DNA from: an uncultured Candidatus Melainabacteria bacterium
GTDB taxonomy: Bacteria; Cyanobacteriota; Vampirovibrionia; Gastranaerophilales; Gastranaerophilaceae
Direction: 5' to 3'
DNA: 64,000 nucleotides
NCBI GenBank assembly: GCA_947364235.1
Contig: CANARY010000001.1
Location: 186,001-250,000, forward strand
Below the pieces are notes generated by a model. That model searched no databases. It worked only from the letters and a program-made list of their open reading frames with translations, and was not told the DNA's origin. Shown piece after piece: positions 1 through 64,000 of this stretch (the first letter of the stretch is position 1; every line of letters begins with the position of its first letter). Made by a program: the position numbers and the translations under genes.

Positions 1-152
1 TTTTCAAAGCTGTTATCACTTGAACCGTCATCAAGAACTATAATTTCTATATTGCTGTAATTTTGTTTCCATATACTTTTTATACATTCTTCTATAAAAG
101 CAGAATGATTATATGATAAGCAGCAAAAAGATATTTTTTTATTTGTATTCAT
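1..152 (-). CDS. Family 2 glycosyltransferase, N-terminal part only
   Basis: The gene starts at 152 and runs off the left edge, leaving about 50 codons. They show the N-terminal strand of a GT-A fold (ISFCCLSYNHSAFIEECI) and the nucleotide-sugar binding DDGSSDNS motif at residues 41-48, typical of GT2 enzymes that add sugars to a lipid-linked or surface glycan at the cytoplasmic membrane face. It lies 16 nt downstream of the DUF1796 gene and is the last visible member of the minus-strand glycan operon. The acceptor sugar cannot be told from this fragment. Confidence 0.85.
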   Translation of the reverse strand, partial: MNTNKKISFCCLSYNHSAFIEECIKSIWKQNYSNIEIIVLDDGSSDNSFE

Positions 153-168
153 TAATTCTTACCAATAT

Positions 169-990
169 TTATATTTCTATCCCATTTTTTATTTTACCAA
201 GACAAAAGTTATACCGGATACCAAAGAAATATAATTTAAAAGCAGCAATTGTTGGCAGCTTTGAAAATAAGTGAATAGATATTCCACGTTTTACTTTTTT
301 TATTTTCAACAAAACAGGTTTTTCTTTTTCGTTAATATTAACTTTTTTGTTAATATTAACTAACTTTACATCATCTAAAAAAGCCCATTCGTAATTGGTT
401 CTGATATAATCGTATACATTATTGTCTCTTTTATATCTAAACATTTTTACGTTAGGATGTTCAATCAATTCATCTTTTTCACAAGAAAAAGCAATTGAAA
501 CAATATCAAAAACTTTTGAAGGATATAATTCTTTTAATACGTTAATTAAATTTATAAGAGGTTCTTCTTCAATTTGAAAACAAGTACTTAAAACAAACAA
601 AATTTTATCTGAATTATCGATATATTCAAGCATTCTTTTTATTCTTCTATCCAATTTTGTTTTTACAATTTCGTATTCGTCGGAATTATCAATCTTTTTG
701 GAAAAATGATTAACATAATAATATCCTGTATAAGTATCTTTATATTGTGCGTTATCTGTATGAGCACGATTATATTCATCTTCTGTCAGTTCTTGTAGAT
801 TTTCTTTTAACAGAAAATTTTTAAAACCTTCTTGAAAACATTTTGCAAGATTATTAATAGCGTTTCCAGATTTAATATAAGTCCAGTCAAAAGGCAGTGA
901 AAATGTACGCATTCCTCTTTGTTTGAGATTACTTGCTCCAGAGCAATTACCGCCTAATGAGCAGACAAAATCATATTCTTTAGTATTCAT
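169..990 (-). CDS. DUF1796-type putative papain-like cysteine peptidase
   Basis: The 273-residue product begins with [16 protein letters not shown] followed by FSLPFDW, the signature of the DUF1796 family, which is predicted to be papain-like. Cys16 would be the nucleophile. The family is recurrent in polysaccharide loci, where its real reaction is unknown. No signal peptide is visible, so it probably acts in the cytoplasm. The ATG at 990 overlaps the end of the upstream aminotransferase gene by 11 nt, which implies translational coupling. The C-terminal third (after about residue 215) is basic and less family-like. I am confident of the family and unsure of any proteolytic activity. Confidence 0.75.
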
Positions 991-2155
991 TTACAACCTC
1001 AACTACTTTTTTAACTTCTTCGTTAGTCATAACAGGAGAAATCGGAAGACTGATAATTGTTCTATGAATTTCTTCTGAAACCGGGAACGACAAATTATTC
1101 CATTCACTGTATGCTCCTTGTTTATGAGGCGGAGTCGGGTAGTGAATAATTGTTTGTATTTCATTATCAGATAGATATTTTTGAAACTCATCCCGATTTT
1201 CTGTTCTGACAACGAAAACATGCCATACAGAAGCGTTTTCATCATAAGTTTGCGGAAGTATTATTTTTGCATTTTTAATATTTTCTCTATAATATTTTGC
1301 AATTTCTCTTCTGCGTTCATTATCTTTTTCTAAATATTTAAGCTTAACATCCAGAACTGCAGCTTGAATTTCATCTAAACGAGAATTTGTGCCCTTATAA
1401 ATGTGGTGGTATTTTCTGTCAGAACCATAATTAGCAATTGCTTTAATTTTTTCATAAAGTTCTTTATCATTAGTAGTAATTGCTCCGCCGTCACCCATAC
1501 ATCCGAGGTTTTTGCCCGGGTAGAAAGAAAATGCGCTTGCATCACCCAGATTGCCTGCACGACGTACTTGTAGAGAACACTCTGAGGACATGTCATCCGA
1601 CCCAATGTCTACGTGCGTAGCAGAGGTAAACAAATCCGATTTGTTGTTACAGCCTACGTGCGCAGCACCACCGTGGGCTTGTGCAGAGTCTTCTATTATT
1701 TTTAAATTATACTTTTTCGCAAGCTCCCAAATTTTTTCCATCTGAACAACTTGACCGTAAAGATGAACAACCATAATTGCTTTTGTTTTATTAGTAATTT
1801 TTTCTTCTATCAAATCAGGATTAATATTGTAAGTGTTAATATCAGGTTCTACAAGAACAGGAGTGCATCCGTTTTCTGAAATAGCTAAAATACTTGCAAT
1901 GTAAGTATTAGCAGGAACAATAATTTCATCTCCGTTACCAAACCCAAAGCCTTTAATGATAAGGTTTAAAGCGTCAAGCCCGTTTGCGACTCCAAGGCAA
2001 TACTTTGTACCGCAAAATTTTGCAAAATTCTCGCAAAAAGTTTCATTTTCTTCTCCTTGCAAATACCACCCCTTATCAAGTATTTTTGCTATTCTTTTGT
2101 CAATTTCTGTTCTAAATCGATTGTTAATTTTTTCTAAATCTAAGAATTTTATCAT
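980..2155 (-). CDS. fdtB: DegT/DnrJ/EryC1 sugar aminotransferase (FdtB/QdtB-like)
   Basis: This is a PLP-dependent aminotransferase of the sugar type, 391 residues. It has the N-terminal LDL segment, the cofactor motif [11 protein letters not shown] and the [10 protein letters not shown] loop whose Lys215 should bind PLP. With the FdtA- and FdtC-like genes upstream it should convert dTDP-3-keto-6-deoxyhexose to the 3-amino sugar. The start at 2155 is chosen because its ATG overlaps the TGA of the preceding gene (ATGA); a longer frame to 2194 lies inside that gene. Oddity: between HGG and GNLGDASAF, where relatives have roughly 8 residues, there are about 36 (residues 165-200), coded by a repeat-like insert. 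Whether the enzyme tolerates this loop is unknown. Confidence 0.85.
1563..1668. repeat. Repeat-like in-frame insertion inside the aminotransferase gene
   Basis: The stretch codes for the extra loop of the aminotransferase. It contains two near-identical words, GTCTACGTGCGTAGCA (about 1607-1622) and GCCTACGTGCGCAGCA (about 1652-1667), flanking the inverted pair AACAAATC/GATTTGTT, and ends in CACTCTGAGGACATGTCATCCGAC. It is open in frame on both strands. Composition is richer in G+C than the surrounding gene. It resembles small palindromic elements that insert within coding regions, as known in Rickettsia, but I cannot name a family. Confidence 0.55.
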
Positions 2156-4368
2156 ATAATTGCCTTTTTTATTTTCTGGTAAATATTTTCCCAAGAATTT
2201 TCACTCGCTTCTTTTTGAAGCAATAGTTTATAATTTTCATCATTCTTAAGTTTTAATGCTTTATTTATTAATGCAGAAAATTCTTCTTTATTATTTGCAA
2301 TCAAACAGGATTTGTAATTTTTACACTCATTCATTGCGGTTGTAACAATCGGTAAACCTTGAGCCATGTATTCAAACATTTTAACAGGACTTGTTCCTTT
2401 TGTAATGTCATTTAATAAAAACGGTATTATAGCAGCATTAAAATGTTTTGAATACTTAATTAATTCTTCAAAATTCATTTTATCTAAGCATAAAAAATTA
2501 TTATACTGATTTAGAATACTTACATCTTCTTTAACATGAGGACCAATTATTACAAAATTTAAATGCGGATTATTCTTTACTGCATATTCTAAAGTATCAA
2601 AATCAAACCATTCTTTAAAAATACAGCCGTAATAACCAACAATAGGTTTATTATCTGAAATAAATTTTTCGAAATCAGGATTAAATTTTGAATTTTGAAA
2701 AATTTCTAAATTAACACCGTTTTTTGCTATAACTATATTTTTATCTGAACCTCTGACTTCAATAGCTTGTTTATAAAGATTATCAGCTGTTGTTGATATT
2801 ATAATGTTATCGTGTTTGCAAATTGTGTTAAATCTTTTATATAATTTATTTTGAATCTTTTTTTTGGATATAAGTGTAATATCATCAAGATGTTCAAATA
2901 TTACAGGTATTTTTTTATTAGCAGCTTTTATCAATAATTTTTCTATATTGTCAAAAGTGAAATGTGTACTGATTGTCATTATGGTTTTATTTATTATCTT
3001 TTTGTTAAATACAAGCTGTTTAGTATCTTTCATCGGATAACCATAAATATTTGGAGAGTATTCAACAACAGAATTTAAGGCTTTTTCTCCCCAAGCAATA
3101 ATATATCCATCTTTGATAAATTGTTCAAATAAATGTTCCGGTCTTTGTTTCATATTTTCAAAATGAGAATATGAAGAAATAAAAATTAATATTTTTTTAT
3201 TGTTTGTAAGTTTATTTCTAAAAAACCTTACTGTTTTATTATTATTTTTAAAAAAATTTATTATATTTTGTATCATATTTATTTTTTGTCTTTTTATTTG
3301 ACTTAATTTACAAGAATTAATATTCAATATTAATTTATTTATTTGTGTATCGATTAAAAAATTTTCGCAAAAATGCTTTCTAGACGCTTCAGAAATATAT
3401 TCATAATCATTTTGAATTATATCTAAAATATTTTGTAAAGGCAATTTTATTTCTTTTAATACATAGAAATTTGAATTTGAACCTAGTAAATGATTTTTTG
3501 TTTTATAAAGAAAAACGTATGAATTTTCTTTTGCAGGTTTATCAAATAAAAAAGATAAAATAGAAGGTATTCCAATTTTTGAAGCTTCGATAAGAGATGT
3601 ACCCATTGAAAATAAACAATCTGCATTATTTTGTAAATATTCATATAATTGAGGAGGTTTGATAATTCCTTCAAAAATTATTTTAAAATATTTTGAATAA
3701 TGTTGTATATCAATTAAATTTTTAGCTTTTCCATCTCCTATAATTTTTAGTATTATTTTTTTTTCTGTTTTGTAGTTTTTAAGATTTTCTAATAAATTCA
3801 AAAGACTATAAATTTTGTCATCATCAAGACGAGAAAGCCATACAATGTTTAATTCATTTTTTGAAATAAGTTTTTTTCTTATAAAGTATTTGGAATCATT
3901 GACCATTATTGGTACTATAGGAGTGTTTTTGTGCACTAAATTTTTTATTGCGAAATTTGTTGCAGAGTCCATACTTATAAGACTTTTTTCAGCTATTGTT
4001 TTTTTTATAAATTTTGTTAGAAGTTTCTTTTTTAATCCGGCATTTTTTGCTAACCACCATATATTTTCCGGATGAAGATTCCAAAATAAAAATCTTATGT
4101 TTTTATTCAAAACTTCAGGCAAGTTATATGCAAGTGTTATTGCAGAAATTATTACTGTATTATCTTCAAGAGATATTTTATCAGCAGACGAAACTTTAAT
4201 AACTTTATTGTTTAAAAGTTGATTAGATATTCCGTCTGAATAATCAATAAAGAAAACTTTTTTATCTGAATTATCAGCAAGATAATTGGCTATTCTTGCA
4301 AAAAGTATTTCTGCCCCGCCTAAAATATAGCTCGGATAATAAAAACATACATTTCTTTTTAAATCCAA
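2152..4368 (-). CDS. Double-domain GT-B glycosyltransferase
   Basis: The 738-residue protein joins two GT-B glycosyltransferase units. The first (about 1-360) opens with [19 protein letters not shown], the GT4-type acceptor-side loop, and has a C-terminal [12 protein letters not shown] donor motif. The second (about 385-738) opens with [21 protein letters not shown] and ends with [15 protein letters not shown], an E-x7-E-type donor site. It probably adds two sugars in sequence to a membrane-linked glycan. The start is a TTG placed directly after the TAA of the radical SAM gene, with a GAGAAGG ribosome site in front, so the two genes are coupled. Its stop overlaps the next start. Confidence 0.8.
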
Positions 4369-5352
4369 TTACCTTCTCTCCATAATTAATACTTTTTTAT
4401 CATTAATGCTTTCCTGTAAGATAGGAAATTCATTTAAAATAGAAGATTTGTCAACATTAAAGTTTTCAAAACAATTTTTGCAAATATTTAAATTGCCTGA
4501 TTTAAGTTCTTTTCTTATTTTTAAAAGATTTTTGTTTTTGCAAAAAGATTTCTTTAAGTTTTTGTAATTTCCAAAATCAATAGTAGAATCATAATCTGAA
4601 CAACATAAAGCAAGATTTCCGTCTGCTCTAACTACAATAGTATTAAATGGCTGCATACAAGTGTTTTTATTAAGCTTATTCAAGCAAATCATTGAATTTT
4701 TTAATTCAGTATTGACAATAAATTGGAATTTATCTTTTTTAAAAGTTATTAACGGAAGAAGAGGAGCTACTCTAATTAAATCTACAAAAGGTTTCCAGCA
4801 ATCAAAAAATTTTTCAACATTACTGTTTTTTGTTACAAGAAAATTAATTTCTCTAAAAGGTTTTTGTTCCAAATTTTTAATTATATTATCAAAATCTTTT
4901 ATATTTTGTAAAGTTTTTTCAAAAGAAAGATTTTTGCGTAAATATTCGTAACTTTCTTTATCCCATCCTTCAATAGATATCAATATATGATCACATTTTA
5001 ATAAAGAGTTAAAATGTTTGTTAGCAAGAGAAAAATTTGTAGGAATAAATATTTTATAACCTTTAGATTTGATGTAATCAACAAATTCATCAAATTTTGG
5101 ATGCGCTAAAGGTTCTCCCCAAGCACCAAGAGAAATTGTTTTTATGGAAGGTATTTTTTCAAGTTGTTTCATAATACTGTAAAAAGTACTTGCTTCCATA
5201 AGGTTATTGCGTTTTGTTTCAGAAAGCTGTCTTGAACAAAAAGGACATTGAGCATTACAAATATTACTAATATCTATAATAATATCACTTGGTTTGGGAT
5301 AATATACTATAAATTTATTCTTAATCTTGTTTATTAATTTTTTTATCCCCAT
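4369..5352 (-). CDS. Radical SAM protein with SPASM-like C-terminus
   Basis: The radical SAM motif CNAQCPFC gives Cys32, Cys36 and Cys39 for the [4Fe-4S]-SAM cluster. A C-terminal cysteine set (CMQPF, LALCCSD, NICKNCFEN) fits a SPASM/twitch domain holding a second cluster. Such enzymes modify sugars, peptides or other small substrates; the glycan operon makes a sugar or glycan modification plausible but the substrate is not visible. The start at 5352 (MGIKKLINK) is preferred to the open frame from 5376. It has GGGAG 8 nt upstream, and the predicted promoter at 5381-5409 would start transcription near 5374, below 5376. Confidence 0.8.
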   Translation of the reverse strand: MGIKKLINKIKNKFIVYYPKPSDIIIDISNICNAQCPFCSRQLSETKRNNLMEASTFYSIMKQLEKIPSIKTISLGAWGEPLAHPKFDEFVDYIKSKGYKIFIPTNFSLANKHFNSLLKCDHILISIEGWDKESYEYLRKNLSFEKTLQNIKDFDNIIKNLEQKPFREINFLVTKNSNVEKFFDCWKPFVDLIRVAPLLPLITFKKDKFQFIVNTELKNSMICLNKLNKNTCMQPFNTIVVRADGNLALCCSDYDSTIDFGNYKNLKKSFCKNKNLLKIRKELKSGNLNICKNCFENFNVDKSSILNEFPILQESINDKKVLIMERR

Positions 5353-5380
5353 AAAACTACTCCCGCTAAAAATCAAACTA

Positions 5381-5409
5381 ATTATATCATTAATAAGAAT
5401 ATTTGTAAA
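5381..5409 (-). promoter_or_regulatory. Sigma70-type promoter before the radical SAM gene
   Basis: On the minus strand TTTACA (5404-5409) and TATAAT (5381-5386) are separated by 17 nt. This would start a second transcript inside the glycan cluster, covering the radical SAM gene, the double glycosyltransferase, fdtB and the genes beyond. Confidence 0.6.
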
Positions 5410-5449
5410 TTTTATAGCTCATTGGAAAAAGATATTCCCAATCCAAAAA

Positions 5450-5893
5450 TCATAAAGTTTTTACTAATTTATTTACATAAAGAATATTTGCTTCAACATC
5501 TTTAGTAACAACGCTTCCTGCTGCAATTAATGCGTTTTCTCCGATAGTTACTCCAGGTAAAATTGTAGCATTAGCTCCTATACTTGCACCTTTTTTTATT
5601 ATTACAGGTTCAAGCTTAAAATCTTTATTCTTAGATTTCGGATACTTATCATTACAGAAAGTTACATTCGGACCGATGAAAACGTTATCTTCCACTCTCA
5701 TTCCATCCCAAAGCTGAACTCCGCATTTAACAGTAACGTTATCTCCAATGATAACATCATTTTCAATAAAGCAATGCGAACAAATATTGCAGCTGCTGCC
5801 GATTTTTGCTCCGGAAAGAACTACGCAAAACTGCCAAATATTAGTATTTTCACCTATATTTTTACTTTGAACATCGGAAAGTGAATGAATCAT
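5450..5893 (-). CDS. fdtC: Hexapeptide-repeat sugar N-acetyltransferase (FdtC/QdtC-like)
   Basis: The 147-residue protein is built of left-handed beta-helix hexapeptide repeats ([53 protein letters not shown]). Length and pattern match the acetyltransferases that act on dTDP-3-amino-3,6-dideoxyhexoses, with acetyl-CoA as donor. Its ATG overlaps the TGA of the fdtA-like gene (ATGA), so the two are coupled. With the FdtB-like aminotransferase downstream the set would make dTDP-Fuc3NAc or dTDP-Qui3NAc. Which of the two cannot be decided by eye. Confidence 0.8.
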
Positions 5894-6288
5894 TTTTTTA
5901 TTGCCTCCAAAAACTCATCATAATTTCTTATATACTCATTTTCATCATAATAAGTACTTGCAAGCACCATCAATTTACACCCATAAGAAAAATGCCTCAT
6001 TTCTCTCCACATACCTGGGCCGATGTATAAACCGATATCAGGACGATTAAGCCAGACAGTCTCTTTTGTTTTGCCGTCATCAAGAACAAACTGACATGCT
6101 CCATCCATTGCTACAATTACTTGTTCAAGATTTTTGTGTGCGTGCTTTCCGCGTTCTTGTTCAGGAAGAGTATCAAAAATATAGTATACACGTTTGATGT
6201 CAAAAGGAATGTTCTTATTACCTTCTAATGAAACAAGTTTTCCTCTCTCATCTCCAAATACTTTCATGTTTATCAATTTATAATTCAT
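5890..6288 (-). CDS. fdtA: dTDP-6-deoxy-hexulose 3,4-ketoisomerase (FdtA/QdtA-like cupin)
   Basis: The 132-residue cupin has [10 protein letters not shown] at the N-terminus, RVYYIFDT, and [11 protein letters not shown] with His49 and His51, the positions of the catalytic histidines in FdtA-type 3,4-ketoisomerases. It moves the keto group of dTDP-4-keto-6-deoxyglucose from C4 to C3, the step before transamination by the FdtB-like enzyme. A ribosome site AAGGGAAG lies before the ATG at 6288. The rmlA and rmlB genes needed to supply dTDP-4-keto-6-deoxyglucose are not in the window and must lie elsewhere. Confidence 0.85.
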
Positions 6289-6337
6289 TTGATAACTTCC
6301 CTTTACTAGTTTATTTTAGCATAAATAATTTAATAAT

Positions 6338-7189
6338 TTATTTTTGTTTTTTGTATGTCAGCTTATGTGCAAAATATTCTATTTCTATTCCTTTTTGTTT
6401 CATGCCGGCTTTTTCAGCATCAAGATAAGGCATTTTTTCCCATTCTTCTTTGCATTCTTCTTTCACAGAAAGCATTGTTGATACGTGTTCAAACATAAAA
6501 TAATTTATAAGAAAATCATTCTCTGACCAGTAATTTTCAAGTGTTTGCTTGATTGCTCTTAAGTTAATACTTCCTTTTTTAGCACGGATAAAATAACAAG
6601 ACATTCTATTTTCTTGCATATCTGTTTTCGGGTCTTTTTGAAAAACGCAAAAATCAGAATCCCAAACTTCTTGAGGAATTTTATCTGTCAAAAGGATAGT
6701 TGAATCTATCCACATTCCGCCGAATTTTTCCAGAAGATATAGTCTTACAATATCGCTGAATATCGCAATCGGGATTTTTTTTGAGTTTACTAAATCATAA
6801 AATTTTTGTGGAATATCAACATAATCTTTGACCGTATCAAAAGACAGTACAGCGATTTTTTTATCGCCTTCAAACTTTTGAACACTTTCAAAACATTCTT
6901 TTATTAAATCTGGCGCGTTTTCTTTACCTTGATGCCAGTATTGCCAGAGGGGTAAATATGAATTGTCGGATGACAATTGTTCAACTACAGATTTGTTTTG
7001 TAATGCCGGGTCATCCTCAGAGTGTGCTTCAATATCTAATGTCTTTTCAGTAAGAACAGAAGGCGGAACTTCCAAATATTTTGCAAGATGCTTTTTCGCC
7101 CAGCGCGCTTTTAAAATCGACCTTTGTTTGCGGTCAAAAATAAAAATCTCAATTAAAATTTTGAAAATATTATTAGTCAGCTGTTTCAT
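6338..7189 (-). CDS. Capsular polysaccharide synthesis-type glycosyltransferase (Caps_synth-like)
   Basis: The 283-residue protein shows LPLWQYWHQGKENAPDLIKECFES and the long motif around FSDIVRLYLLEKFGGMWIDST, the DXD-like donor site of the Caps_synth / sugar-DXD glycosyltransferase group. It is probably cytoplasmic and peripheral to the membrane. The ATG at 7189 overlaps the stop of the GT8 gene (ATGA). Residues about 55-77, just before the conserved WQYWHQG segment, are a low-similarity loop coded by a repeat-like stretch that shares words with the insert in the aminotransferase gene. Confidence 0.75.
   Translation of the reverse strand: MKQLTNNIFKILIEIFIFDRKQRSILKARWAKKHLAKYLEVPPSVLTEKTLDIEAHSEDDPALQNKSVVEQLSSDNSYLPLWQYWHQGKENAPDLIKECFESVQKFEGDKKIAVLSFDTVKDYVDIPQKFYDLVNSKKIPIAIFSDIVRLYLLEKFGGMWIDSTILLTDKIPQEVWDSDFCVFQKDPKTDMQENRMSCYFIRAKKGSINLRAIKQTLENYWSENDFLINYFMFEHVSTMLSVKEECKEEWEKMPYLDAEKAGMKQKGIEIEYFAHKLTYKKQK
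6956..7026. repeat. Second repeat-like in-frame stretch in a glycosyltransferase gene
   Basis: On the plus strand this contains GTCGGATGACAATTGTTC, a GATTTGTTTTGTAATGCC block and GTCATCCTCAGAGTG. The insert at 1563-1668 has GTCATCCGAC, GATTTGTTGTTACAGCC and CACTCTGAGGA, so the same words appear in another order and orientation. The coded residues (about HSEDDPALQNKSVVEQ) fall in a variable loop. The relationship is by eye and the ends are approximate. Confidence 0.4.
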
Positions 7190-8079
7190 ACTTTGCTAAA
7201 CAACCTTTTTCTCATATCTCTAAACGTAAATTTTTTCAATGATTTAGGGAGTTTATTCAAACAATCCTGATAATCTTCAGGAATATGCTTGCGCCTCCAA
7301 GGCTTACCCGGCTTTCCTGCATAATGAAGCATTACAACATTTCGGGTTTCTTTTCTAAGCTCTTCTTCCGAATAAACATGTTTTAAGAAATTAAACTCAT
7401 AAGACTTTGACCAGTCATCATGATAAAACATACTCTGAAAAACTCCGTATCTGAACGGAAGCTCATAAATTTTATTACAAGTAATGTTCAAAGCGTCTAC
7501 ATCAAAGAATTTCAACCTTGTATTGAAAGTCTTTATTGTATCGAAAATTCTCTGAACAAAGTTTTCTTCCCGCATTTTTTTCGAGTTAAACACAATGAAA
7601 CTTGAAATGAATGTAAGAGCATTTTTGTTTTCCGGAAAATACTTGTGACAAATCATATTTTCGTTATTTGGCTCCATAGCAACAGCGGCACATTCATAAT
7701 CTGAAATATCAAGATTATAAATGTCTGATAAATCGTCTTTAAATAAGACATCGGTGTCTGCGTATATTACTTTATCATACTGAGGCAGAAGCTCAGGAAT
7801 AAGCAGCCTGTAATATACAATCTCAGTCCAGCTGCCGCCTTTGTTAATCGGAGCGCCTTTGAACCTTTCTGTAGAAATATACTCAAAAGTAATTGAATGG
7901 TTTGTACCTTCAAGCATTTTTTTGAATTCACCGGCTGTTTTGTCATCAATATCCGGATGATAAATATAAATGTCATAACTTGTATCTGCTTTTGCTCTGT
8001 CAATAAGGCTTTTAATTGTTACAGCAGCGCCTAGGATAATTCTTTTATCAAAAGTAAAAACTACAGGGATTTTAGTCAT
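7186..8079 (-). CDS. Family 8 glycosyltransferase
   Basis: The 297-residue protein has the GT8 hallmarks. These are an N-terminal IPVVFTFDKRIILGAAVTIKSL, the metal-binding YADTDVLF (Asp108 and Asp110), and the C-terminal LHYAGKPGKPW. GT8 enzymes are retaining galactosyl- or glucosyltransferases, often in LPS core or wall glycan synthesis, using UDP-sugars. Its ATG lies inside the end of the upstream gene (8 nt overlap) and its stop overlaps the next start, so it sits in a coupled run of three glycosyltransferases. Confidence 0.9.
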   Translation of the reverse strand: MTKIPVVFTFDKRIILGAAVTIKSLIDRAKADTSYDIYIYHPDIDDKTAGEFKKMLEGTNHSITFEYISTERFKGAPINKGGSWTEIVYYRLLIPELLPQYDKVIYADTDVLFKDDLSDIYNLDISDYECAAVAMEPNNENMICHKYFPENKNALTFISSFIVFNSKKMREENFVQRIFDTIKTFNTRLKFFDVDALNITCNKIYELPFRYGVFQSMFYHDDWSKSYEFNFLKHVYSEEELRKETRNVVMLHYAGKPGKPWRRKHIPEDYQDCLNKLPKSLKKFTFRDMRKRLFSKV

Positions 8080-9145
8080 TAATAAGCTCCTTTAAGTTGT
8101 TTAATGATTTTTTATAAAACTCTTCTTGATATTCTTTAAGCTTAACCTGCATGTTTGAATATTCTTCCGAACTCATTTTAATGCCTTTTTCAAATGCGTT
8201 TGAATAATCTTTGTCTTCTGAATATAAAATCGCGTTTTCACTATTAAATCCGTTTAAAGGAGCAAACTCTTCAAGAATAATACAAGGCTTGGTAAAACCG
8301 TAAACAAGCTGAAAAGTGCCGCTTGTGCCTGTTGTATTGTATCTCAAATGCTGTTCGTTTCCTTTGCTGTAAGAAGTCAAAATAAAATCAGCTTTTTCAA
8401 TTTCGTCATACATTTTATCAAAAGGAAGCCTGCCTTTTATATCAAAATATTTTTGCAATTCTTTTGGAAGTTTTTTAACATGACCTTTTCCGACAACAGT
8501 AATTTTAAAATTATGAATTCCTTTTTCGTGAAGTTCTTTTGCAGCATTTATGATTAACTCATTGTTGTTTCTTTTGCCCTGAATAGCTCCGATTGTAATA
8601 AAGTTTGTAACTTCATTATTTTTTGGAGTAATTTTAATTTCTCCAAAGTAATGCGGGTTGACAACAACAGATTTTACACCTTTGTAATTCAGCTCACGCA
8701 AAGTAATTAAGCTTTCCTTCCAGCTTCCGTTATCAGCAGCATTTTTGCAGTCGTGTGAAACAAAGAAAAGTTTTTTACGGTCAGCTTGCGGATTAAAATG
8801 TTCAAAACATTCATCAAAATGAATTTCATCGCAAAGCTTACCGGAAGTTGTGACAAGAACGCCTTTTATGTCAGATAAATCGGATTTCAAAATAAATTTT
8901 TTAATATCTTTTTGGCTTAGCTTATTTAATGAAATATTTTCATCCTGATATCTTGCAAATAAACCTTCCTTGTATCTTTCAGGAGTCAGCAGGACTGATA
9001 CGTGATAACCTAAATCTCTAAGATATTTAGCATATCCCGGAATTACTTCGCTGTGCGATTTACTGCACGGTTCCCATAAAAGAAATGTATTTTCTTTTAT
9101 GACAGGCTTTTTTTGTCCAAAAAGCTTAATAAATATATTTTCCAC
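8072..9145 (-). CDS. GT-B glycosyltransferase, first gene of the glycan operon
   Basis: The 357-residue protein has a GT-B layout. An N-terminal acceptor domain contains HSEVIPGYAKYLRDLGYHVSV. A C-terminal donor domain contains FITIGAIQGKRNNNELIINAA, ITVVGKGH and GTSGTFQLVYGFTKPCIIL. It is related to GT4-type enzymes; donor and acceptor are unknown. The start is GTG at 9145, with AGGAG six nt upstream; no ATG fits better. It is the promoter-proximal gene of the minus-strand cluster, about 24 nt below a predicted promoter. Confidence 0.75.
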   Translation of the reverse strand: MENIFIKLFGQKKPVIKENTFLLWEPCSKSHSEVIPGYAKYLRDLGYHVSVLLTPERYKEGLFARYQDENISLNKLSQKDIKKFILKSDLSDIKGVLVTTSGKLCDEIHFDECFEHFNPQADRKKLFFVSHDCKNAADNGSWKESLITLRELNYKGVKSVVVNPHYFGEIKITPKNNEVTNFITIGAIQGKRNNNELIINAAKELHEKGIHNFKITVVGKGHVKKLPKELQKYFDIKGRLPFDKMYDEIEKADFILTSYSKGNEQHLRYNTTGTSGTFQLVYGFTKPCIILEEFAPLNGFNSENAILYSEDKDYSNAFEKGIKMSSEEYSNMQVKLKEYQEEFYKKSLNNLKELIND

Positions 9146-9168
9146 ACGACTCTCCTATCCTAACTCTA

Positions 9169-9196
9169 ATAATACAACTTAAAGTCTATAAATCAA
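9169..9196 (-). promoter_or_regulatory. Promoter of the glycan operon
   Basis: On the minus strand TTGATT (9191-9196) and TATTAT (9169-9174) are 16 nt apart. It directly abuts, back to back, the forward promoter of the small-peptide module that begins at 9197. Confidence 0.5.
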
Positions 9197-9225
9197 TAGA
9201 CAAAAATAATAAAATATATTAAAAT
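9197..9225 (+). promoter_or_regulatory. Forward promoter of small-peptide module 1
   Basis: TAGACA (9197-9202) and TAAAAT (9220-9225) are 17 nt apart. The predicted transcript start is about 9232, exactly at a GTAGGGC word that is complementary to GCCCTAC at 9417-9423. The same arrangement (TAGACA, 18 nt, TACAAT) precedes module 2 at 54806-54835. Confidence 0.55.
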
Positions 9226-9298
9226 ATATTTGTAGGGCTTGCACATGCAACTTCGTTACACACAGTTTTCAGAGAAATTGAACGAAAGGAGGCAAGCT

Positions 9299-9373
9299 AT
9301 GGTTGATAAAGTAATAATGCTATTACTAGCATTTGCAATAGTAGTAATAGCATTAAACCTTTTTAGACTGTAG
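9299..9373 (+). CDS. 24-residue hydrophobic peptide, putative type I toxin (module 1)
   Basis: A very strong ribosome site AAAGGAGG (9285-9292) precedes an ATG that opens a 24-codon frame. The peptide has a short charged start (MVDK), about 17 hydrophobic residues (IMLLLAFAIVVIALNLF) and a basic-hydrophobic end, as in membrane-acting type I toxins. The coding region contains a perfect 13-bp inverted repeat (9316-9328 with 9342-9354). The leader word GCTTGC (9237-9242) can pair with GCAAGC (9292-9297), next to the ribosome site and start codon. An antisense promoter lies at 9430-9458. No family is recognised. The peptide itself is well supported, the toxin role is inferred. Confidence 0.6.
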   Translation: MVDKVIMLLLAFAIVVIALNLFRL

Positions 9374-9423
9374 GGTGCAGAGGGCTCTTAAGGTTTGCTT
9401 AGTACTTAGGAGCACCGCCCTAC
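9316..9423 (-). ncRNA. Putative antisense RNA of module 1
   Basis: The convergent promoter at 9430-9458 predicts a minus-strand RNA starting near 9423 with GTAGGGCGG. It would be fully complementary to the 3' part of the peptide mRNA. This part has a 9-bp stem, GCTCTTAAG with CTTAGGAGC. The 13-bp inverted repeat at 9316-9354 could serve as its end, although the T-run after it is weak. The 3' limit is a guess. Confidence 0.45.
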
Positions 9424-9429
9424 TTTTAT

Positions 9430-9458
9430 ATTATTTACCATATTTGAACATTTGTCAA
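9430..9458 (-). promoter_or_regulatory. Antisense promoter of module 1
   Basis: A perfect TTGACA (9453-9458) and AATAAT (9430-9435) lie 17 nt apart on the minus strand. The -10 and following bases match the equivalent promoter of module 2 almost letter for letter (TAAATAATATAAA then a GGGCGG start region). Confidence 0.65.
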
Positions 9459-9464
9459 TCGCCT

Positions 9465-11696
9465 TCAGCTTCGTGTTAAAGACAACAATATTTCTTGCGG
9501 AATGTAAGTATTTTTTACTCCGGAATCTGTATTTGCCATAAAAAATTCAACAGTTTCGCCTTCTTCTATTCCAAGTTTTTCAAATGGAATACAAACGTCG
9601 ATTACATCTTCGTAAACAATTTTGATATCTTCCGGATTATCAAGAGTCCACATATTCGGATGCAATACAGCTGTAAGCCTTGGAGGATAAAGCGTATCTT
9701 TAATCAGAGTCAAAGTAAGCTCGTGTTCAAATTTTTCAGTCAAAATCGGATACGGATTATCTGTTTTGCTTATAAGCCTTATATAAGCTCTGTTTCCGAC
9801 TCTGGAAGCGTTTCTTGTGTAAATATAAAACTGATTAATCCTGTCTACAAAGCTGATTTCTCCGGAACCTTTATTAACATGGAGCCTGAAATAGATATTT
9901 TTTTCGTCACATCCGAAAAGAATTTTATCTACATTTTTGTTCTCTCTAAATACCGGACCATCTAATAAGCTTAAAGAACCTGCATTGTACCAGTCATCAT
10001 AACTTGTATTCAAACCGTCCATTCTTGGAGTAATATTTCTTTTAGGATGCCTGAACGGTACTTCAATAGAAGTAATAAGCGTTTTATCAAGATACTCAGG
10101 ATATTTTCTGCCCAATATAATGTACACATTTTTAAGCCGTTCTCGAAACATATAATCAAAAACATAATCCTGACCGGAGTTGTTCGGTTCTCCGTACCAC
10201 CAGAACCAGTCGCTGCCTTCTGCAATTAAAATTTCACGTTTTGCGTATTTGAGATTTGGATTTGAGCTGTCTTCTTTTGCAAACTTGTCAAAGTCATCTT
10301 TTGTATTTTTTAAATAATTCCAAGCTTTGTTTTTTTCGTTTTCACCAATCCAGTACTGGAAAGTTTTGTCAATCCAGGAACCCGAATAAATCTTTTTTAG
10401 AGTTTTTTTGCGGCTGTCTTTTTGGACATAATCACTTATTAAAACTGTTTCAAGAGTCGGGTCGTTTTCTATCATTTTATAAATATTTTCAAGAAAATCT
10501 TTACCGTCGTTTTGATAGTTTTCCCAGCAGTTTTCGCAGTCTGAAGCGATTGTTAAAAGGTGTGTTTCGTCAGGAGATACAAGAAGCTTATTTTGAATCA
10601 TTTTTATTTTTTCAAACAAATCTCCTGCAGCCATTTTCGGGTTAATTCCTGCATATTCAAAATTTATAAGATTTGGAATAGAACGGTCTCTAAAAATTAT
10701 GTCTATTCCATTTGTTTCATAGTTATAAACTTTTAAAAGGTGATAAGGGTCGTTTAAGTTTCCTTTAAAATCACGGATAAAATCAAAGTTAATTGAGTTT
10801 GATAACACGCCTTCATCAGAAATTGTCCATTTAATACCTTCTTTTGCAATCAGGTTTAAAGTTTTTGGTCCCAGGCAAAGTTCCGGAGGCCACATACCTT
10901 TCGGGCGGACTCCAAAAATTTCTTCTATTCTATCAAGCGCGCTTTTTATTTGTAATTTTGCATCTTCAAGCATTCCGAGAGACTGCGGAAGTCCTTCCGT
11001 TGTTATTACAGATTTAACAGAAGATTTTATATCAATCAAAATCGGCAGAATTGCGTGGTAATAAGGACTTGTAGTAAGCTCAATTCTTCCTGTTTGGATG
11101 TATTTTTTATAAGTTGGAATAATCTCGCGAATGATTTGTTTTTGAATATCGATTATTTCAATTCGGTCTGCTTTTGTGTATCCGGTTTGTTTCGACCACA
11201 ACTCTTTTAGACGCGGATATCTGTCAAAATGAACAGGGTCAATCCAAACAAGATTAAATAAAGCCATCAAATCAGAAATTTCTTGAGCTGAAAATTCGCT
11301 GATATCTGCAGAGTCTTTAGCGAAACGTTTCTGATAAAGGTTTTTATAAGTTTCGCTCCTATAAATCATTGTTTCATATTTAGAGCTGAAAAAGTTGTTT
11401 AAGATAAACGCTTTTTCTTCATCACTAAGTGTTTCCGAGTCAGATACGGTAAGTTCTGAATGAATATCGTGGTACCCGTTTTCTGAGTAATCAAGAATTG
11501 AGTCAAGAAGTGCAGGAACAAGGTTAAAGTTTAGCTTAAGTTTCGGGAACTTTTCTAAAACAAGAACCATATCAAGGTAATCTTTGACTGCGTGAAGCCT
11601 TACCCATGGCATCAAATATGTTCCTTCAAGTTCGTAGACAGGCTGATGCATATGCCAGTAAATGGCAAGAGAAAGTTTCTTCACACGCGTATTCAT
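9465..11696 (-). CDS. Glycoside hydrolase family 57 protein (amylase / glucanotransferase type)
   Basis: This is a 743-residue GH57 enzyme. Conserved region 1 is YWHMHQPVY. A catalytic-glutamate region is GMWPPELC, as in WxPE-type GH57 enzymes. A later DCENCWENYQNDG matches the aspartate-bearing DxEN region. A C-terminal beta-rich module follows from about residue 560. It likely acts on alpha-glucan (glycogen-like) in the cytoplasm, as no signal peptide is seen. The start at 11696 (MNTRVKKLSL) is preferred to the longer frame at 11732 because a good promoter ends 8 nt upstream; there is no ribosome site, so the mRNA may be leaderless. Confidence 0.85.
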   Translation of the reverse strand: MNTRVKKLSLAIYWHMHQPVYELEGTYLMPWVRLHAVKDYLDMVLVLEKFPKLKLNFNLVPALLDSILDYSENGYHDIHSELTVSDSETLSDEEKAFILNNFFSSKYETMIYRSETYKNLYQKRFAKDSADISEFSAQEISDLMALFNLVWIDPVHFDRYPRLKELWSKQTGYTKADRIEIIDIQKQIIREIIPTYKKYIQTGRIELTTSPYYHAILPILIDIKSSVKSVITTEGLPQSLGMLEDAKLQIKSALDRIEEIFGVRPKGMWPPELCLGPKTLNLIAKEGIKWTISDEGVLSNSINFDFIRDFKGNLNDPYHLLKVYNYETNGIDIIFRDRSIPNLINFEYAGINPKMAAGDLFEKIKMIQNKLLVSPDETHLLTIASDCENCWENYQNDGKDFLENIYKMIENDPTLETVLISDYVQKDSRKKTLKKIYSGSWIDKTFQYWIGENEKNKAWNYLKNTKDDFDKFAKEDSSNPNLKYAKREILIAEGSDWFWWYGEPNNSGQDYVFDYMFRERLKNVYIILGRKYPEYLDKTLITSIEVPFRHPKRNITPRMDGLNTSYDDWYNAGSLSLLDGPVFRENKNVDKILFGCDEKNIYFRLHVNKGSGEISFVDRINQFYIYTRNASRVGNRAYIRLISKTDNPYPILTEKFEHELTLTLIKDTLYPPRLTAVLHPNMWTLDNPEDIKIVYEDVIDVCIPFEKLGIEEGETVEFFMANTDSGVKNTYIPQEILLSLTRS

Positions 11697-11703
11697 AACA
11701 GAA

Positions 11704-11732
11704 AGTATAACGTAAATTTGCACTATTCGCAA
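11704..11732 (-). promoter_or_regulatory. Promoter of the GH57 gene, leaderless type
   Basis: TTGCGA (11727-11732), 17 nt, TATACT (11704-11709) on the minus strand. The predicted transcript start falls at or within 1-2 nt of the ATG at 11696. Confidence 0.55.
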
Positions 11733-11801
11733 CAGGGATGAAGAAAGCTTGAAATTTATTTGTTTTTTTGTTTTAATAAGAATACTTTGAAAATTAAATA
11801 T

Positions 11802-11885
11802 GCCGATGTGATGGAATTGGTAGACGTGCCAGACTCAAAATCTGGTGTAGGCAACTACGTGCCGGTTCGACCCCGGCCATCGGCA
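11802..11885 (+). tRNA. tRNA-Leu (anticodon CAA)
   Basis: The acceptor stem GCCGATG pairs with CATCGGC, with discriminator A at 11885. The D loop has GGTAGAC, the anticodon stem-loop is CCAGA-CTCAAAA-TCTGG giving CAA, a long class II variable arm follows, and the T arm is GCCGG-TTCGACC-CCGGC. CCA is not encoded. A T-rich run follows directly and may end transcription. Confidence 0.95.
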
Positions 11886-11913
11886 TTTTTTATTATTTAC
11901 ACTAGATAGAGAT

Positions 11914-12177
11914 ATGAGAATAAACAGTATACAGACCTTTAATTTTCGTGCGCAGTCATTGCCTCAAGCTTCGCAGACAAAAAAATTAAGTCCTATGAGA
12001 GACGGGCTTAATACAGCAGGTTTGTGGTTCGGATTTGGAGTTGCTTTGGATTTATTATCAAGAAAAATTCATTTTGCAAAATCGCCGTTCAAAAATTCGC
12101 TTGCGCTTAATGGTGTAATTGGCGCAGCTGCAGGGCTTGTTGTGTGGATACAAGATTTAAAAAATAATAAAACTTAG
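11914..12177 (+). CDS. Small protein of unknown function with a membrane-like segment
   Basis: The 87-residue product starts MRINSIQTFNFRAQ, a start shared in style with several other unknown proteins in this window (I-x-x-I then an aromatic-basic pair). Two apolar stretches, GLWFGFGVALDLL and NGVIGAAAGLVVWI, suggest a small membrane hairpin or glycine-rich amphipathic protein. No domain is recognised. It follows tRNA-Leu by 28 nt and ends in a 4-nt overlap with the convergent gene. No ribosome site is seen; a TAGATA box sits 5 nt before the ATG. Confidence 0.6.
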   Translation: MRINSIQTFNFRAQSLPQASQTKKLSPMRDGLNTAGLWFGFGVALDLLSRKIHFAKSPFKNSLALNGVIGAAAGLVVWIQDLKNNKT

Positions 12178-12473
12178 CGTGGTATTACATAACCCCAGAT
12201 TGGCTGGCAGTTTTCATCATACAAAGTTATATAAGTAACTCTGATTTTTTTACACTTGCGCTTTTTCATATAACCGTTTCCATATATGATAGAAGATACA
12301 TAAACATCTCCGATTTTTTGTTCGTATTTGTCAATAAATTCTGTTTTAGAAACAATTTTTACAGGACATTCACATTCTTTTGTGTATAAATTAGTTAAAT
12401 ATTTTGAACATTCACTTGCGTTTGCAGGAAGCAAAAATAAGCTCAGCAATAATATTAAAAACAATCTCTTCAT
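12174..12473 (-). CDS. Small exported cysteine-rich protein of unknown function
   Basis: The 99-residue product has a clear signal peptide (KRLFLILLLSLFLLPANA, cleavage expected after ANA-S). The mature part is short and basic with six cysteines (ECSKYL, KECECPV, KRKCKK, ENCQPI), so it may carry disulfides outside the cytoplasm. No family is recognised. An extended -10 box (TGGTATTAT) lies 6 nt before the ATG and no ribosome site is present, so the mRNA may be leaderless. It is divergent from thrS. Confidence 0.65.
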   Translation of the reverse strand: MKRLFLILLLSLFLLPANASECSKYLTNLYTKECECPVKIVSKTEFIDKYEQKIGDVYVSSIIYGNGYMKKRKCKKIRVTYITLYDENCQPIWGYVIPR

Positions 12474-12479
12474 ATTTAA

Positions 12480-12488
12480 ATAATACCA
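12480..12488 (-). promoter_or_regulatory. Extended -10 promoter of the small exported protein gene
   Basis: TGGTATTAT on the minus strand, with 6 nt between the -10 box and the ATG at 12473. No clear -35. Confidence 0.4.
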
Positions 12489-12500
12489 TAAATATTTTCA

Positions 12501-12509
12501 TGCTAGAAT
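12501..12509 (+). promoter_or_regulatory. Extended -10 promoter of thrS
   Basis: TGCTAGAAT (TG-n-TAGAAT) lies 55 nt before the thrS ATG. No strong -35 is visible. I see no T-box or other leader attenuator in the short leader. Confidence 0.45.
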
Positions 12510-12564
12510 ATCTTTTAGTACAGTTTCTTTCGAGGGTTGTCGATTGAAACAGAAAGGAAAAATT

Positions 12565-14337
12565 ATGGAAAAGAACAACGAGAATTTGCATGTACTCAGA
12601 CATTCATGCTCCCACATCATGGCGCAAGCAGTCCAAAAGCTCTTCCCGCAGGCAAAGTTAGCTATCGGGCCGGCTACAGCAGACGGTTTTTACTATGATT
12701 TTGATTTAACTGACGGTTATGCTTTTACAGCTGACGATTTGGTTAAAATCGAAGAAGAAATGAAAAACATCATTAAACAAAATTTAACATTCGAAAAATA
12801 CGAAGTTAAAGATGTTGATGCAAAAATTGCCGAATTCAAATCAGAAGGCGAAATTTACAAAGCAGAATTATTGGAAGAACACAGAAACGACGGTCCGACT
12901 TTGTATTTAACAAAAGACAAAGACGGAAATGTTTTATTTAATGACCTTTGTGCAGGTCCTCACATTCCAAACACATCATATATTAAAGGCAATGCAATCA
13001 AGCTTCTTAAAGTTGCAGGTGCTTATTGGCGCGGTAATGAAAAGAATAAAATGCTTCAAAGAATTTATGCGACAGCTTACTGGAACAAAGAAGATTTGCA
13101 AGCTTACTTAACATTTTTAGAAGAAGCAGAAAAACGCGACCACAGAAAATTAGGAACTCAGCTTGATTTATTCTCAACAAGAGAAGAAGTTGGCGGAGGG
13201 CTTGTTTTATGGCATCCGAACCTTGCAATAGTTAGGGAAGAAATAGAAAACTACTGGAGAAGCGAGCACAGAAAACGCGGTTATGTAACTGTCCACACTC
13301 CTCAGATTGCAAAATCTAAACTCTGGGAAATTTCAGGTCACATGGACCATTACAAAGAAAATATGTTCTTTGTACAAAAAGATGAAGACTCTGATGAGCA
13401 GTTTGTTGTAAAACCTATGAACTGCCCGTTCCATATCATGATTTATCAAGCAAACAGATATTCTTACCGTTCATTGCCTTTAAGAATGGCTGAGCTTGGA
13501 ACTGTTTACAGAAAAGAAAAATCAGGAGCTTTATCCGGCTTAACCCGTGTTCAAGGCTTTACTCAAGATGATGCTCATATTTTCTGTACACCGGAACAGC
13601 TTGTTGATGAAATCAATGCGATTATTGATTTTGTTGCAGATACAATGGCAATCTTCAAGATGGATTTTGAAGTTGAACTTTCAACTCGTCCGGAAAGCTA
13701 TGTCGGAGAACTTGAAAACTGGAACAGAGCTGAAGCCGGTTTGAAAGAAGCTATGGACAGGCGCGGTATGAAATATGATATCAATGAAGGCGATGGAGCT
13801 TTCTACGGTCCGAAAATCGACTTTAAAGTCAAAGATGCTTTAGGCAGAACTTGGCAGTGTGCAACAATTCAGCTTGACTTTAACCTTCCTGCAAGATTTG
13901 ATATCAAATATCAGGATAAAGACGGTTCAATGAAAACTCCGATTATGCTCCACCGCGTAATCTTTGGTTCAATGGAACGTTTTCACGGTATTTTAATTGA
14001 ACACTATGCAGGAGCATTCCCTGCTTGGCTTGCTCCTACTCAGGTGGCAATTGTTCCGATTTCTAATGAAAAACATATCGATTTTGCGGAAGAAGTTTAC
14101 AAGAAAATGCGTGCAGCCGGAATTAGAGTAAAACTTGATGACAGGTCAGAATCTATGAACTACAAGATTAGAGAAAGCCTGCAAGACAAGAAAATTCCTT
14201 ATGTATGCGTAATCGGCGACAAAGAAATTGAAGCAAATGCAGTTGCGATTAGAAAACGCGGTGTCGGTCAAATCGGAGTTCAGCCGGTTGATGAATTTAT
14301 TGAGTTTATCAAAAAAGAAATCGCTGACAGAGCGTAA
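12565..14337 (+). CDS. thrS: Threonyl-tRNA synthetase lacking the N-terminal TGS domain
   Basis: This class II synthetase charges tRNA-Thr. It begins almost directly with the editing-domain motif HVLRHSCSHIMAQAVQ. It continues with the catalytic core (zinc ligand in MNCPFHIM, motif 2 near ELGTVYRKE and GFTQDDAHIF, motif 3 near GSMERFHGILIEHY) and the anticodon-binding domain (WLAPTQVAIVPIS to the end). At 590 residues it is about 50 shorter than E. coli ThrRS because the TGS domain is absent. The ATG at 12565 has AGAAAGGAAA before it; a TTG-started frame from 12544 adds seven unlikely residues and cannot supply a TGS domain. Confidence 0.97.
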   Translation: MEKNNENLHVLRHSCSHIMAQAVQKLFPQAKLAIGPATADGFYYDFDLTDGYAFTADDLVKIEEEMKNIIKQNLTFEKYEVKDVDAKIAEFKSEGEIYKAELLEEHRNDGPTLYLTKDKDGNVLFNDLCAGPHIPNTSYIKGNAIKLLKVAGAYWRGNEKNKMLQRIYATAYWNKEDLQAYLTFLEEAEKRDHRKLGTQLDLFSTREEVGGGLVLWHPNLAIVREEIENYWRSEHRKRGYVTVHTPQIAKSKLWEISGHMDHYKENMFFVQKDEDSDEQFVVKPMNCPFHIMIYQANRYSYRSLPLRMAELGTVYRKEKSGALSGLTRVQGFTQDDAHIFCTPEQLVDEINAIIDFVADTMAIFKMDFEVELSTRPESYVGELENWNRAEAGLKEAMDRRGMKYDINEGDGAFYGPKIDFKVKDALGRTWQCATIQLDFNLPARFDIKYQDKDGSMKTPIMLHRVIFGSMERFHGILIEHYAGAFPAWLAPTQVAIVPISNEKHIDFAEEVYKKMRAAGIRVKLDDRSESMNYKIRESLQDKKIPYVCVIGDKEIEANAVAIRKRGVGQIGVQPVDEFIEFIKKEIADRA

Positions 14338-14348
14338 AGAGGTTTTAA

Positions 14349-14377
14349 AAAGAGGTGCTTTGCACCTCTTTTTTTAT
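14349..14377 (+). terminator. Intrinsic terminator of thrS
   Basis: The stem AGAGGTGC / GCACCTCT with a TTT loop is followed by a run of T, 12 nt after the thrS stop. Confidence 0.9.
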
Positions 14378-14424
14378 TTATTTACCCCAGGCAATTTTTT
14401 GCAGCAATATTACTTTATATAATT

Positions 14425-16565
<2,141 letters not shown>

Positions 16566-16673
16566 GACCTCTCCTATTTATAAACCTATCAATTTTAATT
16601 AGACCATAGATTAACTAAAAAGTAAATAATCACTTATTTAATTCTTTTTATTAAGTTTTGTAACACACTTTGT

Positions 16674-16713
16674 TTCATGAAGGCAATTTTTTAGAAAAGA
16701 AAAACTTCATGAA
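16674..16713. promoter_or_regulatory. Inverted TTCATGAAG / CTTCATGAA pair, possible operator
   Basis: Two copies of the palindrome TTCATGAA, embedded as TTCATGAAG (16674-16682) and CTTCATGAA (16705-16713), are centred about 31 bp apart upstream of the 16762 gene, just before an AT-rich ATATATAGGG stretch. This spacing is about three helical turns. The rest of the 16566-16761 gap shows nothing I can name. Confidence 0.35.
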
Positions 16714-16761
16714 TATATAGGGTTAAATTTTAAGTAAGATTAATAGGAAAGGCGGCTGATT

Positions 16762-18111
16762 ATGGCTCCAGGTTATGGTATTTCAGGTATTGGTTACGGT
16801 AATGATCCGGCATTTTTGTATGCGCTAAATTCATACAATCCAAATTTTATGGGAATGCAGACTCCTCAAGTTCCTCAAGTACCTCAAATTCAACAGCTTC
16901 CTCAGGAGAGTGAGCTAACATCTGTTGACCCGGCTTTCAAAGGAAGCCGGAAAGAAGATGAAGGAATCGGAACAGGTACAGCGCTTGCTGCTGCAGGCGG
17001 TGCAGCTGCTTTGATATATTCTGCTTATAAAGGTAAAGGAAATCCGATTGAAGGTGTTAAGCAAATTTGGAACAGCTTGAAATCAAAAGGTTATAAAGCT
17101 GCTGCTGAAAATACTGAAAGTGCAGCGCAGAAAATTTCTAACCTTATTAAAGAAAAAGGTTTGAAAGAATGTAAAGTTAAAAACGGAACGGATTTAATTA
17201 CTATTAAAAACGGAACGGTTTCAGAAATTACAACTAATGCTGAGCAAAAGGTTAAAAATATTTCAGGAGTAACTTTACCGTCAGGAATTACTCCAAAGTC
17301 TAAAGATGTAACGTTTGCTGGTATTGAAAGAACATTTGCTTATAAAGGAAAGAATTATAAAGTGGTTCTTGATAAAGAAGGCAATGTTGTTGAAGCTTTC
17401 CTTGGCAAAAAGAAAATCGATGCTGGAGAAGTTGAAGGCTTGATTGACAGAGCTCAGACTTATACTCATGAATTTGCAGGTAAAAAAGTACACATCAAAG
17501 ACAGAAGCGGTAATTATCGTGAGTTAACGAAAAATATAGAACTTTCTGTAAGAAACGGCGAGCTTACAGGGGCGCGATATAAAGACGGTTCCGGATGGGT
17601 AGAAATTGCTGATGATGTTACTTTAAACAAGCTTAAAGAAAGTTTTGCCGCAGAAATTCCTAAATTTGGTAAAGTGAAAAAAGGTTATGGTCTGACTCCG
17701 CAAGAATGCATTTATGAATATTCAGGTTCAAATAGAAGGTACTTGTTTAATGGTAATTCAAAAGTAACAGAAGCATTTGATATAAAATCGACTACTTTAA
17801 AAACTCCAAAACAAGTTTCTGAATATCTTGAAAAGAATAGTATTCAAAATATTGCTCAGTCAGGAGTTTTACCAGAAGGTGCAAGTATTGCAAATGCAGT
17901 TTACAGAACAGAATCAGGTAATATATTCACAATTAAAGACGGTAAAGTTGTAAGCGTAAAAATCAAAGAAGCCTGCAGTGTAGGAAAAGGTTCAAAAGCA
18001 AGAACTTTTGGAGCAGGCAATACTTTAAGCGGAAATGATTTAAACGCTTGGCAGCAGGCTCTGGCTGTAAATAACAATGATTTTAATGCAGTAACTTCAT
18101 TACTTAAATAA
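16762..18111 (+). CDS. Lineage-type protein of unknown function with Pro-Gln-Val repeats
   Basis: The 449-residue product is not recognised. The N-terminus is Gly/Tyr-rich, followed by a PQVPQVPQIQQLPQ stretch (residues about 35-48) and SVDPAFKGSRKE. A Gly/Ala-rich apolar segment (ALAAAGGAAALIYSAY, about 75-90) may be a membrane or secretion-related helix. The rest is a charged, repetitive beta-rich region with recurring short units such as VKNGTDLITIKNGTVSEI and later TESGNIFTIKDGKVVSVKI, suggesting repeated small modules. A GGAAAGGCGG ribosome site supports the ATG. It is a single-gene unit ending in a terminator. Confidence 0.6.
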   Translation: MAPGYGISGIGYGNDPAFLYALNSYNPNFMGMQTPQVPQVPQIQQLPQESELTSVDPAFKGSRKEDEGIGTGTALAAAGGAAALIYSAYKGKGNPIEGVKQIWNSLKSKGYKAAAENTESAAQKISNLIKEKGLKECKVKNGTDLITIKNGTVSEITTNAEQKVKNISGVTLPSGITPKSKDVTFAGIERTFAYKGKNYKVVLDKEGNVVEAFLGKKKIDAGEVEGLIDRAQTYTHEFAGKKVHIKDRSGNYRELTKNIELSVRNGELTGARYKDGSGWVEIADDVTLNKLKESFAAEIPKFGKVKKGYGLTPQECIYEYSGSNRRYLFNGNSKVTEAFDIKSTTLKTPKQVSEYLEKNSIQNIAQSGVLPEGASIANAVYRTESGNIFTIKDGKVVSVKIKEACSVGKGSKARTFGAGNTLSGNDLNAWQQALAVNNNDFNAVTSLLK

Positions 18112-18116
18112 AGATA

Positions 18117-18145
18117 AGCGCCCTTTGAAAAAGGGCGCTTTTTTT
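18117..18145 (+). terminator. Intrinsic terminator after the 449-residue protein gene
   Basis: GCGCCCTTT / AAAGGGCGC stem followed by seven T, 5 nt after the stop codon. Confidence 0.92.
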
Positions 18146-18146
18146 A

Positions 18147-18155
18147 TGTTAATAT
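18147..18155 (+). promoter_or_regulatory. Extended -10 promoter of comF, leaderless type
   Basis: TGTTAATAT directly follows the terminator; 6 nt separate it from the ATG at 18162. A TTGAAA at 18125-18130 lies 19 nt upstream of the -10. Confidence 0.4.
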
Positions 18156-18161
18156 TCTTTT

Positions 18162-18800
18162 ATGAAAAAGATTTTGCTTTCACTTCTTGATTTAATTTAT
18201 AAGAAGAAATGTTATTTTTGTTCCTCTTCAAAATCTGCTTTAAAGATGTGTCCGAAATGTTTTGAAAAGCTTGCTTTTTTAGATGTAAGAGCAAGCCGGA
18301 TAACAAACGGAGTCAATATTTTTACTTGCGGAGTTTATAAAAATACTTTGCAGAAACTTATTAGAGGTTTAAAATACCACAAGCAGAAAGATTTAGCTTT
18401 TTATCTGGCAAAATATATGTACGAATACTGGCAGAAAATCGGAGATGAAAGAGATTTTCAAGTTATTCCGACTCCTATGCATCCAAACCGTATTAAAAAA
18501 CGTAAATATAATCACATGAACCTTGTTGTTGAAGAGTTTTGTAAACTGACAGGATATTCTCCAAATTATGATTTGATAAAAAGAATCAAAGATACAAAAC
18601 CTCAATATAAACTTACAAGAGCACAGAGACTTATGAATCTTAATAATGCATTTGAAATTGACAAATCCAAAGATTTAGAAAAGCCGATTTTGATTTTAGA
18701 TGACATTTGTACAACCGGTGTAACTTTTGAAGAAATGGTAAAAGTATTGCGTAAGGTAGGATTTAATGAAATAGTTTGTCTTGCTGCATCGTCACCATAA
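18162..18800 (+). CDS. comF: ComF-family phosphoribosyltransferase-like protein
   Basis: The 212-residue protein has the N-terminal zinc-finger cysteines of ComFC (CYFC and CPKC, about residues 17-33) and a PRTase domain with the PRPP loop ILILDDICTTGVTFEEM near the C-terminus. In competent bacteria ComFC acts in the cytoplasm in DNA uptake and recombination after transport. Typical family motifs such as PTPMHPNRIKKRKYNHMN are present. It stands 42 nt before metG. No other competence gene is in the window. Confidence 0.85.
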   Translation: MKKILLSLLDLIYKKKCYFCSSSKSALKMCPKCFEKLAFLDVRASRITNGVNIFTCGVYKNTLQKLIRGLKYHKQKDLAFYLAKYMYEYWQKIGDERDFQVIPTPMHPNRIKKRKYNHMNLVVEEFCKLTGYSPNYDLIKRIKDTKPQYKLTRAQRLMNLNNAFEIDKSKDLEKPILILDDICTTGVTFEEMVKVLRKVGFNEIVCLAASSP

Positions 18801-18842
18801 ATACATTTTTATTGTATAATTTAAAAAAAGAGGGATAAGAGA

Positions 18843-20399
18843 ATGGAAAAATTTTATACAACAACTGCAATCGACTATGTTAACGGTGCTCCGCATATCG
18901 GACACGCTTACGAAAAAATTCTTACAGATGTAATTTACAGACATTTTACTCAAAGATGCGAGAACCATTATTTTCTAACAGGTACAGATGAACACGGTAT
19001 TAAAATCCAGAAAACTTCTGCAGCAAACGGCGTTTCTCCAAAAGAATTCTGCGATATGAATGCTCAAAAATTCAAAGATGCTTGGAAAGCGCTTGACGTT
19101 GACTATTCTCAATTTATCAGAACAACCGATAAACAGCACGAAGAAGTTGTACAAAGGATTTTCAAAAAACTTGTCGAACAAGGTGATATTTACAAACATT
19201 CTTATACAGGGCTTTACTGCTCAGGCTGTGAAGCGTTTTTGAACGAAAAAGATTTAACAGAAGACGGACTATGTCCTGACCATCAGAAAAAACCGGAAGT
19301 TGTAGAAGAAGAAAATTATTTCTTCAAGCTTACAAAATACAAAGATGCGATAATTAAACATATAAAAACTCATCCTGATTTTATCATTCCTGCTTTCAGA
19401 GCAAATGAAGTTTTAAACCAGCTTGAAAACATTGAAGACATTTCTGTTTCAAGGGTTAACACAAACGTAAGCTGGGGTATTCCTGTGCTTGATGATCCTT
19501 CTCAAGTGATTTATGTTTGGATTGATGCGCTATCAAATTATATTACAGCAATCGGTTATGATGTTGATAATCAGAGCGAGCAGTTCAAAAAACTTTGGCC
19601 GGCAACGGTTCAGGTTATCGGAAAAGATATCTTGAAATTCCACAGTATTTACTGGCTTGCTATTCTTATGGCGCTTGATTTGCCTCTTCCTGAACATATC
19701 TTAGCGCACGGCTGGATTACTATTGACCAGACTAAGATGTCAAAATCTCTTGGAAACGTTATTTCTCCTACAAGTGTGCTGGAAGCGTTTAATTTAGAAA
19801 TTCCTGACCCGCTGAGATATTACATGGCAGCAGCTGCACCTTGCGGAAAAGACGGTAACTATTCTGATGAAGATTTTAAAGAAAAAGTTAACGCGCATCT
19901 TGCAAACTCAATGGGCAACCTCTTGAACAGGACTCTTTCTATGCTCGTCAAGTATTTTGACGGCGATATTAAACCTGAATTTCTTGGTAAAAATGAGCTT
20001 AAAGAAAAAGCGCTTGAAACAGTAAAAGCCGTTAAACACCATTTTGATTATTTTGAAGTTCAAGAAGCAGGGCAGAAAATTATTGAGCTTGTCGATATTA
20101 CAAACAAATACGTAACAGATAATGCGCCTTGGACTCTTGCAAAAGAAGGTCAAATGGATAAATGCGGAGAAGTCTTAACTAATGTATTAGAAGTTATGAC
20201 TGTAGTTTCTTCTTTAATATATCCTTACTGTCCTAATATTGCAAAATCTATGGCAGAGCAGCTTTCTTACGATTTGAATACGAAACTTGATGATATTACT
20301 TGCGAAAGTTTACAATCAGGACATCTTATCGACAAAGAGAGTATCAAGCCTGTATTCTTAAGGATGGATAGTGAGTTAGCAAAAGATAAAAAGGGGTAA
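18843..20399 (+). CDS. metG: Methionyl-tRNA synthetase, short form
   Basis: This class I synthetase charges tRNA-Met. It has the HIGH-type motif in APHIGHAYEK, a single-knuckle zinc region (CSGCEAFLNEKDLTEDGLCPDH), the KMSKS loop TKMSKSLGNV and a helical anticodon-binding domain. At 518 residues it lacks the C-terminal tRNA-binding (Arc1p/Trbp111) appendix found in longer bacterial forms. The ribosome site is AGAGGGATAAGAG, and a TATAAT box lies about 25 nt upstream, so it may have its own promoter as well as read-through from comF. Confidence 0.97.
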   Translation: MEKFYTTTAIDYVNGAPHIGHAYEKILTDVIYRHFTQRCENHYFLTGTDEHGIKIQKTSAANGVSPKEFCDMNAQKFKDAWKALDVDYSQFIRTTDKQHEEVVQRIFKKLVEQGDIYKHSYTGLYCSGCEAFLNEKDLTEDGLCPDHQKKPEVVEEENYFFKLTKYKDAIIKHIKTHPDFIIPAFRANEVLNQLENIEDISVSRVNTNVSWGIPVLDDPSQVIYVWIDALSNYITAIGYDVDNQSEQFKKLWPATVQVIGKDILKFHSIYWLAILMALDLPLPEHILAHGWITIDQTKMSKSLGNVISPTSVLEAFNLEIPDPLRYYMAAAAPCGKDGNYSDEDFKEKVNAHLANSMGNLLNRTLSMLVKYFDGDIKPEFLGKNELKEKALETVKAVKHHFDYFEVQEAGQKIIELVDITNKYVTDNAPWTLAKEGQMDKCGEVLTNVLEVMTVVSSLIYPYCPNIAKSMAEQLSYDLNTKLDDITCESLQSGHLIDKESIKPVFLRMDSELAKDKKG

Positions 20400-20478
20400 A
20401 GAGGTAAATATATTGGTCCGGTAAGCAGTAATACCAGAATGTAGTCCGGGTTAACCCAATACTAAACAGGAGGTATAA
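20400..20478 (+). other. Leader between metG and the HNH-like gene
   Basis: This 79-nt gap has ATTGGTCCGG matched later by CCGGGTTAACCCAAT (outer ATTGG / CCAAT pairing and a GGGTTAACCC palindrome), then a strong ACAGGAGG ribosome site. It may be a small structured leader. No known riboswitch class is recognised. Confidence 0.3.
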
Positions 20479-21513
20479 ATGCAGATTGTTCCGATAAGGT
20501 TATTTGAAACTAAACCTTACCGCACAGGCGGTCAGAAAACTCTGACGTTCTGTTCTAATACTTCTGCCGGTGCTCCGCTTAGAAAACTTAAACATATTAA
20601 GTGCCCTTATTTTGGCGTAGAAATGCTTACTGGAAACGAAATGCCGAAAATTGAAAACTTGATTGATGCTTGTACTTCAACTAAAGATACTTTAAAAATT
20701 CTTAGAAAAAATAAAAAGTACATGCAAAAAGTAGAAAAACGTATTTTCGGGCGGTTTGAAAAAGCTGTAAAATCAAATCCGGATTTAACTTTGCCTGATT
20801 GTCTCAAACTTTGGTATCAAGAAGCTGTTACAAAGCTGAAGCTTGAAGAGTTTAACGTTCTTGATGACGTTGATAAGATTTCACTAAAGCTTTCTCCTGA
20901 AAATGCTCTGGCAGTTCATGAAAAAACAACCCGATGCCGTCAGTTGATTTTAGAGAATAAAAAAGAAGATACTTTTAAAAGAAAGCATCTGCTTATTTTT
21001 CTTGATGAGCTTATTCCGCAAAAAGGCGAAAGCAGGATTTTTGAGCTTTTAAAAAATCGAGCAGCTTATCTTCCGACTTCCGGCATGAGCCAAAATGCGT
21101 TTGTCGTAAAGTATGCAAATAGAACAGAAGAAGAAATTGCAAAAAGGCTGCTTCGACCTTCAGCAGCAACAATTGAGCATATCAAACCAAACTCAAAAGG
21201 CGGAGTGAACGCAATCGGTAATTTCCTGCTGGCTTCTGCAGGAGCAAATAACCTGCGTTCAAATATGCCTCTCACTGATTTTATTTCGATGTTTCCAAAG
21301 ATACCAGAATACTGTCAAGCTTATATTGAACAAATTATTGATTATATTCACATGGGTAAGCTTAAAGGTGATGAAACTTATCCTTACAAAGTTCAAAGAG
21401 TCTTGGAAAAAGAATCTAAAGGTTTAATAAATCTCAACCTTTCAAATTTTAAATTTAGTAAGGAAGAAGCTAAAGAAGCAGTGAGCAGATATTATAATAG
21501 AAAAAAGCGTTAA
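20479..21513 (+). CDS. Lineage-type protein with an HNH-nuclease-like motif
   Basis: The 344-residue product begins MQIVPIRLFETKPYRTGG, an N-terminus of the kind seen in other unknown proteins here. Around residues 233-260 it has ATIEHIKPNSKGGVNAIGN followed by NNLRSNM, the pattern of an HNH nuclease core (His, then Asn/His spaced as in E-H-I-x-P...G-G...N). The first zinc-knuckle cysteines expected of many HNH enzymes are not clearly present (only CPYFGVEM). The middle is helical. Function is unknown; a DNA/RNA nuclease is possible. The TAA overlaps the end of the convergent hydrolase gene. Confidence 0.55.
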   Translation: MQIVPIRLFETKPYRTGGQKTLTFCSNTSAGAPLRKLKHIKCPYFGVEMLTGNEMPKIENLIDACTSTKDTLKILRKNKKYMQKVEKRIFGRFEKAVKSNPDLTLPDCLKLWYQEAVTKLKLEEFNVLDDVDKISLKLSPENALAVHEKTTRCRQLILENKKEDTFKRKHLLIFLDELIPQKGESRIFELLKNRAAYLPTSGMSQNAFVVKYANRTEEEIAKRLLRPSAATIEHIKPNSKGGVNAIGNFLLASAGANNLRSNMPLTDFISMFPKIPEYCQAYIEQIIDYIHMGKLKGDETYPYKVQRVLEKESKGLINLNLSNFKFSKEEAKEAVSRYYNRKKR

Positions 21514-22397
21514 GAGTAAATCTTATCTATAATTTCTGAGATTAAATCAACTTTTTCAGAATCAACTTTGTGCCCGCCTTTGGCAAGTGAATGAAATTCT
21601 ATCGGAACTCCTTGCTTGCGTGCTGTTTTTGAAAACATTCTCGCTCCTTCAATCGTAGTAACAGAATCGTTTCTGGATTGGATAAAATAAGTTGGAGTTT
21701 TAAGCTTTGGAATCTTTTTTATTGAGTTAAATTTAGAATCATAAAGCCATTCAAGAGGTTTTATGTGTTTTGTAAACGTCATAACTCTGCTTGGAATCCC
21801 AAGTCCTAAAAGCTTGTGTTCAGAAAATTTCTCACCAAGATAAGACAGCTTAGTTATAGGACAAATTAAAACCAAAGATTTGATGTCTTTGTGTTTAGCA
21901 GCAAAATCAACTGCAAGAGCTCCGCCCATGCTGTGTCCGATAACAGTAATGTTCTCAGGACTAATTCCTTTTTTATCAGTTAAATAATTATAAGCTGTTT
22001 GTACATCTTTGCGCAGCTTGTCTTCTGAAATTTTTGCGCGTTCATTTTCTCCATAACCGCGGTATTCCACTGCAAAAACTCCTTTGCCTTTGTTGATAAT
22101 CGATTCATACAAATGCTGGTAGTTACTTACATTCTGTGACATTCCATGAAGAAAAAAAATATATTCTTTTGAATCTGACGGATTAATATCCCACGCAGAA
22201 ATCTTATTTATATTGATGTTTTTGATTTTACCTGAAAGAGCAGGCGAAATCGATTCGATTCTATCAGTAGAAGTTATTGCCATGTTGTTGAAATATCTGT
22301 CTGCGTATCTTGATATTGGATTAATTTTATTTAATGATGATATCCCGCCTTTGTGATTTACCTGCGGGTTGTGATTGGCAATAGTCTGGATTTTCAT
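21510..22397 (-). CDS. Alpha/beta hydrolase (S33-like)
   Basis: The 295-residue protein has the alpha/beta-hydrolase set. FFLHGMSQN forms the oxyanion loop, VIGHSMGGALAV has the nucleophilic serine, SRNDSVT carries the acid, and KGGHKV carries the histidine near the C-terminus. The substrate is unknown; relatives include serine aminopeptidase/monoacylglycerol-lipase-like enzymes. The first 45 residues (MKIQTIANHNPQVNHKGG) are a non-catalytic lineage-type leader rather than a signal peptide. It overlaps the HNH-like gene tail to tail by 4 nt. Confidence 0.8.
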   Translation of the reverse strand: MKIQTIANHNPQVNHKGGISSLNKINPISRYADRYFNNMAITSTDRIESISPALSGKIKNININKISAWDINPSDSKEYIFFLHGMSQNVSNYQHLYESIINKGKGVFAVEYRGYGENERAKISEDKLRKDVQTAYNYLTDKKGISPENITVIGHSMGGALAVDFAAKHKDIKSLVLICPITKLSYLGEKFSEHKLLGLGIPSRVMTFTKHIKPLEWLYDSKFNSIKKIPKLKTPTYFIQSRNDSVTTIEGARMFSKTARKQGVPIEFHSLAKGGHKVDSEKVDLISEIIDKIYS

Positions 22398-22413
22398 AAC
22401 TTAATTAAAGCAT

Positions 22414-22444
22414 AAAAAAACCGTCTTTTACAGACGGTTTTTTT
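22414..22444 (-). terminator. Intrinsic terminator of the M48 protease gene
   Basis: AAACCGTCT / AGACGGTTT stem with T-runs on both sides lies 2 nt past the M48 stop at 22446. It could also work in the other direction. Confidence 0.9.
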
Positions 22445-22445
22445 A

Positions 22446-23282
22446 TTAGTAAGAAATTGCTCTGATTACGTTAAAAGATTTGTCCCATCCATTTGAATCT
22501 TTTGCAGTTTTGTACTTTTCAAGCTTAGCAGCTCTTTTAACTTTAAGTTTTTCCTGACTCTTATTGAAAGCTGCAAGTTTTTTAGGATTTGCGTTTCTTT
22601 CTTTGATTATCGGTCCGGCATAAGCCATGAACTTTTTGTAAGAATCTGTATTGTAGCCTGCTTTTACTTTTGCTGGATAAGTATAGGTGATGTAATCATA
22701 GATATACATTGTTCTCTTATCTCCTGACGGATGTGTAGAAGTGAAGTCTTTGTAGCATCCGCCGATTTTATAAAGAACAGAAACCATAGCAAGCGGATTA
22801 TAACCTGCTTTTGTCATCAAATCGGCACCTGTTATATCAGCTTCGTACTCTTCAGTTCTTGACATCTTAAGCATTGTTAAATTGTTTGCTGTATTTGCTC
22901 CAGCTTTAAGTCTCGGGTCAATGTTAGCGTTAGCAATTGCTGTAGCAGTAACTGTTCCAACTACGTTTTGTTTTGCAACGTGATGGTTAACAATGTGTCC
23001 GATTTCGTGTGCAATAACAGCTGCAAGCTCAGAATCGTTGTTAACAAATTTCAAAAGCCCTGTGTAAACACAGATTTGTTTGTCTGCGTTTGCAAAAGCA
23101 TTGACTTCGTCTGTTTCAATAACCTTGAACTCTATTTTTGTAGGCAGGTTGTTTTTAGAAAGCAAAGCTTTGCCGATTCTGTTAACTCTGTCAACATTTG
23201 CTTTTTGAGTCCAATCAGTTGCTGCATTTGCAGAATGAATTCCGAAAATGAGCGCAAAAAATAAAACTAAAATCTTTTTCAC
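22446..23282 (-). CDS. Exported M48-family zinc metalloprotease
   Basis: The 278-residue protein has a signal peptide (KKILVLFFALIFGIHSANA). Its M48 core is AVIAHEIGHIVNHH, whose two histidines bind zinc, and EEYEADITGADLM supplies the third ligand. It resembles periplasmic BepA/LoiP-type proteases that act on misfolded envelope proteins, but lacks the TPR tail of BepA; a basic helical tail (about 225-278) replaces it. The start is GTG at 23282, with AGGAGG upstream. Single-gene unit. Confidence 0.88.
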   Translation of the reverse strand: MKKILVLFFALIFGIHSANAATDWTQKANVDRVNRIGKALLSKNNLPTKIEFKVIETDEVNAFANADKQICVYTGLLKFVNNDSELAAVIAHEIGHIVNHHVAKQNVVGTVTATAIANANIDPRLKAGANTANNLTMLKMSRTEEYEADITGADLMTKAGYNPLAMVSVLYKIGGCYKDFTSTHPSGDKRTMYIYDYITYTYPAKVKAGYNTDSYKKFMAYAGPIIKERNANPKKLAAFNKSQEKLKVKRAAKLEKYKTAKDSNGWDKSFNVIRAISY

Positions 23283-23354
23283 TGTTTCCTCCTTATTCTC
23301 AACTAAAAAAGACTTCTATTCTTTGAAGTCTTTAGATATGTTATTTTATAAAAT

Positions 23355-23426
23355 TGGGCCCGGAGGGATTCGAACCCACGACCAAAGGATTATGAGTCCT
23401 CTGCGCTACCGCTGCGCCACAGGCCC
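23355..23426 (-). tRNA. tRNA with CAU anticodon (tRNA-Met, or tRNA-Ile2)
   Basis: On the minus strand the acceptor stem GGGCCTG pairs with CGGGCCC, the D arm is GCGC-AGCGGTA-GCGC, the anticodon loop is CTCATAA (CAU) and the T arm is GTGGG-TTCGAAT-CCC.C. The discriminator is A and CCA is not encoded. An elongator Met tRNA is most likely. A lysidine-modified tRNA-Ile2 cannot be excluded by eye. An initiator is unlikely because position 1 pairs with 72. Confidence 0.93.
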
Positions 23427-23557
23427 GTGACGTCTTGATATTAAATTATTACTGCGTCCCTTGCCTGTGCCTTGCGTTAGCTGCGCTGCCTACCTCTCGC
23501 AAAACCTGACATTTAGTCAGCTTTTGTTCGGCAGAGTGCCACAGGCCCGTGACGTCT
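23416..23557. repeat. 20-bp direct repeat of the tRNA 5' end flanking a structured ~100-nt element
   Basis: GCCACAGGCCCGTGACGTCT occurs at 23416-23435, covering the first 11 nt of the tRNA and 9 nt upstream, and again at 23538-23557. The 102 nt between them are richer in G+C than the surroundings. Read on the minus strand from the second copy they give nested complementary arms: GCCTGTG/CACAGGC, CTGCC/GGCAG, CAAAA/TTTTG and TGAC/GTCA around a TAAAT loop. This may be an inserted palindromic element with a target duplication, or a remnant of a duplicated tRNA promoter. Confidence 0.6.
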
Positions 23558-23794
23558 ATTATTATTTTGTCATGCTGATGCTGTTAATCTGAAGCGGAAA
23601 TGCTTAATCTATTCCATTTACCTCGTTTACAGCGTTTACAATCCATATACTACCAGCTAAATACAAAAAAATCAACCTGTTATTATAATAATCCTTCTCT
23701 TATTAGAAAATTACCAAGTTTTACCCCGCTTTTGCTTATTTTATCTAATAAGTTTACTTTGGTTTGATATCTCATTTCTTTATTTTTCTTTTTG
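23558..23794. other. AT-rich intergenic stretch without a visible gene
   Basis: No open frame with a ribosome site, RNA gene or terminator could be supported here. It is the upstream region of gyrB and of the tRNA, and becomes strongly T-rich before the gyrB promoter. Confidence 0.5.
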
Positions 23795-23803
23795 TGCTAT
23801 AAT
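23795..23803 (+). promoter_or_regulatory. Extended -10 promoter of gyrB
   Basis: TGCTATAAT (TG-n-TATAAT) in a T-rich tract. The expected start near 23810 leaves an unusually long leader of about 185 nt before the gyrB ATG. Confidence 0.6.
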
Positions 23804-23866
23804 GTCTACAGAATGGGGAGTCTTCTTATTGAAGAATGTTCAAAAGGATTTCATTAGATAAGAAAA

Positions 23867-26431
<2,565 letters not shown>

Positions 26432-26466
26432 TAGTGTGAAAAAGGTGCTGTACATAGGTAGGAAGC

Positions 26467-29193
26467 ATGAAGAGACGGAATAAAATCATAATCGGGTTGG
26501 TTTGTTCGGCAGGGATTTTGGCTGGAACTTTGAGCGCTGTTTATTTCTGGGCTCTGCCGGCTGTTATTTCAAATTCTTGGGTTCATTCTCAAGCTGCTAA
26601 GGCTGTGAAAAAATCTTTGGGAGCAGATTTAGTAATCAATGATGTTAAGCTTAAAACAGGCAGAAATATTGACTTTACTCTTAATCATTTTGCGCTTAAA
26701 AAGGATGATGCTGAGCTGCTTGTACTTGACGGGATTGATACTTCGTTTGATTTGAGCAGAATTTTTGCAAAACGCCTTATTGTGAAGAAAGTTTGTGCAG
26801 ATAATGTTTATGTAAACGCGTCTGAGATTATGGCTTTAATACCGGAGCAGGAAGCGAAAGAACCGCAGGAAATGGATTTTAATATTGATATTTATTCTGC
26901 ACTTCTTGGAGTAAAAAAATGCTTGATTACTTATGATGATTCAGATATTGGTGTAAAGTTTGATGCTGAAAATTTGATGATGGACAGGTCTCAAGCTAGA
27001 AAATATTTGCATTTTGATTTTGACTTTGAGCTGAGTAAAGGAAATGAGAAGATTGCGGTTTCTGCAAACGATAAGAATAAGATTTATACAGAAAACAATG
27101 AGCTCCATGTTGATAGTTTTCCGATTGAAATAGACAAATCAAAAATTGTTATTGACGCGTTTGCTTCTAGAAAAACTGGTTTGGAAGCTGGTATTTCTTC
27201 TAAGAATTTTAGTGCAAGGGATATTTACAATATTGTAGCTTCGAATATTTTGCTTCCTGAAGGAAAAATGCTGCTTGCTCCGATTTGCAATGTAAAAGGA
27301 AGTGTGGATTTTAATGTTCATATTGCAAAAAATAGTATAAAAGGTGATGTTAATGTTAACAAGTCTACTTTTGAAGTTAAAGATTTGTTGAACATGCCTG
27401 TAGAAATTTCACAAGGCTTGATTGAAATCGGAAACAAAGATATCAAGCTTAAGGATTTTAAAGGGTTTTATAACAGCAAAGAAATCAATAGTTTTAAGTT
27501 TGAAGGTGATGTAAAGGATTATTGGAAGACGTGTGATACAAAAATTGTATCTAATATTTTTGTTAACGATGATTTCTTTAAAAACTATGTTTCTAAGCTT
27601 TTGGGAGCTCCGATTGGTTTAGTTGGAGATGCCGGTTCTCAGCTTACTTTAACGTCTAAAAACGGGTCTTGTGATGTTATCTGGTATTTCCTTTTGAATG
27701 AGAATGAAGGATTTATGCTGGGTGACCAGTCAATGGTTTTGAAAGATTACAAAACTTTATTCAAAGTTGATTTGAGTGTTGTTAAGAATATTTTGAAGCT
27801 AAATACAATAGATTATTATATTACTGATAAGCTTCAGAAAGGCATAACTCCTGTTCTTGCTATTAAAGGCAGTCTTGATATGGCAGATAATATGAAGCTT
27901 TTAGATATGAGTTTAAATATTCCTCGTCCGCTTCCAAGTGAGTTTTTGAACTTTCTCTGCTGCCAGAAGATTTTCAAAAAAGGAACTGTTTCAGGTAATT
28001 TAAGTATTGATAACAAAGGTGCATTTCCTAAGATGGATGGAGTTCTTGAGCTTAGCGAAGTTAGAGTGCCGTCACAGAGATTATTCATTAAATCTGCTAA
28101 GTTTGGAGCGAAAGGTGATAAGCTTGGTGCTGTTGCAAACGGCAGATTTAAACGTTCAAGCTATGATTTCAAAGGTTATGTTGTTAATGATTTGAGACTG
28201 CCTATTGTTGTTAAGTATGTTGATTTATCTGTTGATAATGTTGATGTAGAGCGCATGCTTGCTGTGAACGCTGCTGCTGCTCCTCAAGAAACAAATTTTG
28301 AAGCTGAGCCTGAAACTGATGATATTCCGACTTTTACAAAAGGGCTTATTGTCATAGAAAAATGCATGTTTAACCTTAAAGAAGGTAAGTATAAAGATGT
28401 TAATTTCGGCAATCTTCATGCAAACCTTACTTTGGATAAAGATGGAGTTTTGGAAGTTCAGTCCAATAAATTTGATATAGCTGAGGGAATTTCGACATTA
28501 AAAGTTAAAGCTGATTTGATAAAGAATAAATATTATTTGAGGCTTGGAGTCAAAGATGTTAACTCTGATGTTATGGCGTCAGCTGTATTAGGGCTTCCGC
28601 GTGAAATTTCTGGAAAAGCAAGAGGCTTGATTGAGATTAACACAGATGAAACGCTCAAGCTGAATGGTGATATTAAGTTTGATATTCAAGACGGAACGAT
28701 TGAAAAAGTCGGATACGTTGAGTATCTTTTAAAAGCGGCTTCGCTTTTCAGAAACCCGCTTGCGATGATTAGTCCTACTACGATTGGTGATTTAGTTACT
28801 ATTCCTAACGGAAAGTTTGACAAGATTGCTGGAGAGCTGAAGATTGTTAATAATGTTATAATGCCGATGCAGATACGTTCTTCTGCGGATTCTCTTGCGA
28901 CTTATATTGTAGGCAGGTATGATTTAGAGACAAATGATGCAACATTAAGAATTTATACGAAATTCTCTGACAAAGACACAGGATTTGCAGGGTTTTTGAG
29001 AAATATTTCTTTAAATAGTATTGCGAATAGAATTTCTGCAAGCGGAAGAAATGACAGTAATTATTATTCTTCTGAGCTGTCTCAGATTCCTGAGTTAAAG
29101 GTTGGAGAAGATGATGCGCAGGTATTTTTGACAAAAGTTGACGGGGATGTGATTAATTTCAACTTCTTGTCTTCTCTTAAGAGGATTAAGTAA
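26467..29193 (+). CDS. AsmA-like / bridge-type envelope protein
   Basis: The 908-residue protein has one N-terminal membrane anchor (KIIIGLVCSAGILAGTLSAVYFW) followed by a long beta-rich periplasmic part made of repeating amphipathic strands. The C-terminal region (ANRISASGRNDSNYYSSEL, then the end) resembles AsmA-like C-terminal regions. Proteins of the AsmA/TamB/YhdP group form grooved rods that carry lipids between the membranes, so a role in outer-membrane lipid supply is likely. This fits a diderm host. It follows gyrB by 35 nt, with TAGGA as ribosome site, and starts a run of three plus-strand envelope genes. Confidence 0.7.
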   Translation: MKRRNKIIIGLVCSAGILAGTLSAVYFWALPAVISNSWVHSQAAKAVKKSLGADLVINDVKLKTGRNIDFTLNHFALKKDDAELLVLDGIDTSFDLSRIFAKRLIVKKVCADNVYVNASEIMALIPEQEAKEPQEMDFNIDIYSALLGVKKCLITYDDSDIGVKFDAENLMMDRSQARKYLHFDFDFELSKGNEKIAVSANDKNKIYTENNELHVDSFPIEIDKSKIVIDAFASRKTGLEAGISSKNFSARDIYNIVASNILLPEGKMLLAPICNVKGSVDFNVHIAKNSIKGDVNVNKSTFEVKDLLNMPVEISQGLIEIGNKDIKLKDFKGFYNSKEINSFKFEGDVKDYWKTCDTKIVSNIFVNDDFFKNYVSKLLGAPIGLVGDAGSQLTLTSKNGSCDVIWYFLLNENEGFMLGDQSMVLKDYKTLFKVDLSVVKNILKLNTIDYYITDKLQKGITPVLAIKGSLDMADNMKLLDMSLNIPRPLPSEFLNFLCCQKIFKKGTVSGNLSIDNKGAFPKMDGVLELSEVRVPSQRLFIKSAKFGAKGDKLGAVANGRFKRSSYDFKGYVVNDLRLPIVVKYVDLSVDNVDVERMLAVNAAAAPQETNFEAEPETDDIPTFTKGLIVIEKCMFNLKEGKYKDVNFGNLHANLTLDKDGVLEVQSNKFDIAEGISTLKVKADLIKNKYYLRLGVKDVNSDVMASAVLGLPREISGKARGLIEINTDETLKLNGDIKFDIQDGTIEKVGYVEYLLKAASLFRNPLAMISPTTIGDLVTIPNGKFDKIAGELKIVNNVIMPMQIRSSADSLATYIVGRYDLETNDATLRIYTKFSDKDTGFAGFLRNISLNSIANRISASGRNDSNYYSSELSQIPELKVGEDDAQVFLTKVDGDVINFNFLSSLKRIK

Positions 29194-29196
29194 ATT

Positions 29197-30306
29197 ATGA
29201 AAGAAATTAAAGATTTGTTTAAAGATATTCCTAATCAAGCAAATGTATGTATATGGGGTGCTGCAAATGCCGGGATTTCTATTAGAGAAGAGTTAATTAA
29301 GTATAGACCTGATACAAAAGTTACAGCGTATATTGATGCAGTTAAGCAAGGTGCTGTTGACGGAATTAAAATTTATAAACCTGAAAATATTGGAGAAATT
29401 TTAAATAAATTTGATTATATGATAATTTCTACGCGTTCAGATTGTACAGTAATTGATGCGTTTCTCTTTTATTATGATATTAAAAATTATGTAAGGATTT
29501 CTCCTTATTTGCTTAAAAAATATCAATTTATTCCATCTAAAGTTAGTAAAATATTAGGTTTTCTTGACACTGAAAAAGATAGAGAATTATACAAAGATTT
29601 AATTGAAAGCAGAATTAGCGGAGATACATCGAAATTAGCAGAATTTGTGCTTAATGAGCATAACATAACTGCTGATAGAAAAAGAACAATTAAACATTAT
29701 ACTTCTTATATAAATTATGATGCGATTGAGGTAATGCTTGAAGGAGGAATGTTTAACGGTTTAAATACAATTATATTCAAGAAGCTTTTTAAGAATTTGA
29801 AAAAGATTTATGCGTTTGAACTTTTATATGAAAAAGTGAAAAATAAGACGATTGCTCATATTATTGATTCTTTAAAAGAATTGCAAATAGTGCCGTTAGC
29901 AATGTGGAATAAAAAAGAAAAACTTATTTTTACAGAAAATGTTGCAGCTCCTTATTCATCAGGAATTAATCCGTCATTGAATAAAAACGGCTCAGAGCAG
30001 CATTTTGAAGTAGATGCAATTTCAATTGATGAATATGTGGAAGAAAATGGGATTCAAAAAATTGATTTTATTAAAATGGATATTGAAGGAGCTGAGTTAA
30101 AAGCTTTGCAGGGAGCTGAAAAAACTCTTATTAAACATCGTCCGCAGCTTGCTATTTCTATTTATCATAGTAATAATGATATGCAAGACATACCTATTTA
30201 TTTACATGGAATATTAAGTAATTATGTTTTTAAAATAGGGCAGTATTCTCCTGATAATGATGAAACAATATTATATGCTATTCCGCAGGAATTATATGTA
30301 AAATAG
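29197..30306 (+). CDS. FkbM-family methyltransferase with N-terminal Rossmann-like domain
   Basis: The C-terminal half (about 185-360) matches the FkbM SAM-dependent methyltransferase family: ISIDEYVEENGIQKIDFIKMDIEGAE is the characteristic motif with LKALQGAE. Such enzymes O-methylate sugars or lipids of surface glycans. The N-terminal 110 residues (VCIWGAANAGISIREEL, AYIDA, YMIISTRS) form a Rossmann-like domain resembling the N-terminal domain of the next gene. Only 3 nt separate it from the AsmA-like stop and 8 nt from the next gene, so they are one operon. Confidence 0.8.
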   Translation: MKEIKDLFKDIPNQANVCIWGAANAGISIREELIKYRPDTKVTAYIDAVKQGAVDGIKIYKPENIGEILNKFDYMIISTRSDCTVIDAFLFYYDIKNYVRISPYLLKKYQFIPSKVSKILGFLDTEKDRELYKDLIESRISGDTSKLAEFVLNEHNITADRKRTIKHYTSYINYDAIEVMLEGGMFNGLNTIIFKKLFKNLKKIYAFELLYEKVKNKTIAHIIDSLKELQIVPLAMWNKKEKLIFTENVAAPYSSGINPSLNKNGSEQHFEVDAISIDEYVEENGIQKIDFIKMDIEGAELKALQGAEKTLIKHRPQLAISIYHSNNDMQDIPIYLHGILSNYVFKIGQYSPDNDETILYAIPQELYVK

Positions 30307-30314
30307 GATGTTCT

Positions 30315-32015
30315 ATGAGTTCTGTTTATGAAGAGTTTTTAGTAAAGCATAATTTCAAATCAAAATTAAAACGCTGGTCAAAAAAATATAAAAATAAGAA
30401 AGTTGTTTTATATGGATGCGGGCTTTTATTTGATAAAATTGCTGAGCTTTACGATTTAAAAAAATACCTTAATATTGCGGGTGTTTGTGATGTCCGATAT
30501 GAAAGAGAAAAACCTGACGAGTATTTGGGGTTTTCTACAATTAAACCATCAGAGTTAAACGGAACAGATTTTGATGTTTTGATTTTTACTGTGTTTGATT
30601 ATCTTACTTGTCTTACGTATTTAAATTCGTTTGAATTTTTTGATGAGAGAAAAGAGTTTACTTATATTGCGCAGCAATCTTTAAAAGGGTATATTTTATC
30701 TTTGATACAAAAATTTCATACAGCTGAAAAGTATTATAATTACACCAAGAATTTATTCAAAACTATTCAATATTATTTTAGCTGCAATAATATAGAATAT
30801 AATTCAAAACTGAACTACACTAAGCTGCTTGATAGAATAAAAAACAAAGAAGGTAAAGTAAAAGTTGTTTTTATAGTTGAAAGCAATCAAAAATGGAGCT
30901 GGCAGTCTGTTTATGATGAACTTAAAACAGATGACAGGTTTGAGCTGCTGCTTGTTACTCTTCCTTTGGCTACAAGATTTAAAGATAAAATTTATCCGCA
31001 GAAAGAAGATATTGAATTTTTCAGCAAATTAGGCATGCCTATAATTGACGGGTATGATTACAAAAAAGAAGCTTGCATGGATTTAAGAAAACTCAATCCG
31101 GATATAATTTTTTATGCGCATCCTTGGTTTGCAGAAACGCATAAATTTCCGCCTTATCTAATTTCTGAATTTGCTTTAAGCTGCGCAGTTTCTTACGGGT
31201 TTAACCTGGTAGAAAGTACCTGCTGGGGTACTACCACTCCTAAGAATTTCTGCGCAAATCTTTGGACAATGTTTGCGGAAAGCTCATGGCATAAGCCGTT
31301 TTATGAAAATGGGACAAACTTAAAGAACAAAGATATTTTGTATGTAGCAGGTTATCCGAAAATGGATGCATACAAACTTCCTGTAAATCCGGAATTTGAA
31401 AAGCTCTGGAAAGATGAAAAACATATAAAACCCCGTATAATCTGGGCGCCTCATCATTCTATCGAACGTGACGGCGGTTTTTGCATGTCAAATTTTGTTG
31501 AACATTCAAAGCTTTTTCTTGAGTTTGCACAAAATCATCAGGAATATGAATTTCTTATAAAGCCGCATCCGGTTTTGAAATCAAAATGTATGGCAATGGG
31601 TTTTATGAGCGCCGAACAATATGAAGATTATATTGATAAATGGCGGCAACTTCCTAATAGTAATGCTTATACTCTTGGTAATTATTATGATGTTTTCAAA
31701 ACTTCTGATATATTAATCACTGATTGTTCATCATTTCTGGGCGAATATTTTGTAAGCGGAAAACCTATTGTGCTCATTGAAAGTAAAGAAAGGCGCAGCT
31801 TTAACGATTTTGGGCTTGCAATAAGACGAGGCATGTACCGCCCTCAAAGTTTTGAAGATATTGAACAAATTCTTAAAGAAATTTTTGTCAATAAAAATGA
31901 TTCACTAAAAGATTTGCGGAAGAAAATTATTGAAGAAAAATTCTTCCTGCCGGAAAATGGTACAGGAAAATACATTGCTGATTATATCAGGAATGCGTTA
32001 GGCATGAAAAATTAA
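30315..32015 (+). CDS. CDP-glycerol glycerophosphotransferase-like (TagF/TagB-type) protein
   Basis: The 566-residue protein has an N-terminal Rossmann-like domain (KVVLYGCGLLFDKIAELY, GVCDV) and a C-terminal GT-B-like part with the TagF-type features WAPHHSIERD, FLIKPHPVL and TDCSSFLGEYFVSGKPIVLIE. TagF/TagB enzymes polymerise glycerol- or ribitol-phosphate. In a diderm lineage the product would be a phosphate-containing surface glycan. It shares its N-terminal domain type with the adjacent FkbM protein, hinting that both handle a common intermediate. It ends 4 nt into the convergent gene. Confidence 0.7.
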   Translation: MSSVYEEFLVKHNFKSKLKRWSKKYKNKKVVLYGCGLLFDKIAELYDLKKYLNIAGVCDVRYEREKPDEYLGFSTIKPSELNGTDFDVLIFTVFDYLTCLTYLNSFEFFDERKEFTYIAQQSLKGYILSLIQKFHTAEKYYNYTKNLFKTIQYYFSCNNIEYNSKLNYTKLLDRIKNKEGKVKVVFIVESNQKWSWQSVYDELKTDDRFELLLVTLPLATRFKDKIYPQKEDIEFFSKLGMPIIDGYDYKKEACMDLRKLNPDIIFYAHPWFAETHKFPPYLISEFALSCAVSYGFNLVESTCWGTTTPKNFCANLWTMFAESSWHKPFYENGTNLKNKDILYVAGYPKMDAYKLPVNPEFEKLWKDEKHIKPRIIWAPHHSIERDGGFCMSNFVEHSKLFLEFAQNHQEYEFLIKPHPVLKSKCMAMGFMSAEQYEDYIDKWRQLPNSNAYTLGNYYDVFKTSDILITDCSSFLGEYFVSGKPIVLIESKERRSFNDFGLAIRRGMYRPQSFEDIEQILKEIFVNKNDSLKDLRKKIIEEKFFLPENGTGKYIADYIRNALGMKN

Positions 32016-33187
32016 AGCTCCATTTTCTTGCTGTGCTTTTTTAAGACTTTTGCCTGGTATTCCGGGTCATATTGAAATTTATACCCGTTAATGAAACTTT
32101 TTACAACAGCTTTAGAGAAAGCTCCTTTTGCGCTCCAGTATGATGTATGCGCAAAAGCAAACATTCTTTTGCTCCAAACACTTGAGTCATCAAAAATAAC
32201 TCCTGAAGGGTTTTCAAGCTTTAGCCCGAGCCTGTCGGAAATTTCGTTGACAGTCATGTTTCTGCTTGTCGGAAAGCCCAGAGGGTCTTCGCGGAAATTT
32301 ACCGTAATCCAGAAAATTCCGTTCTCGAATATGTATTTAGTCATAAGCTTATTGTAATAATTAAGCTCATAGTTAGAATCCGCAAGGTCTGAATAAAAAA
32401 GTACTAAAGGACTTGCAAAATTTACAATTCCTCTGACTTTCTTGTCAGGAGCGCATGCAAGCTCTGTTATTTCATTAAGCTTAAGATAGTTTGCTTTTAA
32501 CTCTTCTCTGTTCTGATTGAGAATAATGTGCCCTGCTTCTGACACTGAGCCTATTCCTGCATAATCGTAAGAAAGTGCAGAAACGCAGGTGTCTTTTTGC
32601 GGGTTTTGTTTTACAAACTCTAAAAATTCTTCGTCCATTTTTAAAGTTTCGAATATGTTTTCAAGGTTTATATATCTAAGCTTGTTGAACAAATATTCAT
32701 AAGTAATAAATGTTCCGGCAGAATACCCGTAAAGAATTACATCTTCGCTTTCTTCCTGCTTAACTTTTTCGTTCAGTTCTTCTAAAATAGGAAGCATGTT
32801 GTGAGATTTTTGAACCCAGATTGCGTCATGCAAATACTGCGCAATCAAGCTTCTTGCAATGTAAGCACCGGATGAGCTGATAGCTTTTGAAACATCAAGC
32901 TGGCTTTTTACAAAAGCTAAATCGCGCTCGCTTTTATCGCCCCAGAAAAATATTACAGGTTCTTCTTTTATTTTTAAACCGCCTAAAGCTGAATAATAAT
33001 TTTTGATGTCAGAGTTGTGTTCAAACTTCTTTTTCAAAACAGGGTGAAGTTTTTGTACTCCTTTTTCATACCATGTTTTCATTTTTTCGTCATTATTGTT
33101 TGAACCGTTGATATAAATAAAACTTACATCAGCAAAAACCGGAGCTGTAAGCGCTAATACTGCTAAAGTTAATAAAATCTTTTTCAT
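32012..33187 (-). CDS. Exported protein of unknown function, hydrolase-like
   Basis: The 391-residue protein carries a signal peptide (KKILLTLAVLALTAPVFA). The segment VILYGYSAGTFITYEYL contains G-Y-S-A-G, the nucleophile elbow of alpha/beta hydrolases, and FIYINGSNNND near the N-terminus could be the oxyanion strand. The acid and histidine are not obvious, although FAHTSYWS near the end is a candidate. It probably works in the periplasm or is secreted. No close family is recognised. It lies 15 nt downstream of the Crp/Fnr gene. Confidence 0.6.
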   Translation of the reverse strand: MKKILLTLAVLALTAPVFADVSFIYINGSNNNDEKMKTWYEKGVQKLHPVLKKKFEHNSDIKNYYSALGGLKIKEEPVIFFWGDKSERDLAFVKSQLDVSKAISSSGAYIARSLIAQYLHDAIWVQKSHNMLPILEELNEKVKQEESEDVILYGYSAGTFITYEYLFNKLRYINLENIFETLKMDEEFLEFVKQNPQKDTCVSALSYDYAGIGSVSEAGHIILNQNREELKANYLKLNEITELACAPDKKVRGIVNFASPLVLFYSDLADSNYELNYYNKLMTKYIFENGIFWITVNFREDPLGFPTSRNMTVNEISDRLGLKLENPSGVIFDDSSVWSKRMFAFAHTSYWSAKGAFSKAVVKSFINGYKFQYDPEYQAKVLKKHSKKMEL

Positions 33188-33202
33188 AATAAGATTTTAC
33201 CA

Positions 33203-33877
33203 TTATTGCGATAATAATACAAAATGATTTTTGTTATACTCAAGCAGCCCTTCTTTTTGGAGCTTTGAAAGTTCAAAACTCATTGCGCTCCTATCAACAT
33301 TAAGATAATCAGCTAAATCTTGCCGGTTAAAATGGATATCAAAGCTGTTGGAATGCTGTTTTTGCGCTTCGTTGGAAAGGTATGTTAAAAGCTTATCTCT
33401 GATTGTTTTTTGAGAAACATTTTCGATTTTTTGGATAAGCTCAATATTTTCTTTGGATAAAATTTGAAAAAGATTGTTGATTAAAACTTTGTGCCTTGTG
33501 CATGCGTTTTGGCACATAGAAGTACATTTTTCGTAGCTTAAAATTAATACAAGAGTATCTTTTGTCGTAATGGCGTCAATACTTGATTCGACATTCTTTG
33601 AACCTACAAAAGAAAGCGCAAGGTTATCGTTTCTTGTCAGATGCGAAATAATTATTCTTCTTCCCCAGTATGAGTCTTTTTCAATATTGACTTCTCCATC
33701 TAAGATAAGATAAATATTAGTAATCATATCTCCTTGGCGGATAATCATTTCTTCTTTTTCGTATTTACGAACGCGGGCATTAAAGCATTCTAATAGCCCT
33801 TTGAGTTCTTCATCATTCATTCCGAAAAAGACAGGTGAATTTTTAATCTGGTTATAATATTTTTCTAATCTTTCCAT
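33203..33877 (-). CDS. Crp/Fnr-family transcription regulator
   Basis: The 224-residue protein has an N-terminal cyclic-nucleotide-type beta-barrel (KEEMIIRQGDMITNIYLILDGEVNIEK), a dimerisation helix and a C-terminal winged helix (FNRQDLADYLNVDRSAMSFELSKLQKEGLL). A cysteine group CTSMCQNACTRH (about residues 115-126) is unusual for Crp and could hold an Fe-S or sense redox. The start is the ATG at 33877, one base after the TAA of the ATPase gene; the longer open frame to 34129 is a shadow of that gene. The two genes are coupled. Confidence 0.88.
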   Translation of the reverse strand: MERLEKYYNQIKNSPVFFGMNDEELKGLLECFNARVRKYEKEEMIIRQGDMITNIYLILDGEVNIEKDSYWGRRIIISHLTRNDNLALSFVGSKNVESSIDAITTKDTLVLILSYEKCTSMCQNACTRHKVLINNLFQILSKENIELIQKIENVSQKTIRDKLLTYLSNEAQKQHSNSFDIHFNRQDLADYLNVDRSAMSFELSKLQKEGLLEYNKNHFVLLSQ

Positions 33878-33878
33878 T

Positions 33879-34550
33879 TTATTCCAGCCCTTCGCACAAG
33901 ATAAATCTTCCGAGAGTTTCAACTTCACAGTAGTTTTTAAGTGATTCAACAAGACATTTGTTTTCGCAAAATCCGCCTGAAAGGTAAATTTTTTCAGGTT
34001 TTTTTGAGAAATTCCAAGCATTAAACGCAATTCCGTGAACAAATTTTGAAATAGCTTCAGAAGGTTTTGCTCCTGATGAGATTGAGTCCATAATTTTTTC
34101 CATTCCGAAAATACCGCAGGTAACAGCAAATTTTTCAGCTGTAAATTCCAGCTCTTCCGCTTTAACGTTATAGAATTTCAAAAGCATTTCAACAGTTGCA
34201 CCTGTAGAGCTTGCGCAGGACGTATTCCAGTCCATGTCGTGAAACTTTCCGCTTCTGAACTTTATCCATTTAGCGTCACGGCTGCCTAAATCAAGAATTA
34301 CCGCTTCTTTTGCTTCTTCGATTTCTTTAATCTTTTTTGCTCCTTTTGCAAGTGCGATAATTTCGTTTTCATTAGCGTTTGCCATGTGACCGCAAGAGCG
34401 TGTCGGCGTTATGTTCAAAGATTTTACAACTGATGACGGCAGAATGTAATAATATTTATTTTCGTTTTTAGAAAACAAATATTCTTCATCAAAATCAGGT
34501 GAGTCTGTGATAATTTTTGAATAAGTTGTACCAGCGTCTAAATAAATCAT
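33879..34550 (-). CDS. BcrA/BadF/HgdC-type ASKHA ATPase (activator-like), stand-alone
   Basis: The 223-residue protein belongs to the activator ATPases of 2-hydroxyacyl-CoA dehydratases and benzoyl-CoA reductases. The ATP site is IYLDAGTTYSK, then VILDLGSRD and IYLSGGFCENK. Cysteines in NTSCASSTG and AVTCGIFGM match the two that bridge a [4Fe-4S] cluster between subunits in HgdC. In relatives it injects an electron into a partner dehydratase, but no such partner is in the window. The start at 34550 (MIYLDAG) is chosen over the upstream 34622 frame by family fit. Co-transcribed with a Crp/Fnr regulator. Confidence 0.8.
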   Translation of the reverse strand: MIYLDAGTTYSKIITDSPDFDEEYLFSKNENKYYYILPSSVVKSLNITPTRSCGHMANANENEIIALAKGAKKIKEIEEAKEAVILDLGSRDAKWIKFRSGKFHDMDWNTSCASSTGATVEMLLKFYNVKAEELEFTAEKFAVTCGIFGMEKIMDSISSGAKPSEAISKFVHGIAFNAWNFSKKPEKIYLSGGFCENKCLVESLKNYCEVETLGRFILCEGLE

Positions 34551-34744
34551 AATTAAAGTGTAGACGAGGGGTAAGCATAAGTCAATGGCAAAAATACCTG
34601 CTGGTAGTTTTACTATAAGCAAAGTAAGAATGTCTACGTACTTAGTACAATTATTAATTTTTTGTTTATTTTTTAAGGTTTTATTAAAAATGGTGGTTTA
34701 ATGTATTTAGTAGATAGGTAAATAAAATAGGAAAAGAGGTATAA

Positions 34745-36586
<1,842 letters not shown>

Positions 36587-36600
36587 ATGATTTGATTTTA

Positions 36601-36640
36601 AACAATGGGCGGACGGTTTTTAAACCGTCCGCCCATTGTT
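36601..36640. terminator. 19-bp perfect hairpin between convergent dnaK and creD genes
   Basis: AACAATGGGCGGACGGTTT (36601-36619) pairs with its exact complement at 36622-36640 around a TT loop. No T-run follows on either strand, so a classical intrinsic terminator is not certain, but its place between two convergent stops suggests a bidirectional end point. Confidence 0.65.
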
Positions 36641-36641
36641 A

Positions 36642-37916
36642 TTAAACATTTTCACTGCTGTACCATTCAACATTACGTGTAACATACATAATCGCGGCAA
36701 TAATTATAAATAAACCGAAACTTCCTATTAAAAGTGAAAAATCCTGAAGTGATAATAATACATAAAGGAATATGTATAATAATGCAAGCAAACAGCAGAT
36801 TATAGCAGAAAAAATCAGATTGCTGCGTTTTGTAATGACATTATGTGTATAAATCCCGATAAGTGAAATAATCATTAATGCTGAAATAATATAAGCAGCA
36901 AGGAATGGCATAAACTCGGATATTGATACTAGAAGCAAGTAAAAAATCAACATTGAGCCTCCAAGAAGCATGTATTGAAGCGGATGAATTTTTTGTGATT
37001 TTTTGGAAGTTATTTCATAAATAAAATAACTTAAGAATGTTAAAGAAAGGAATAAAAATGCGTATTTGAGCGTTCTATCAGCCATTCTGTAATTATCAAC
37101 CGGTACAAGAAGAGATACTCCAATATACGGATTCTGAAGCCCGGAAGCAGCTATTTGAGGCACAGACCATTCTCCAAAAAAAGAATCTTTTTCCACTTTT
37201 TTATATGATGGTAAGAAATTGCCTTCAAACGCAGGGTCTTTCCAGTTTCCGAAAATTTTTATTCTGCTGATTTGTCCGCCGGTGCGAATGTCAATTTTGT
37301 TAATTCCTCGGATTTTGTATGAAATTTCAAAAGGTATGTAGTTTGCATTCGTTGTCAAAACAGCAGTGTATTTTGTATTATGTGCAGCAGCCGGCTTACC
37401 GTTATTTATTATGAATTCCGGTTCGCTTATAAAACCTGTTGTGTCTTTGACAGAAAACTCTGTAGTAATTTTCTTGCCGTTTAGGCTGCCGTAAAGATTG
37501 ATGAAATTACCTTTCATTATTACATCTGCAGTATATACAGGAACTTTAAACATTCCTTTTTTGCGAGTTTCTGTTTTGATATTAACACCAATTTTATAGT
37601 TAATTAGCGGCAGATATTTATACTCAACCTGGTCTCCAGCATTTTGTGTAAAATACATACTTGGTGTATTAATTACTTGTTCACCGCCCCAAGATGATGC
37701 AATTTTGTGCACAGCTTCGTTTCTGTATGATTCTCTGTCTTTGATAATTCCTGATAAAAAACTCAATGGTATTAATAATACCAATAATGTCATGAAAATA
37801 ACCCAAAATTTTGACATTTTTGTGTTTTCTTTGGGCTTTAAAAACTTTCCAATATTCTTTTCTGTCTGTAATTCAGGGTTTTCAGCCTTTCCGCTTTCTT
37901 CGTCTATCTCTTTCAT
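36642..37916 (-). CDS. creD: CreD-family inner-membrane protein
   Basis: The 424-residue protein has one N-terminal membrane helix (KFWVIFMTLLVLLIPLSFL). The CreD signature RESYRNEAVHKIASSWGGEQ follows, then a large periplasmic beta domain (about 65-290) and a C-terminal bundle of about six helices. CreD is linked to envelope integrity in Gram-negatives, often next to the CreBC two-component system, which is absent here. A GGAG ribosome site supports the ATG at 37916. Confidence 0.85.
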   Translation of the reverse strand: MKEIDEESGKAENPELQTEKNIGKFLKPKENTKMSKFWVIFMTLLVLLIPLSFLSGIIKDRESYRNEAVHKIASSWGGEQVINTPSMYFTQNAGDQVEYKYLPLINYKIGVNIKTETRKKGMFKVPVYTADVIMKGNFINLYGSLNGKKITTEFSVKDTTGFISEPEFIINNGKPAAAHNTKYTAVLTTNANYIPFEISYKIRGINKIDIRTGGQISRIKIFGNWKDPAFEGNFLPSYKKVEKDSFFGEWSVPQIAASGLQNPYIGVSLLVPVDNYRMADRTLKYAFLFLSLTFLSYFIYEITSKKSQKIHPLQYMLLGGSMLIFYLLLVSISEFMPFLAAYIISALMIISLIGIYTHNVITKRSNLIFSAIICCLLALLYIFLYVLLSLQDFSLLIGSFGLFIIIAAIMYVTRNVEWYSSENV

Positions 37917-37957
37917 GTTTTCTCCTTTTTATATGATAAATATATTGTGGCACATTT

Positions 37958-38587
37958 TTAAGAAAAAATCAACATAAGTTCTAATAATGCAATTGTAATA
38001 AGAGATAAAATAGATGAAATTCCAACAAAAATCCAGAATTTTGATATTCCTGTTTTTTGTTTTTTTGATTTCATATTATAAGATTGTTTAACCGGTTTTG
38101 CAGTTTTTTTCTTTTCTTTATTGTATTTTTCTGCCAGGTTTTTCTTTGTTTTATTGCCTGTGACTAGTAGTTCTACATCATATCTAAGTTTTAGAATATT
38201 TTTGCTGCTGCCTTTGTTATACACACAATAGCTTATTGCAATTTCAAACGCTCTTTTTAAACATTCGAGCGCTTCCATTCCGTCGTGCTGAACTTTTACT
38301 GCGTGAGCGGATTTGTTTCCATGTTTTTTTAAGAAATACAAATCTTCAATAAATTCTTTTTCTTGAATTTCTTTTGCGCTGTCTTTTAAAGTTGCAAGCA
38401 TATCGTCAAAAGTATTTTCTGACGTACGTTTATTCCCCAAAACATTTTTACAGACATTTTCTCCAAACCTTCTGGTTTGGGTCATAGATTGCTCAAAATA
38501 TTCGTCGCGGTAAAGTTTTTCCGCTGTTTCAATTATTTCAAATAAATCTTTATCAACTTTTTTGAGAAAACTAAAATTTGATGTCAT
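37958..38587 (-). CDS. DUF4145-like helical protein with a C-terminal membrane anchor
   Basis: The 209-residue protein starts with a helical region (FLKKVDKDLFEIIETAEKLYR, QTRRFGENVCKNVL, LYFLKKHGNKSAHA) of the DUF4145 / RE-associated type, where a conserved ...GN-x-x-H... motif is usual. A Lys-rich linker follows and then a single hydrophobic helix at the C-terminus (FWIFVGISSILSLITIALLELMLIF), so it would be tail-anchored with the domain in the cytoplasm. Function is unknown. It precedes creD by about 40 nt in the same direction. Confidence 0.6.
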   Translation of the reverse strand: MTSNFSFLKKVDKDLFEIIETAEKLYRDEYFEQSMTQTRRFGENVCKNVLGNKRTSENTFDDMLATLKDSAKEIQEKEFIEDLYFLKKHGNKSAHAVKVQHDGMEALECLKRAFEIAISYCVYNKGSSKNILKLRYDVELLVTGNKTKKNLAEKYNKEKKKTAKPVKQSYNMKSKKQKTGISKFWIFVGISSILSLITIALLELMLIFS

Positions 38588-38631
38588 AAGATGAATGTAT
38601 CTGAAATAAGTTAAATTGTAAACCCTGTTTG

Positions 38632-38640
38632 TGTTAGAAT
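38632..38640 (+). promoter_or_regulatory. Extended -10 promoter of the permease gene
   Basis: TGTTAGAAT, 26 nt before the ATG at 38666; a GAGGAG ribosome site lies between. Confidence 0.45.
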
Positions 38641-38665
38641 TAACCTGTATAGAGGAGAAAAAGAT

Positions 38666-39988
38666 ATGGAATTAATTCACAATTTTGTATCAGCTCACAA
38701 TGTGCTGATATCTGCGGGATTATTAATTTTAGCGTATATCTTTATCGCAGCAGAAAAAATCCCGAAAGTTACTATTGCGCTTCTTGGTGCAGGCGTAACT
38801 ATTTTTTTAGGTCTGGTAAGCCAGACTAAAGCTGTTGACGGAGCTTTAAATCCGCATTATTTTATCAACTTTGTTGATTTCAACGTAATTTTCCTTCTTG
38901 TTTCAATGATGATTATCGTGAGCATTACAACCAGAAGCGGTGTGTTTAACTATATTGCAAACGAACTTTTGAGACACACTAAAGGACACCCGATAGCAAT
39001 TCTTGCAGCTCTTGGCGTATTTACAGCTGTAACAAGTGCGTTTTTGGATAACGTAACAACAGTTATTCTGATTATGCCGATTACCTTCTTTATTGCACGC
39101 CAGCTGGAAATTGACCCGCTGCCTTACCTTTTGACTGAAATATTTTCATCAAATATCGGCGGCACAGCAACTTTAATCGGCGATCCGCCAAATATTATTA
39201 TCGGCTCAGCAGCAGGGTTCTCGTTCATGGACTTTGTATACAATTTAACTTTGCCTATTGCAATAATTTTGGTTCTTGTGCTTACTGTTTTGACGCTGAT
39301 TTTCAAAAAGAAGCTTCATGCTGACCCTGAAAAAATGAAAGAAGTTGCAAATATTGATAACTCAAAAACAATTACTGATAAAGCGCTTATGATTCGTTCA
39401 ATGTCAGTTCTTGCGCTTGTTATCTTGGGTTTTGTTACTCACGATATTACTCATATCGAAACTTGTGTAGCAGCAATGCTCGGCGCAAGCTTCCTGCTTT
39501 TATTTGAAAAACCAACTGATATTTTGCGTGATGTTGAGTGGAATACAATTTTCTTCTTCATTGGTTTATTCATTATTATCGGCGGTGTTGAAGCTTCAGG
39601 CGGTATTAAATTGATGGCTGAATGGATTTTACGTGTTACACAAGGCTCTCAAGATGCAGCAGCAATGCTTATTCTTTGGGCATCAGGTATTATTTCAGGT
39701 ATTATCGATAATATTCCTTATACAGCTACTATGTCGCCAATGCTTGTTGAAATCCAAAAATCAATGGGCGCAGATTATACTATACCTCTCTGGTGGTGTT
39801 TATCGCTCGGCGCTTGCTTAGGCGGAAACCTTACCATGATTGGCGCAGCAGCAAACGTAATTGTTTCTGAATCTGCAGCAAAAGAAGGTCATCCAATCGC
39901 TTTCTTGAGATTTATGAAATACGGTATTCTTGTAGTTCTTATTTCTCTTGTAATAAGCTCAATTTTTATAAAACTGGCTTATCTGTAG
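38666..39988 (+). CDS. ArsB/NhaD (SLC13-like) ion transporter
   Basis: The 440-residue protein has about 11-12 hydrophobic helices and the ion-transporter superfamily motif FSSNIGGTATLIGDPPNIIIG in the first half. An equivalent is in the second half (SGIIDNIPYTATMSP and CLGGNLTMIGAAANVIV). Members export arsenite or exchange Na+ or carboxylate for protons. Substrate cannot be assigned: no arsenical-resistance partner is adjacent. Single-gene unit with its own promoter and terminator. Confidence 0.85.
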   Translation: MELIHNFVSAHNVLISAGLLILAYIFIAAEKIPKVTIALLGAGVTIFLGLVSQTKAVDGALNPHYFINFVDFNVIFLLVSMMIIVSITTRSGVFNYIANELLRHTKGHPIAILAALGVFTAVTSAFLDNVTTVILIMPITFFIARQLEIDPLPYLLTEIFSSNIGGTATLIGDPPNIIIGSAAGFSFMDFVYNLTLPIAIILVLVLTVLTLIFKKKLHADPEKMKEVANIDNSKTITDKALMIRSMSVLALVILGFVTHDITHIETCVAAMLGASFLLLFEKPTDILRDVEWNTIFFFIGLFIIIGGVEASGGIKLMAEWILRVTQGSQDAAAMLILWASGIISGIIDNIPYTATMSPMLVEIQKSMGADYTIPLWWCLSLGACLGGNLTMIGAAANVIVSESAAKEGHPIAFLRFMKYGILVVLISLVISSIFIKLAYL

Positions 39989-39995
39989 AATATAC

Positions 39996-40032
39996 AAAAA
40001 AGCGGGAGGTTTTATAAACCTCCCGCTTTTTT
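39996..40032. terminator. Bidirectional intrinsic terminator
   Basis: AAAAAAGCGGGAGGTTT / AACCTCCCGCTTTTTT serves both the permease gene and the convergent leuD gene. Confidence 0.92.
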
Positions 40033-40056
40033 ATTGTTTATATTAAAACCTGTAAT

Positions 40057-40548
40057 TTATCCTAAAACTAAATCGCCATTCTTTTTAATATGTTCAATCA
40101 ACCCGCCGTCTTCAAGAAGCTTAATCATAACATCAGGAAGCGGTTCTATCATTGTTGTTGTACCTTTTGTAAGATTCTTTAAAATACCTGCTTTAATATC
40201 TAAATCCAGCTCATCTCCGGCATCAATTCCATCTGTGTCGCATTCAATTGCAAGAAGTCCTATGTTTATTGCATTTCTGTAGAAAATTCTTGCAAAAGAT
40301 TTCGCAATTACAGCGCCTACTCCTGCAATTTTAATAATTTGCGGAGCGTGTTCTCTAGAAGAGCCAAGCCCGAAATTATTACCAGCAACAACAAAATCGC
40401 CTTTTTTCATGTTTTTGGCAAAATTTTCGTCAGCGTCTTCAAGTACGTGTTTAGAAAATTCCTGTAAATCAGACCTTAAATGAAACAGCCTTCCCGGTGC
40501 GATGTGGTCTGTTGAAATATTATCTCCAAATTTAAAAGCTCTACCCAT
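40057..40548 (-). CDS. leuD: 3-isopropylmalate dehydratase small subunit (LeuD/aconitase swivel)
   Basis: The 163-residue swivelling domain has FKFGDNISTDHIAPGRLF, FVVAGNNFGLGSSREHAPQII and IAKSFARIFYRNAINIGLL, all typical of the small subunit of isopropylmalate isomerase or homoaconitase. It needs a LeuC-type large subunit, not found in the window. The start at 40548 (MGRAFKFGD) is favoured because GGTGA lies 6 nt upstream and the length fits the family; a frame from 40575 would run through a hairpin. Confidence 0.88.
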   Translation of the reverse strand: MGRAFKFGDNISTDHIAPGRLFHLRSDLQEFSKHVLEDADENFAKNMKKGDFVVAGNNFGLGSSREHAPQIIKIAGVGAVIAKSFARIFYRNAINIGLLAIECDTDGIDAGDELDLDIKAGILKNLTKGTTTMIEPLPDVMIKLLEDGGLIEHIKKNGDLVLG

Positions 40549-40561
40549 TTTTTTCACCATT

Positions 40562-40583
40562 CTGGCGGAGTGCATTCCGCCAG
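40562..40583 (-). other. Hairpin just upstream of leuD
   Basis: CTGGCGGA / TCCGCCAG, 8 bp with a 6-nt loop. It could regulate leuD translation or be a dispersed palindrome; no T-run follows. Confidence 0.4.
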
Positions 40584-40651
40584 CCTACTAATTATAATTT
40601 TCATTTCAAACGCTCTTTATGAACAGACCGATAGCCTGAAAGGCGCGAATA

Positions 40652-41773
40652 CTATCCTCTTAACTGAACCGGCATAACCAGATACAGATAATCTTCATCA
40701 GAAACCGGTGCAAATACTGTTGCTGAAAGCGAAGAATTTAACTTGATGCTTATTTCTTCTGACTCAGCAATTTTTAAGAATTCTAAAATAAATTTGTAAT
40801 TAAACGCGATTGCAAGCGGTTCTGCCATATATTTGATATCGATTTCGTCTTGCGAGTTTCCGGCATCAGGAGAATCTCCTGAAAGCTTAAGAGTGTTGTC
40901 TGCAAACTCAAATTTTACGATGCTGTTCTTTTCGTTAACCATAACAGCAACTCTTTCAAGAGCAGCAATCAAATCGCTTTTGTTAACAGATGCTTCTTTT
41001 GGGAAAGTCTGCGGAATAAGCTGGTTATATTTAGGGAACTGACCCTGCATAAGACGTGTAACAATTTTTGTTTTGTCGATTGTGATTACAATCTTTTTCA
41101 TTTCTTTGCAAATCTTGATTGTTTCAGAATCTGCAAGAAGTGAGATTTTTGAAAGTTCCGATAAAACTTTTGAAGAGATAAGCATTTCGAACGCTGTTTC
41201 AGCATCAGATGAAGTGTTTTTAACAACTTCTCTGACTCTTGCCAGCCTATTGCCGTCTGTTGCAGCCATTTCCAATACGTTTTTATTAACTTCGCAGACA
41301 ACGCCTGAAAGAAGGTTATTTGTTTCATATCCTGCAGCAGCTGAAACAACTTCTCTGATTGCTTTTGTAAACGGTCTTGTTTCTATTTCCATACAGTCAG
41401 TTTCAGAGATGTTTTCTTCAACCTGAGGAAACTCGTTTGCAGAAATACCAATAATATCAAATTTTGATTTTTTACTTGTAATTGTTGCTGTTGAACCGTT
41501 AAGCTCCAGATTAATAAGCTCATCATTAAGTCTTGAAAGGATTTCACCAAGTTTCTTTGCAGGAAGAGTGAATTTGCCTTCTTCTTCAACCTGAGCATTA
41601 ATCAAAGTGATGATGGACAGGTCAAAATCTGTTGCAGTAAGCTTAATTTGATTAACTCCGGCTGTTTCAATTAAGACGTTTGCAAGAACCGGCTGTAATC
41701 CTTTTACAACAGTTGCTCTTTCTACAATCTTAATCCCGTTTAATAAATCGTCTTTGTTTGCAACAAATTTCAT
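40652..41773 (-). CDS. dnaN: DNA polymerase III beta sliding clamp
   Basis: The clamp is a dimeric ring tethering Pol III. The 373-residue sequence shows three clamp domains, with MKFVANKDDLLNGIKIVERA at the start, FTLPAKKLGEILSRL in domain I, RLMQGQFPKYNQLIPQ in domain II and the C-terminal YLVMPVQLRG, the family ending. The start at 41773 has GAGGG upstream; the codon at 41776 is TTG. dnaA is not adjacent, which is unlike many bacteria where dnaA-dnaN mark the origin. Confidence 0.96.
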   Translation of the reverse strand: MKFVANKDDLLNGIKIVERATVVKGLQPVLANVLIETAGVNQIKLTATDFDLSIITLINAQVEEEGKFTLPAKKLGEILSRLNDELINLELNGSTATITSKKSKFDIIGISANEFPQVEENISETDCMEIETRPFTKAIREVVSAAAGYETNNLLSGVVCEVNKNVLEMAATDGNRLARVREVVKNTSSDAETAFEMLISSKVLSELSKISLLADSETIKICKEMKKIVITIDKTKIVTRLMQGQFPKYNQLIPQTFPKEASVNKSDLIAALERVAVMVNEKNSIVKFEFADNTLKLSGDSPDAGNSQDEIDIKYMAEPLAIAFNYKFILEFLKIAESEEISIKLNSSLSATVFAPVSDEDYLYLVMPVQLRG

Positions 41774-41809
41774 CAATGATATCCCTCAAAATACTAATAT
41801 AACAAGCTA

Positions 41810-41859
41810 ATTTTAATACAAAATCAGGAATTTGACAATAATAACTTTTTCATTAAAAA
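41810..41859. promoter_or_regulatory. Divergent promoters sharing one -35 region (dnaN / 88-residue protein)
   Basis: Minus strand: TTGTCA (41833-41838), 17 nt, TAAAAT (41810-41815) for dnaN. Plus strand: TTGACA (41832-41837), 16 nt, TAAAAA (41854-41859) for the 41866 gene. The two -35 boxes overlap by all but one base, so polymerase cannot occupy both at once. Confidence 0.5.
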
Positions 41860-41865
41860 CAAATT

Positions 41866-42132
41866 ATGAATGTAAATAATTGTAACAAAAGTTTTAGAAA
41901 GTCTAAAGTTTTAGAAAAAAATGCCGATATAAAAATTGTAAGCAAAAACTCCGGCAGACAGTTAGGAAAGGATAGATTGAATATGCGTATCGAAAATGAA
42001 ATGTTATCAAGATTTAACCAGATGGAGAAACAGTCGCGGACAGAGGTGTCTTTGTCGCAAGAATTAGATTTTTTCTTTGATAATGTGATGGATACAGTGG
42101 TTGATTATTTCAAAGAAGAGGTACGAGTATAA
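41866..42132 (+). CDS. Small charged protein of unknown function
   Basis: The 88-residue product is basic in its first half (NKSFRKSKVLEKNADIKIVSKNSGRQLGKDR) and acidic-helical in the second (MRIENEMLSRFNQMEKQ, then LDFFFDNVMDTVVDYFKEEV). No domain is recognised. The -10 box lies 6 nt before the first ATG, which would make the mRNA leaderless. Alternatively translation begins at the ATG at 41983, which has GGAAAGG upstream and would give about 49 residues. Confidence 0.5.
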   Translation: MNVNNCNKSFRKSKVLEKNADIKIVSKNSGRQLGKDRLNMRIENEMLSRFNQMEKQSRTEVSLSQELDFFFDNVMDTVVDYFKEEVRV

Positions 42133-42162
42133 AAATTTTAGCAGACTCAGGAATATACATTT

Positions 42163-42195
42163 CCCCCCCCAGGCGGTTTGATTTATCAAACCGCC
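42163..42195 (+). terminator. Terminator preceded by a C8 tract
   Basis: GGCGGTTTGAT / TCAAACCGCC stem (42172-42195), followed by a short TTATT. It is preceded by a run of eight C (42163-42170). It ends the 41866 gene before lipA. Confidence 0.7.
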
Positions 42196-42230
42196 TTATT
42201 GTATGTTATGATAAGTGAGGGGGATTAAAA

Positions 42231-43082
42231 ATGCCAAGATTACCGGAATATTTGAAGAGACCGATTATTGATACAGAAACAACAAAAACTGTACGCAGAA
42301 TTCTTAAGACAAAATGTTTGAACACAGTTTGCGAAGGAGCAAGATGCCCGAATAAAGCTGAATGCTATTCAAGAAATACAGCAACTTTTTTAATAATGGG
42401 CTCAGTCTGCACAAGAAACTGCCGTTACTGCAATATTTCTCCGGCACGTCCTGAACCTCTTGATTTAGAAGAACCTAAACACGCTGCTGAAGCTGTAAAA
42501 GAGCTGGGGCTTAAGTTTGCTGTAATAACTTCTGTTACTCGTGATGATTTGCAAGATGGAGGAGCTGAGCATTTTAAAAACTGTATTGAAGAAATTAGGA
42601 AAGTTTCTGATGCAAAAATAGAAATACTGACTCCCGATTTCAAAGGTGATACAAAAGCTCTCGATACAATTATTTCTGCACGTCCTGATGTTTTTAATCA
42701 CAATATTGAAACAGTGCGTTCGATTTTTAAAACAGCACGTCCGCAAGGTGATTACGATTGTTCTTTAAATGTATTAAAATATATCAAAGAAAATTCTGAT
42801 ATCGTGACAAAATCCGGGCTTATGGTCGGACTTGGCGAAGGGTTCGAAGACGTAGAAAAAACGCTTACAGACCTTAAACATTCTGGTGTCGATATTGTAA
42901 CAATAGGGCAGTATATTCAGCCTTCAAAACAGCATCTTGAAGTTGCTAAATACTATACTTTAGAAGAGTTTGAAGAGCTTAAAGAACTCGCGCGCAAAGC
43001 CGGGTTTAAGAATTTCCAAATAGGACCGCTGGTAAGAAGTTCTTATCAGGCTAAAAATTGTTTCGAAGAAAGTCTATGTTAA
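42231..43082 (+). CDS. lipA: Lipoyl synthase
   Basis: LipA inserts two sulfurs into the octanoyl group of E2 and GcvH proteins. The auxiliary cluster site is CEGARCPNKAEC and the radical SAM site is CTRNCRYC, followed by TSVTRDDLQDGGAEHF and the C-terminal GPLVRSSYQA with the RSSY cluster-ligand serine. Length (283) is normal. The ribosome site GAGGGGG is strong. lipB or lplA is not in the window. Confidence 0.97.
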   Translation: MPRLPEYLKRPIIDTETTKTVRRILKTKCLNTVCEGARCPNKAECYSRNTATFLIMGSVCTRNCRYCNISPARPEPLDLEEPKHAAEAVKELGLKFAVITSVTRDDLQDGGAEHFKNCIEEIRKVSDAKIEILTPDFKGDTKALDTIISARPDVFNHNIETVRSIFKTARPQGDYDCSLNVLKYIKENSDIVTKSGLMVGLGEGFEDVEKTLTDLKHSGVDIVTIGQYIQPSKQHLEVAKYYTLEEFEELKELARKAGFKNFQIGPLVRSSYQAKNCFEESLC

Positions 43083-43178
43083 AGCTTTTAATTTGTACTC
43101 TTTGTTCAACTCCTTTCATTTACCCACTTGAAATAAATCAGGTAAACAGATAAAATAAAAACAGAAGAGAGAATTTAG

Positions 43179-44666
43179 ATGCCTAAAATAGAAGAGCTTA
43201 TTAACATAGGTTTTTGCCTGCATCAGGAAGGAAAACTTGAAGAAGCGGAAGAAGCTTATCAAGAAGCACTTACTGCTGATGAAAAAAACGCTGAAATTTT
43301 TAATTTGCTTGGAGTTTTGAAGCTCCAGCAGAATGATGTGATTTCTGCTGTAAATTGGATTGAGAAAGCAATTGAGCAGCGGCCGGATGAATATTTTTAT
43401 GAAACGCTTTTTCAAGCATACGTTCGGGCAGGGCTGTTTAAACATATTATCAGACGTGAAGAAGAAGTTTTAAAGCTTTATCCTGAAAATTTTTCGCTTC
43501 TTTTTAATATTGCTCTTGCGTATAGAAATATGAAAGATGTTAAATCGGCGATTAAATATTATGATAAAGCGCTTAAAATAAACCCGGCATCATATACAGC
43601 ATGGTTTAATCTTTCTCACCTGTACAGTATTGAAGGTGAGACAAAGAATGCTGTTTCAGCGTTAAAAATTTGTAAAAAAATCCGTCCTAATGATTTAGAT
43701 ACTGATTATTTTTTAAGCCTTGCTTTGATGCGTGTAAAAGATTATGCAAAAGGCTTAAAACTTTTTGAATCAAGGCTTTGCAGAGAAACTGCAATCGCTT
43801 TGCAGAATAAAACTTATCCGGACAAAGCTTCAAAAGAAAAACTTTGGAATGGTGAAAAAATAAAAAATAAGACGATTTATGTATATTATGAAGCTGGTTT
43901 TGGCGATGTGATAATGTTTTCTCGATATATTCCGCTGCTCGCAGACAGATGTAAAAAAATCTTATTCTTACCTCAAAAACAGCTTGTACCTTTGTTTAGA
44001 GACAATCAACTCGGCTATGATAAGATAATTGACAAGTTTATACCCGAAAAAGATATTGAATTTGATGTTCATGTTCCGCTTCTGAGCCTGCCGTATCTGC
44101 TGGGGCTTAAAGGTGATAAAGTTTTTGCGTATCCGGAAGGGTATTTGAGACCGAATGAAGAGCTTAAAGCAGAATATAAGAAAAAGTTTTTCGATAATGA
44201 TAAAATCAAAGTCGGGATTAAATGGCAGGGAAACACCTATTATGACCAGGATAGAGTTATACCGGCAAAATGTTTTAAGCCTTTGATAGAAGTTGAAAAC
44301 ACACAGTACTATTCGTTCCAAACTTTTGAAGGTTCAGAAGATATAAAAGAACTTGAAGGAATTATTGATATTGGTAAAGATTTGCTCAATTTTCAACAGA
44401 CTGCAGCAGCATTAAGTAATTTGGATTTGGTAATCTGTAATGATACTTCTCTTGCTCATCTTGCCGGAGCGATGGGAATTCCATGCTGGATACTGCTGCC
44501 TTATGAAGTTAATTGGAGATGGCATACAGATTTAAGCGTTTGCGATTGGTATAACAGCGTTAAACTTTTCCGTCAGAAATCAATTGGTGATTGGGAGAGC
44601 GTGTTTGAAGACGTGTTGAAAGAAATGGGTGTTACACACGCAGATACTTGCCAAGCCGATAAATAA
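43179..44666 (+). CDS. TPR-repeat protein fused to a GT9/GT-B-like domain
   Basis: Residues 1-200 hold about five TPR units (ELINIGFCLHQEGKLEEAEEAYQEAL, FNIALAYRNMKDVKSAIKYYDKAL and similar). The C-terminal half (about 225-480) is GT-B-like with TIYVYYEAGFGDVIMFSRYIPLL, VGIKWQGNTYYDQDR and a donor-site-type VICNDTSLAHLAGAMGIPCWILLP, as in heptosyltransferase-like and TPR-glycosyltransferase proteins. It could glycosylate proteins or envelope sugars. Single gene with a weak ribosome site (AGAAGAGAG). Confidence 0.8.
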   Translation: MPKIEELINIGFCLHQEGKLEEAEEAYQEALTADEKNAEIFNLLGVLKLQQNDVISAVNWIEKAIEQRPDEYFYETLFQAYVRAGLFKHIIRREEEVLKLYPENFSLLFNIALAYRNMKDVKSAIKYYDKALKINPASYTAWFNLSHLYSIEGETKNAVSALKICKKIRPNDLDTDYFLSLALMRVKDYAKGLKLFESRLCRETAIALQNKTYPDKASKEKLWNGEKIKNKTIYVYYEAGFGDVIMFSRYIPLLADRCKKILFLPQKQLVPLFRDNQLGYDKIIDKFIPEKDIEFDVHVPLLSLPYLLGLKGDKVFAYPEGYLRPNEELKAEYKKKFFDNDKIKVGIKWQGNTYYDQDRVIPAKCFKPLIEVENTQYYSFQTFEGSEDIKELEGIIDIGKDLLNFQQTAAALSNLDLVICNDTSLAHLAGAMGIPCWILLPYEVNWRWHTDLSVCDWYNSVKLFRQKSIGDWESVFEDVLKEMGVTHADTCQADK

Positions 44667-44724
44667 AACATACATTGTAATGAAAATTGAACTTCCCAGC
44701 TCTTTAAGTTTTCCTAAAAAATCT

Positions 44725-47679
44725 TTATTTATGATACTTTGTCAAAATTTTCTTTATTTGTTTTGAAAACTCTTGCTGGTCAAAGTTTTCTTTTGAAACG
44801 TAAAAGTCTATTGCATTTCTATTATGCAGCTGTTTTCTTGCCATTGCTTCCTGAATCGAGCTCATTACTACAATCGGAATATCGGCATACATTTCATCGT
44901 TTCTTAAGCGTTCAATAAACTCATATCCATCAATTTTTGGCATCGTCAAATCTGTCATAATCAAATCATAATGACCGTGTTTGAGTTTAATCAGTGCTTC
45001 TTCTGCATCTTCAACTGTATCAACTTCGTAGCCTGTGTTTAGAAGAATATTTTTAATCATTGTTCTTGTTGTAATTGAATCATCAACAATCAAAATTCTT
45101 TTATAAGAAAGTATATCAGGCGATAAAAGTTTTGAATTATTCGATGAGTTTACAGCTTTATTGAAATCAAAATGCATAATATCCTGCATGTTCAAAATTA
45201 AGCAAAGCTCACCAGATGCAAGGTTTGTAATGCCTGAAATATTTTTGACTTTGTATAAAGGCGGAGAAAGTTTTTTCTGCAAAATGTCCTGATCTCCAAG
45301 AAGCTTATCAACAACAAGTCCGATAGTCTTTTCATCAGATTCAAGAATAAGAATAGTTTCTTTTTCACTTCTCGGAGTCGGTTCTAAGTCCAGAATATCT
45401 GATAAATAATAAAGCGGGATAATTTTTCCGTTATACAAAATCGAGCGTATTCCGTTGTTTGTATTGATTTCGTTCTGATTTTTCAAAATAAATGTTGTAA
45501 TAACCTGAATAGGGATTGCAAAAGTCTGGCCTGAAATCTGAACAAGAAATACTCTTAAAGTAGTCAAAGTTACAGGAATTTCAATATGAACACAGCTGCC
45601 TTTTCCAAACTCTGAAATTACTTTAACTTTTCCGTTGAGCTGGGAAATTTTTGTCTTAACTACATCCAGCCCGATACCGCGTCCTGAAATACTTGTGATA
45701 GAATCTCCTGTAGTAAATCCAGGCCAGAAGATTATGTTCATAATCGCTTCATCTGTCATAGAATCAATATCTTCTTGAGTAAGAAAACCTCGGGAAACAG
45801 CTCTGTCTTTGATTTTTTCTAAATTAAATCCTTGTCCGTCATCCATAACATCAATAATGACTTTGTTATCATCTTGTTTTGCTGAAAGAAGTATTCTGCC
45901 GACAGGGCTTTTACCGTTTGCAATTCTTTCTTCTTTTGATTCAATTCCGTGGTCAATTGCGTTTCTCAGAATATGGATTAAAGGTGTTTTTATTTCTTCA
46001 ATAATTTTTTTATCAGCGCAGGTGTCTTTGCCTTCGATTTCAAAATCAATATCCTTGCCTTTTTCTGCAGCAATATCTCTTACCATTCTTGAAAAAGAAT
46101 TAAATACCGTTGAAATCGGCAGTACACGGATATTCTTAACCATTGATTCGATTTCATCAATAATTAAGCGCATTTTCATGTCATCTTCTTTAGAAGCACG
46201 GTAAAGCGAGTTTAAATCGTATACTGTTTTTGACATGTTTTGGGTGATATCAAGTAAAAGCGAAAAAACTTGTTTGGCAAATACGCCGATATACTGGTCA
46301 GAATTGCCTGTCTGAAGGTATTTTCGATTGTAATATCTTAAGAAATTAGATGTTTTCAGCAAATCTTTCTGGCAAGCTTCATTTGCGTTTTTGATAGAAT
46401 CGATTTTATCAAGGTTTTTTTCTGTTTTGATTTTAGTGATAATAAGTTCGCCAAGCTGGTTGACAAGCAAATCAAGCTTCTGCGCGCTTACATGAAGAGT
46501 TTTGATTTCTGTTGAAGACGCTGACTTATTTGAAGATGAAGTTTGCGTGGATAAGTTCTTGATTTCGCTTACTCCGGAGTCTTTTTTGTAGTTAAGCTCA
46601 AGCAGCTGTTTCATGATTTCAAGCTGCTGTAAAATCAAGTCGCTGTCAATATTTTCGTTTGGCGAAGCGCAAAATTCCACAGCGCTTTTTAAAGTCATTA
46701 TCATTTGTTCTTCAAGCTGAACAGAGTTTTCTGTGATGAAATCGAGAATATCAATGATAACGTTGATGATTTCCAGTAAGTTCTGGTCATAAATGCTTTC
46801 TTTCAAAAGTAAAATATCTTCTTTAATTTCTTTTGAATGTATGCAGCTTCCTTGAAGCATGTTGATTTTTTCTGCAATATCAAAGAATGTGTTTCCTGCA
46901 TCTTCGGTTTCGATGCAGGATGTAGTAAATTTCGCTGCAGCTGAGCTCAGCTCATTTCTAAGTTCAAGAATTTCACTAATAGTCAATGTGCTGGTTGCGT
47001 TTAAGACGAATTCTATTTTTGTAAGAATATTTTCAAGCGAAGTTTTTACTTCATAAAGGTTTGAATCTTGGAAATATTCATATATTTTTTGAACTTCTTC
47101 TTGAAGAATTACAATATCTTGAGACTCTTCTTCCGGAACAATACTGTCAATGATTTCAAAACAATTGTTGAACGCGTAATTGATTTCTTCCTGACGAACA
47201 GAAAGTTCAGAAGTATCAGGTGTACTTTCTGCAATATTTGATATGAAATTTAAATTATTTGACTGCTCACTTATTTCTATTTCAAGTATGTATTCTAGAT
47301 TAGAAATGGCAGCCATGAAAGTTTCATCGATGATTTCACGTTCGTTTTTGATAGATTCTTGCAGAAACTTAGAGGCGATTTCAACAGAACGAGATAAAAG
47401 CCGGATTATTTCAGTGTTAAGGTTGAAATCGCCTCTATTCACTGCGTCAAAAATGTCTTCCATTTTGTGGAAAATACTCTGGATGTTATTAAATCCAACC
47501 ATCCTGACTGCGCCTTTTAAGCTGTGCAGCTCACGATAAATTATACTTATTAAGTCTTTATTTGCAGGTGTTTCTTCTAACGAAAACAGGTTATTAAGAA
47601 GCTGTTCAATAAGCTCTTCTGATTCGTTTTGAAATATAGAAAACATTTCTTTATTATTTTCGCTGCCTGGAAAGTCCAT
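44725..47679 (-). CDS. cheA: CheA-type hybrid histidine kinase with C-terminal receiver
   Basis: This is the 984-residue kinase of a chemosensory array. The N-terminal HPt domain has the phosphorylated histidine in YRELHSLKGAVRMVGF (about residue 52). A long, acidic helical region (about 130-390) without clear second HPt follows, then the dimerisation helices, and the ATPase with HILRNAIDHGIE, DDGQGFN and GRGIGLDVVK. A CheW-like domain (about 720-850) and a receiver with ILIVDDSITTRTM and the DLTMPKIDG aspartate complete the protein. The receiver fusion is typical of Pil-Chp and alternative-function systems. It precedes the MCP gene's direction (MCP is upstream on the same strand). Confidence 0.95.
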   Translation of the reverse strand: MDFPGSENNKEMFSIFQNESEELIEQLLNNLFSLEETPANKDLISIIYRELHSLKGAVRMVGFNNIQSIFHKMEDIFDAVNRGDFNLNTEIIRLLSRSVEIASKFLQESIKNEREIIDETFMAAISNLEYILEIEISEQSNNLNFISNIAESTPDTSELSVRQEEINYAFNNCFEIIDSIVPEEESQDIVILQEEVQKIYEYFQDSNLYEVKTSLENILTKIEFVLNATSTLTISEILELRNELSSAAAKFTTSCIETEDAGNTFFDIAEKINMLQGSCIHSKEIKEDILLLKESIYDQNLLEIINVIIDILDFITENSVQLEEQMIMTLKSAVEFCASPNENIDSDLILQQLEIMKQLLELNYKKDSGVSEIKNLSTQTSSSNKSASSTEIKTLHVSAQKLDLLVNQLGELIITKIKTEKNLDKIDSIKNANEACQKDLLKTSNFLRYYNRKYLQTGNSDQYIGVFAKQVFSLLLDITQNMSKTVYDLNSLYRASKEDDMKMRLIIDEIESMVKNIRVLPISTVFNSFSRMVRDIAAEKGKDIDFEIEGKDTCADKKIIEEIKTPLIHILRNAIDHGIESKEERIANGKSPVGRILLSAKQDDNKVIIDVMDDGQGFNLEKIKDRAVSRGFLTQEDIDSMTDEAIMNIIFWPGFTTGDSITSISGRGIGLDVVKTKISQLNGKVKVISEFGKGSCVHIEIPVTLTTLRVFLVQISGQTFAIPIQVITTFILKNQNEINTNNGIRSILYNGKIIPLYYLSDILDLEPTPRSEKETILILESDEKTIGLVVDKLLGDQDILQKKLSPPLYKVKNISGITNLASGELCLILNMQDIMHFDFNKAVNSSNNSKLLSPDILSYKRILIVDDSITTRTMIKNILLNTGYEVDTVEDAEEALIKLKHGHYDLIMTDLTMPKIDGYEFIERLRNDEMYADIPIVVMSSIQEAMARKQLHNRNAIDFYVSKENFDQQEFSKQIKKILTKYHK

Positions 47680-47709
47680 TTTTTATACCATTCTAACTTG
47701 CTTGCCGTT

Positions 47710-48756
47710 CTATCCTTCTATAGCAGAAGTCTTCATTTCATAAGACAAGCTGTTGAGCTTTGAAATTCTTTCTGAATTGACTGTCATAGTCTGAGACAGA
47801 TTTTCAGCTATTAAAGAATTTTCTTCATCAAGTGAATTTAAACGCTCGATGATGTCGCTTTGTTTTTTTGCATTCTGGTTAAGAATATCAAGAGATTCTA
47901 AAATTTCTTTGATTAAGTTCAATAAAGTTTCTGAATTTGAAGAAACAATGTTTATATCTTTAACAACAGATTCGATTTCTTTTGAACCTTCTTCTGTAGC
48001 CATTACAGTTGAGTTGGTAGTGCACTGAATGTTATTTGTAAGTGATGAAATCTTTGTGATTGCTTGTTTTGATTCGTCTGCAAGCTTTCTGATTTCTCCT
48101 GCAACAACAGCAAACCCTTTTCCGTGTTCTCCTGCTCTTGCAGCTTCAACTGCTGCGTTAAGCGCAAGCATGTTTGTCTGCTCTGCGATATCGTCTACAA
48201 CGCTGATTGTGCTTCCGATTTGCTGTGAGTGTTCTGAAAGCTCAAGAATAAGCTCTGCAATCATTTGAATCTTTTGTCTTAAGATAAGCATTTTATCTGC
48301 GTTAGAAGAAATTGATTCGTGCTCTTTTTGTGAGAAATTTATTGACTGGCTGACTTGTTTTTCTGCGTTTTTGGTTGTTGAATAATAATCTTCTGCAAGT
48401 TTTTTAAGCTTTTCAATAAGAGATGAAATAGTTTTTGTATTGCCTGAAAGATTTTCAAACATACGTTTCTGGCTGTTAATAGTTTCCATAAATTTTCCAG
48501 TTGCTTCTTCAAGAGAATTTGACTGTAACGTTAAAGACTGGCGGATTGATTTTGAAATCCATTGCTTTGTGATGAATTGAACTGTCAAATTTAATACAAT
48601 TACTATCATTAAAAATACAAATGTATCGTATGAAGCAGCATGGTTAAGTTTTGCAAACAGCAGGAATAATAAGCAGTTTATTGCAAATATTATTAAGTCC
48701 AATGCACATTTGATATTAAATTTTTGTTTAAGTCCGAATTTGAATTCATTAAGCAC
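47710..48756 (-). CDS. Methyl-accepting chemotaxis protein without a periplasmic sensor
   Basis: The 348-residue protein has two N-terminal membrane helices separated by only a few residues ([18 protein letters not shown] and [17 protein letters not shown]), so it has almost no extracytoplasmic part. The signalling tip [37 protein letters not shown] is perfectly conserved. Signals must come from the membrane, from the cytoplasm or from a partner. The start is GTG at 48756 with AGGAG upstream. It lies 30 nt before cheA and should be co-transcribed. Confidence 0.93.
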
Positions 48757-48838
48757 TTCATCTCTCCTATAGTTTTTTTGAGTAATTTATTATATAATTA
48801 TTTTATACTAAAATAGACAAAATTGGAATATACAAATA

Positions 48839-50293
48839 ATGGCTGCAAAGATTTTATTAGTAGAAGACAGTGATACTCAGTTAAAATTCTTGAGAGACGG
48901 GCTTAAAGAAAATGGTTTTGAAGTGGAAACTGCCACAAACGGCGGAGAAGCTTATAAAAAACTGTTTGAATACGTTCCAGATATTGTTGTATCTGATATT
49001 ATGATGCCTGTGATTGACGGATACCAGCTTTGCAGAATGATTAAGAACGTAGATGAAATCAAAAAAATTCCTGTAATTCTTCTAACTGTTCTTGATAAAA
49101 AAATTGATAGTTTCTGGGGTAAAAAAGCTGGAGCTCAGCTCTTTTTGTCAAAATCTATTGATATGAAAGAGCTTGTTCGTAATATTAATGCGACTTTGAG
49201 AAGATATCCTTTAACAGAAGAATACAAAATGGCTCTTTTATCTAAATCAAATCCGGAATCTGCGCAAGTGCGGTTGAATTCAGTTTTGAACGACCTTTTG
49301 ATGAAATCTGTTTTTGCAAACGAGTTTAGAAACCTGAGCGACTTTATGAACTATGAAAGAGTGCTTGTTGAGAAGCTGTTCTCTCTGTTGAGCTCTTTTG
49401 TTGAATACAGTGTTGCTGGTATATTTTTCTCTTCGCCGGATGATTTTGCAGAAAATATACTCTACATTGATACTTTGGGTAAAAACCTGCCAAAAAGCTT
49501 GCTTTCTGATATTTCTTATGATTTTTTCCGAAAAATGGAAGAGCAAAAAAATATTTCAGATTCAAAGTTTGAAGTTGTTAGAATGCTTCTGGGAAAAGAG
49601 CTTGATTATAAATTTACTGATTTAAACTCGAAAATTATCATTCCTTTGATTTTTGATAGAAAACTTATCGGCGGAATATGTTTTTATACAAGACAAGACA
49701 CTGATTATGCATCATTCAGGTATTTTGATATTATGATAAGTGAGCTGCTTGCTATATTTAAAATGAAGTATCAGTATACTGAAAAAGAATTTATGTCAGT
49801 TCTTGACGGGCTTACAGGGCTTTATAACAGGCGTCAGTTTGAAATCAGCTTAGAACAGGAATACAATCGTACGAAAAGGCATCCGTCAGATTTCAGCCTT
49901 GCTATTTTGGATATCGATTTCTTCAAAAAAGTTAATGATACTTACGGCCACCAGTATGGAGATTATGTCCTTAAGACGGTTTCAGATTTGATGAAATCTG
50001 CGTTTAGGAAAACGGACTGGCTTTATCGTTACGGCGGAGAAGAGCTTGTTATGATTATGCCTGAAACTAATATTGAAGGTGCAATTATTCCGGTTCAAAG
50101 ACTTCGCAGAATGGTTGAAGAGTATGATTTTGAATATAACGGAGTTAAAGCTAAGGTCACTGTGAGTATGGGGCTTACAATGAATTTTCAGGATTTCAAA
50201 ACAGCTGCTGAAATGTTAAAATCAGCTGATGAAGCTTTGTATAAAGCCAAAGAATCCGGCAGAAACAGGGTAGTATTGCATGAACAGTCATAA
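48839..50293 (+). CDS. Response regulator with GGDEF domain (diguanylate cyclase)
   Basis: The 484-residue protein has a receiver domain (KILLVEDSDTQ, phospho-aspartate in VVSDIMMPVIDGYQ, residues 1-120), a middle domain of GAF-like size (about 135-320) and a GGDEF domain with the active motif RYGGEELVMIMPE. The RKTD four-residue motif, five residues before GGEEL, is an intact product-inhibition I-site. CheA phosphorylation would thus control c-di-GMP synthesis. It is divergent from the MCP gene by 82 nt and overlaps the CheW gene by 14 nt. Confidence 0.93.
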   Translation: MAAKILLVEDSDTQLKFLRDGLKENGFEVETATNGGEAYKKLFEYVPDIVVSDIMMPVIDGYQLCRMIKNVDEIKKIPVILLTVLDKKIDSFWGKKAGAQLFLSKSIDMKELVRNINATLRRYPLTEEYKMALLSKSNPESAQVRLNSVLNDLLMKSVFANEFRNLSDFMNYERVLVEKLFSLLSSFVEYSVAGIFFSSPDDFAENILYIDTLGKNLPKSLLSDISYDFFRKMEEQKNISDSKFEVVRMLLGKELDYKFTDLNSKIIIPLIFDRKLIGGICFYTRQDTDYASFRYFDIMISELLAIFKMKYQYTEKEFMSVLDGLTGLYNRRQFEISLEQEYNRTKRHPSDFSLAILDIDFFKKVNDTYGHQYGDYVLKTVSDLMKSAFRKTDWLYRYGGEELVMIMPETNIEGAIIPVQRLRRMVEEYDFEYNGVKAKVTVSMGLTMNFQDFKTAAEMLKSADEALYKAKESGRNRVVLHEQS

Positions 50294-51281
50294 TTATCTT
50301 GAACAAAAGAAAAACACTCATCTCTATTTTCAAATAGGGGAAAACAAGTATGCTGTAAATTCTGACAATGTGCTTGAAATTATGAAGCTGCCTGCGCTTG
50401 ATTATCCGCAAAAACTTCCTAATAATATAATCGGGCTTTTGAAATACAATAATTTTGTAATCAGCGTGATTGATGTCAGGTTTTATTTGAATACTCAAGT
50501 ACAGCCTTATAGTATTAACAATGAACTTTTAATTATAAGAACGGATGAAGTCATTTTTGGGATTATTACTGATAAAGTGCTTGGAATTCTTCCTTTTGAT
50601 TCAGCTTTGACTGATGCTATTCCTTTTGTTGACAGTAAAATAATTATTGAGTCGATTTATAAATATAATCAAGAAACAATATTCATTATTAATATTTATG
50701 CAATAGAAAATCTTTTAAAACAGCATGGCGGGTATGACAATAATGTAGATATTCAAGCATTATTTCCGCACGATGAAGCTTCAAAGAACATTATGAGCCG
50801 GAGAACTCTTGCAATAGCTAAAAAATCAAATTTACAGCTGGCTTCTTGCGAGCTGCATGCTAAAAATAAATATATTTCGTTTAATTTAAACAAAGATTCT
50901 TATTGCATAGAGCTTGATTATATAAGCGAAGTTCTTAAGGATACTCCAATTACAAGAGTTCCTGGTATTCCGGATTATATTGAAGGTATTATGAATTTGC
51001 GCGGAGACTATATTACGGTTTTAAATTTGAAGAGGTTTTTGAACTTACGTTCAACAGATAATTCTGATAGAAAGCCTGTTATAATTGTTAAATGCAACGA
51101 GCTTAAAATTGCGCTTTTGATTGATAATATTAATGAAATGTTTGAATTTATGGAAGATGAACTTCCTGAATTTGGAGACGGATATTTTTCTAATGAGTTT
51201 ATCTATAATGAAACTTTGTATACGGTTTTAAATGTGGATAAAATAACATCGGACAAAAGAATAATTATAACAGATATGTAG
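50280..51281 (+). CDS. Tandem CheW-domain protein
   Basis: The 333-residue protein contains two CheW-like beta-barrels. The first (about 12-150) has YFQIGENKYAVNSDNVLEIM, LPNNIIGLLKYNNFVISVIDVR and IIRTDEVIFGIITDKV. The second (about 185-333) has ISFNLNKDSYCIELDYISEVL, TRVPGIPDYIEGIMNLRGDYITVLNLKRFL and IALLIDNINEMFEF. It probably couples CheA to the receptor, or with two binding faces links array units. The second domain is closer to canonical CheW; the first lacks the NLRG motif. It overlaps the upstream gene, so the two are coupled. Confidence 0.88.
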   Translation: MNSHNYLEQKKNTHLYFQIGENKYAVNSDNVLEIMKLPALDYPQKLPNNIIGLLKYNNFVISVIDVRFYLNTQVQPYSINNELLIIRTDEVIFGIITDKVLGILPFDSALTDAIPFVDSKIIIESIYKYNQETIFIINIYAIENLLKQHGGYDNNVDIQALFPHDEASKNIMSRRTLAIAKKSNLQLASCELHAKNKYISFNLNKDSYCIELDYISEVLKDTPITRVPGIPDYIEGIMNLRGDYITVLNLKRFLNLRSTDNSDRKPVIIVKCNELKIALLIDNINEMFEFMEDELPEFGDGYFSNEFIYNETLYTVLNVDKITSDKRIIITDM

Positions 51282-51313
51282 TTTAAATAGTGGATAGAAG
51301 TTTTATCACATTA

Positions 51314-51322
51314 TGGTAGAAT
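51314..51322 (+). promoter_or_regulatory. Extended -10 promoter, leaderless type
   Basis: TGGTAGAAT, with 7 nt between the -10 box and the ATG at 51330 and no ribosome site. Confidence 0.45.
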
Positions 51323-51329
51323 ACAAAGT

Positions 51330-53798
51330 ATGAAGCAGTTTAAGAAGAGAACGCTGGCATTAGTTCTGGCTTCAACCATCACGGTAGTCGGGGCTTTTGG
51401 GGCAGAAAATTTTAAGAATAGCTTAATGTCTCTCCGTTTTGAAGCAAACCAGGGTAATGCGGTTAAGCTTACCATGCTTACAAAACGCCAGTATAAATCA
51501 GGAGTAAATGTTACTCGGAAGGATGCTAATACTTATGTAATAATGCTTCCTGAAACAAATTGTGAAATAGCAGATGGTTATGAATTTGGCGATAATGTTG
51601 AAAGTGTTGATGTGTCAACAATGCCTTATACAAAATCACGTATCGGTTATACAAAAATAACTGTTAAAACGGTTAACAACACGCCTCTTTATGCTAAAAC
51701 AGCGCTTTTCTTAACAGACAGTGGCGAACCTCTTGAACCTGAGGTTAAAGAAGAAGAAAAAAAAGTTTATATGCCGGAAGATAAGCCTGAACCGGTTAAA
51801 CAGCCTGTTTCTGAACAGCGCAGCAGTTCAATTCGTTCAGGAAGCGGAGTTGACCAAACTGCTCCTGTAGATATCAAACAGAGTGTTAAGCAATTTCAAA
51901 CATCTGAACCTAAAAAAGAAACAGCTGTAAAAGCGAATGCAAAAAGTCTTGCTGAGTTAGAAAAAGAAACAGAGTTAACTCCTGCTAAAGAAAAATGGTA
52001 TGTGGTTCTTGGTATTGCTTTTGCACTTTTTATTATGGCATTTTTCTGGTTTAAAGCAAAAGACCAAATGGAAGGACTTGTTGGTGAAGATAAATACGAT
52101 ATTTCTGACGAGCCTAAAAAACCAAAGAAACAAGAAAATAAAGCAGCAATAAATACTGCGATAAAAAATTTGGATAAAAAATATTCAAAACCTGTTACTA
52201 TGCCTGTCAGCGCACCGATAGCTAATGAAGAAGAAGTTGTTACTCCTGAAGTCGAGAATGTTGTTGATTTAGATGAACTTTTGCAGCAGCAGGGTCAGTC
52301 AGAAGAAAGTGACGAAGAAAACAGTGCTTTAGAAGACTTCTTGAGTTCGTTTAGTTTTGAAGACGAAGATGAGCAGAGAGAAAAAGCTTACGAAGAATGT
52401 ATAAACAATGATGATGTGAAGTTTACAGGAGATGATGTTGAAAAAATTTCAACACTTATGGATTCTGAAATCAGTGATGATGTTAAAAAGCATGCTTCAG
52501 AATTCATGGACTCATCAGAGCTGAACAAAAAACCTTCGCCTTTAGAAATACTTGAAAAATTAGTAATGACTTATGTTACAGAACAGAATGTAACGTTTAC
52601 AAATGAAGATGTTGATGCACTTTATAAGCTTATCAATGTTGAAATTGATAATGATTTCTTAACAGATTTGAGAACAAATCCAGAGCTTGCAAAAGAAATG
52701 CAGGAAGAAATCGAAAAGCAAAAATCAAAACCTCATAAAACTTCTGAGCTTTTGACTTTGAATGTAAAAGATATACTTCCTGATCTTTCTGAAGCGCTCA
52801 AAAAACAAGGCGGCAGAAGAATTGAATCAGAAGCAAAGCCTCAGGTTGTTTATTATAGCGAAGGTTATGAAGTTTCAACTTTGAAGCTTAACTCTGCGCT
52901 GCCGGATTTAACTAAAGAAATAAATAACAAAGATGCTTATAAAGTAAGGCCTTCTGACGAGTTTCAAATTGTTGACAACAGTTATGAAGTTCAAACAATG
53001 TCTATTTCAGGTCTGCCTGATTTAAAAGATGTAATGGCAAATCCTGAAAAATACGAAACTCCTGAAGCTGAACCGGAAAAAGTTGACGAAGAAGCTTTAC
53101 TTAACAATATTATGAATGTTTCGTTTAAACCTTTTGATGATGGTACAAGAGAGTTTGAAGTTTTGAATGATTTTGAAGATGAAAATACTCCGACCCGTTC
53201 AGATATGCAGGAAGAATTTAACCAGTTTGACGGCGGGTTTGAAATTGTTGAAGAAGAAGAGCTTCCGGAAGCAGAAGAAAGAGAGCACGATGATTTTGTT
53301 TCTTTGTATGACAATAACTATGTAGATTTAGATTCAGAAGCTCATCTGGACGAGCCTTTGCAAGTTGAGCCGCTTGATGAAAGCACTCAAGGTGATTCGG
53401 ACAAGCTTTTACAAATGATTAAAGATATTGAAAATCGCAGAAAAACAAAAAATGTTAACCCGTCTGTAAAAGAAAATGTTGAGAAAAAAGAAAAACCGCT
53501 TCCAGAGTTTTGTGAGCTTGACGGTGAAAAATATTCTGTGGTGAGCGGATCTTATTTTACTGATGATATGGGCTGTTATTTGGCTAAAAACGAGAATGGA
53601 TATACAATCATAGGATTTACAGGCGAAAAAACTTTCAGAATTAAACATTATGAAAAGCTTAATGTCGAAAGAATGCAGTCGAGAATGAGCGAAAAGCTTG
53701 AAGATGGAACTCAAAGATATATTATAAGAATTGGTATTCACAAATTCATTTTAAACGTAAAGCCTGATGATATGGAATTTGTGATGGATTTATGCTAA
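51330..53798 (+). CDS. Large single-pass acidic protein with FimV/HubP-like topology
   Basis: The 822-residue product has a signal peptide (KKRTLALVLASTITVVGAFGA) and a small beta-rich extracytoplasmic domain (about 25-135, AMIN-like in feel). A Pro/Gln/Ser-rich linker and one membrane helix (WYVVLGIAFALFIMAFFWF, about 223-241) follow, then a long, very acidic cytoplasmic part. That part has three units about 38 residues apart containing LPDL (about residues 484, 523, 561), two preceded by YEV-x-T. A folded C-terminal domain (about 730-822) closes it. This order resembles FimV/HubP polar hubs that work with Pil-Chp chemosensory systems, but LysM and TPR motifs are not seen. Homology is unproven. 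Confidence 0.6.
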   Translation: MKQFKKRTLALVLASTITVVGAFGAENFKNSLMSLRFEANQGNAVKLTMLTKRQYKSGVNVTRKDANTYVIMLPETNCEIADGYEFGDNVESVDVSTMPYTKSRIGYTKITVKTVNNTPLYAKTALFLTDSGEPLEPEVKEEEKKVYMPEDKPEPVKQPVSEQRSSSIRSGSGVDQTAPVDIKQSVKQFQTSEPKKETAVKANAKSLAELEKETELTPAKEKWYVVLGIAFALFIMAFFWFKAKDQMEGLVGEDKYDISDEPKKPKKQENKAAINTAIKNLDKKYSKPVTMPVSAPIANEEEVVTPEVENVVDLDELLQQQGQSEESDEENSALEDFLSSFSFEDEDEQREKAYEECINNDDVKFTGDDVEKISTLMDSEISDDVKKHASEFMDSSELNKKPSPLEILEKLVMTYVTEQNVTFTNEDVDALYKLINVEIDNDFLTDLRTNPELAKEMQEEIEKQKSKPHKTSELLTLNVKDILPDLSEALKKQGGRRIESEAKPQVVYYSEGYEVSTLKLNSALPDLTKEINNKDAYKVRPSDEFQIVDNSYEVQTMSISGLPDLKDVMANPEKYETPEAEPEKVDEEALLNNIMNVSFKPFDDGTREFEVLNDFEDENTPTRSDMQEEFNQFDGGFEIVEEEELPEAEEREHDDFVSLYDNNYVDLDSEAHLDEPLQVEPLDESTQGDSDKLLQMIKDIENRRKTKNVNPSVKENVEKKEKPLPEFCELDGEKYSVVSGSYFTDDMGCYLAKNENGYTIIGFTGEKTFRIKHYEKLNVERMQSRMSEKLEDGTQRYIIRIGIHKFILNVKPDDMEFVMDLC

Positions 53799-54808
53799 GA
53801 AAACTATTTTTTCTGCTTTTTGTATCAATTTTCTTGTGTTCTTGTACTAAAGACAAAAAAGAAGAAATAACGTTTTCTTCTTGGGGTTCTGTGACAGAAG
53901 TACAGGTTTTAAACCGGATTATTTCTGAATTTGAACAAGAGAATCCTGATTTGCGGGTTAATCTCATGCATATTCCGCAGAACTATTTTCAAAAAATCCA
54001 CCTTCTGTTTGCTTCTTCTCAAGCTCCGGATGTGATTTTTATCAACAATCTTAATCTGCCTATGTACACTTCTAAACTCGAAGATTTGACGGAAATCGCT
54101 GATAAAGATGCATATTACCCTGAAAGCTTGCAGGCTTTGAGTTATGAAGGCAAGCTTCTGGCTGTTCCAAGAGATGTTTCGACTCTTGTGTTTTACAGAA
54201 ACAAGGATTTGATTAAAACTGCTCCAGCTGATTTGGACGAGTTTTTAGATGTTGTATCAAAGTGTCAGGAGTTTGGTGTAAGTTTTGAAAGAGATGCGTA
54301 TTTCATGTTTCCGTATTCTCTTACAATGGGTGAAGATATTTTTTATCCTGAGAAATCGCTTGAGTTTTATAAAGAACTTGAAGGCAAATATGCTCCGACT
54401 CCTGCTCAAGCAGGGAGTTTAACTCAGGCACAGATGTTTTTGGATGGAAAAATCGGTTTATATCTTTCTGGCAGATGGCTTTTTTCGAAAATTAGCGAAA
54501 GTGCAAAATTTGATTGGGATGTAATTACTTTTCCCGGAATCGTACCTCTTGATGCTTCTGGCTGGGCAATTGCTAAAGATACAAAACACAGGGAAAGTGC
54601 AGAGAAGTTTGTTAAGTTTCTCTCTTCTAAAGAGAGCAGCGAGTATTTTATGAATACAGGGCTTGTTGTGCCTGCGCGAATGGATGTTTCAAAAAATATT
54701 GATAATAAGGTGTTTTTAGAAGCAATAAAAAAATCAAAACCGATTTCAATTAATAAAGATTACAGGAAAACGGTTGACAAGATGAATAAGAATTATTTCA
54801 ATATATAG
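53792..54808 (+). CDS. Extracellular solute-binding lipoprotein (family 1 type)
   Basis: The 338-residue lipoprotein has the signal and lipobox KLFFLLFVSIFLCSC (Cys18). Its mature part is like sugar-binding ABC receptors: ITFSSWGSVTEVQVLNRIISEFE, APDVIFINNLNLP, VPRDVSTLVFYRNKDL, MFLDGKIGLYLSGRWLF and AEKFVKFLSSKESSEYFM. The ATG overlaps the end of the acidic protein gene by 7 nt. No ABC permease or ATPase is adjacent. It may serve a transporter elsewhere or present ligand to the chemosensory system upstream; the latter is conjecture. Confidence 0.85.
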   Translation: MLRKLFFLLFVSIFLCSCTKDKKEEITFSSWGSVTEVQVLNRIISEFEQENPDLRVNLMHIPQNYFQKIHLLFASSQAPDVIFINNLNLPMYTSKLEDLTEIADKDAYYPESLQALSYEGKLLAVPRDVSTLVFYRNKDLIKTAPADLDEFLDVVSKCQEFGVSFERDAYFMFPYSLTMGEDIFYPEKSLEFYKELEGKYAPTPAQAGSLTQAQMFLDGKIGLYLSGRWLFSKISESAKFDWDVITFPGIVPLDASGWAIAKDTKHRESAEKFVKFLSSKESSEYFMNTGLVVPARMDVSKNIDNKVFLEAIKKSKPISINKDYRKTVDKMNKNYFNI

Positions 54809-54835
54809 ACAAAATACTGTATGGTGTAGTACAAT
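54806..54835 (+). promoter_or_regulatory. Forward promoter of small-peptide module 2
   Basis: TAGACA (54806-54811), 18 nt, TACAAT (54830-54835). The predicted start near 54842-54843 puts GCAGGGC (54843-54849) at the 5' end of the transcript. The -35 overlaps the stop region of the lipoprotein gene. Confidence 0.55.
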
Positions 54836-54934
54836 ATATTCAGCAGGGCAAAGAATAGCTCTTTTTGAAAAGGAACCATCTCACAATTAATGTGGTAGAC
54901 TTTCGGGATGGTACCCGACTAGAAAGAGGTCAAT

Positions 54935-55024
54935 ATGAACGACATCAATTTGACTATATTTTTAATCTTTTTGATTTTGAACATATTAAAAACGGTTCTC
55001 ATTCTGATGAATAAGAACCGCTAG
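54935..55024 (+). CDS. 29-residue hydrophobic peptide, putative type I toxin (module 2)
   Basis: AAAGAGG (54923-54929) precedes the ATG by 5 nt. The peptide has a polar start (MNDIN), about 18 hydrophobic residues (LTIFLIFLILNILKTVLIL) and a basic end (MNKNR). Its leader holds CTCTTT (54859-54864), complementary to the AAAGAG of the ribosome site, and an ACCATC/GATGGT stem. Sequence identity with the 24-residue peptide of module 1 is low, but size, hydropathy, promoter, flanks and antisense promoter are the same. The toxin role is inferred. Confidence 0.6.
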   Translation: MNDINLTIFLIFLILNILKTVLILMNKNR

Positions 55025-55069
55025 ACTTTCTACAGAGCTATTGGCTGGTCTAGCAAACCGCCGCCCTGT
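54986..55069 (-). ncRNA. Putative antisense RNA of module 2 with intrinsic terminator
   Basis: The promoter at 55076-55104 predicts an RNA of about 84 nt starting near 55069. It contains a stem GCTAGAC / GTCTAGC (arms 55048-55054 and 55020-55026). It ends in CGGTTCT / AGAACCG (arms 55014-55020 and 54993-54999) followed by five T on the minus strand (54988-54992). It covers the 3' third of the peptide frame and the whole 3' end of its mRNA. Confidence 0.55.
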
Positions 55070-55075
55070 GTTTAT

Positions 55076-55104
55076 ATTATTTACGATTTTATTATAATTG
55101 TCAA
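55076..55104 (-). promoter_or_regulatory. Antisense promoter of module 2
   Basis: TTGACA (55099-55104), 17 nt, AATAAT (55076-55081) on the minus strand, the same boxes and spacing as at 9430-9458. Confidence 0.65.
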
Positions 55105-55139
55105 GGTTAAGGACAGAGCTTTTCTTTCAAGATGCAATA

Positions 55140-56006
55140 TTATCTTAAGAAATTTGTGAAAAACCTTTTTGTTTTGCACCAGAAACAAGAATTTTGTTTT
55201 TTAATTTCTTTTATAGAAGTAATTTCATAAGGTTCCGGCTGGGTTGTTCTTTTGTATTTTACTTTTGGGTTTCCAAGCAGCATTGCATAAATCGGCGCGT
55301 ATCCGGATGGAATTTCCAGCATTTCACAGATTTCAGGGAAAATTTTTAAGCAAACTTGTGCAAACCCGCACCAGCAGGTTCCGAGTCCTAAGCTTTGAGC
55401 GTAAAGTTCAATGTAGCTTAATGCAATAATCGGGTCGACTGCAGCACAAGGCGCTGTTATTTTTGAAGATACAACAATCAAATGCGGAGCTCCGCGGAAA
55501 ATCACGTCTTCGCCGTTAATAAATGCGTCTTTGTATCTTTCAAATTTTTTAATCAAAGGTTCTAGAAGCTTGTTTGACAATCCTTTTAATATAAGCTCGT
55601 TGACTCGGTTTCTAATTATATCCATTGCGGATTTTTTATCAACAATGGTAAAATGCAGCCCTCGTGAGTTGCATCCGGTCGGGATATAAGGAAACATATA
55701 TTTTAGTTTTTGAAAGATTTCTTCTGAAATTTCTTCATCAGAATACTGTCTTATGCTTTTTCTAGATTTAATCAAGCTCAAAAGGTCGTTTGTATTTGCT
55801 TCTTCTGAGTTTTCCGGCTGTCTGCCATTAAAAGAAAGTGCGCCGGTTGGACAAATTGCCAGACAGTGCTGGCATTTTAAACATCTTTCTTCATCTGTCA
55901 TTATTGGAAAATTATTTTCGTCAAACTCTATGCAGGATGAAATACAGTCATTTATACAAAGCCCGCAGTGTATACATTTTTCTCTATCGATTTGAATATT
56001 GTTCAT
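55140..56006 (-). CDS. Ferredoxin-nitroreductase fusion protein
   Basis: Residues 1-65 form a two-cluster ferredoxin (CIHCGLCINDC and CLKCQHCLAICP). From about 75 a nitroreductase-fold flavoprotein follows (LIKSRKSIRQYSDEEIS, then AVDPIIALSYIELYAQSLGLGTCWCGFAQ). Such fusions are widespread in anaerobes and reduce nitro-compounds or flavins with electrons from internal Fe-S clusters; the true substrate is unknown. CAGGAG precedes the ATG. It is divergent from the exporter gene, with only 22 nt between the starts. Confidence 0.92.
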   Translation of the reverse strand: MNNIQIDREKCIHCGLCINDCISSCIEFDENNFPIMTDEERCLKCQHCLAICPTGALSFNGRQPENSEEANTNDLLSLIKSRKSIRQYSDEEISEEIFQKLKYMFPYIPTGCNSRGLHFTIVDKKSAMDIIRNRVNELILKGLSNKLLEPLIKKFERYKDAFINGEDVIFRGAPHLIVVSSKITAPCAAVDPIIALSYIELYAQSLGLGTCWCGFAQVCLKIFPEICEMLEIPSGYAPIYAMLLGNPKVKYKRTTQPEPYEITSIKEIKKQNSCFWCKTKRFFTNFLR

Positions 56007-56028
56007 AATTGACTCCTGTTTGAATTAG

Positions 56029-56925
56029 ATGTTTAATTACATTATGTTAATATCAATTATAAATCAAATATTTAATCAAAACCTGCCTGACTGGGTATTA
56101 GATGCTGTTGCAGACAGTGTTCACCTTATTCCGTTTTTGTTTATCGTGTTTTTGATAATTGAAGTTCTGGAATATTACTATGCTGAAAAAATCAATTCTG
56201 CACTTAAAAATACAGGAAAGTTTGGTGTTTTAATAGGAGCTGTTTCTGCTATTTTTCCGCAGTGCGGATTTTCTGTAATTGCAAGCGGGCTGTATGCTAA
56301 ACGAATTATAACTATCGGGACTTTAATTGCTGTTTACCTTGCAACTTCTGATGAAACCATTCCGATACTTCTTGCGACTCCTGAAAAAGCACATTTGATT
56401 ATTCCGATAGTTGGAATAAAACTTTTTATTGCAATTTTAATGGGGTATTTTGTAGATTGGGTAAATAGGAAAAAAAGTTTACCTTGCAATACCGAAGTAC
56501 AAATAGAAGAAGGCTGCTGCAAACACGATATTGAACACGGAAGCAAGCGGGAGCTTATTATTCACCCTGTAATGCATACAATTAATGTTTTTGGGTTTAT
56601 TCTTGCGATTACTTTGATTTTAAATTATGTTCTTTCTCACTTTGAGCTTACTGCGATTTGGGGCGGAAAAGTAATCCAGCCGGTTATAGCAGCGTTTATA
56701 GGGCTGATTCCAAACTGTGCGATTTCTATAGGCTTAACTATGATGCTTATTAAAGGAACAATAAGTTTTGGAGCTGCAATGAGCGGACTGCTTTCAAATG
56801 CAGGGTTAGGACTGCTTGTACTTCTAAAGAATAATGATTTTAAAGATAGTTTAAAGGTAATTTTTATTTTGATTATGATAAGTATTGTGTCAGGAGTGGC
56901 AATTAATTTTTTTACAGGTTTTTAA
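56029..56925 (+). CDS. Putative heavy-metal (manganese/arsenic-type) exporter, ArsP_2-like
   Basis: The 298-residue protein has about eight hydrophobic helices in two halves with a hydrophilic Cys/His loop between (EEGCCKHDIEHGSKRE). The motif FPQCGFSVIASGLYAKRIIT and ATSDETIPILL in the first half, with LIPNCAISIGLTMMLIKGTISFGAAMSGLLSNAG in the second, fit the putative 10TM heavy-metal exporter family that includes manganese exporters. The Cys-Cys-x-His loop may bind metal. Start is uncertain: ATG at 56029 has no good ribosome site, and ATG at 56044 is possible. Confidence 0.75.
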   Translation: MFNYIMLISIINQIFNQNLPDWVLDAVADSVHLIPFLFIVFLIIEVLEYYYAEKINSALKNTGKFGVLIGAVSAIFPQCGFSVIASGLYAKRIITIGTLIAVYLATSDETIPILLATPEKAHLIIPIVGIKLFIAILMGYFVDWVNRKKSLPCNTEVQIEEGCCKHDIEHGSKRELIIHPVMHTINVFGFILAITLILNYVLSHFELTAIWGGKVIQPVIAAFIGLIPNCAISIGLTMMLIKGTISFGAAMSGLLSNAGLGLLVLLKNNDFKDSLKVIFILIMISIVSGVAINFFTGF

Positions 56926-56931
56926 GCTTGT

Positions 56932-58848
56932 ATGAGTATTTCTCCTATTAGTTATAATAACCTTTCTTATCAGCGTAAATTACCTGTCTTCCGTAGTGCT
57001 TCAAGTGATTTTGGCAAAGCAGTCAGTGATTTTTTTCAAAAGCAGCAAATTACTGCTGAAATGGAAGCTTCGTTAATCAGCAAATTCAAGCTTGCATTCA
57101 AAGAGATTATGAGTCAGCAAAATTTTATGGGGAGTGGATTTTTTGGTAAAGTTTATCAAATTGACGAAAATTTTGCATTGAAAGTTAAGAATTTTGCAAA
57201 ATGGGATAATTTGAACATTAAAAAAGGCAAGGATGTTTTTAAAAATCTTAAAACATATTATGGCGAAGAAATTTTGCAAATAGGAAATTTTAGTATTTTA
57301 AAGAACCTTGGAAAACATATTCCTGCAGGAGTTCCTTCCGTTGCAGCGCTGGCAGACAAGGATGCTGAATTTTATTATCAAACAGAATATCTTCCTTTAT
57401 TTGCTAAAGTTCCTCAGGAAAGCTATGAAGCTATTGCGTATGATTTTGCTGAGTTGAATAGGATGAAACATTCTGATGGTGAGTTTTATTCATTTGATTC
57501 TAAAAATCCGGGAAATGTGGTGCTGTCGGGTGATAAATTAAAACTTGTTGACAGCATGAATTCGATTAATATGGAAAATCCAAATTCTGCAGGAAAACTT
57601 ATAGAGCTCTTATTATCAAAGCTTTCTTCTCTGCGGAAAGTTGAAAGTTATGGTGATAATGTAGAAGATGCGAAAGAAATTTTGCGTAAAATAATTATTG
57701 CATCAGAACGTGCAGAGCTTCCTCATGATACGAGAAATCAAGACAGAATTCTTTGGAGCGGGGCTTTTGTCAGAACCGGCATTGATATTGAACCGGATGA
57801 TTTTATTCAAAACCTTGAGATAATTCGTGCGAAAAATCCGCGTCTATCACAAAGATTACCAAAAGCTGAGGAGTATATTAATAAAACAATAGCGCCTGTG
57901 TTCCGCGGCAAGTCAAGAGATTTGGAAGCAGTTTTAGATAGTGTCATAGGAAAACCTTCGGTCTCGGAAAAAGAAAAACAGCTTATTATTGAGAAAATAA
58001 AAGCAGCGATGTTTAATATTTTAAAACCGTCCAGGTTTATAGAAGAAGGCTCGCACAAGGCTGTTTTTAGAATTACTACAAAATATGCTGCGCGTGTTCC
58101 GGTTGATAGAAAGCTTGCGCCGGAAAGTATCGGAAGCTTTTTTAAATGGGGAGAGAACAGATTTAAAGACATGAGAAATTATTTTGGCGAGCCTTTATTG
58201 GAAGCCGGTCAATTTCAAGTGCTTAGGAATCTTGGCAGCCACAGACCTGCGGGTGTACCAGAACATCTTGCTAAACGTTTTAGCAGAAACGAAATTAATA
58301 AATATTATATAGAAAAATATCTGCCAAAGTTTGCACAGATTTCGCAATACAGCTATAATGAGCTTGCGAATAATCTTGCAAAATTAAACGAAATGAAATT
58401 CGGTCCAAGGTTGTTTGGAGTTTTTGATTCGATTAATCCTAATAATATTGTTGTAAGTGCAGGCAGGCTGTTTTTGGTAGATGAAATTGATTTACTCTGC
58501 GATAAGTCTTATGCTAATACTACAGCAAAGCTTTTAAACGTATTCATAAATAGAGCAAGCAAAGATTATGAAGCTCCAGATGCTGGAAATAAAGTTAAGC
58601 TTGTAAGAAAAATATTTAAGAAAACAATAATTTCCGGAGTTTGTGCAAACCTGCTTCACGCTGACTCAAAAGAAGACTTCCGAAACTGGGAGACTGCACT
58701 TAAAAAATGCCGCATTATGACACCTGCTCATGAAATTTTGAATAAACTTGAAGAGATTACTAACTCTAAGCTTTCTAACAATGAGAAAACAAAGCTTATA
58801 ACACAATATCTCGAAATACTTTTTGGAAAAAATCCTTCAAACAAATGA
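56932..58848 (+). CDS. Tandem kinase-like protein of unknown function
   Basis: The 638-residue protein has two copies of a kinase-like fold. Copy 1 (about 45-310) has a glycine loop GSGFFGKVY (67-75), a lysine strand FALKVKN (Lys84) and FDSKNPGNVV...KLVDSM (Asp189, Asn195, Asp207), matching the catalytic-loop and metal-aspartate positions of protein/antibiotic kinases. Copy 2 (about 345-600) has IEEGSHKAVFRI, AARVP and FDSINPNNIVV...LVDEIDLL, with a degraded glycine loop. Both share GNFSILKNLG / GQFQVLRNLG and PAGVP. The N-terminus MSISPISYNNLSYQ is of the lineage type. Substrate unknown. Confidence 0.6.
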   Translation: MSISPISYNNLSYQRKLPVFRSASSDFGKAVSDFFQKQQITAEMEASLISKFKLAFKEIMSQQNFMGSGFFGKVYQIDENFALKVKNFAKWDNLNIKKGKDVFKNLKTYYGEEILQIGNFSILKNLGKHIPAGVPSVAALADKDAEFYYQTEYLPLFAKVPQESYEAIAYDFAELNRMKHSDGEFYSFDSKNPGNVVLSGDKLKLVDSMNSINMENPNSAGKLIELLLSKLSSLRKVESYGDNVEDAKEILRKIIIASERAELPHDTRNQDRILWSGAFVRTGIDIEPDDFIQNLEIIRAKNPRLSQRLPKAEEYINKTIAPVFRGKSRDLEAVLDSVIGKPSVSEKEKQLIIEKIKAAMFNILKPSRFIEEGSHKAVFRITTKYAARVPVDRKLAPESIGSFFKWGENRFKDMRNYFGEPLLEAGQFQVLRNLGSHRPAGVPEHLAKRFSRNEINKYYIEKYLPKFAQISQYSYNELANNLAKLNEMKFGPRLFGVFDSINPNNIVVSAGRLFLVDEIDLLCDKSYANTTAKLLNVFINRASKDYEAPDAGNKVKLVRKIFKKTIISGVCANLLHADSKEDFRNWETALKKCRIMTPAHEILNKLEEITNSKLSNNEKTKLITQYLEILFGKNPSNK

Positions 58849-58899
58849 TGTCATGTTTTACTCTCCGCTTTATTATGTTAGATGTGGGAGAGTGTAGAA

Positions 58900-59103
58900 A
58901 TGTTAAATCAAGCATTACCAAAACAATCTGAAATTTCTTGTTCAATTACAAAAAACTGGACAGAACAAGCAATCGAATGCTATAAGCTTAACGGAAATTG
59001 CAGCGAATGTTCAATTAGAAAAGCTCATTATTCTTTTGACTGCCAGATGCCGAAGGTTGTTGAAATTCTTAAGTTAATGAACGGTGAGCCTAACGTAGAT
59101 TAG
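58900..59103 (+). CDS. Small cysteine-containing protein of unknown function
   Basis: The 67-residue product has the cysteine order C-x13-C-x6-C-x2-C-x10-C (ECYKLNGNCSECSI and FDCQMPKVVEIL), which could bind zinc or an Fe-S cluster. The ATG at 58900 is preferred to 58882 because GGGAG lies about 9 nt before it. It overlaps the convergent nitroreductase gene at its 3' end. No family can be named with confidence. Confidence 0.6.
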   Translation: MLNQALPKQSEISCSITKNWTEQAIECYKLNGNCSECSIRKAHYSFDCQMPKVVEILKLMNGEPNVD

Positions 59104-59695
59104 TGCCAAGTTTTTCGAAAGAAATAACTTCGTCAAAATCTTTGCGCTTTTTTATTGTGTCAGCTTGTTCAGCTTCATAGCCTAACGTGATAATTGCTGA
59201 TAAAATCTGACCGTCTTTTAGTCCTAAAGTTTCTTTAACTTCTTTGTAAGTTTCCTGCTCAACTCCTGTTATTTCGTTACCGAGAGCTCCTATTATGCAG
59301 GAGCGGATGTCTAAAGATTCTGCTTCCAGCATCATATAAGAGATTGGATAAACCAGCTGTTCCATTGTTCTGATTAAAATTCCGTTTTCTCCTTGAAGCG
59401 CAGGATTTAAAGCAGGGTTTTTAATATGAGTGATTTTTGCTTCTTCCCAAGCGTTTGTATCTGCAATACAAACAATTAAAGCGTCAGCATTTTTAACGTG
59501 AGCTTGTCCGATTGAGAGTTTTGAGAGAAGTGTTTTATTTTCTTCTGACTTAACCAAAATAAATTTCCAAGATTGGACGTTCATCCAAGAAGGTGCAAGC
59601 CTGCCTGCTTCAAGAACTTTTCTTAAGTCTTCATCCGGAATATGTTTTTCTGAATACTGTCTTACGCTTTTGCGTGATTTGATTAAGTCTAACAT
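59090..59695 (-). CDS. Nitroreductase-family flavoprotein
   Basis: The 201-residue protein has the nitroreductase start LIKSRKSVRQYSEKHIPDEDLRKVLEAGRLAPSWMNVQSWKFI, with the FMN-binding Arg/Ser, and ends with SAIITLGYEAE and a C-terminal extension typical of the fold. It probably works as a dimer with FMN and NAD(P)H in the cytoplasm. It is clearly related to the flavin part of the ferredoxin fusion protein 3 kb away (shared SRKS-RQYS). A strong AAAGGAGAG ribosome site precedes the ATG. Confidence 0.92.
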   Translation of the reverse strand: MLDLIKSRKSVRQYSEKHIPDEDLRKVLEAGRLAPSWMNVQSWKFILVKSEENKTLLSKLSIGQAHVKNADALIVCIADTNAWEEAKITHIKNPALNPALQGENGILIRTMEQLVYPISYMMLEAESLDIRSCIIGALGNEITGVEQETYKEVKETLGLKDGQILSAIITLGYEAEQADTIKKRKDFDEVISFEKLGTNLR

Positions 59696-59740
59696 CTTTA
59701 CTCTCCTTTTTGTTTGTAATATTATAAATTTTACACGAAA

Positions 59741-59759
59741 ATATTTCGTATGGAAATAT
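59741..59759. promoter_or_regulatory. Palindrome ATATTTC-n5-GAAATAT in a divergent promoter region
   Basis: A 7-bp inverted repeat lies between the nitroreductase start and the 59764 ATG. It could be an operator for either gene. Confidence 0.3.
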
Positions 59760-59763
59760 AAAC

Positions 59764-61062
59764 ATGGTATCGCCTGTTAAGATTTTACATTTACAAACAA
59801 TAAAACGCGAATATATCCCTGCCGAACGGCTTGTGCAGTTTTTATCATTAACTCCAAACGTCGACAGGCGTATAGGCGCGCTTCCTTATGACTGGATTAA
59901 AACTTCTGAGAAATCAAAAATCCCTGATATAACCCGCAGAACAGGAGATGTTTTTGAAAGATTTGCAAAAGAAATTGACGATATTCCTGATAAAGCTGCT
60001 GACGAACTTAAACTTAAAACAGCGCAGCAGGTTCTTGTTAATGCGCTTAAGAAAATTCTCGGACGTGAAGATATAAAAGTTTCTTACGCAGGAAACGGAG
60101 CATTAAAACATTGTCAGAGATTAGATGTTGGAAGTTATTCTTACGCTTTTTCAACTTTCAAATCAGAAAAAACTGCAAGAAAACAGTTCTCTGATTATTT
60201 TCATAGAGGTCAAGGAAGAGGAAACGAACCTCAGACAATTTTTATTGCTTATAACCGCGATTCTCACGGACGCTGGGCAAAACCTTTTATGGCAAATATG
60301 TCCGGAGCTGATGATAAAGGCGGATTTATCTTATCGAAATTCATTGATTCAAACCATCCTGCCAAAAGAAGCTTTGGTTTAATGGAGAAACAAAGAAAAT
60401 ATATTTATAACTTTGACCCTAATTATATTCACGGAGTATGCATTGAAGCAGGCGGATGTGTTCCAAATAAAAAATATATTCAAAACTCTAAAGAACGTAA
60501 TATTTGGATGCGTTTCTCAAAAATTATTGACAGCCAGGTTGAGCTGCTGAAACAAAATGAAAAATGCGCTCAAGTGCATGAAACGCTTGTAGAAGCTTCA
60601 AGGTGCGGAGAAGATGTTTTGAGCTTTGATACTAGTATTTTTTTAGAGCAGGAGAAAAAAGCTGCTGATAAAATGATTAAAGCTTTAAGAAAAGTGCACG
60701 AGTTTAAAGAAAAGCTGATTCAAGAAGGTAAGTTTGAAAACATTCGGAAGCTTTTGAACGAAGATATGATTGATGCGTTTCCTTATTCTGTTTACAGTAA
60801 AGAATTTGGAAGCTGGGCTGCAGACTGGTATCCGCGTTTGCTTGCTGATGAGCTTGGAATTTCAAACACTCCTGAGCTTGATGAGATGATGTCTATTTCT
60901 TCTGAATATAACGATGAAGTTAAAATAAACTTTGCACAACATTATTCGAAATCTGAAGTTGTGAAATGGCTTCAGGATAATTTTGTTCCTGAACGTGATA
61001 TTCAACTTTTTAAAAACTTAGAAGAACAATATGGAGCTATTGATCTGCAAGAACAACTGTGA
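59764..61062 (+). CDS. Protein of unknown function
   Basis: The 432-residue product matches no family I know. It starts with VSPVKILHLQTIKREYIPAERL and has a conserved-looking centre (VSYAGNGALKHCQRLDVGSYSYAF, then FIAYNRDSHGRWAKPFMANM and HGVCIEAGGCVPNKKYI). The Gly-rich strand followed by later His/Glu/Asn positions could be a distant kinase-like fold, as in the tandem kinase-like gene nearby, but this is weak. The C-terminal half is helical and charged. It converges with the LCP gene, overlapping by 26 nt. No ribosome site is visible. Confidence 0.55.
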   Translation: MVSPVKILHLQTIKREYIPAERLVQFLSLTPNVDRRIGALPYDWIKTSEKSKIPDITRRTGDVFERFAKEIDDIPDKAADELKLKTAQQVLVNALKKILGREDIKVSYAGNGALKHCQRLDVGSYSYAFSTFKSEKTARKQFSDYFHRGQGRGNEPQTIFIAYNRDSHGRWAKPFMANMSGADDKGGFILSKFIDSNHPAKRSFGLMEKQRKYIYNFDPNYIHGVCIEAGGCVPNKKYIQNSKERNIWMRFSKIIDSQVELLKQNEKCAQVHETLVEASRCGEDVLSFDTSIFLEQEKKAADKMIKALRKVHEFKEKLIQEGKFENIRKLLNEDMIDAFPYSVYSKEFGSWAADWYPRLLADELGISNTPELDEMMSISSEYNDEVKINFAQHYSKSEVVKWLQDNFVPERDIQLFKNLEEQYGAIDLQEQL

Positions 61063-62338
61063 AATCGCTGTTTACAGAGAAAGTTTCTGTCGGGTCATAA
61101 ATAAATTGAATATTATTCAGCTCCGGCATTTTCTTTTGAAGCCAGTTTAAAAAGTCTAATGTCACTTCGTTTTTGTTTGCAATAAATCGTCTGTGTGAAA
61201 GATGTGTAAGCTTAAGAGTATTTACTTCAAACCCAAGTTCTGCAAATTTTTCTTTCATAGCTTGAGCTTCAGCTTCTTTCTTTGGCGAATACATAATTCC
61301 GGCTTTGAATTTTGTTCCGTCTAATGCAGGTTTTTCGCGGTAAATCATACGATTTATTACCTGCTGTGTTTTTTGCGGGTCTAGAATCCAGTAGCTTATG
61401 TATCCTTTTTGGTTTGGAGCTCCTGGAAGGGTTGCGATTTCAATTTTATTTTCATCAACGCTTCTCGCAAACGCAGCATACTGGGAAAGTTCATAGAAAC
61501 TCATATCTGTTTTAATATAAGTGCTGCAGACATTTAAAACTTCAGGAATTTTCGTAATTACCTGAGGAGAATGAAGCCTTTCAAACAAGCTTTTCATAAA
61601 CCATTGCTGGCGCTGAGTTCTGCCGATGTCTCCAAGTCCGTCTTTTCTGTAGCGCAGATAGCCTACAGCTTGTTTACCGGTGAGCACTGTTTCGCCTTTG
61701 TTTAAATCAATGTGAAGCTTGCCTGCATAATCGTGGTACTTCATTGGTTTTTCTACAAATATCGGAATACCGCCCAGTGCATCAACAACTTTTTCAACGG
61801 CTTCATCATGAACAATAAGATATTTATCAATTTTTATGCCGAAAGTTTCTTTAAGAGTCTTTTTTACAAGGTTAACTCCGCCAAGAGCGTGGGCTGAGTT
61901 AATTTTTTGAATACCTTTATTGTCCGGCAGATAAACTTTGCTGTCACGCGGAATAGAAATTGCGTTTACTGAATGTGTTTTCGGATCAAGGTTAACAATA
62001 ATGATTGTGTCTGAACGCGTGCCTTCCCATAAATCTGCACCATCTCCGTTTGAGTCAACTCCTAAAAGTAAAATATTCTGCCTTCTAGGTGAGAAAGGTA
62101 CATCAAAACTTTTCTTCTTTTTTTCAGCTTTGAAAAGTCCGCTCTCCATTGGTTTTTCATTTATTTTTTCAAGCAGATAGCTGTTTTCTACAACTGTAAC
62201 GCAGACAATCACCGCGCATAAAATTGCAAGAACTATTGTAAACAACAGCTTTGCAAAATTTGATGTTTCTTTTTTTTCTTCACGTATGTTTTTTAAAAAC
62301 GCTTTATATTCTTCTTCGTTGCTGTTTGCTATTTTCAT
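61037..62338 (-). CDS. LytR-CpsA-Psr (LCP) family glycopolymer ligase
   Basis: LCP proteins move glycopolymers from lipid carrier to peptidoglycan or proteins outside the membrane. The 433-residue protein has a cytoplasmic start and one helix (LLFTIVLAILCAVIVCVTVV, about 25-45). The LCP domain follows (NILLLGVDSNGDG, GTRSDTIIIVNLDPKTHSVNAISIPRDSKVYL, INSAHALGG, VGYLRYRKDGLGDIGRTQRQQ). A C-terminal LytR_C-like domain (about 330-433) closes it. With the TagF-like and capsule-type enzymes in the window this implies a covalently anchored surface glycan. Confidence 0.93.
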   Translation of the reverse strand: MKIANSNEEEYKAFLKNIREEKKETSNFAKLLFTIVLAILCAVIVCVTVVENSYLLEKINEKPMESGLFKAEKKKKSFDVPFSPRRQNILLLGVDSNGDGADLWEGTRSDTIIIVNLDPKTHSVNAISIPRDSKVYLPDNKGIQKINSAHALGGVNLVKKTLKETFGIKIDKYLIVHDEAVEKVVDALGGIPIFVEKPMKYHDYAGKLHIDLNKGETVLTGKQAVGYLRYRKDGLGDIGRTQRQQWFMKSLFERLHSPQVITKIPEVLNVCSTYIKTDMSFYELSQYAAFARSVDENKIEIATLPGAPNQKGYISYWILDPQKTQQVINRMIYREKPALDGTKFKAGIMYSPKKEAEAQAMKEKFAELGFEVNTLKLTHLSHRRFIANKNEVTLDFLNWLQKKMPELNNIQFIYDPTETFSVNSDFTVVLADQ

Positions 62339-62383
62339 AAGGACTTACTCTCTATACAAAAATTATATTACAAAAAACGATTG

Positions 62384-62412
62384 TTGCAAAACCGGTATTT
62401 TTTAAGTAAAAC
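62384..62412 (+). promoter_or_regulatory. Promoter of the GT9 gene, leaderless type
   Basis: TTGCAA (62384-62389), 17 nt, TAAAAC (62407-62412); 6 nt to the ATG at 62419 and no ribosome site. Confidence 0.4.
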
Positions 62413-62418
62413 CAATAT

Positions 62419-63408
62419 ATGAAAAAGAAGATTTTATTTATAAATTTTGGCGGCTTAGGTGATGAAATTTTGTTTCTGCCGGCAATTATTTCTATAAAAA
62501 AGGAGTTTCCTGACTCCGAAATTACTCTTGCTCTTGAACCGCGAAGTAAAGGAATTACAAGTCTTACTGATATTATTGATGAAACTTTATCTGCTGATAT
62601 AAAAAACAGCGGTAAATATTTAGCACTATTGAAACTGCTGCTAAAAATTTGGACCAAAAAGTTTGATATTGTAATTTCATCAGGATCAAACAAATTTATC
62701 TCAATATTTCTTTTTCTGACTTTCATTCGTGAAAAAATCGGATACAATTCAGGAAAGCTTAGCGAAATTTTGCTTACAAAAGCTGTTGATTTAGACAAAA
62801 ATCAATATGCAGCTAAGATGTATCACGCACTTGCAGCTCCCCTTACAAAGCATATTACAGAACTTCCTCAAATCAATGTTCAGCGTAAAGAAGCTGAGCA
62901 TAATACGGTTTTAATTCACCCCGGTGTAAGCCTTTTGAGCGTAAAAAAAGGAATGATTAAGACTATTCCGGCTGAGGTATGGGCAGAAGTTATTGAGAAA
63001 CTTGCTCAAAAAGGGAAAAAGGTTATTCTTGCAGGCGGCCCGGATGATAAAGATACTATTGAAACGATTGAAAAGCTTGTCTCTCCGGATAAGTTTACTA
63101 ATATGTTTGGCAAAACAAAAAATTTGAAAGAGCTTGCAGAGCTGATATCAAGCGCAGAAGTATTTCTCTGCTCAGATTCGGCGCCTTTACATATTGCAGC
63201 TGCGCTTGGAGTTAAGACTTATGTTATTTTCGGCTCGACTGATGATAAAAAGCTTATACCTGATAACGGCAGAGTTATTCCTGTTAAAGCAAAGTGTGAA
63301 TGTCCGCTTCAGCCTTGTTTATGGGAGAGAAGGCAGACAACCTGTGAAAGTTTAGATTGCCTAAAGCTATCTGCTGATGATATCATATCTATAATGGAGG
63401 AAAAATGA
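62419..63408 (+). CDS. Family 9 (heptosyltransferase-type) glycosyltransferase
   Basis: The 329-residue GT-B enzyme starts ILFINFGGLGDEILFLPAIISIKKEFPDSEITLA, the WaaC/WaaF-type acceptor domain, and has VILAGGPDDKDTIE and the donor site FLCSDSAPLHIAAALGVKTYVIFGSTD. Heptosyltransferases act on lipid A-core in the cytoplasm, but GT9 in this lineage may use other donors. The C-terminus has four cysteines (CECPLQPC, TCESLDC), also seen in true heptosyltransferases. The stop overlaps the start of the next gene. Confidence 0.9.
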   Translation: MKKKILFINFGGLGDEILFLPAIISIKKEFPDSEITLALEPRSKGITSLTDIIDETLSADIKNSGKYLALLKLLLKIWTKKFDIVISSGSNKFISIFLFLTFIREKIGYNSGKLSEILLTKAVDLDKNQYAAKMYHALAAPLTKHITELPQINVQRKEAEHNTVLIHPGVSLLSVKKGMIKTIPAEVWAEVIEKLAQKGKKVILAGGPDDKDTIETIEKLVSPDKFTNMFGKTKNLKELAELISSAEVFLCSDSAPLHIAAALGVKTYVIFGSTDDKKLIPDNGRVIPVKAKCECPLQPCLWERRQTTCESLDCLKLSADDIISIMEEK

Positions 63409-63974
63409 TGCAAGGTTTAGAATTTGATCCGGGTTTTGCACCTTATATTCTGGCGTTTAGAGGAACGACTGAGTATTTATACGCAGATATTAACAGGTTT
63501 AAAAATTTTTCTCAAAGAAAACTGAAATTTAAACAGTATTACAAAAAAATTCTTGAAATGTTTAGAAATAACCTCGGATTTTATGCAGGCTGCTTAATGT
63601 GGGCTGCTTATATCAAGACTCAGCCTGAGCAGGAGATTTTGAACAATCACTGTCTCGGAGGTGAATATAACGAAGAAGAGAATATTTCTGATACAAATTT
63701 TATGATTAAGTTTTTGGAGCTTTTTCCTAAAGATATGAAATATTTTGCAGGTGAAAATTACGAAATTAATCCTCTGGATACAAAACTTTTAGAATTATAT
63801 AAAGAATTTTTGACAATTAACAGAGGTTTTGTTGAGTCAAAACTTAATACAGATATTCTCCTTCCTGCAGGCATGAAAACAAATGGAGCAGAAGAGTTCA
63901 AATCTAAAATTGACGAAGTTTTAAAAACAGAAGACCTTTCAAAGTTACTTGAATACAGGAATATGATATTATGA
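63405..63974 (+). CDS. Protein of unknown function coupled to the GT9 gene
   Basis: The 189-residue product is mainly helical (FRGTTEYLYADINRFKNFS, FYAGCLMWAAYIK, FLELFPKDMKYFAG) with no signal peptide and no motif I recognise. The ATG overlaps the GT9 stop (ATGA), a GGAGG ribosome site lies at the end of that gene, and its own stop overlaps the next start. It is therefore the middle member of an operon that runs off the right edge and probably has a glycan-related role, which is inferred from position only. Confidence 0.65.
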   Translation: MMQGLEFDPGFAPYILAFRGTTEYLYADINRFKNFSQRKLKFKQYYKKILEMFRNNLGFYAGCLMWAAYIKTQPEQEILNNHCLGGEYNEEENISDTNFMIKFLELFPKDMKYFAGENYEINPLDTKLLELYKEFLTINRGFVESKLNTDILLPAGMKTNGAEEFKSKIDEVLKTEDLSKLLEYRNMIL

Positions 63975-64000
63975 CAAATTTAATAAATGTTGCAAAAGGC
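63971..64000 (+). CDS. Start of a further gene, cut by the window edge
   Basis: An ATG overlapping the previous stop (ATGA) opens a frame for the last 10 codons (MTNLINVAKG). Too short to identify. Confidence 0.5.
   Translation, partial: MTNLINVAKG

Follow-up and report, generated by a model that had tools for sequence, protein, structure and literature searches.

A candidate family of type I toxin-antitoxin-like modules in Gastranaerophilales with an antisense terminator signal inside the peptide ORF

A compact cassette between opposing promoters

The window analysed here is a stretch of 64,000 nucleotides from a Candidatus Melainabacteria genome (order Gastranaerophilales). Positions 9197–9458 of the window form a 262-nt promoter-to-promoter cassette, in which a sense promoter, a leader hairpin, an AGGAGG sequence, a short ORF and a structured 3' end are closed by an opposing promoter. 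The cassette lies between a gene of a glycosyltransferase cluster (8072–9145, minus strand), which itself had no Pfam match, and a GH57-family gene (9465–11732, minus strand; Pfam PF03065). The features of the cassette, and the position of a second one in the window, are as follows.

9197–9225, plus strand: sense promoter, TAGACA-17-TAAAAT (promoter scan, 10/12)
9458–9430, minus strand: antisense (putative antitoxin) promoter, TTGACA-17-AATAAT (promoter scan, 11/12)
9232–9238, plus strand: predicted mRNA 5' end, GTAGGGC, pairing with 9417–9423 in a covarying helix
9252–9286, plus strand: leader hairpin TTCGTT...AACGAA, an inverted repeat that stops just before the SD
9285–9292, plus strand: ribosome-binding site AAAGGAGG (sequence)
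9299–9373, plus strand: ORF of 24 codons, peptide MVDKVIMLLLAFAIVVIALNLFRL, putative toxin (ATG at 9299, TAG at 9371–9373)
9297–9303, plus strand: start-codon side of the start/stop helix, pairing with 9367–9373
9367–9373, plus strand: stop-codon side of the start/stop helix (covariation)
9315–9355, minus strand: palindromic hairpin within the ORF, candidate stem-loop of the antisense intrinsic terminator (recoding tests)
9303–9314, minus strand: candidate U-tract of the antisense terminator, TTACTTTATCAA, encoded by codons 2–6; weak here, strong in other members
9370–9376, plus strand: GTAGGGT, a repeat of the 5' word that spans the stop codon and could pair with 9417–9423 in an alternative state
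9417–9432, plus strand: 3' word GCCCTAC (9417–9423) and U-rich tail TTTTATATT (sequence); probable sense terminator end
9303–9423, minus strand: predicted antisense RNA of about 115–121 nt with two stem-loops (fold z −4.08; inferred ends)
54806–55104, plus strand: second cassette in the window, type II, peptide MNDINLTIFLIFLILNILKTVLILMNKNR, ORF 54935–55024

All of the elements that a preliminary description had named for 9197–9458 were found in place on inspection of the sequence, and the two promoters that it had proposed came out as the top-ranked pair in a promoter scan of the region. Among the loci of the family described below, the −35 element called ahead of the 5' word is also most often TAGACA (42/116). 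The sense 3' end at 9417–9432 overlaps the −10 element of the antisense promoter, and GTAGGGC is the first word of both predicted transcripts, the plus-strand one starting at 9232 and the minus-strand one at 9423. The ORF encodes a hydrophobic single-helix peptide of 24 aa. A leader pairing between GCTTGC and GCAAGC, which had also been proposed, can be found in this copy but does not extend to the family at large, and the lowest-energy fold places the bases concerned in a local hairpin rather than in the claimed pairing.

Copies, distribution and a shared scaffold

BLAST and the antisense promoter pattern identified nine cassettes in the genome (9197–9458 and 54806–55104 of the window, C1:87022, C1:97264, C1:173862, C1:178499, C3:165519, C4:79649–79917 and C4:103856). 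The pattern TTGACA-N14..19-AAATAATA has nine matches genome-wide, eight of which are cassettes, and its backwards control has one; the cassette at C1:97264, whose promoter ends in AATG, was missed by the pattern. Because the layout recurs nine times in the genome, the cassette at 9197–9458 is not a product of chance. When the collection rule demanded, besides the antisense promoter, a ribosome site and, at the right distance, a hydrophobic ORF of 15–45 codons, 129 cassettes with 116 distinct peptides were obtained, all from one taxonomic family of the Gastranaerophilales, in which they span at least 11 genera by a hand tally of locus handles. Related copies, the search for which had been proposed at the outset, are therefore found in the genome and beyond it. 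The ORF starts 143–195 nt from the antisense TTGACA in the collected cassettes (n = 129). The family peptides are 20–32 aa long with one hydrophobic stretch, hydropathy having been computed for 129 members, and simple sequence motifs divide them into at least six types, with a few others besides.

Type I: VDKIIMLLLAFAIAVIALKL (includes the 9197–9458 copy)
Type II: DNFNISLLLIFLILYILKNGSYLNR (includes the window copy at 54806–55104)
Type III: TREIIKTVITVIITVLKIIIIWL
Type IV: IIKALVILELLAKLILAILQL
Type V: SLGVFLLFDFLIEQYKEKAPELELLELFLKS
Type VI: IFAISEKALIIIWLILITLLFIK

The signature TTGACA-N14..16-GTAAATAATA was detected in 94 of 239 genomes of the same taxonomic family, representing 27 of 41 genera, and the reversed pattern gave almost no matches. 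The promoter signature was found in none of 22 genomes from the order's other families and in none of 84 sampled genomes from the remaining class and phylum. A peptide profile search gave matches in 21 of 115 genomes, and the antisense promoter, with no more than one mismatch, lies 143–172 nt from the start codon in 22 of the 23 distinct members found by the peptide profile alone, so that the opposing promoter noted in the preliminary description is a conserved one. Random windows mostly showed five to seven mismatches to this promoter, and the few exact background matches are most likely windows that fell on a cassette.

This type of TTGACA promoter is not specific to the putative toxins, because it also precedes pseudopilin-like genes in related genera. 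The pseudopilin-like genes (FTLAEVLITLGIIGVVAA) share a TTGACA-N14-GTAAATAATA promoter and were observed at L123:~2940–3300 (reverse strand) and in L124, L128, L132, L186, L193, L199, L204, L209, L217 and L224. Close to the gene start they have a tract of about 10 C (exactly C10 in 22/28 loci), and in 17 of the 28 no start codon shares the frame of the pilin motif; the possible explanations are phase variation or, with a fixed C10 tract, programmed slippage. In genus g71 (L113–L119, pattern position 1500) the promoter sequence recurs within an apparently conserved coding region and not in a cassette; this match may be due to chance and kept by coding conservation.

The closest relatives of the 9197–9458 copy are 82–87% identical to it and have unrelated flanks. 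Their homology starts at 9196–9232 and ends by ~9466, and homology stops at the two −35 boxes; most genomes of the genus have relatives of the flanking genes elsewhere. A common scaffold underlies types I, III, IV and V, and that of type II is distinct. When type I and type III members of the L190 array were compared, the leaders were 86% and the 3' regions 93% identical, but the ORFs only 57%; for type V in L111 and type III in L203 the corresponding values were 89%, 76% and 43%, against a shuffled-sequence baseline of ~48%. One copy, on a viral contig, lies between phage tape-measure and baseplate genes, and another pair of copies adjoins a terminase gene; all viral contigs together hold only 10 exact promoter matches. 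At L111:223–2440, seven modules of three peptide types stand in tandem at ~320-nt spacing with no intervening genes, and shorter tandem arrays are present in L247, L190 and L162. An integron cassette array was considered for L111, but inspection of the spacers by eye showed nothing attC-like.

Coding selection, RNA structure and the terminator signal within the ORF

The reading frame is intact across relatives, a point on which the preliminary description had laid weight. In the type I cluster the mean dN/dS is 0.28 and the differences at codon positions 1, 2 and 3 stand at 725:177:792, arguing that the peptide is under selection; these figures are approximate, since the hairpin constraint acts on the same codons. 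Degenerate copies exist (e.g., L108, L109, L205 and L213). In L089 and L202, both of type I, an extra reading frame (MNPASSDYTSLEEKKKAMIIDKIIMLLL...) is fused upstream of the hydrophobic peptide and preceded by poly-G, possibly giving two start sites. Searches of Pfam, NCBIfam and PHROGs with seven family peptides returned no meaningful match, Rfam returned none at the gathering threshold or at E ≤ 5, and BLAST against 50,697 phage records found no match to the cassette. BLAST against plasmids gave one match, to a Staphylococcus plasmid (34 nt, 13% of the query), which falls within the palindrome and was dismissed as chance.

The RNA from 9232 to 9430 (199 nt) has a predicted energy of −68.8 kcal/mol (z −5.75), and 0 of 200 dinucleotide shuffles folded as well; the folding check proposed in the preliminary description thus gave a result in its favour. 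We compared 28 type I RNAs in an alignment that was built without structure and from which the structure was partly derived; the four-helix structure is paired in 94.2% of cells as against 30–57% when the partners are slid, and contains 64 double-change cells as against 20 in shuffles. Among these RNAs, the helix between the 5' and 3' words is paired in 94.8% of cells, the ORF hairpin in 96.4% and the start/stop helix (9297–9303 with 9367–9373) in 97.4%, G/A in codon 2 covarying with C/U before the stop codon, and the leader hairpin shows double changes at 6 of 6 pairs. The complementarity of GTAGGGC and GCCCTAC, one of the first features to be noticed, is retained across members by covariation, the words being GTAGGGC/GCCCTAC, GCAGGGT/ACCCTGC, ACAGGGT/ACCCTGT or ACGGAGT/ACTCCGT. 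With all types included, an exact 5'–3' complement of at least 7 nt is present in 38.8% of members, compared with 10.1% of swapped pairs and 1.3% of shuffles.

Predictions favour the full-length RNA in its folded form, with a mean probability of 0.87 for the 5'–3' helix and of 0.87 for the start/stop helix. In the modelled fold it is the start codon, more than the SD, that is occluded, which refines the original proposal. An alternative 3' hairpin between 9370–9376 and 9417–9423 is pairable in 98.4% of cells, but the fold of the full-length RNA gives it a probability of ~0.01, making it a predicted minor state. The predictions do not account for an activation by 3' trimming in the style of AapA or Hok, and we do not claim one, as the start/stop helix is predicted to persist after the last 7 nt are removed and the start codon is not released.

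Every peptide type has a palindrome in its ORF, which in type II spans the stop codon. When folding of the CDS was compared with that of synonymous recodings, types I and III–VI gave mean z values of −3.3 to −4.7 and 9299–9373 gave −4.55, whereas the type II CDS, cut at the stop codon, gave −0.9. Read on the antisense strand, the ORF hairpin is followed by a U-tract. With a strict terminator criterion (stem ≤ −9 kcal/mol, T score ≥ 3), the signal was detected on the antisense strand in 96 of 116 members and on the sense strand in 8 of 116. The antisense signal was better than in at least 95 of 100 synonymous recodings for 113 of the 116 members, and none of 100 recodings of the 9197–9458 copy was as good as the native sequence; this signal had played no part in the selection of members. 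Types II, III and V have textbook-looking terminator signals (T5 to T9). In type I, the 9197–9458 copy included, AT-rich stems are combined with a broken U-tract (TTACTTTATC), and for this reason a standard terminator scan of the 9197–9458 copy found none.

Given that the ORF hairpin is the candidate antisense terminator, the predicted antitoxin RNA would extend from ~9423 to ~9303, over the 3' half of the mRNA. Its pairing region would comprise the 3' UTR and most of the ORF but leave out the ribosome site. That the antisense RNA most probably has its end within the ORF, short of the ribosome site, is a further refinement of the preliminary description. The conserved TATTATTTAC would serve the antisense promoter as its −10 box and probably the sense terminator as its U-tract, a double role that would explain its near-invariance.

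Interpretation and relation to known type I systems

The type I toxin-antitoxin-like layout that had been recognized at 9197–9458 is supported by the copies, the intact frames, the excess folding, the covariation and the conserved opposing promoter. We think it probable that the locus belongs to a new, lineage-specific family of such modules, operating by the following mechanism. The weaker, TAGACA-type promoter would direct synthesis of an mRNA of ~190 nt from 9232, encoding a single-helix membrane peptide that is presumably a growth-inhibiting toxin. The full-length mRNA would fold shut, with its 5' end on its 3' end and the start codon on the stop-codon region. From the stronger opposing promoter, an antisense RNA would start at the 3' end of the mRNA and terminate at the hairpin encoded by the peptide's own codons, and would therefore be complementary along its whole length to the 3' half of the mRNA. 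It would then bring about duplex formation and decay resembling that caused by RatA and SR4, perhaps of the RNase III type, and keep translation off.

One could envisage instead that the peptide is a small membrane regulator or stress protein and not a toxin, its level being tuned by a cis-antisense RNA, so that the same RNA anatomy would serve ordinary gene regulation. Not all known small hydrophobic proteins are toxic, and the members are chromosomal, intact and under purifying selection; however, a module that is patchily distributed, has nine paralogues per genome and unrelated flanks, and turns up in mixed tandem arrays and in phages suits a selfish or defence role better, and the peptide sequence is freely swapped on the same scaffold. 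We regard this explanation as unlikely. Rather more doubtful is a phage-related module, encoding a small membrane protein that would serve in superinfection exclusion, the timing of lysis or abortive infection and be silenced by an antisense RNA; the chromosomal copies, that at 9197–9458 among them, would be leftover or domesticated forms. The copies inside phage tail genes and beside a terminase gene accord with such an origin, but several copies whose surroundings were read, including that at 9197–9458, lie among chromosomal genes, and the scarcity of exact promoter matches in viral contigs and the lack of a match in the phage records also speak against it; it overlaps with the toxin-antitoxin reading rather than excluding it. 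A MITE-like element, or another non-autonomous mobile element, whose terminal inverted repeats would be GTAGGGC...GCCCTAC and whose promoters and ORF would be incidental, would account for the inverted words at both ends, the multiple copies and the unrelated flanks, but is very improbable, since the homology reaches beyond the inverted words as far as the two −35 boxes, the end words vary between members yet stay complementary, the ORF is under coding constraint, and the leader, start/stop and ORF helices covary.

As a toxin-antitoxin-like module, the cassette shares features with several known systems. Like AapA/IsoA of Helicobacter pylori (PMC6733600), it is multicopy and chromosomal, encodes a small membrane peptide, has ORF hairpins and a cis-antisense RNA (predicted here), and its full-length mRNA would be shut by a 5'–3' long-distance interaction, as judged here from covariation and folding. 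It differs in that the IsoA promoter is within the ORF region and its antisense RNA covers the leader, whereas the promoter here (9430–9458) is past the mRNA 3' end, and in that AapA sequesters the SD, whereas here the start codon pairs with the stop region (PMC6733600). AapA and the family peptides look unrelated by eye and there was no library match, a comparison that has little power at a length of 24 aa. TxpA/RatA and BsrG/SR4 of Bacillus subtilis (PMC3531473, PMC4147584) likewise have an antisense RNA on the 3' part of the toxin mRNA (predicted here) and are associated with prophages, and the RatA terminator hairpin is also within the duplex region. In those systems, however, only the 3' ends overlap, by about 75–120 nt, and the antitoxin originates past the toxin gene, whereas the antitoxin here is predicted to be nested, running from the exact 3' end of the mRNA into the ORF; TxpA (59 aa) and BsrG are also longer toxins (PMC3531473, PMC4147584), and the family peptide has no library match. 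Hok/Sok resembles the cassette in its inactive full-length mRNA with 5'–3' end pairing and its small membrane toxin (putative here). In contrast to Hok/Sok, no mok-like frame was seen here, the 67-nt leader leaving little room for one, there was no significant Rfam match, and the predicted antisense RNA is on the 3' side instead of in the leader. In the cyanobacterial phylum a single type I pair has been reported, according to its authors, namely MsoT1/MsoA1 of the photosynthetic species Microcystis aeruginosa, a single 63-aa toxin with two predicted helices and a different topology (PMC12390103). The layout described here thus joins a 5'–3' closure, as in AapA and Hok, to a predicted antisense RNA on the 3' side, as in TxpA/RatA and BsrG/SR4, and by the features tested it belongs to none of them.

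The preliminary description knew of no such system in this lineage, and in agreement with this, searches of open papers, which leave subscription journals mostly uncovered, retrieved nothing relevant on type I systems in Melainabacteria or on toxin-antitoxin systems in Gastranaerophilales. These are common gut bacteria with practically no genetics; the module is plentiful as well as compact, and it can be tested in E. coli. Type I modules are notoriously hard to predict; a hairpin and U-tract on the antisense strand of a hydrophobic ORF of 20–30 codons provides a search rule that may uncover others. The chances are about even that one scaffold hosts interchangeable toxin ORFs of at least six unrelated types, each of which also encodes the terminator of the antitoxin RNA on its other strand. 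If this is true, the terminator requirement would shape which toxins can evolve, and the exchange of unrelated peptides on one scaffold would make the origin of new toxins directly testable.
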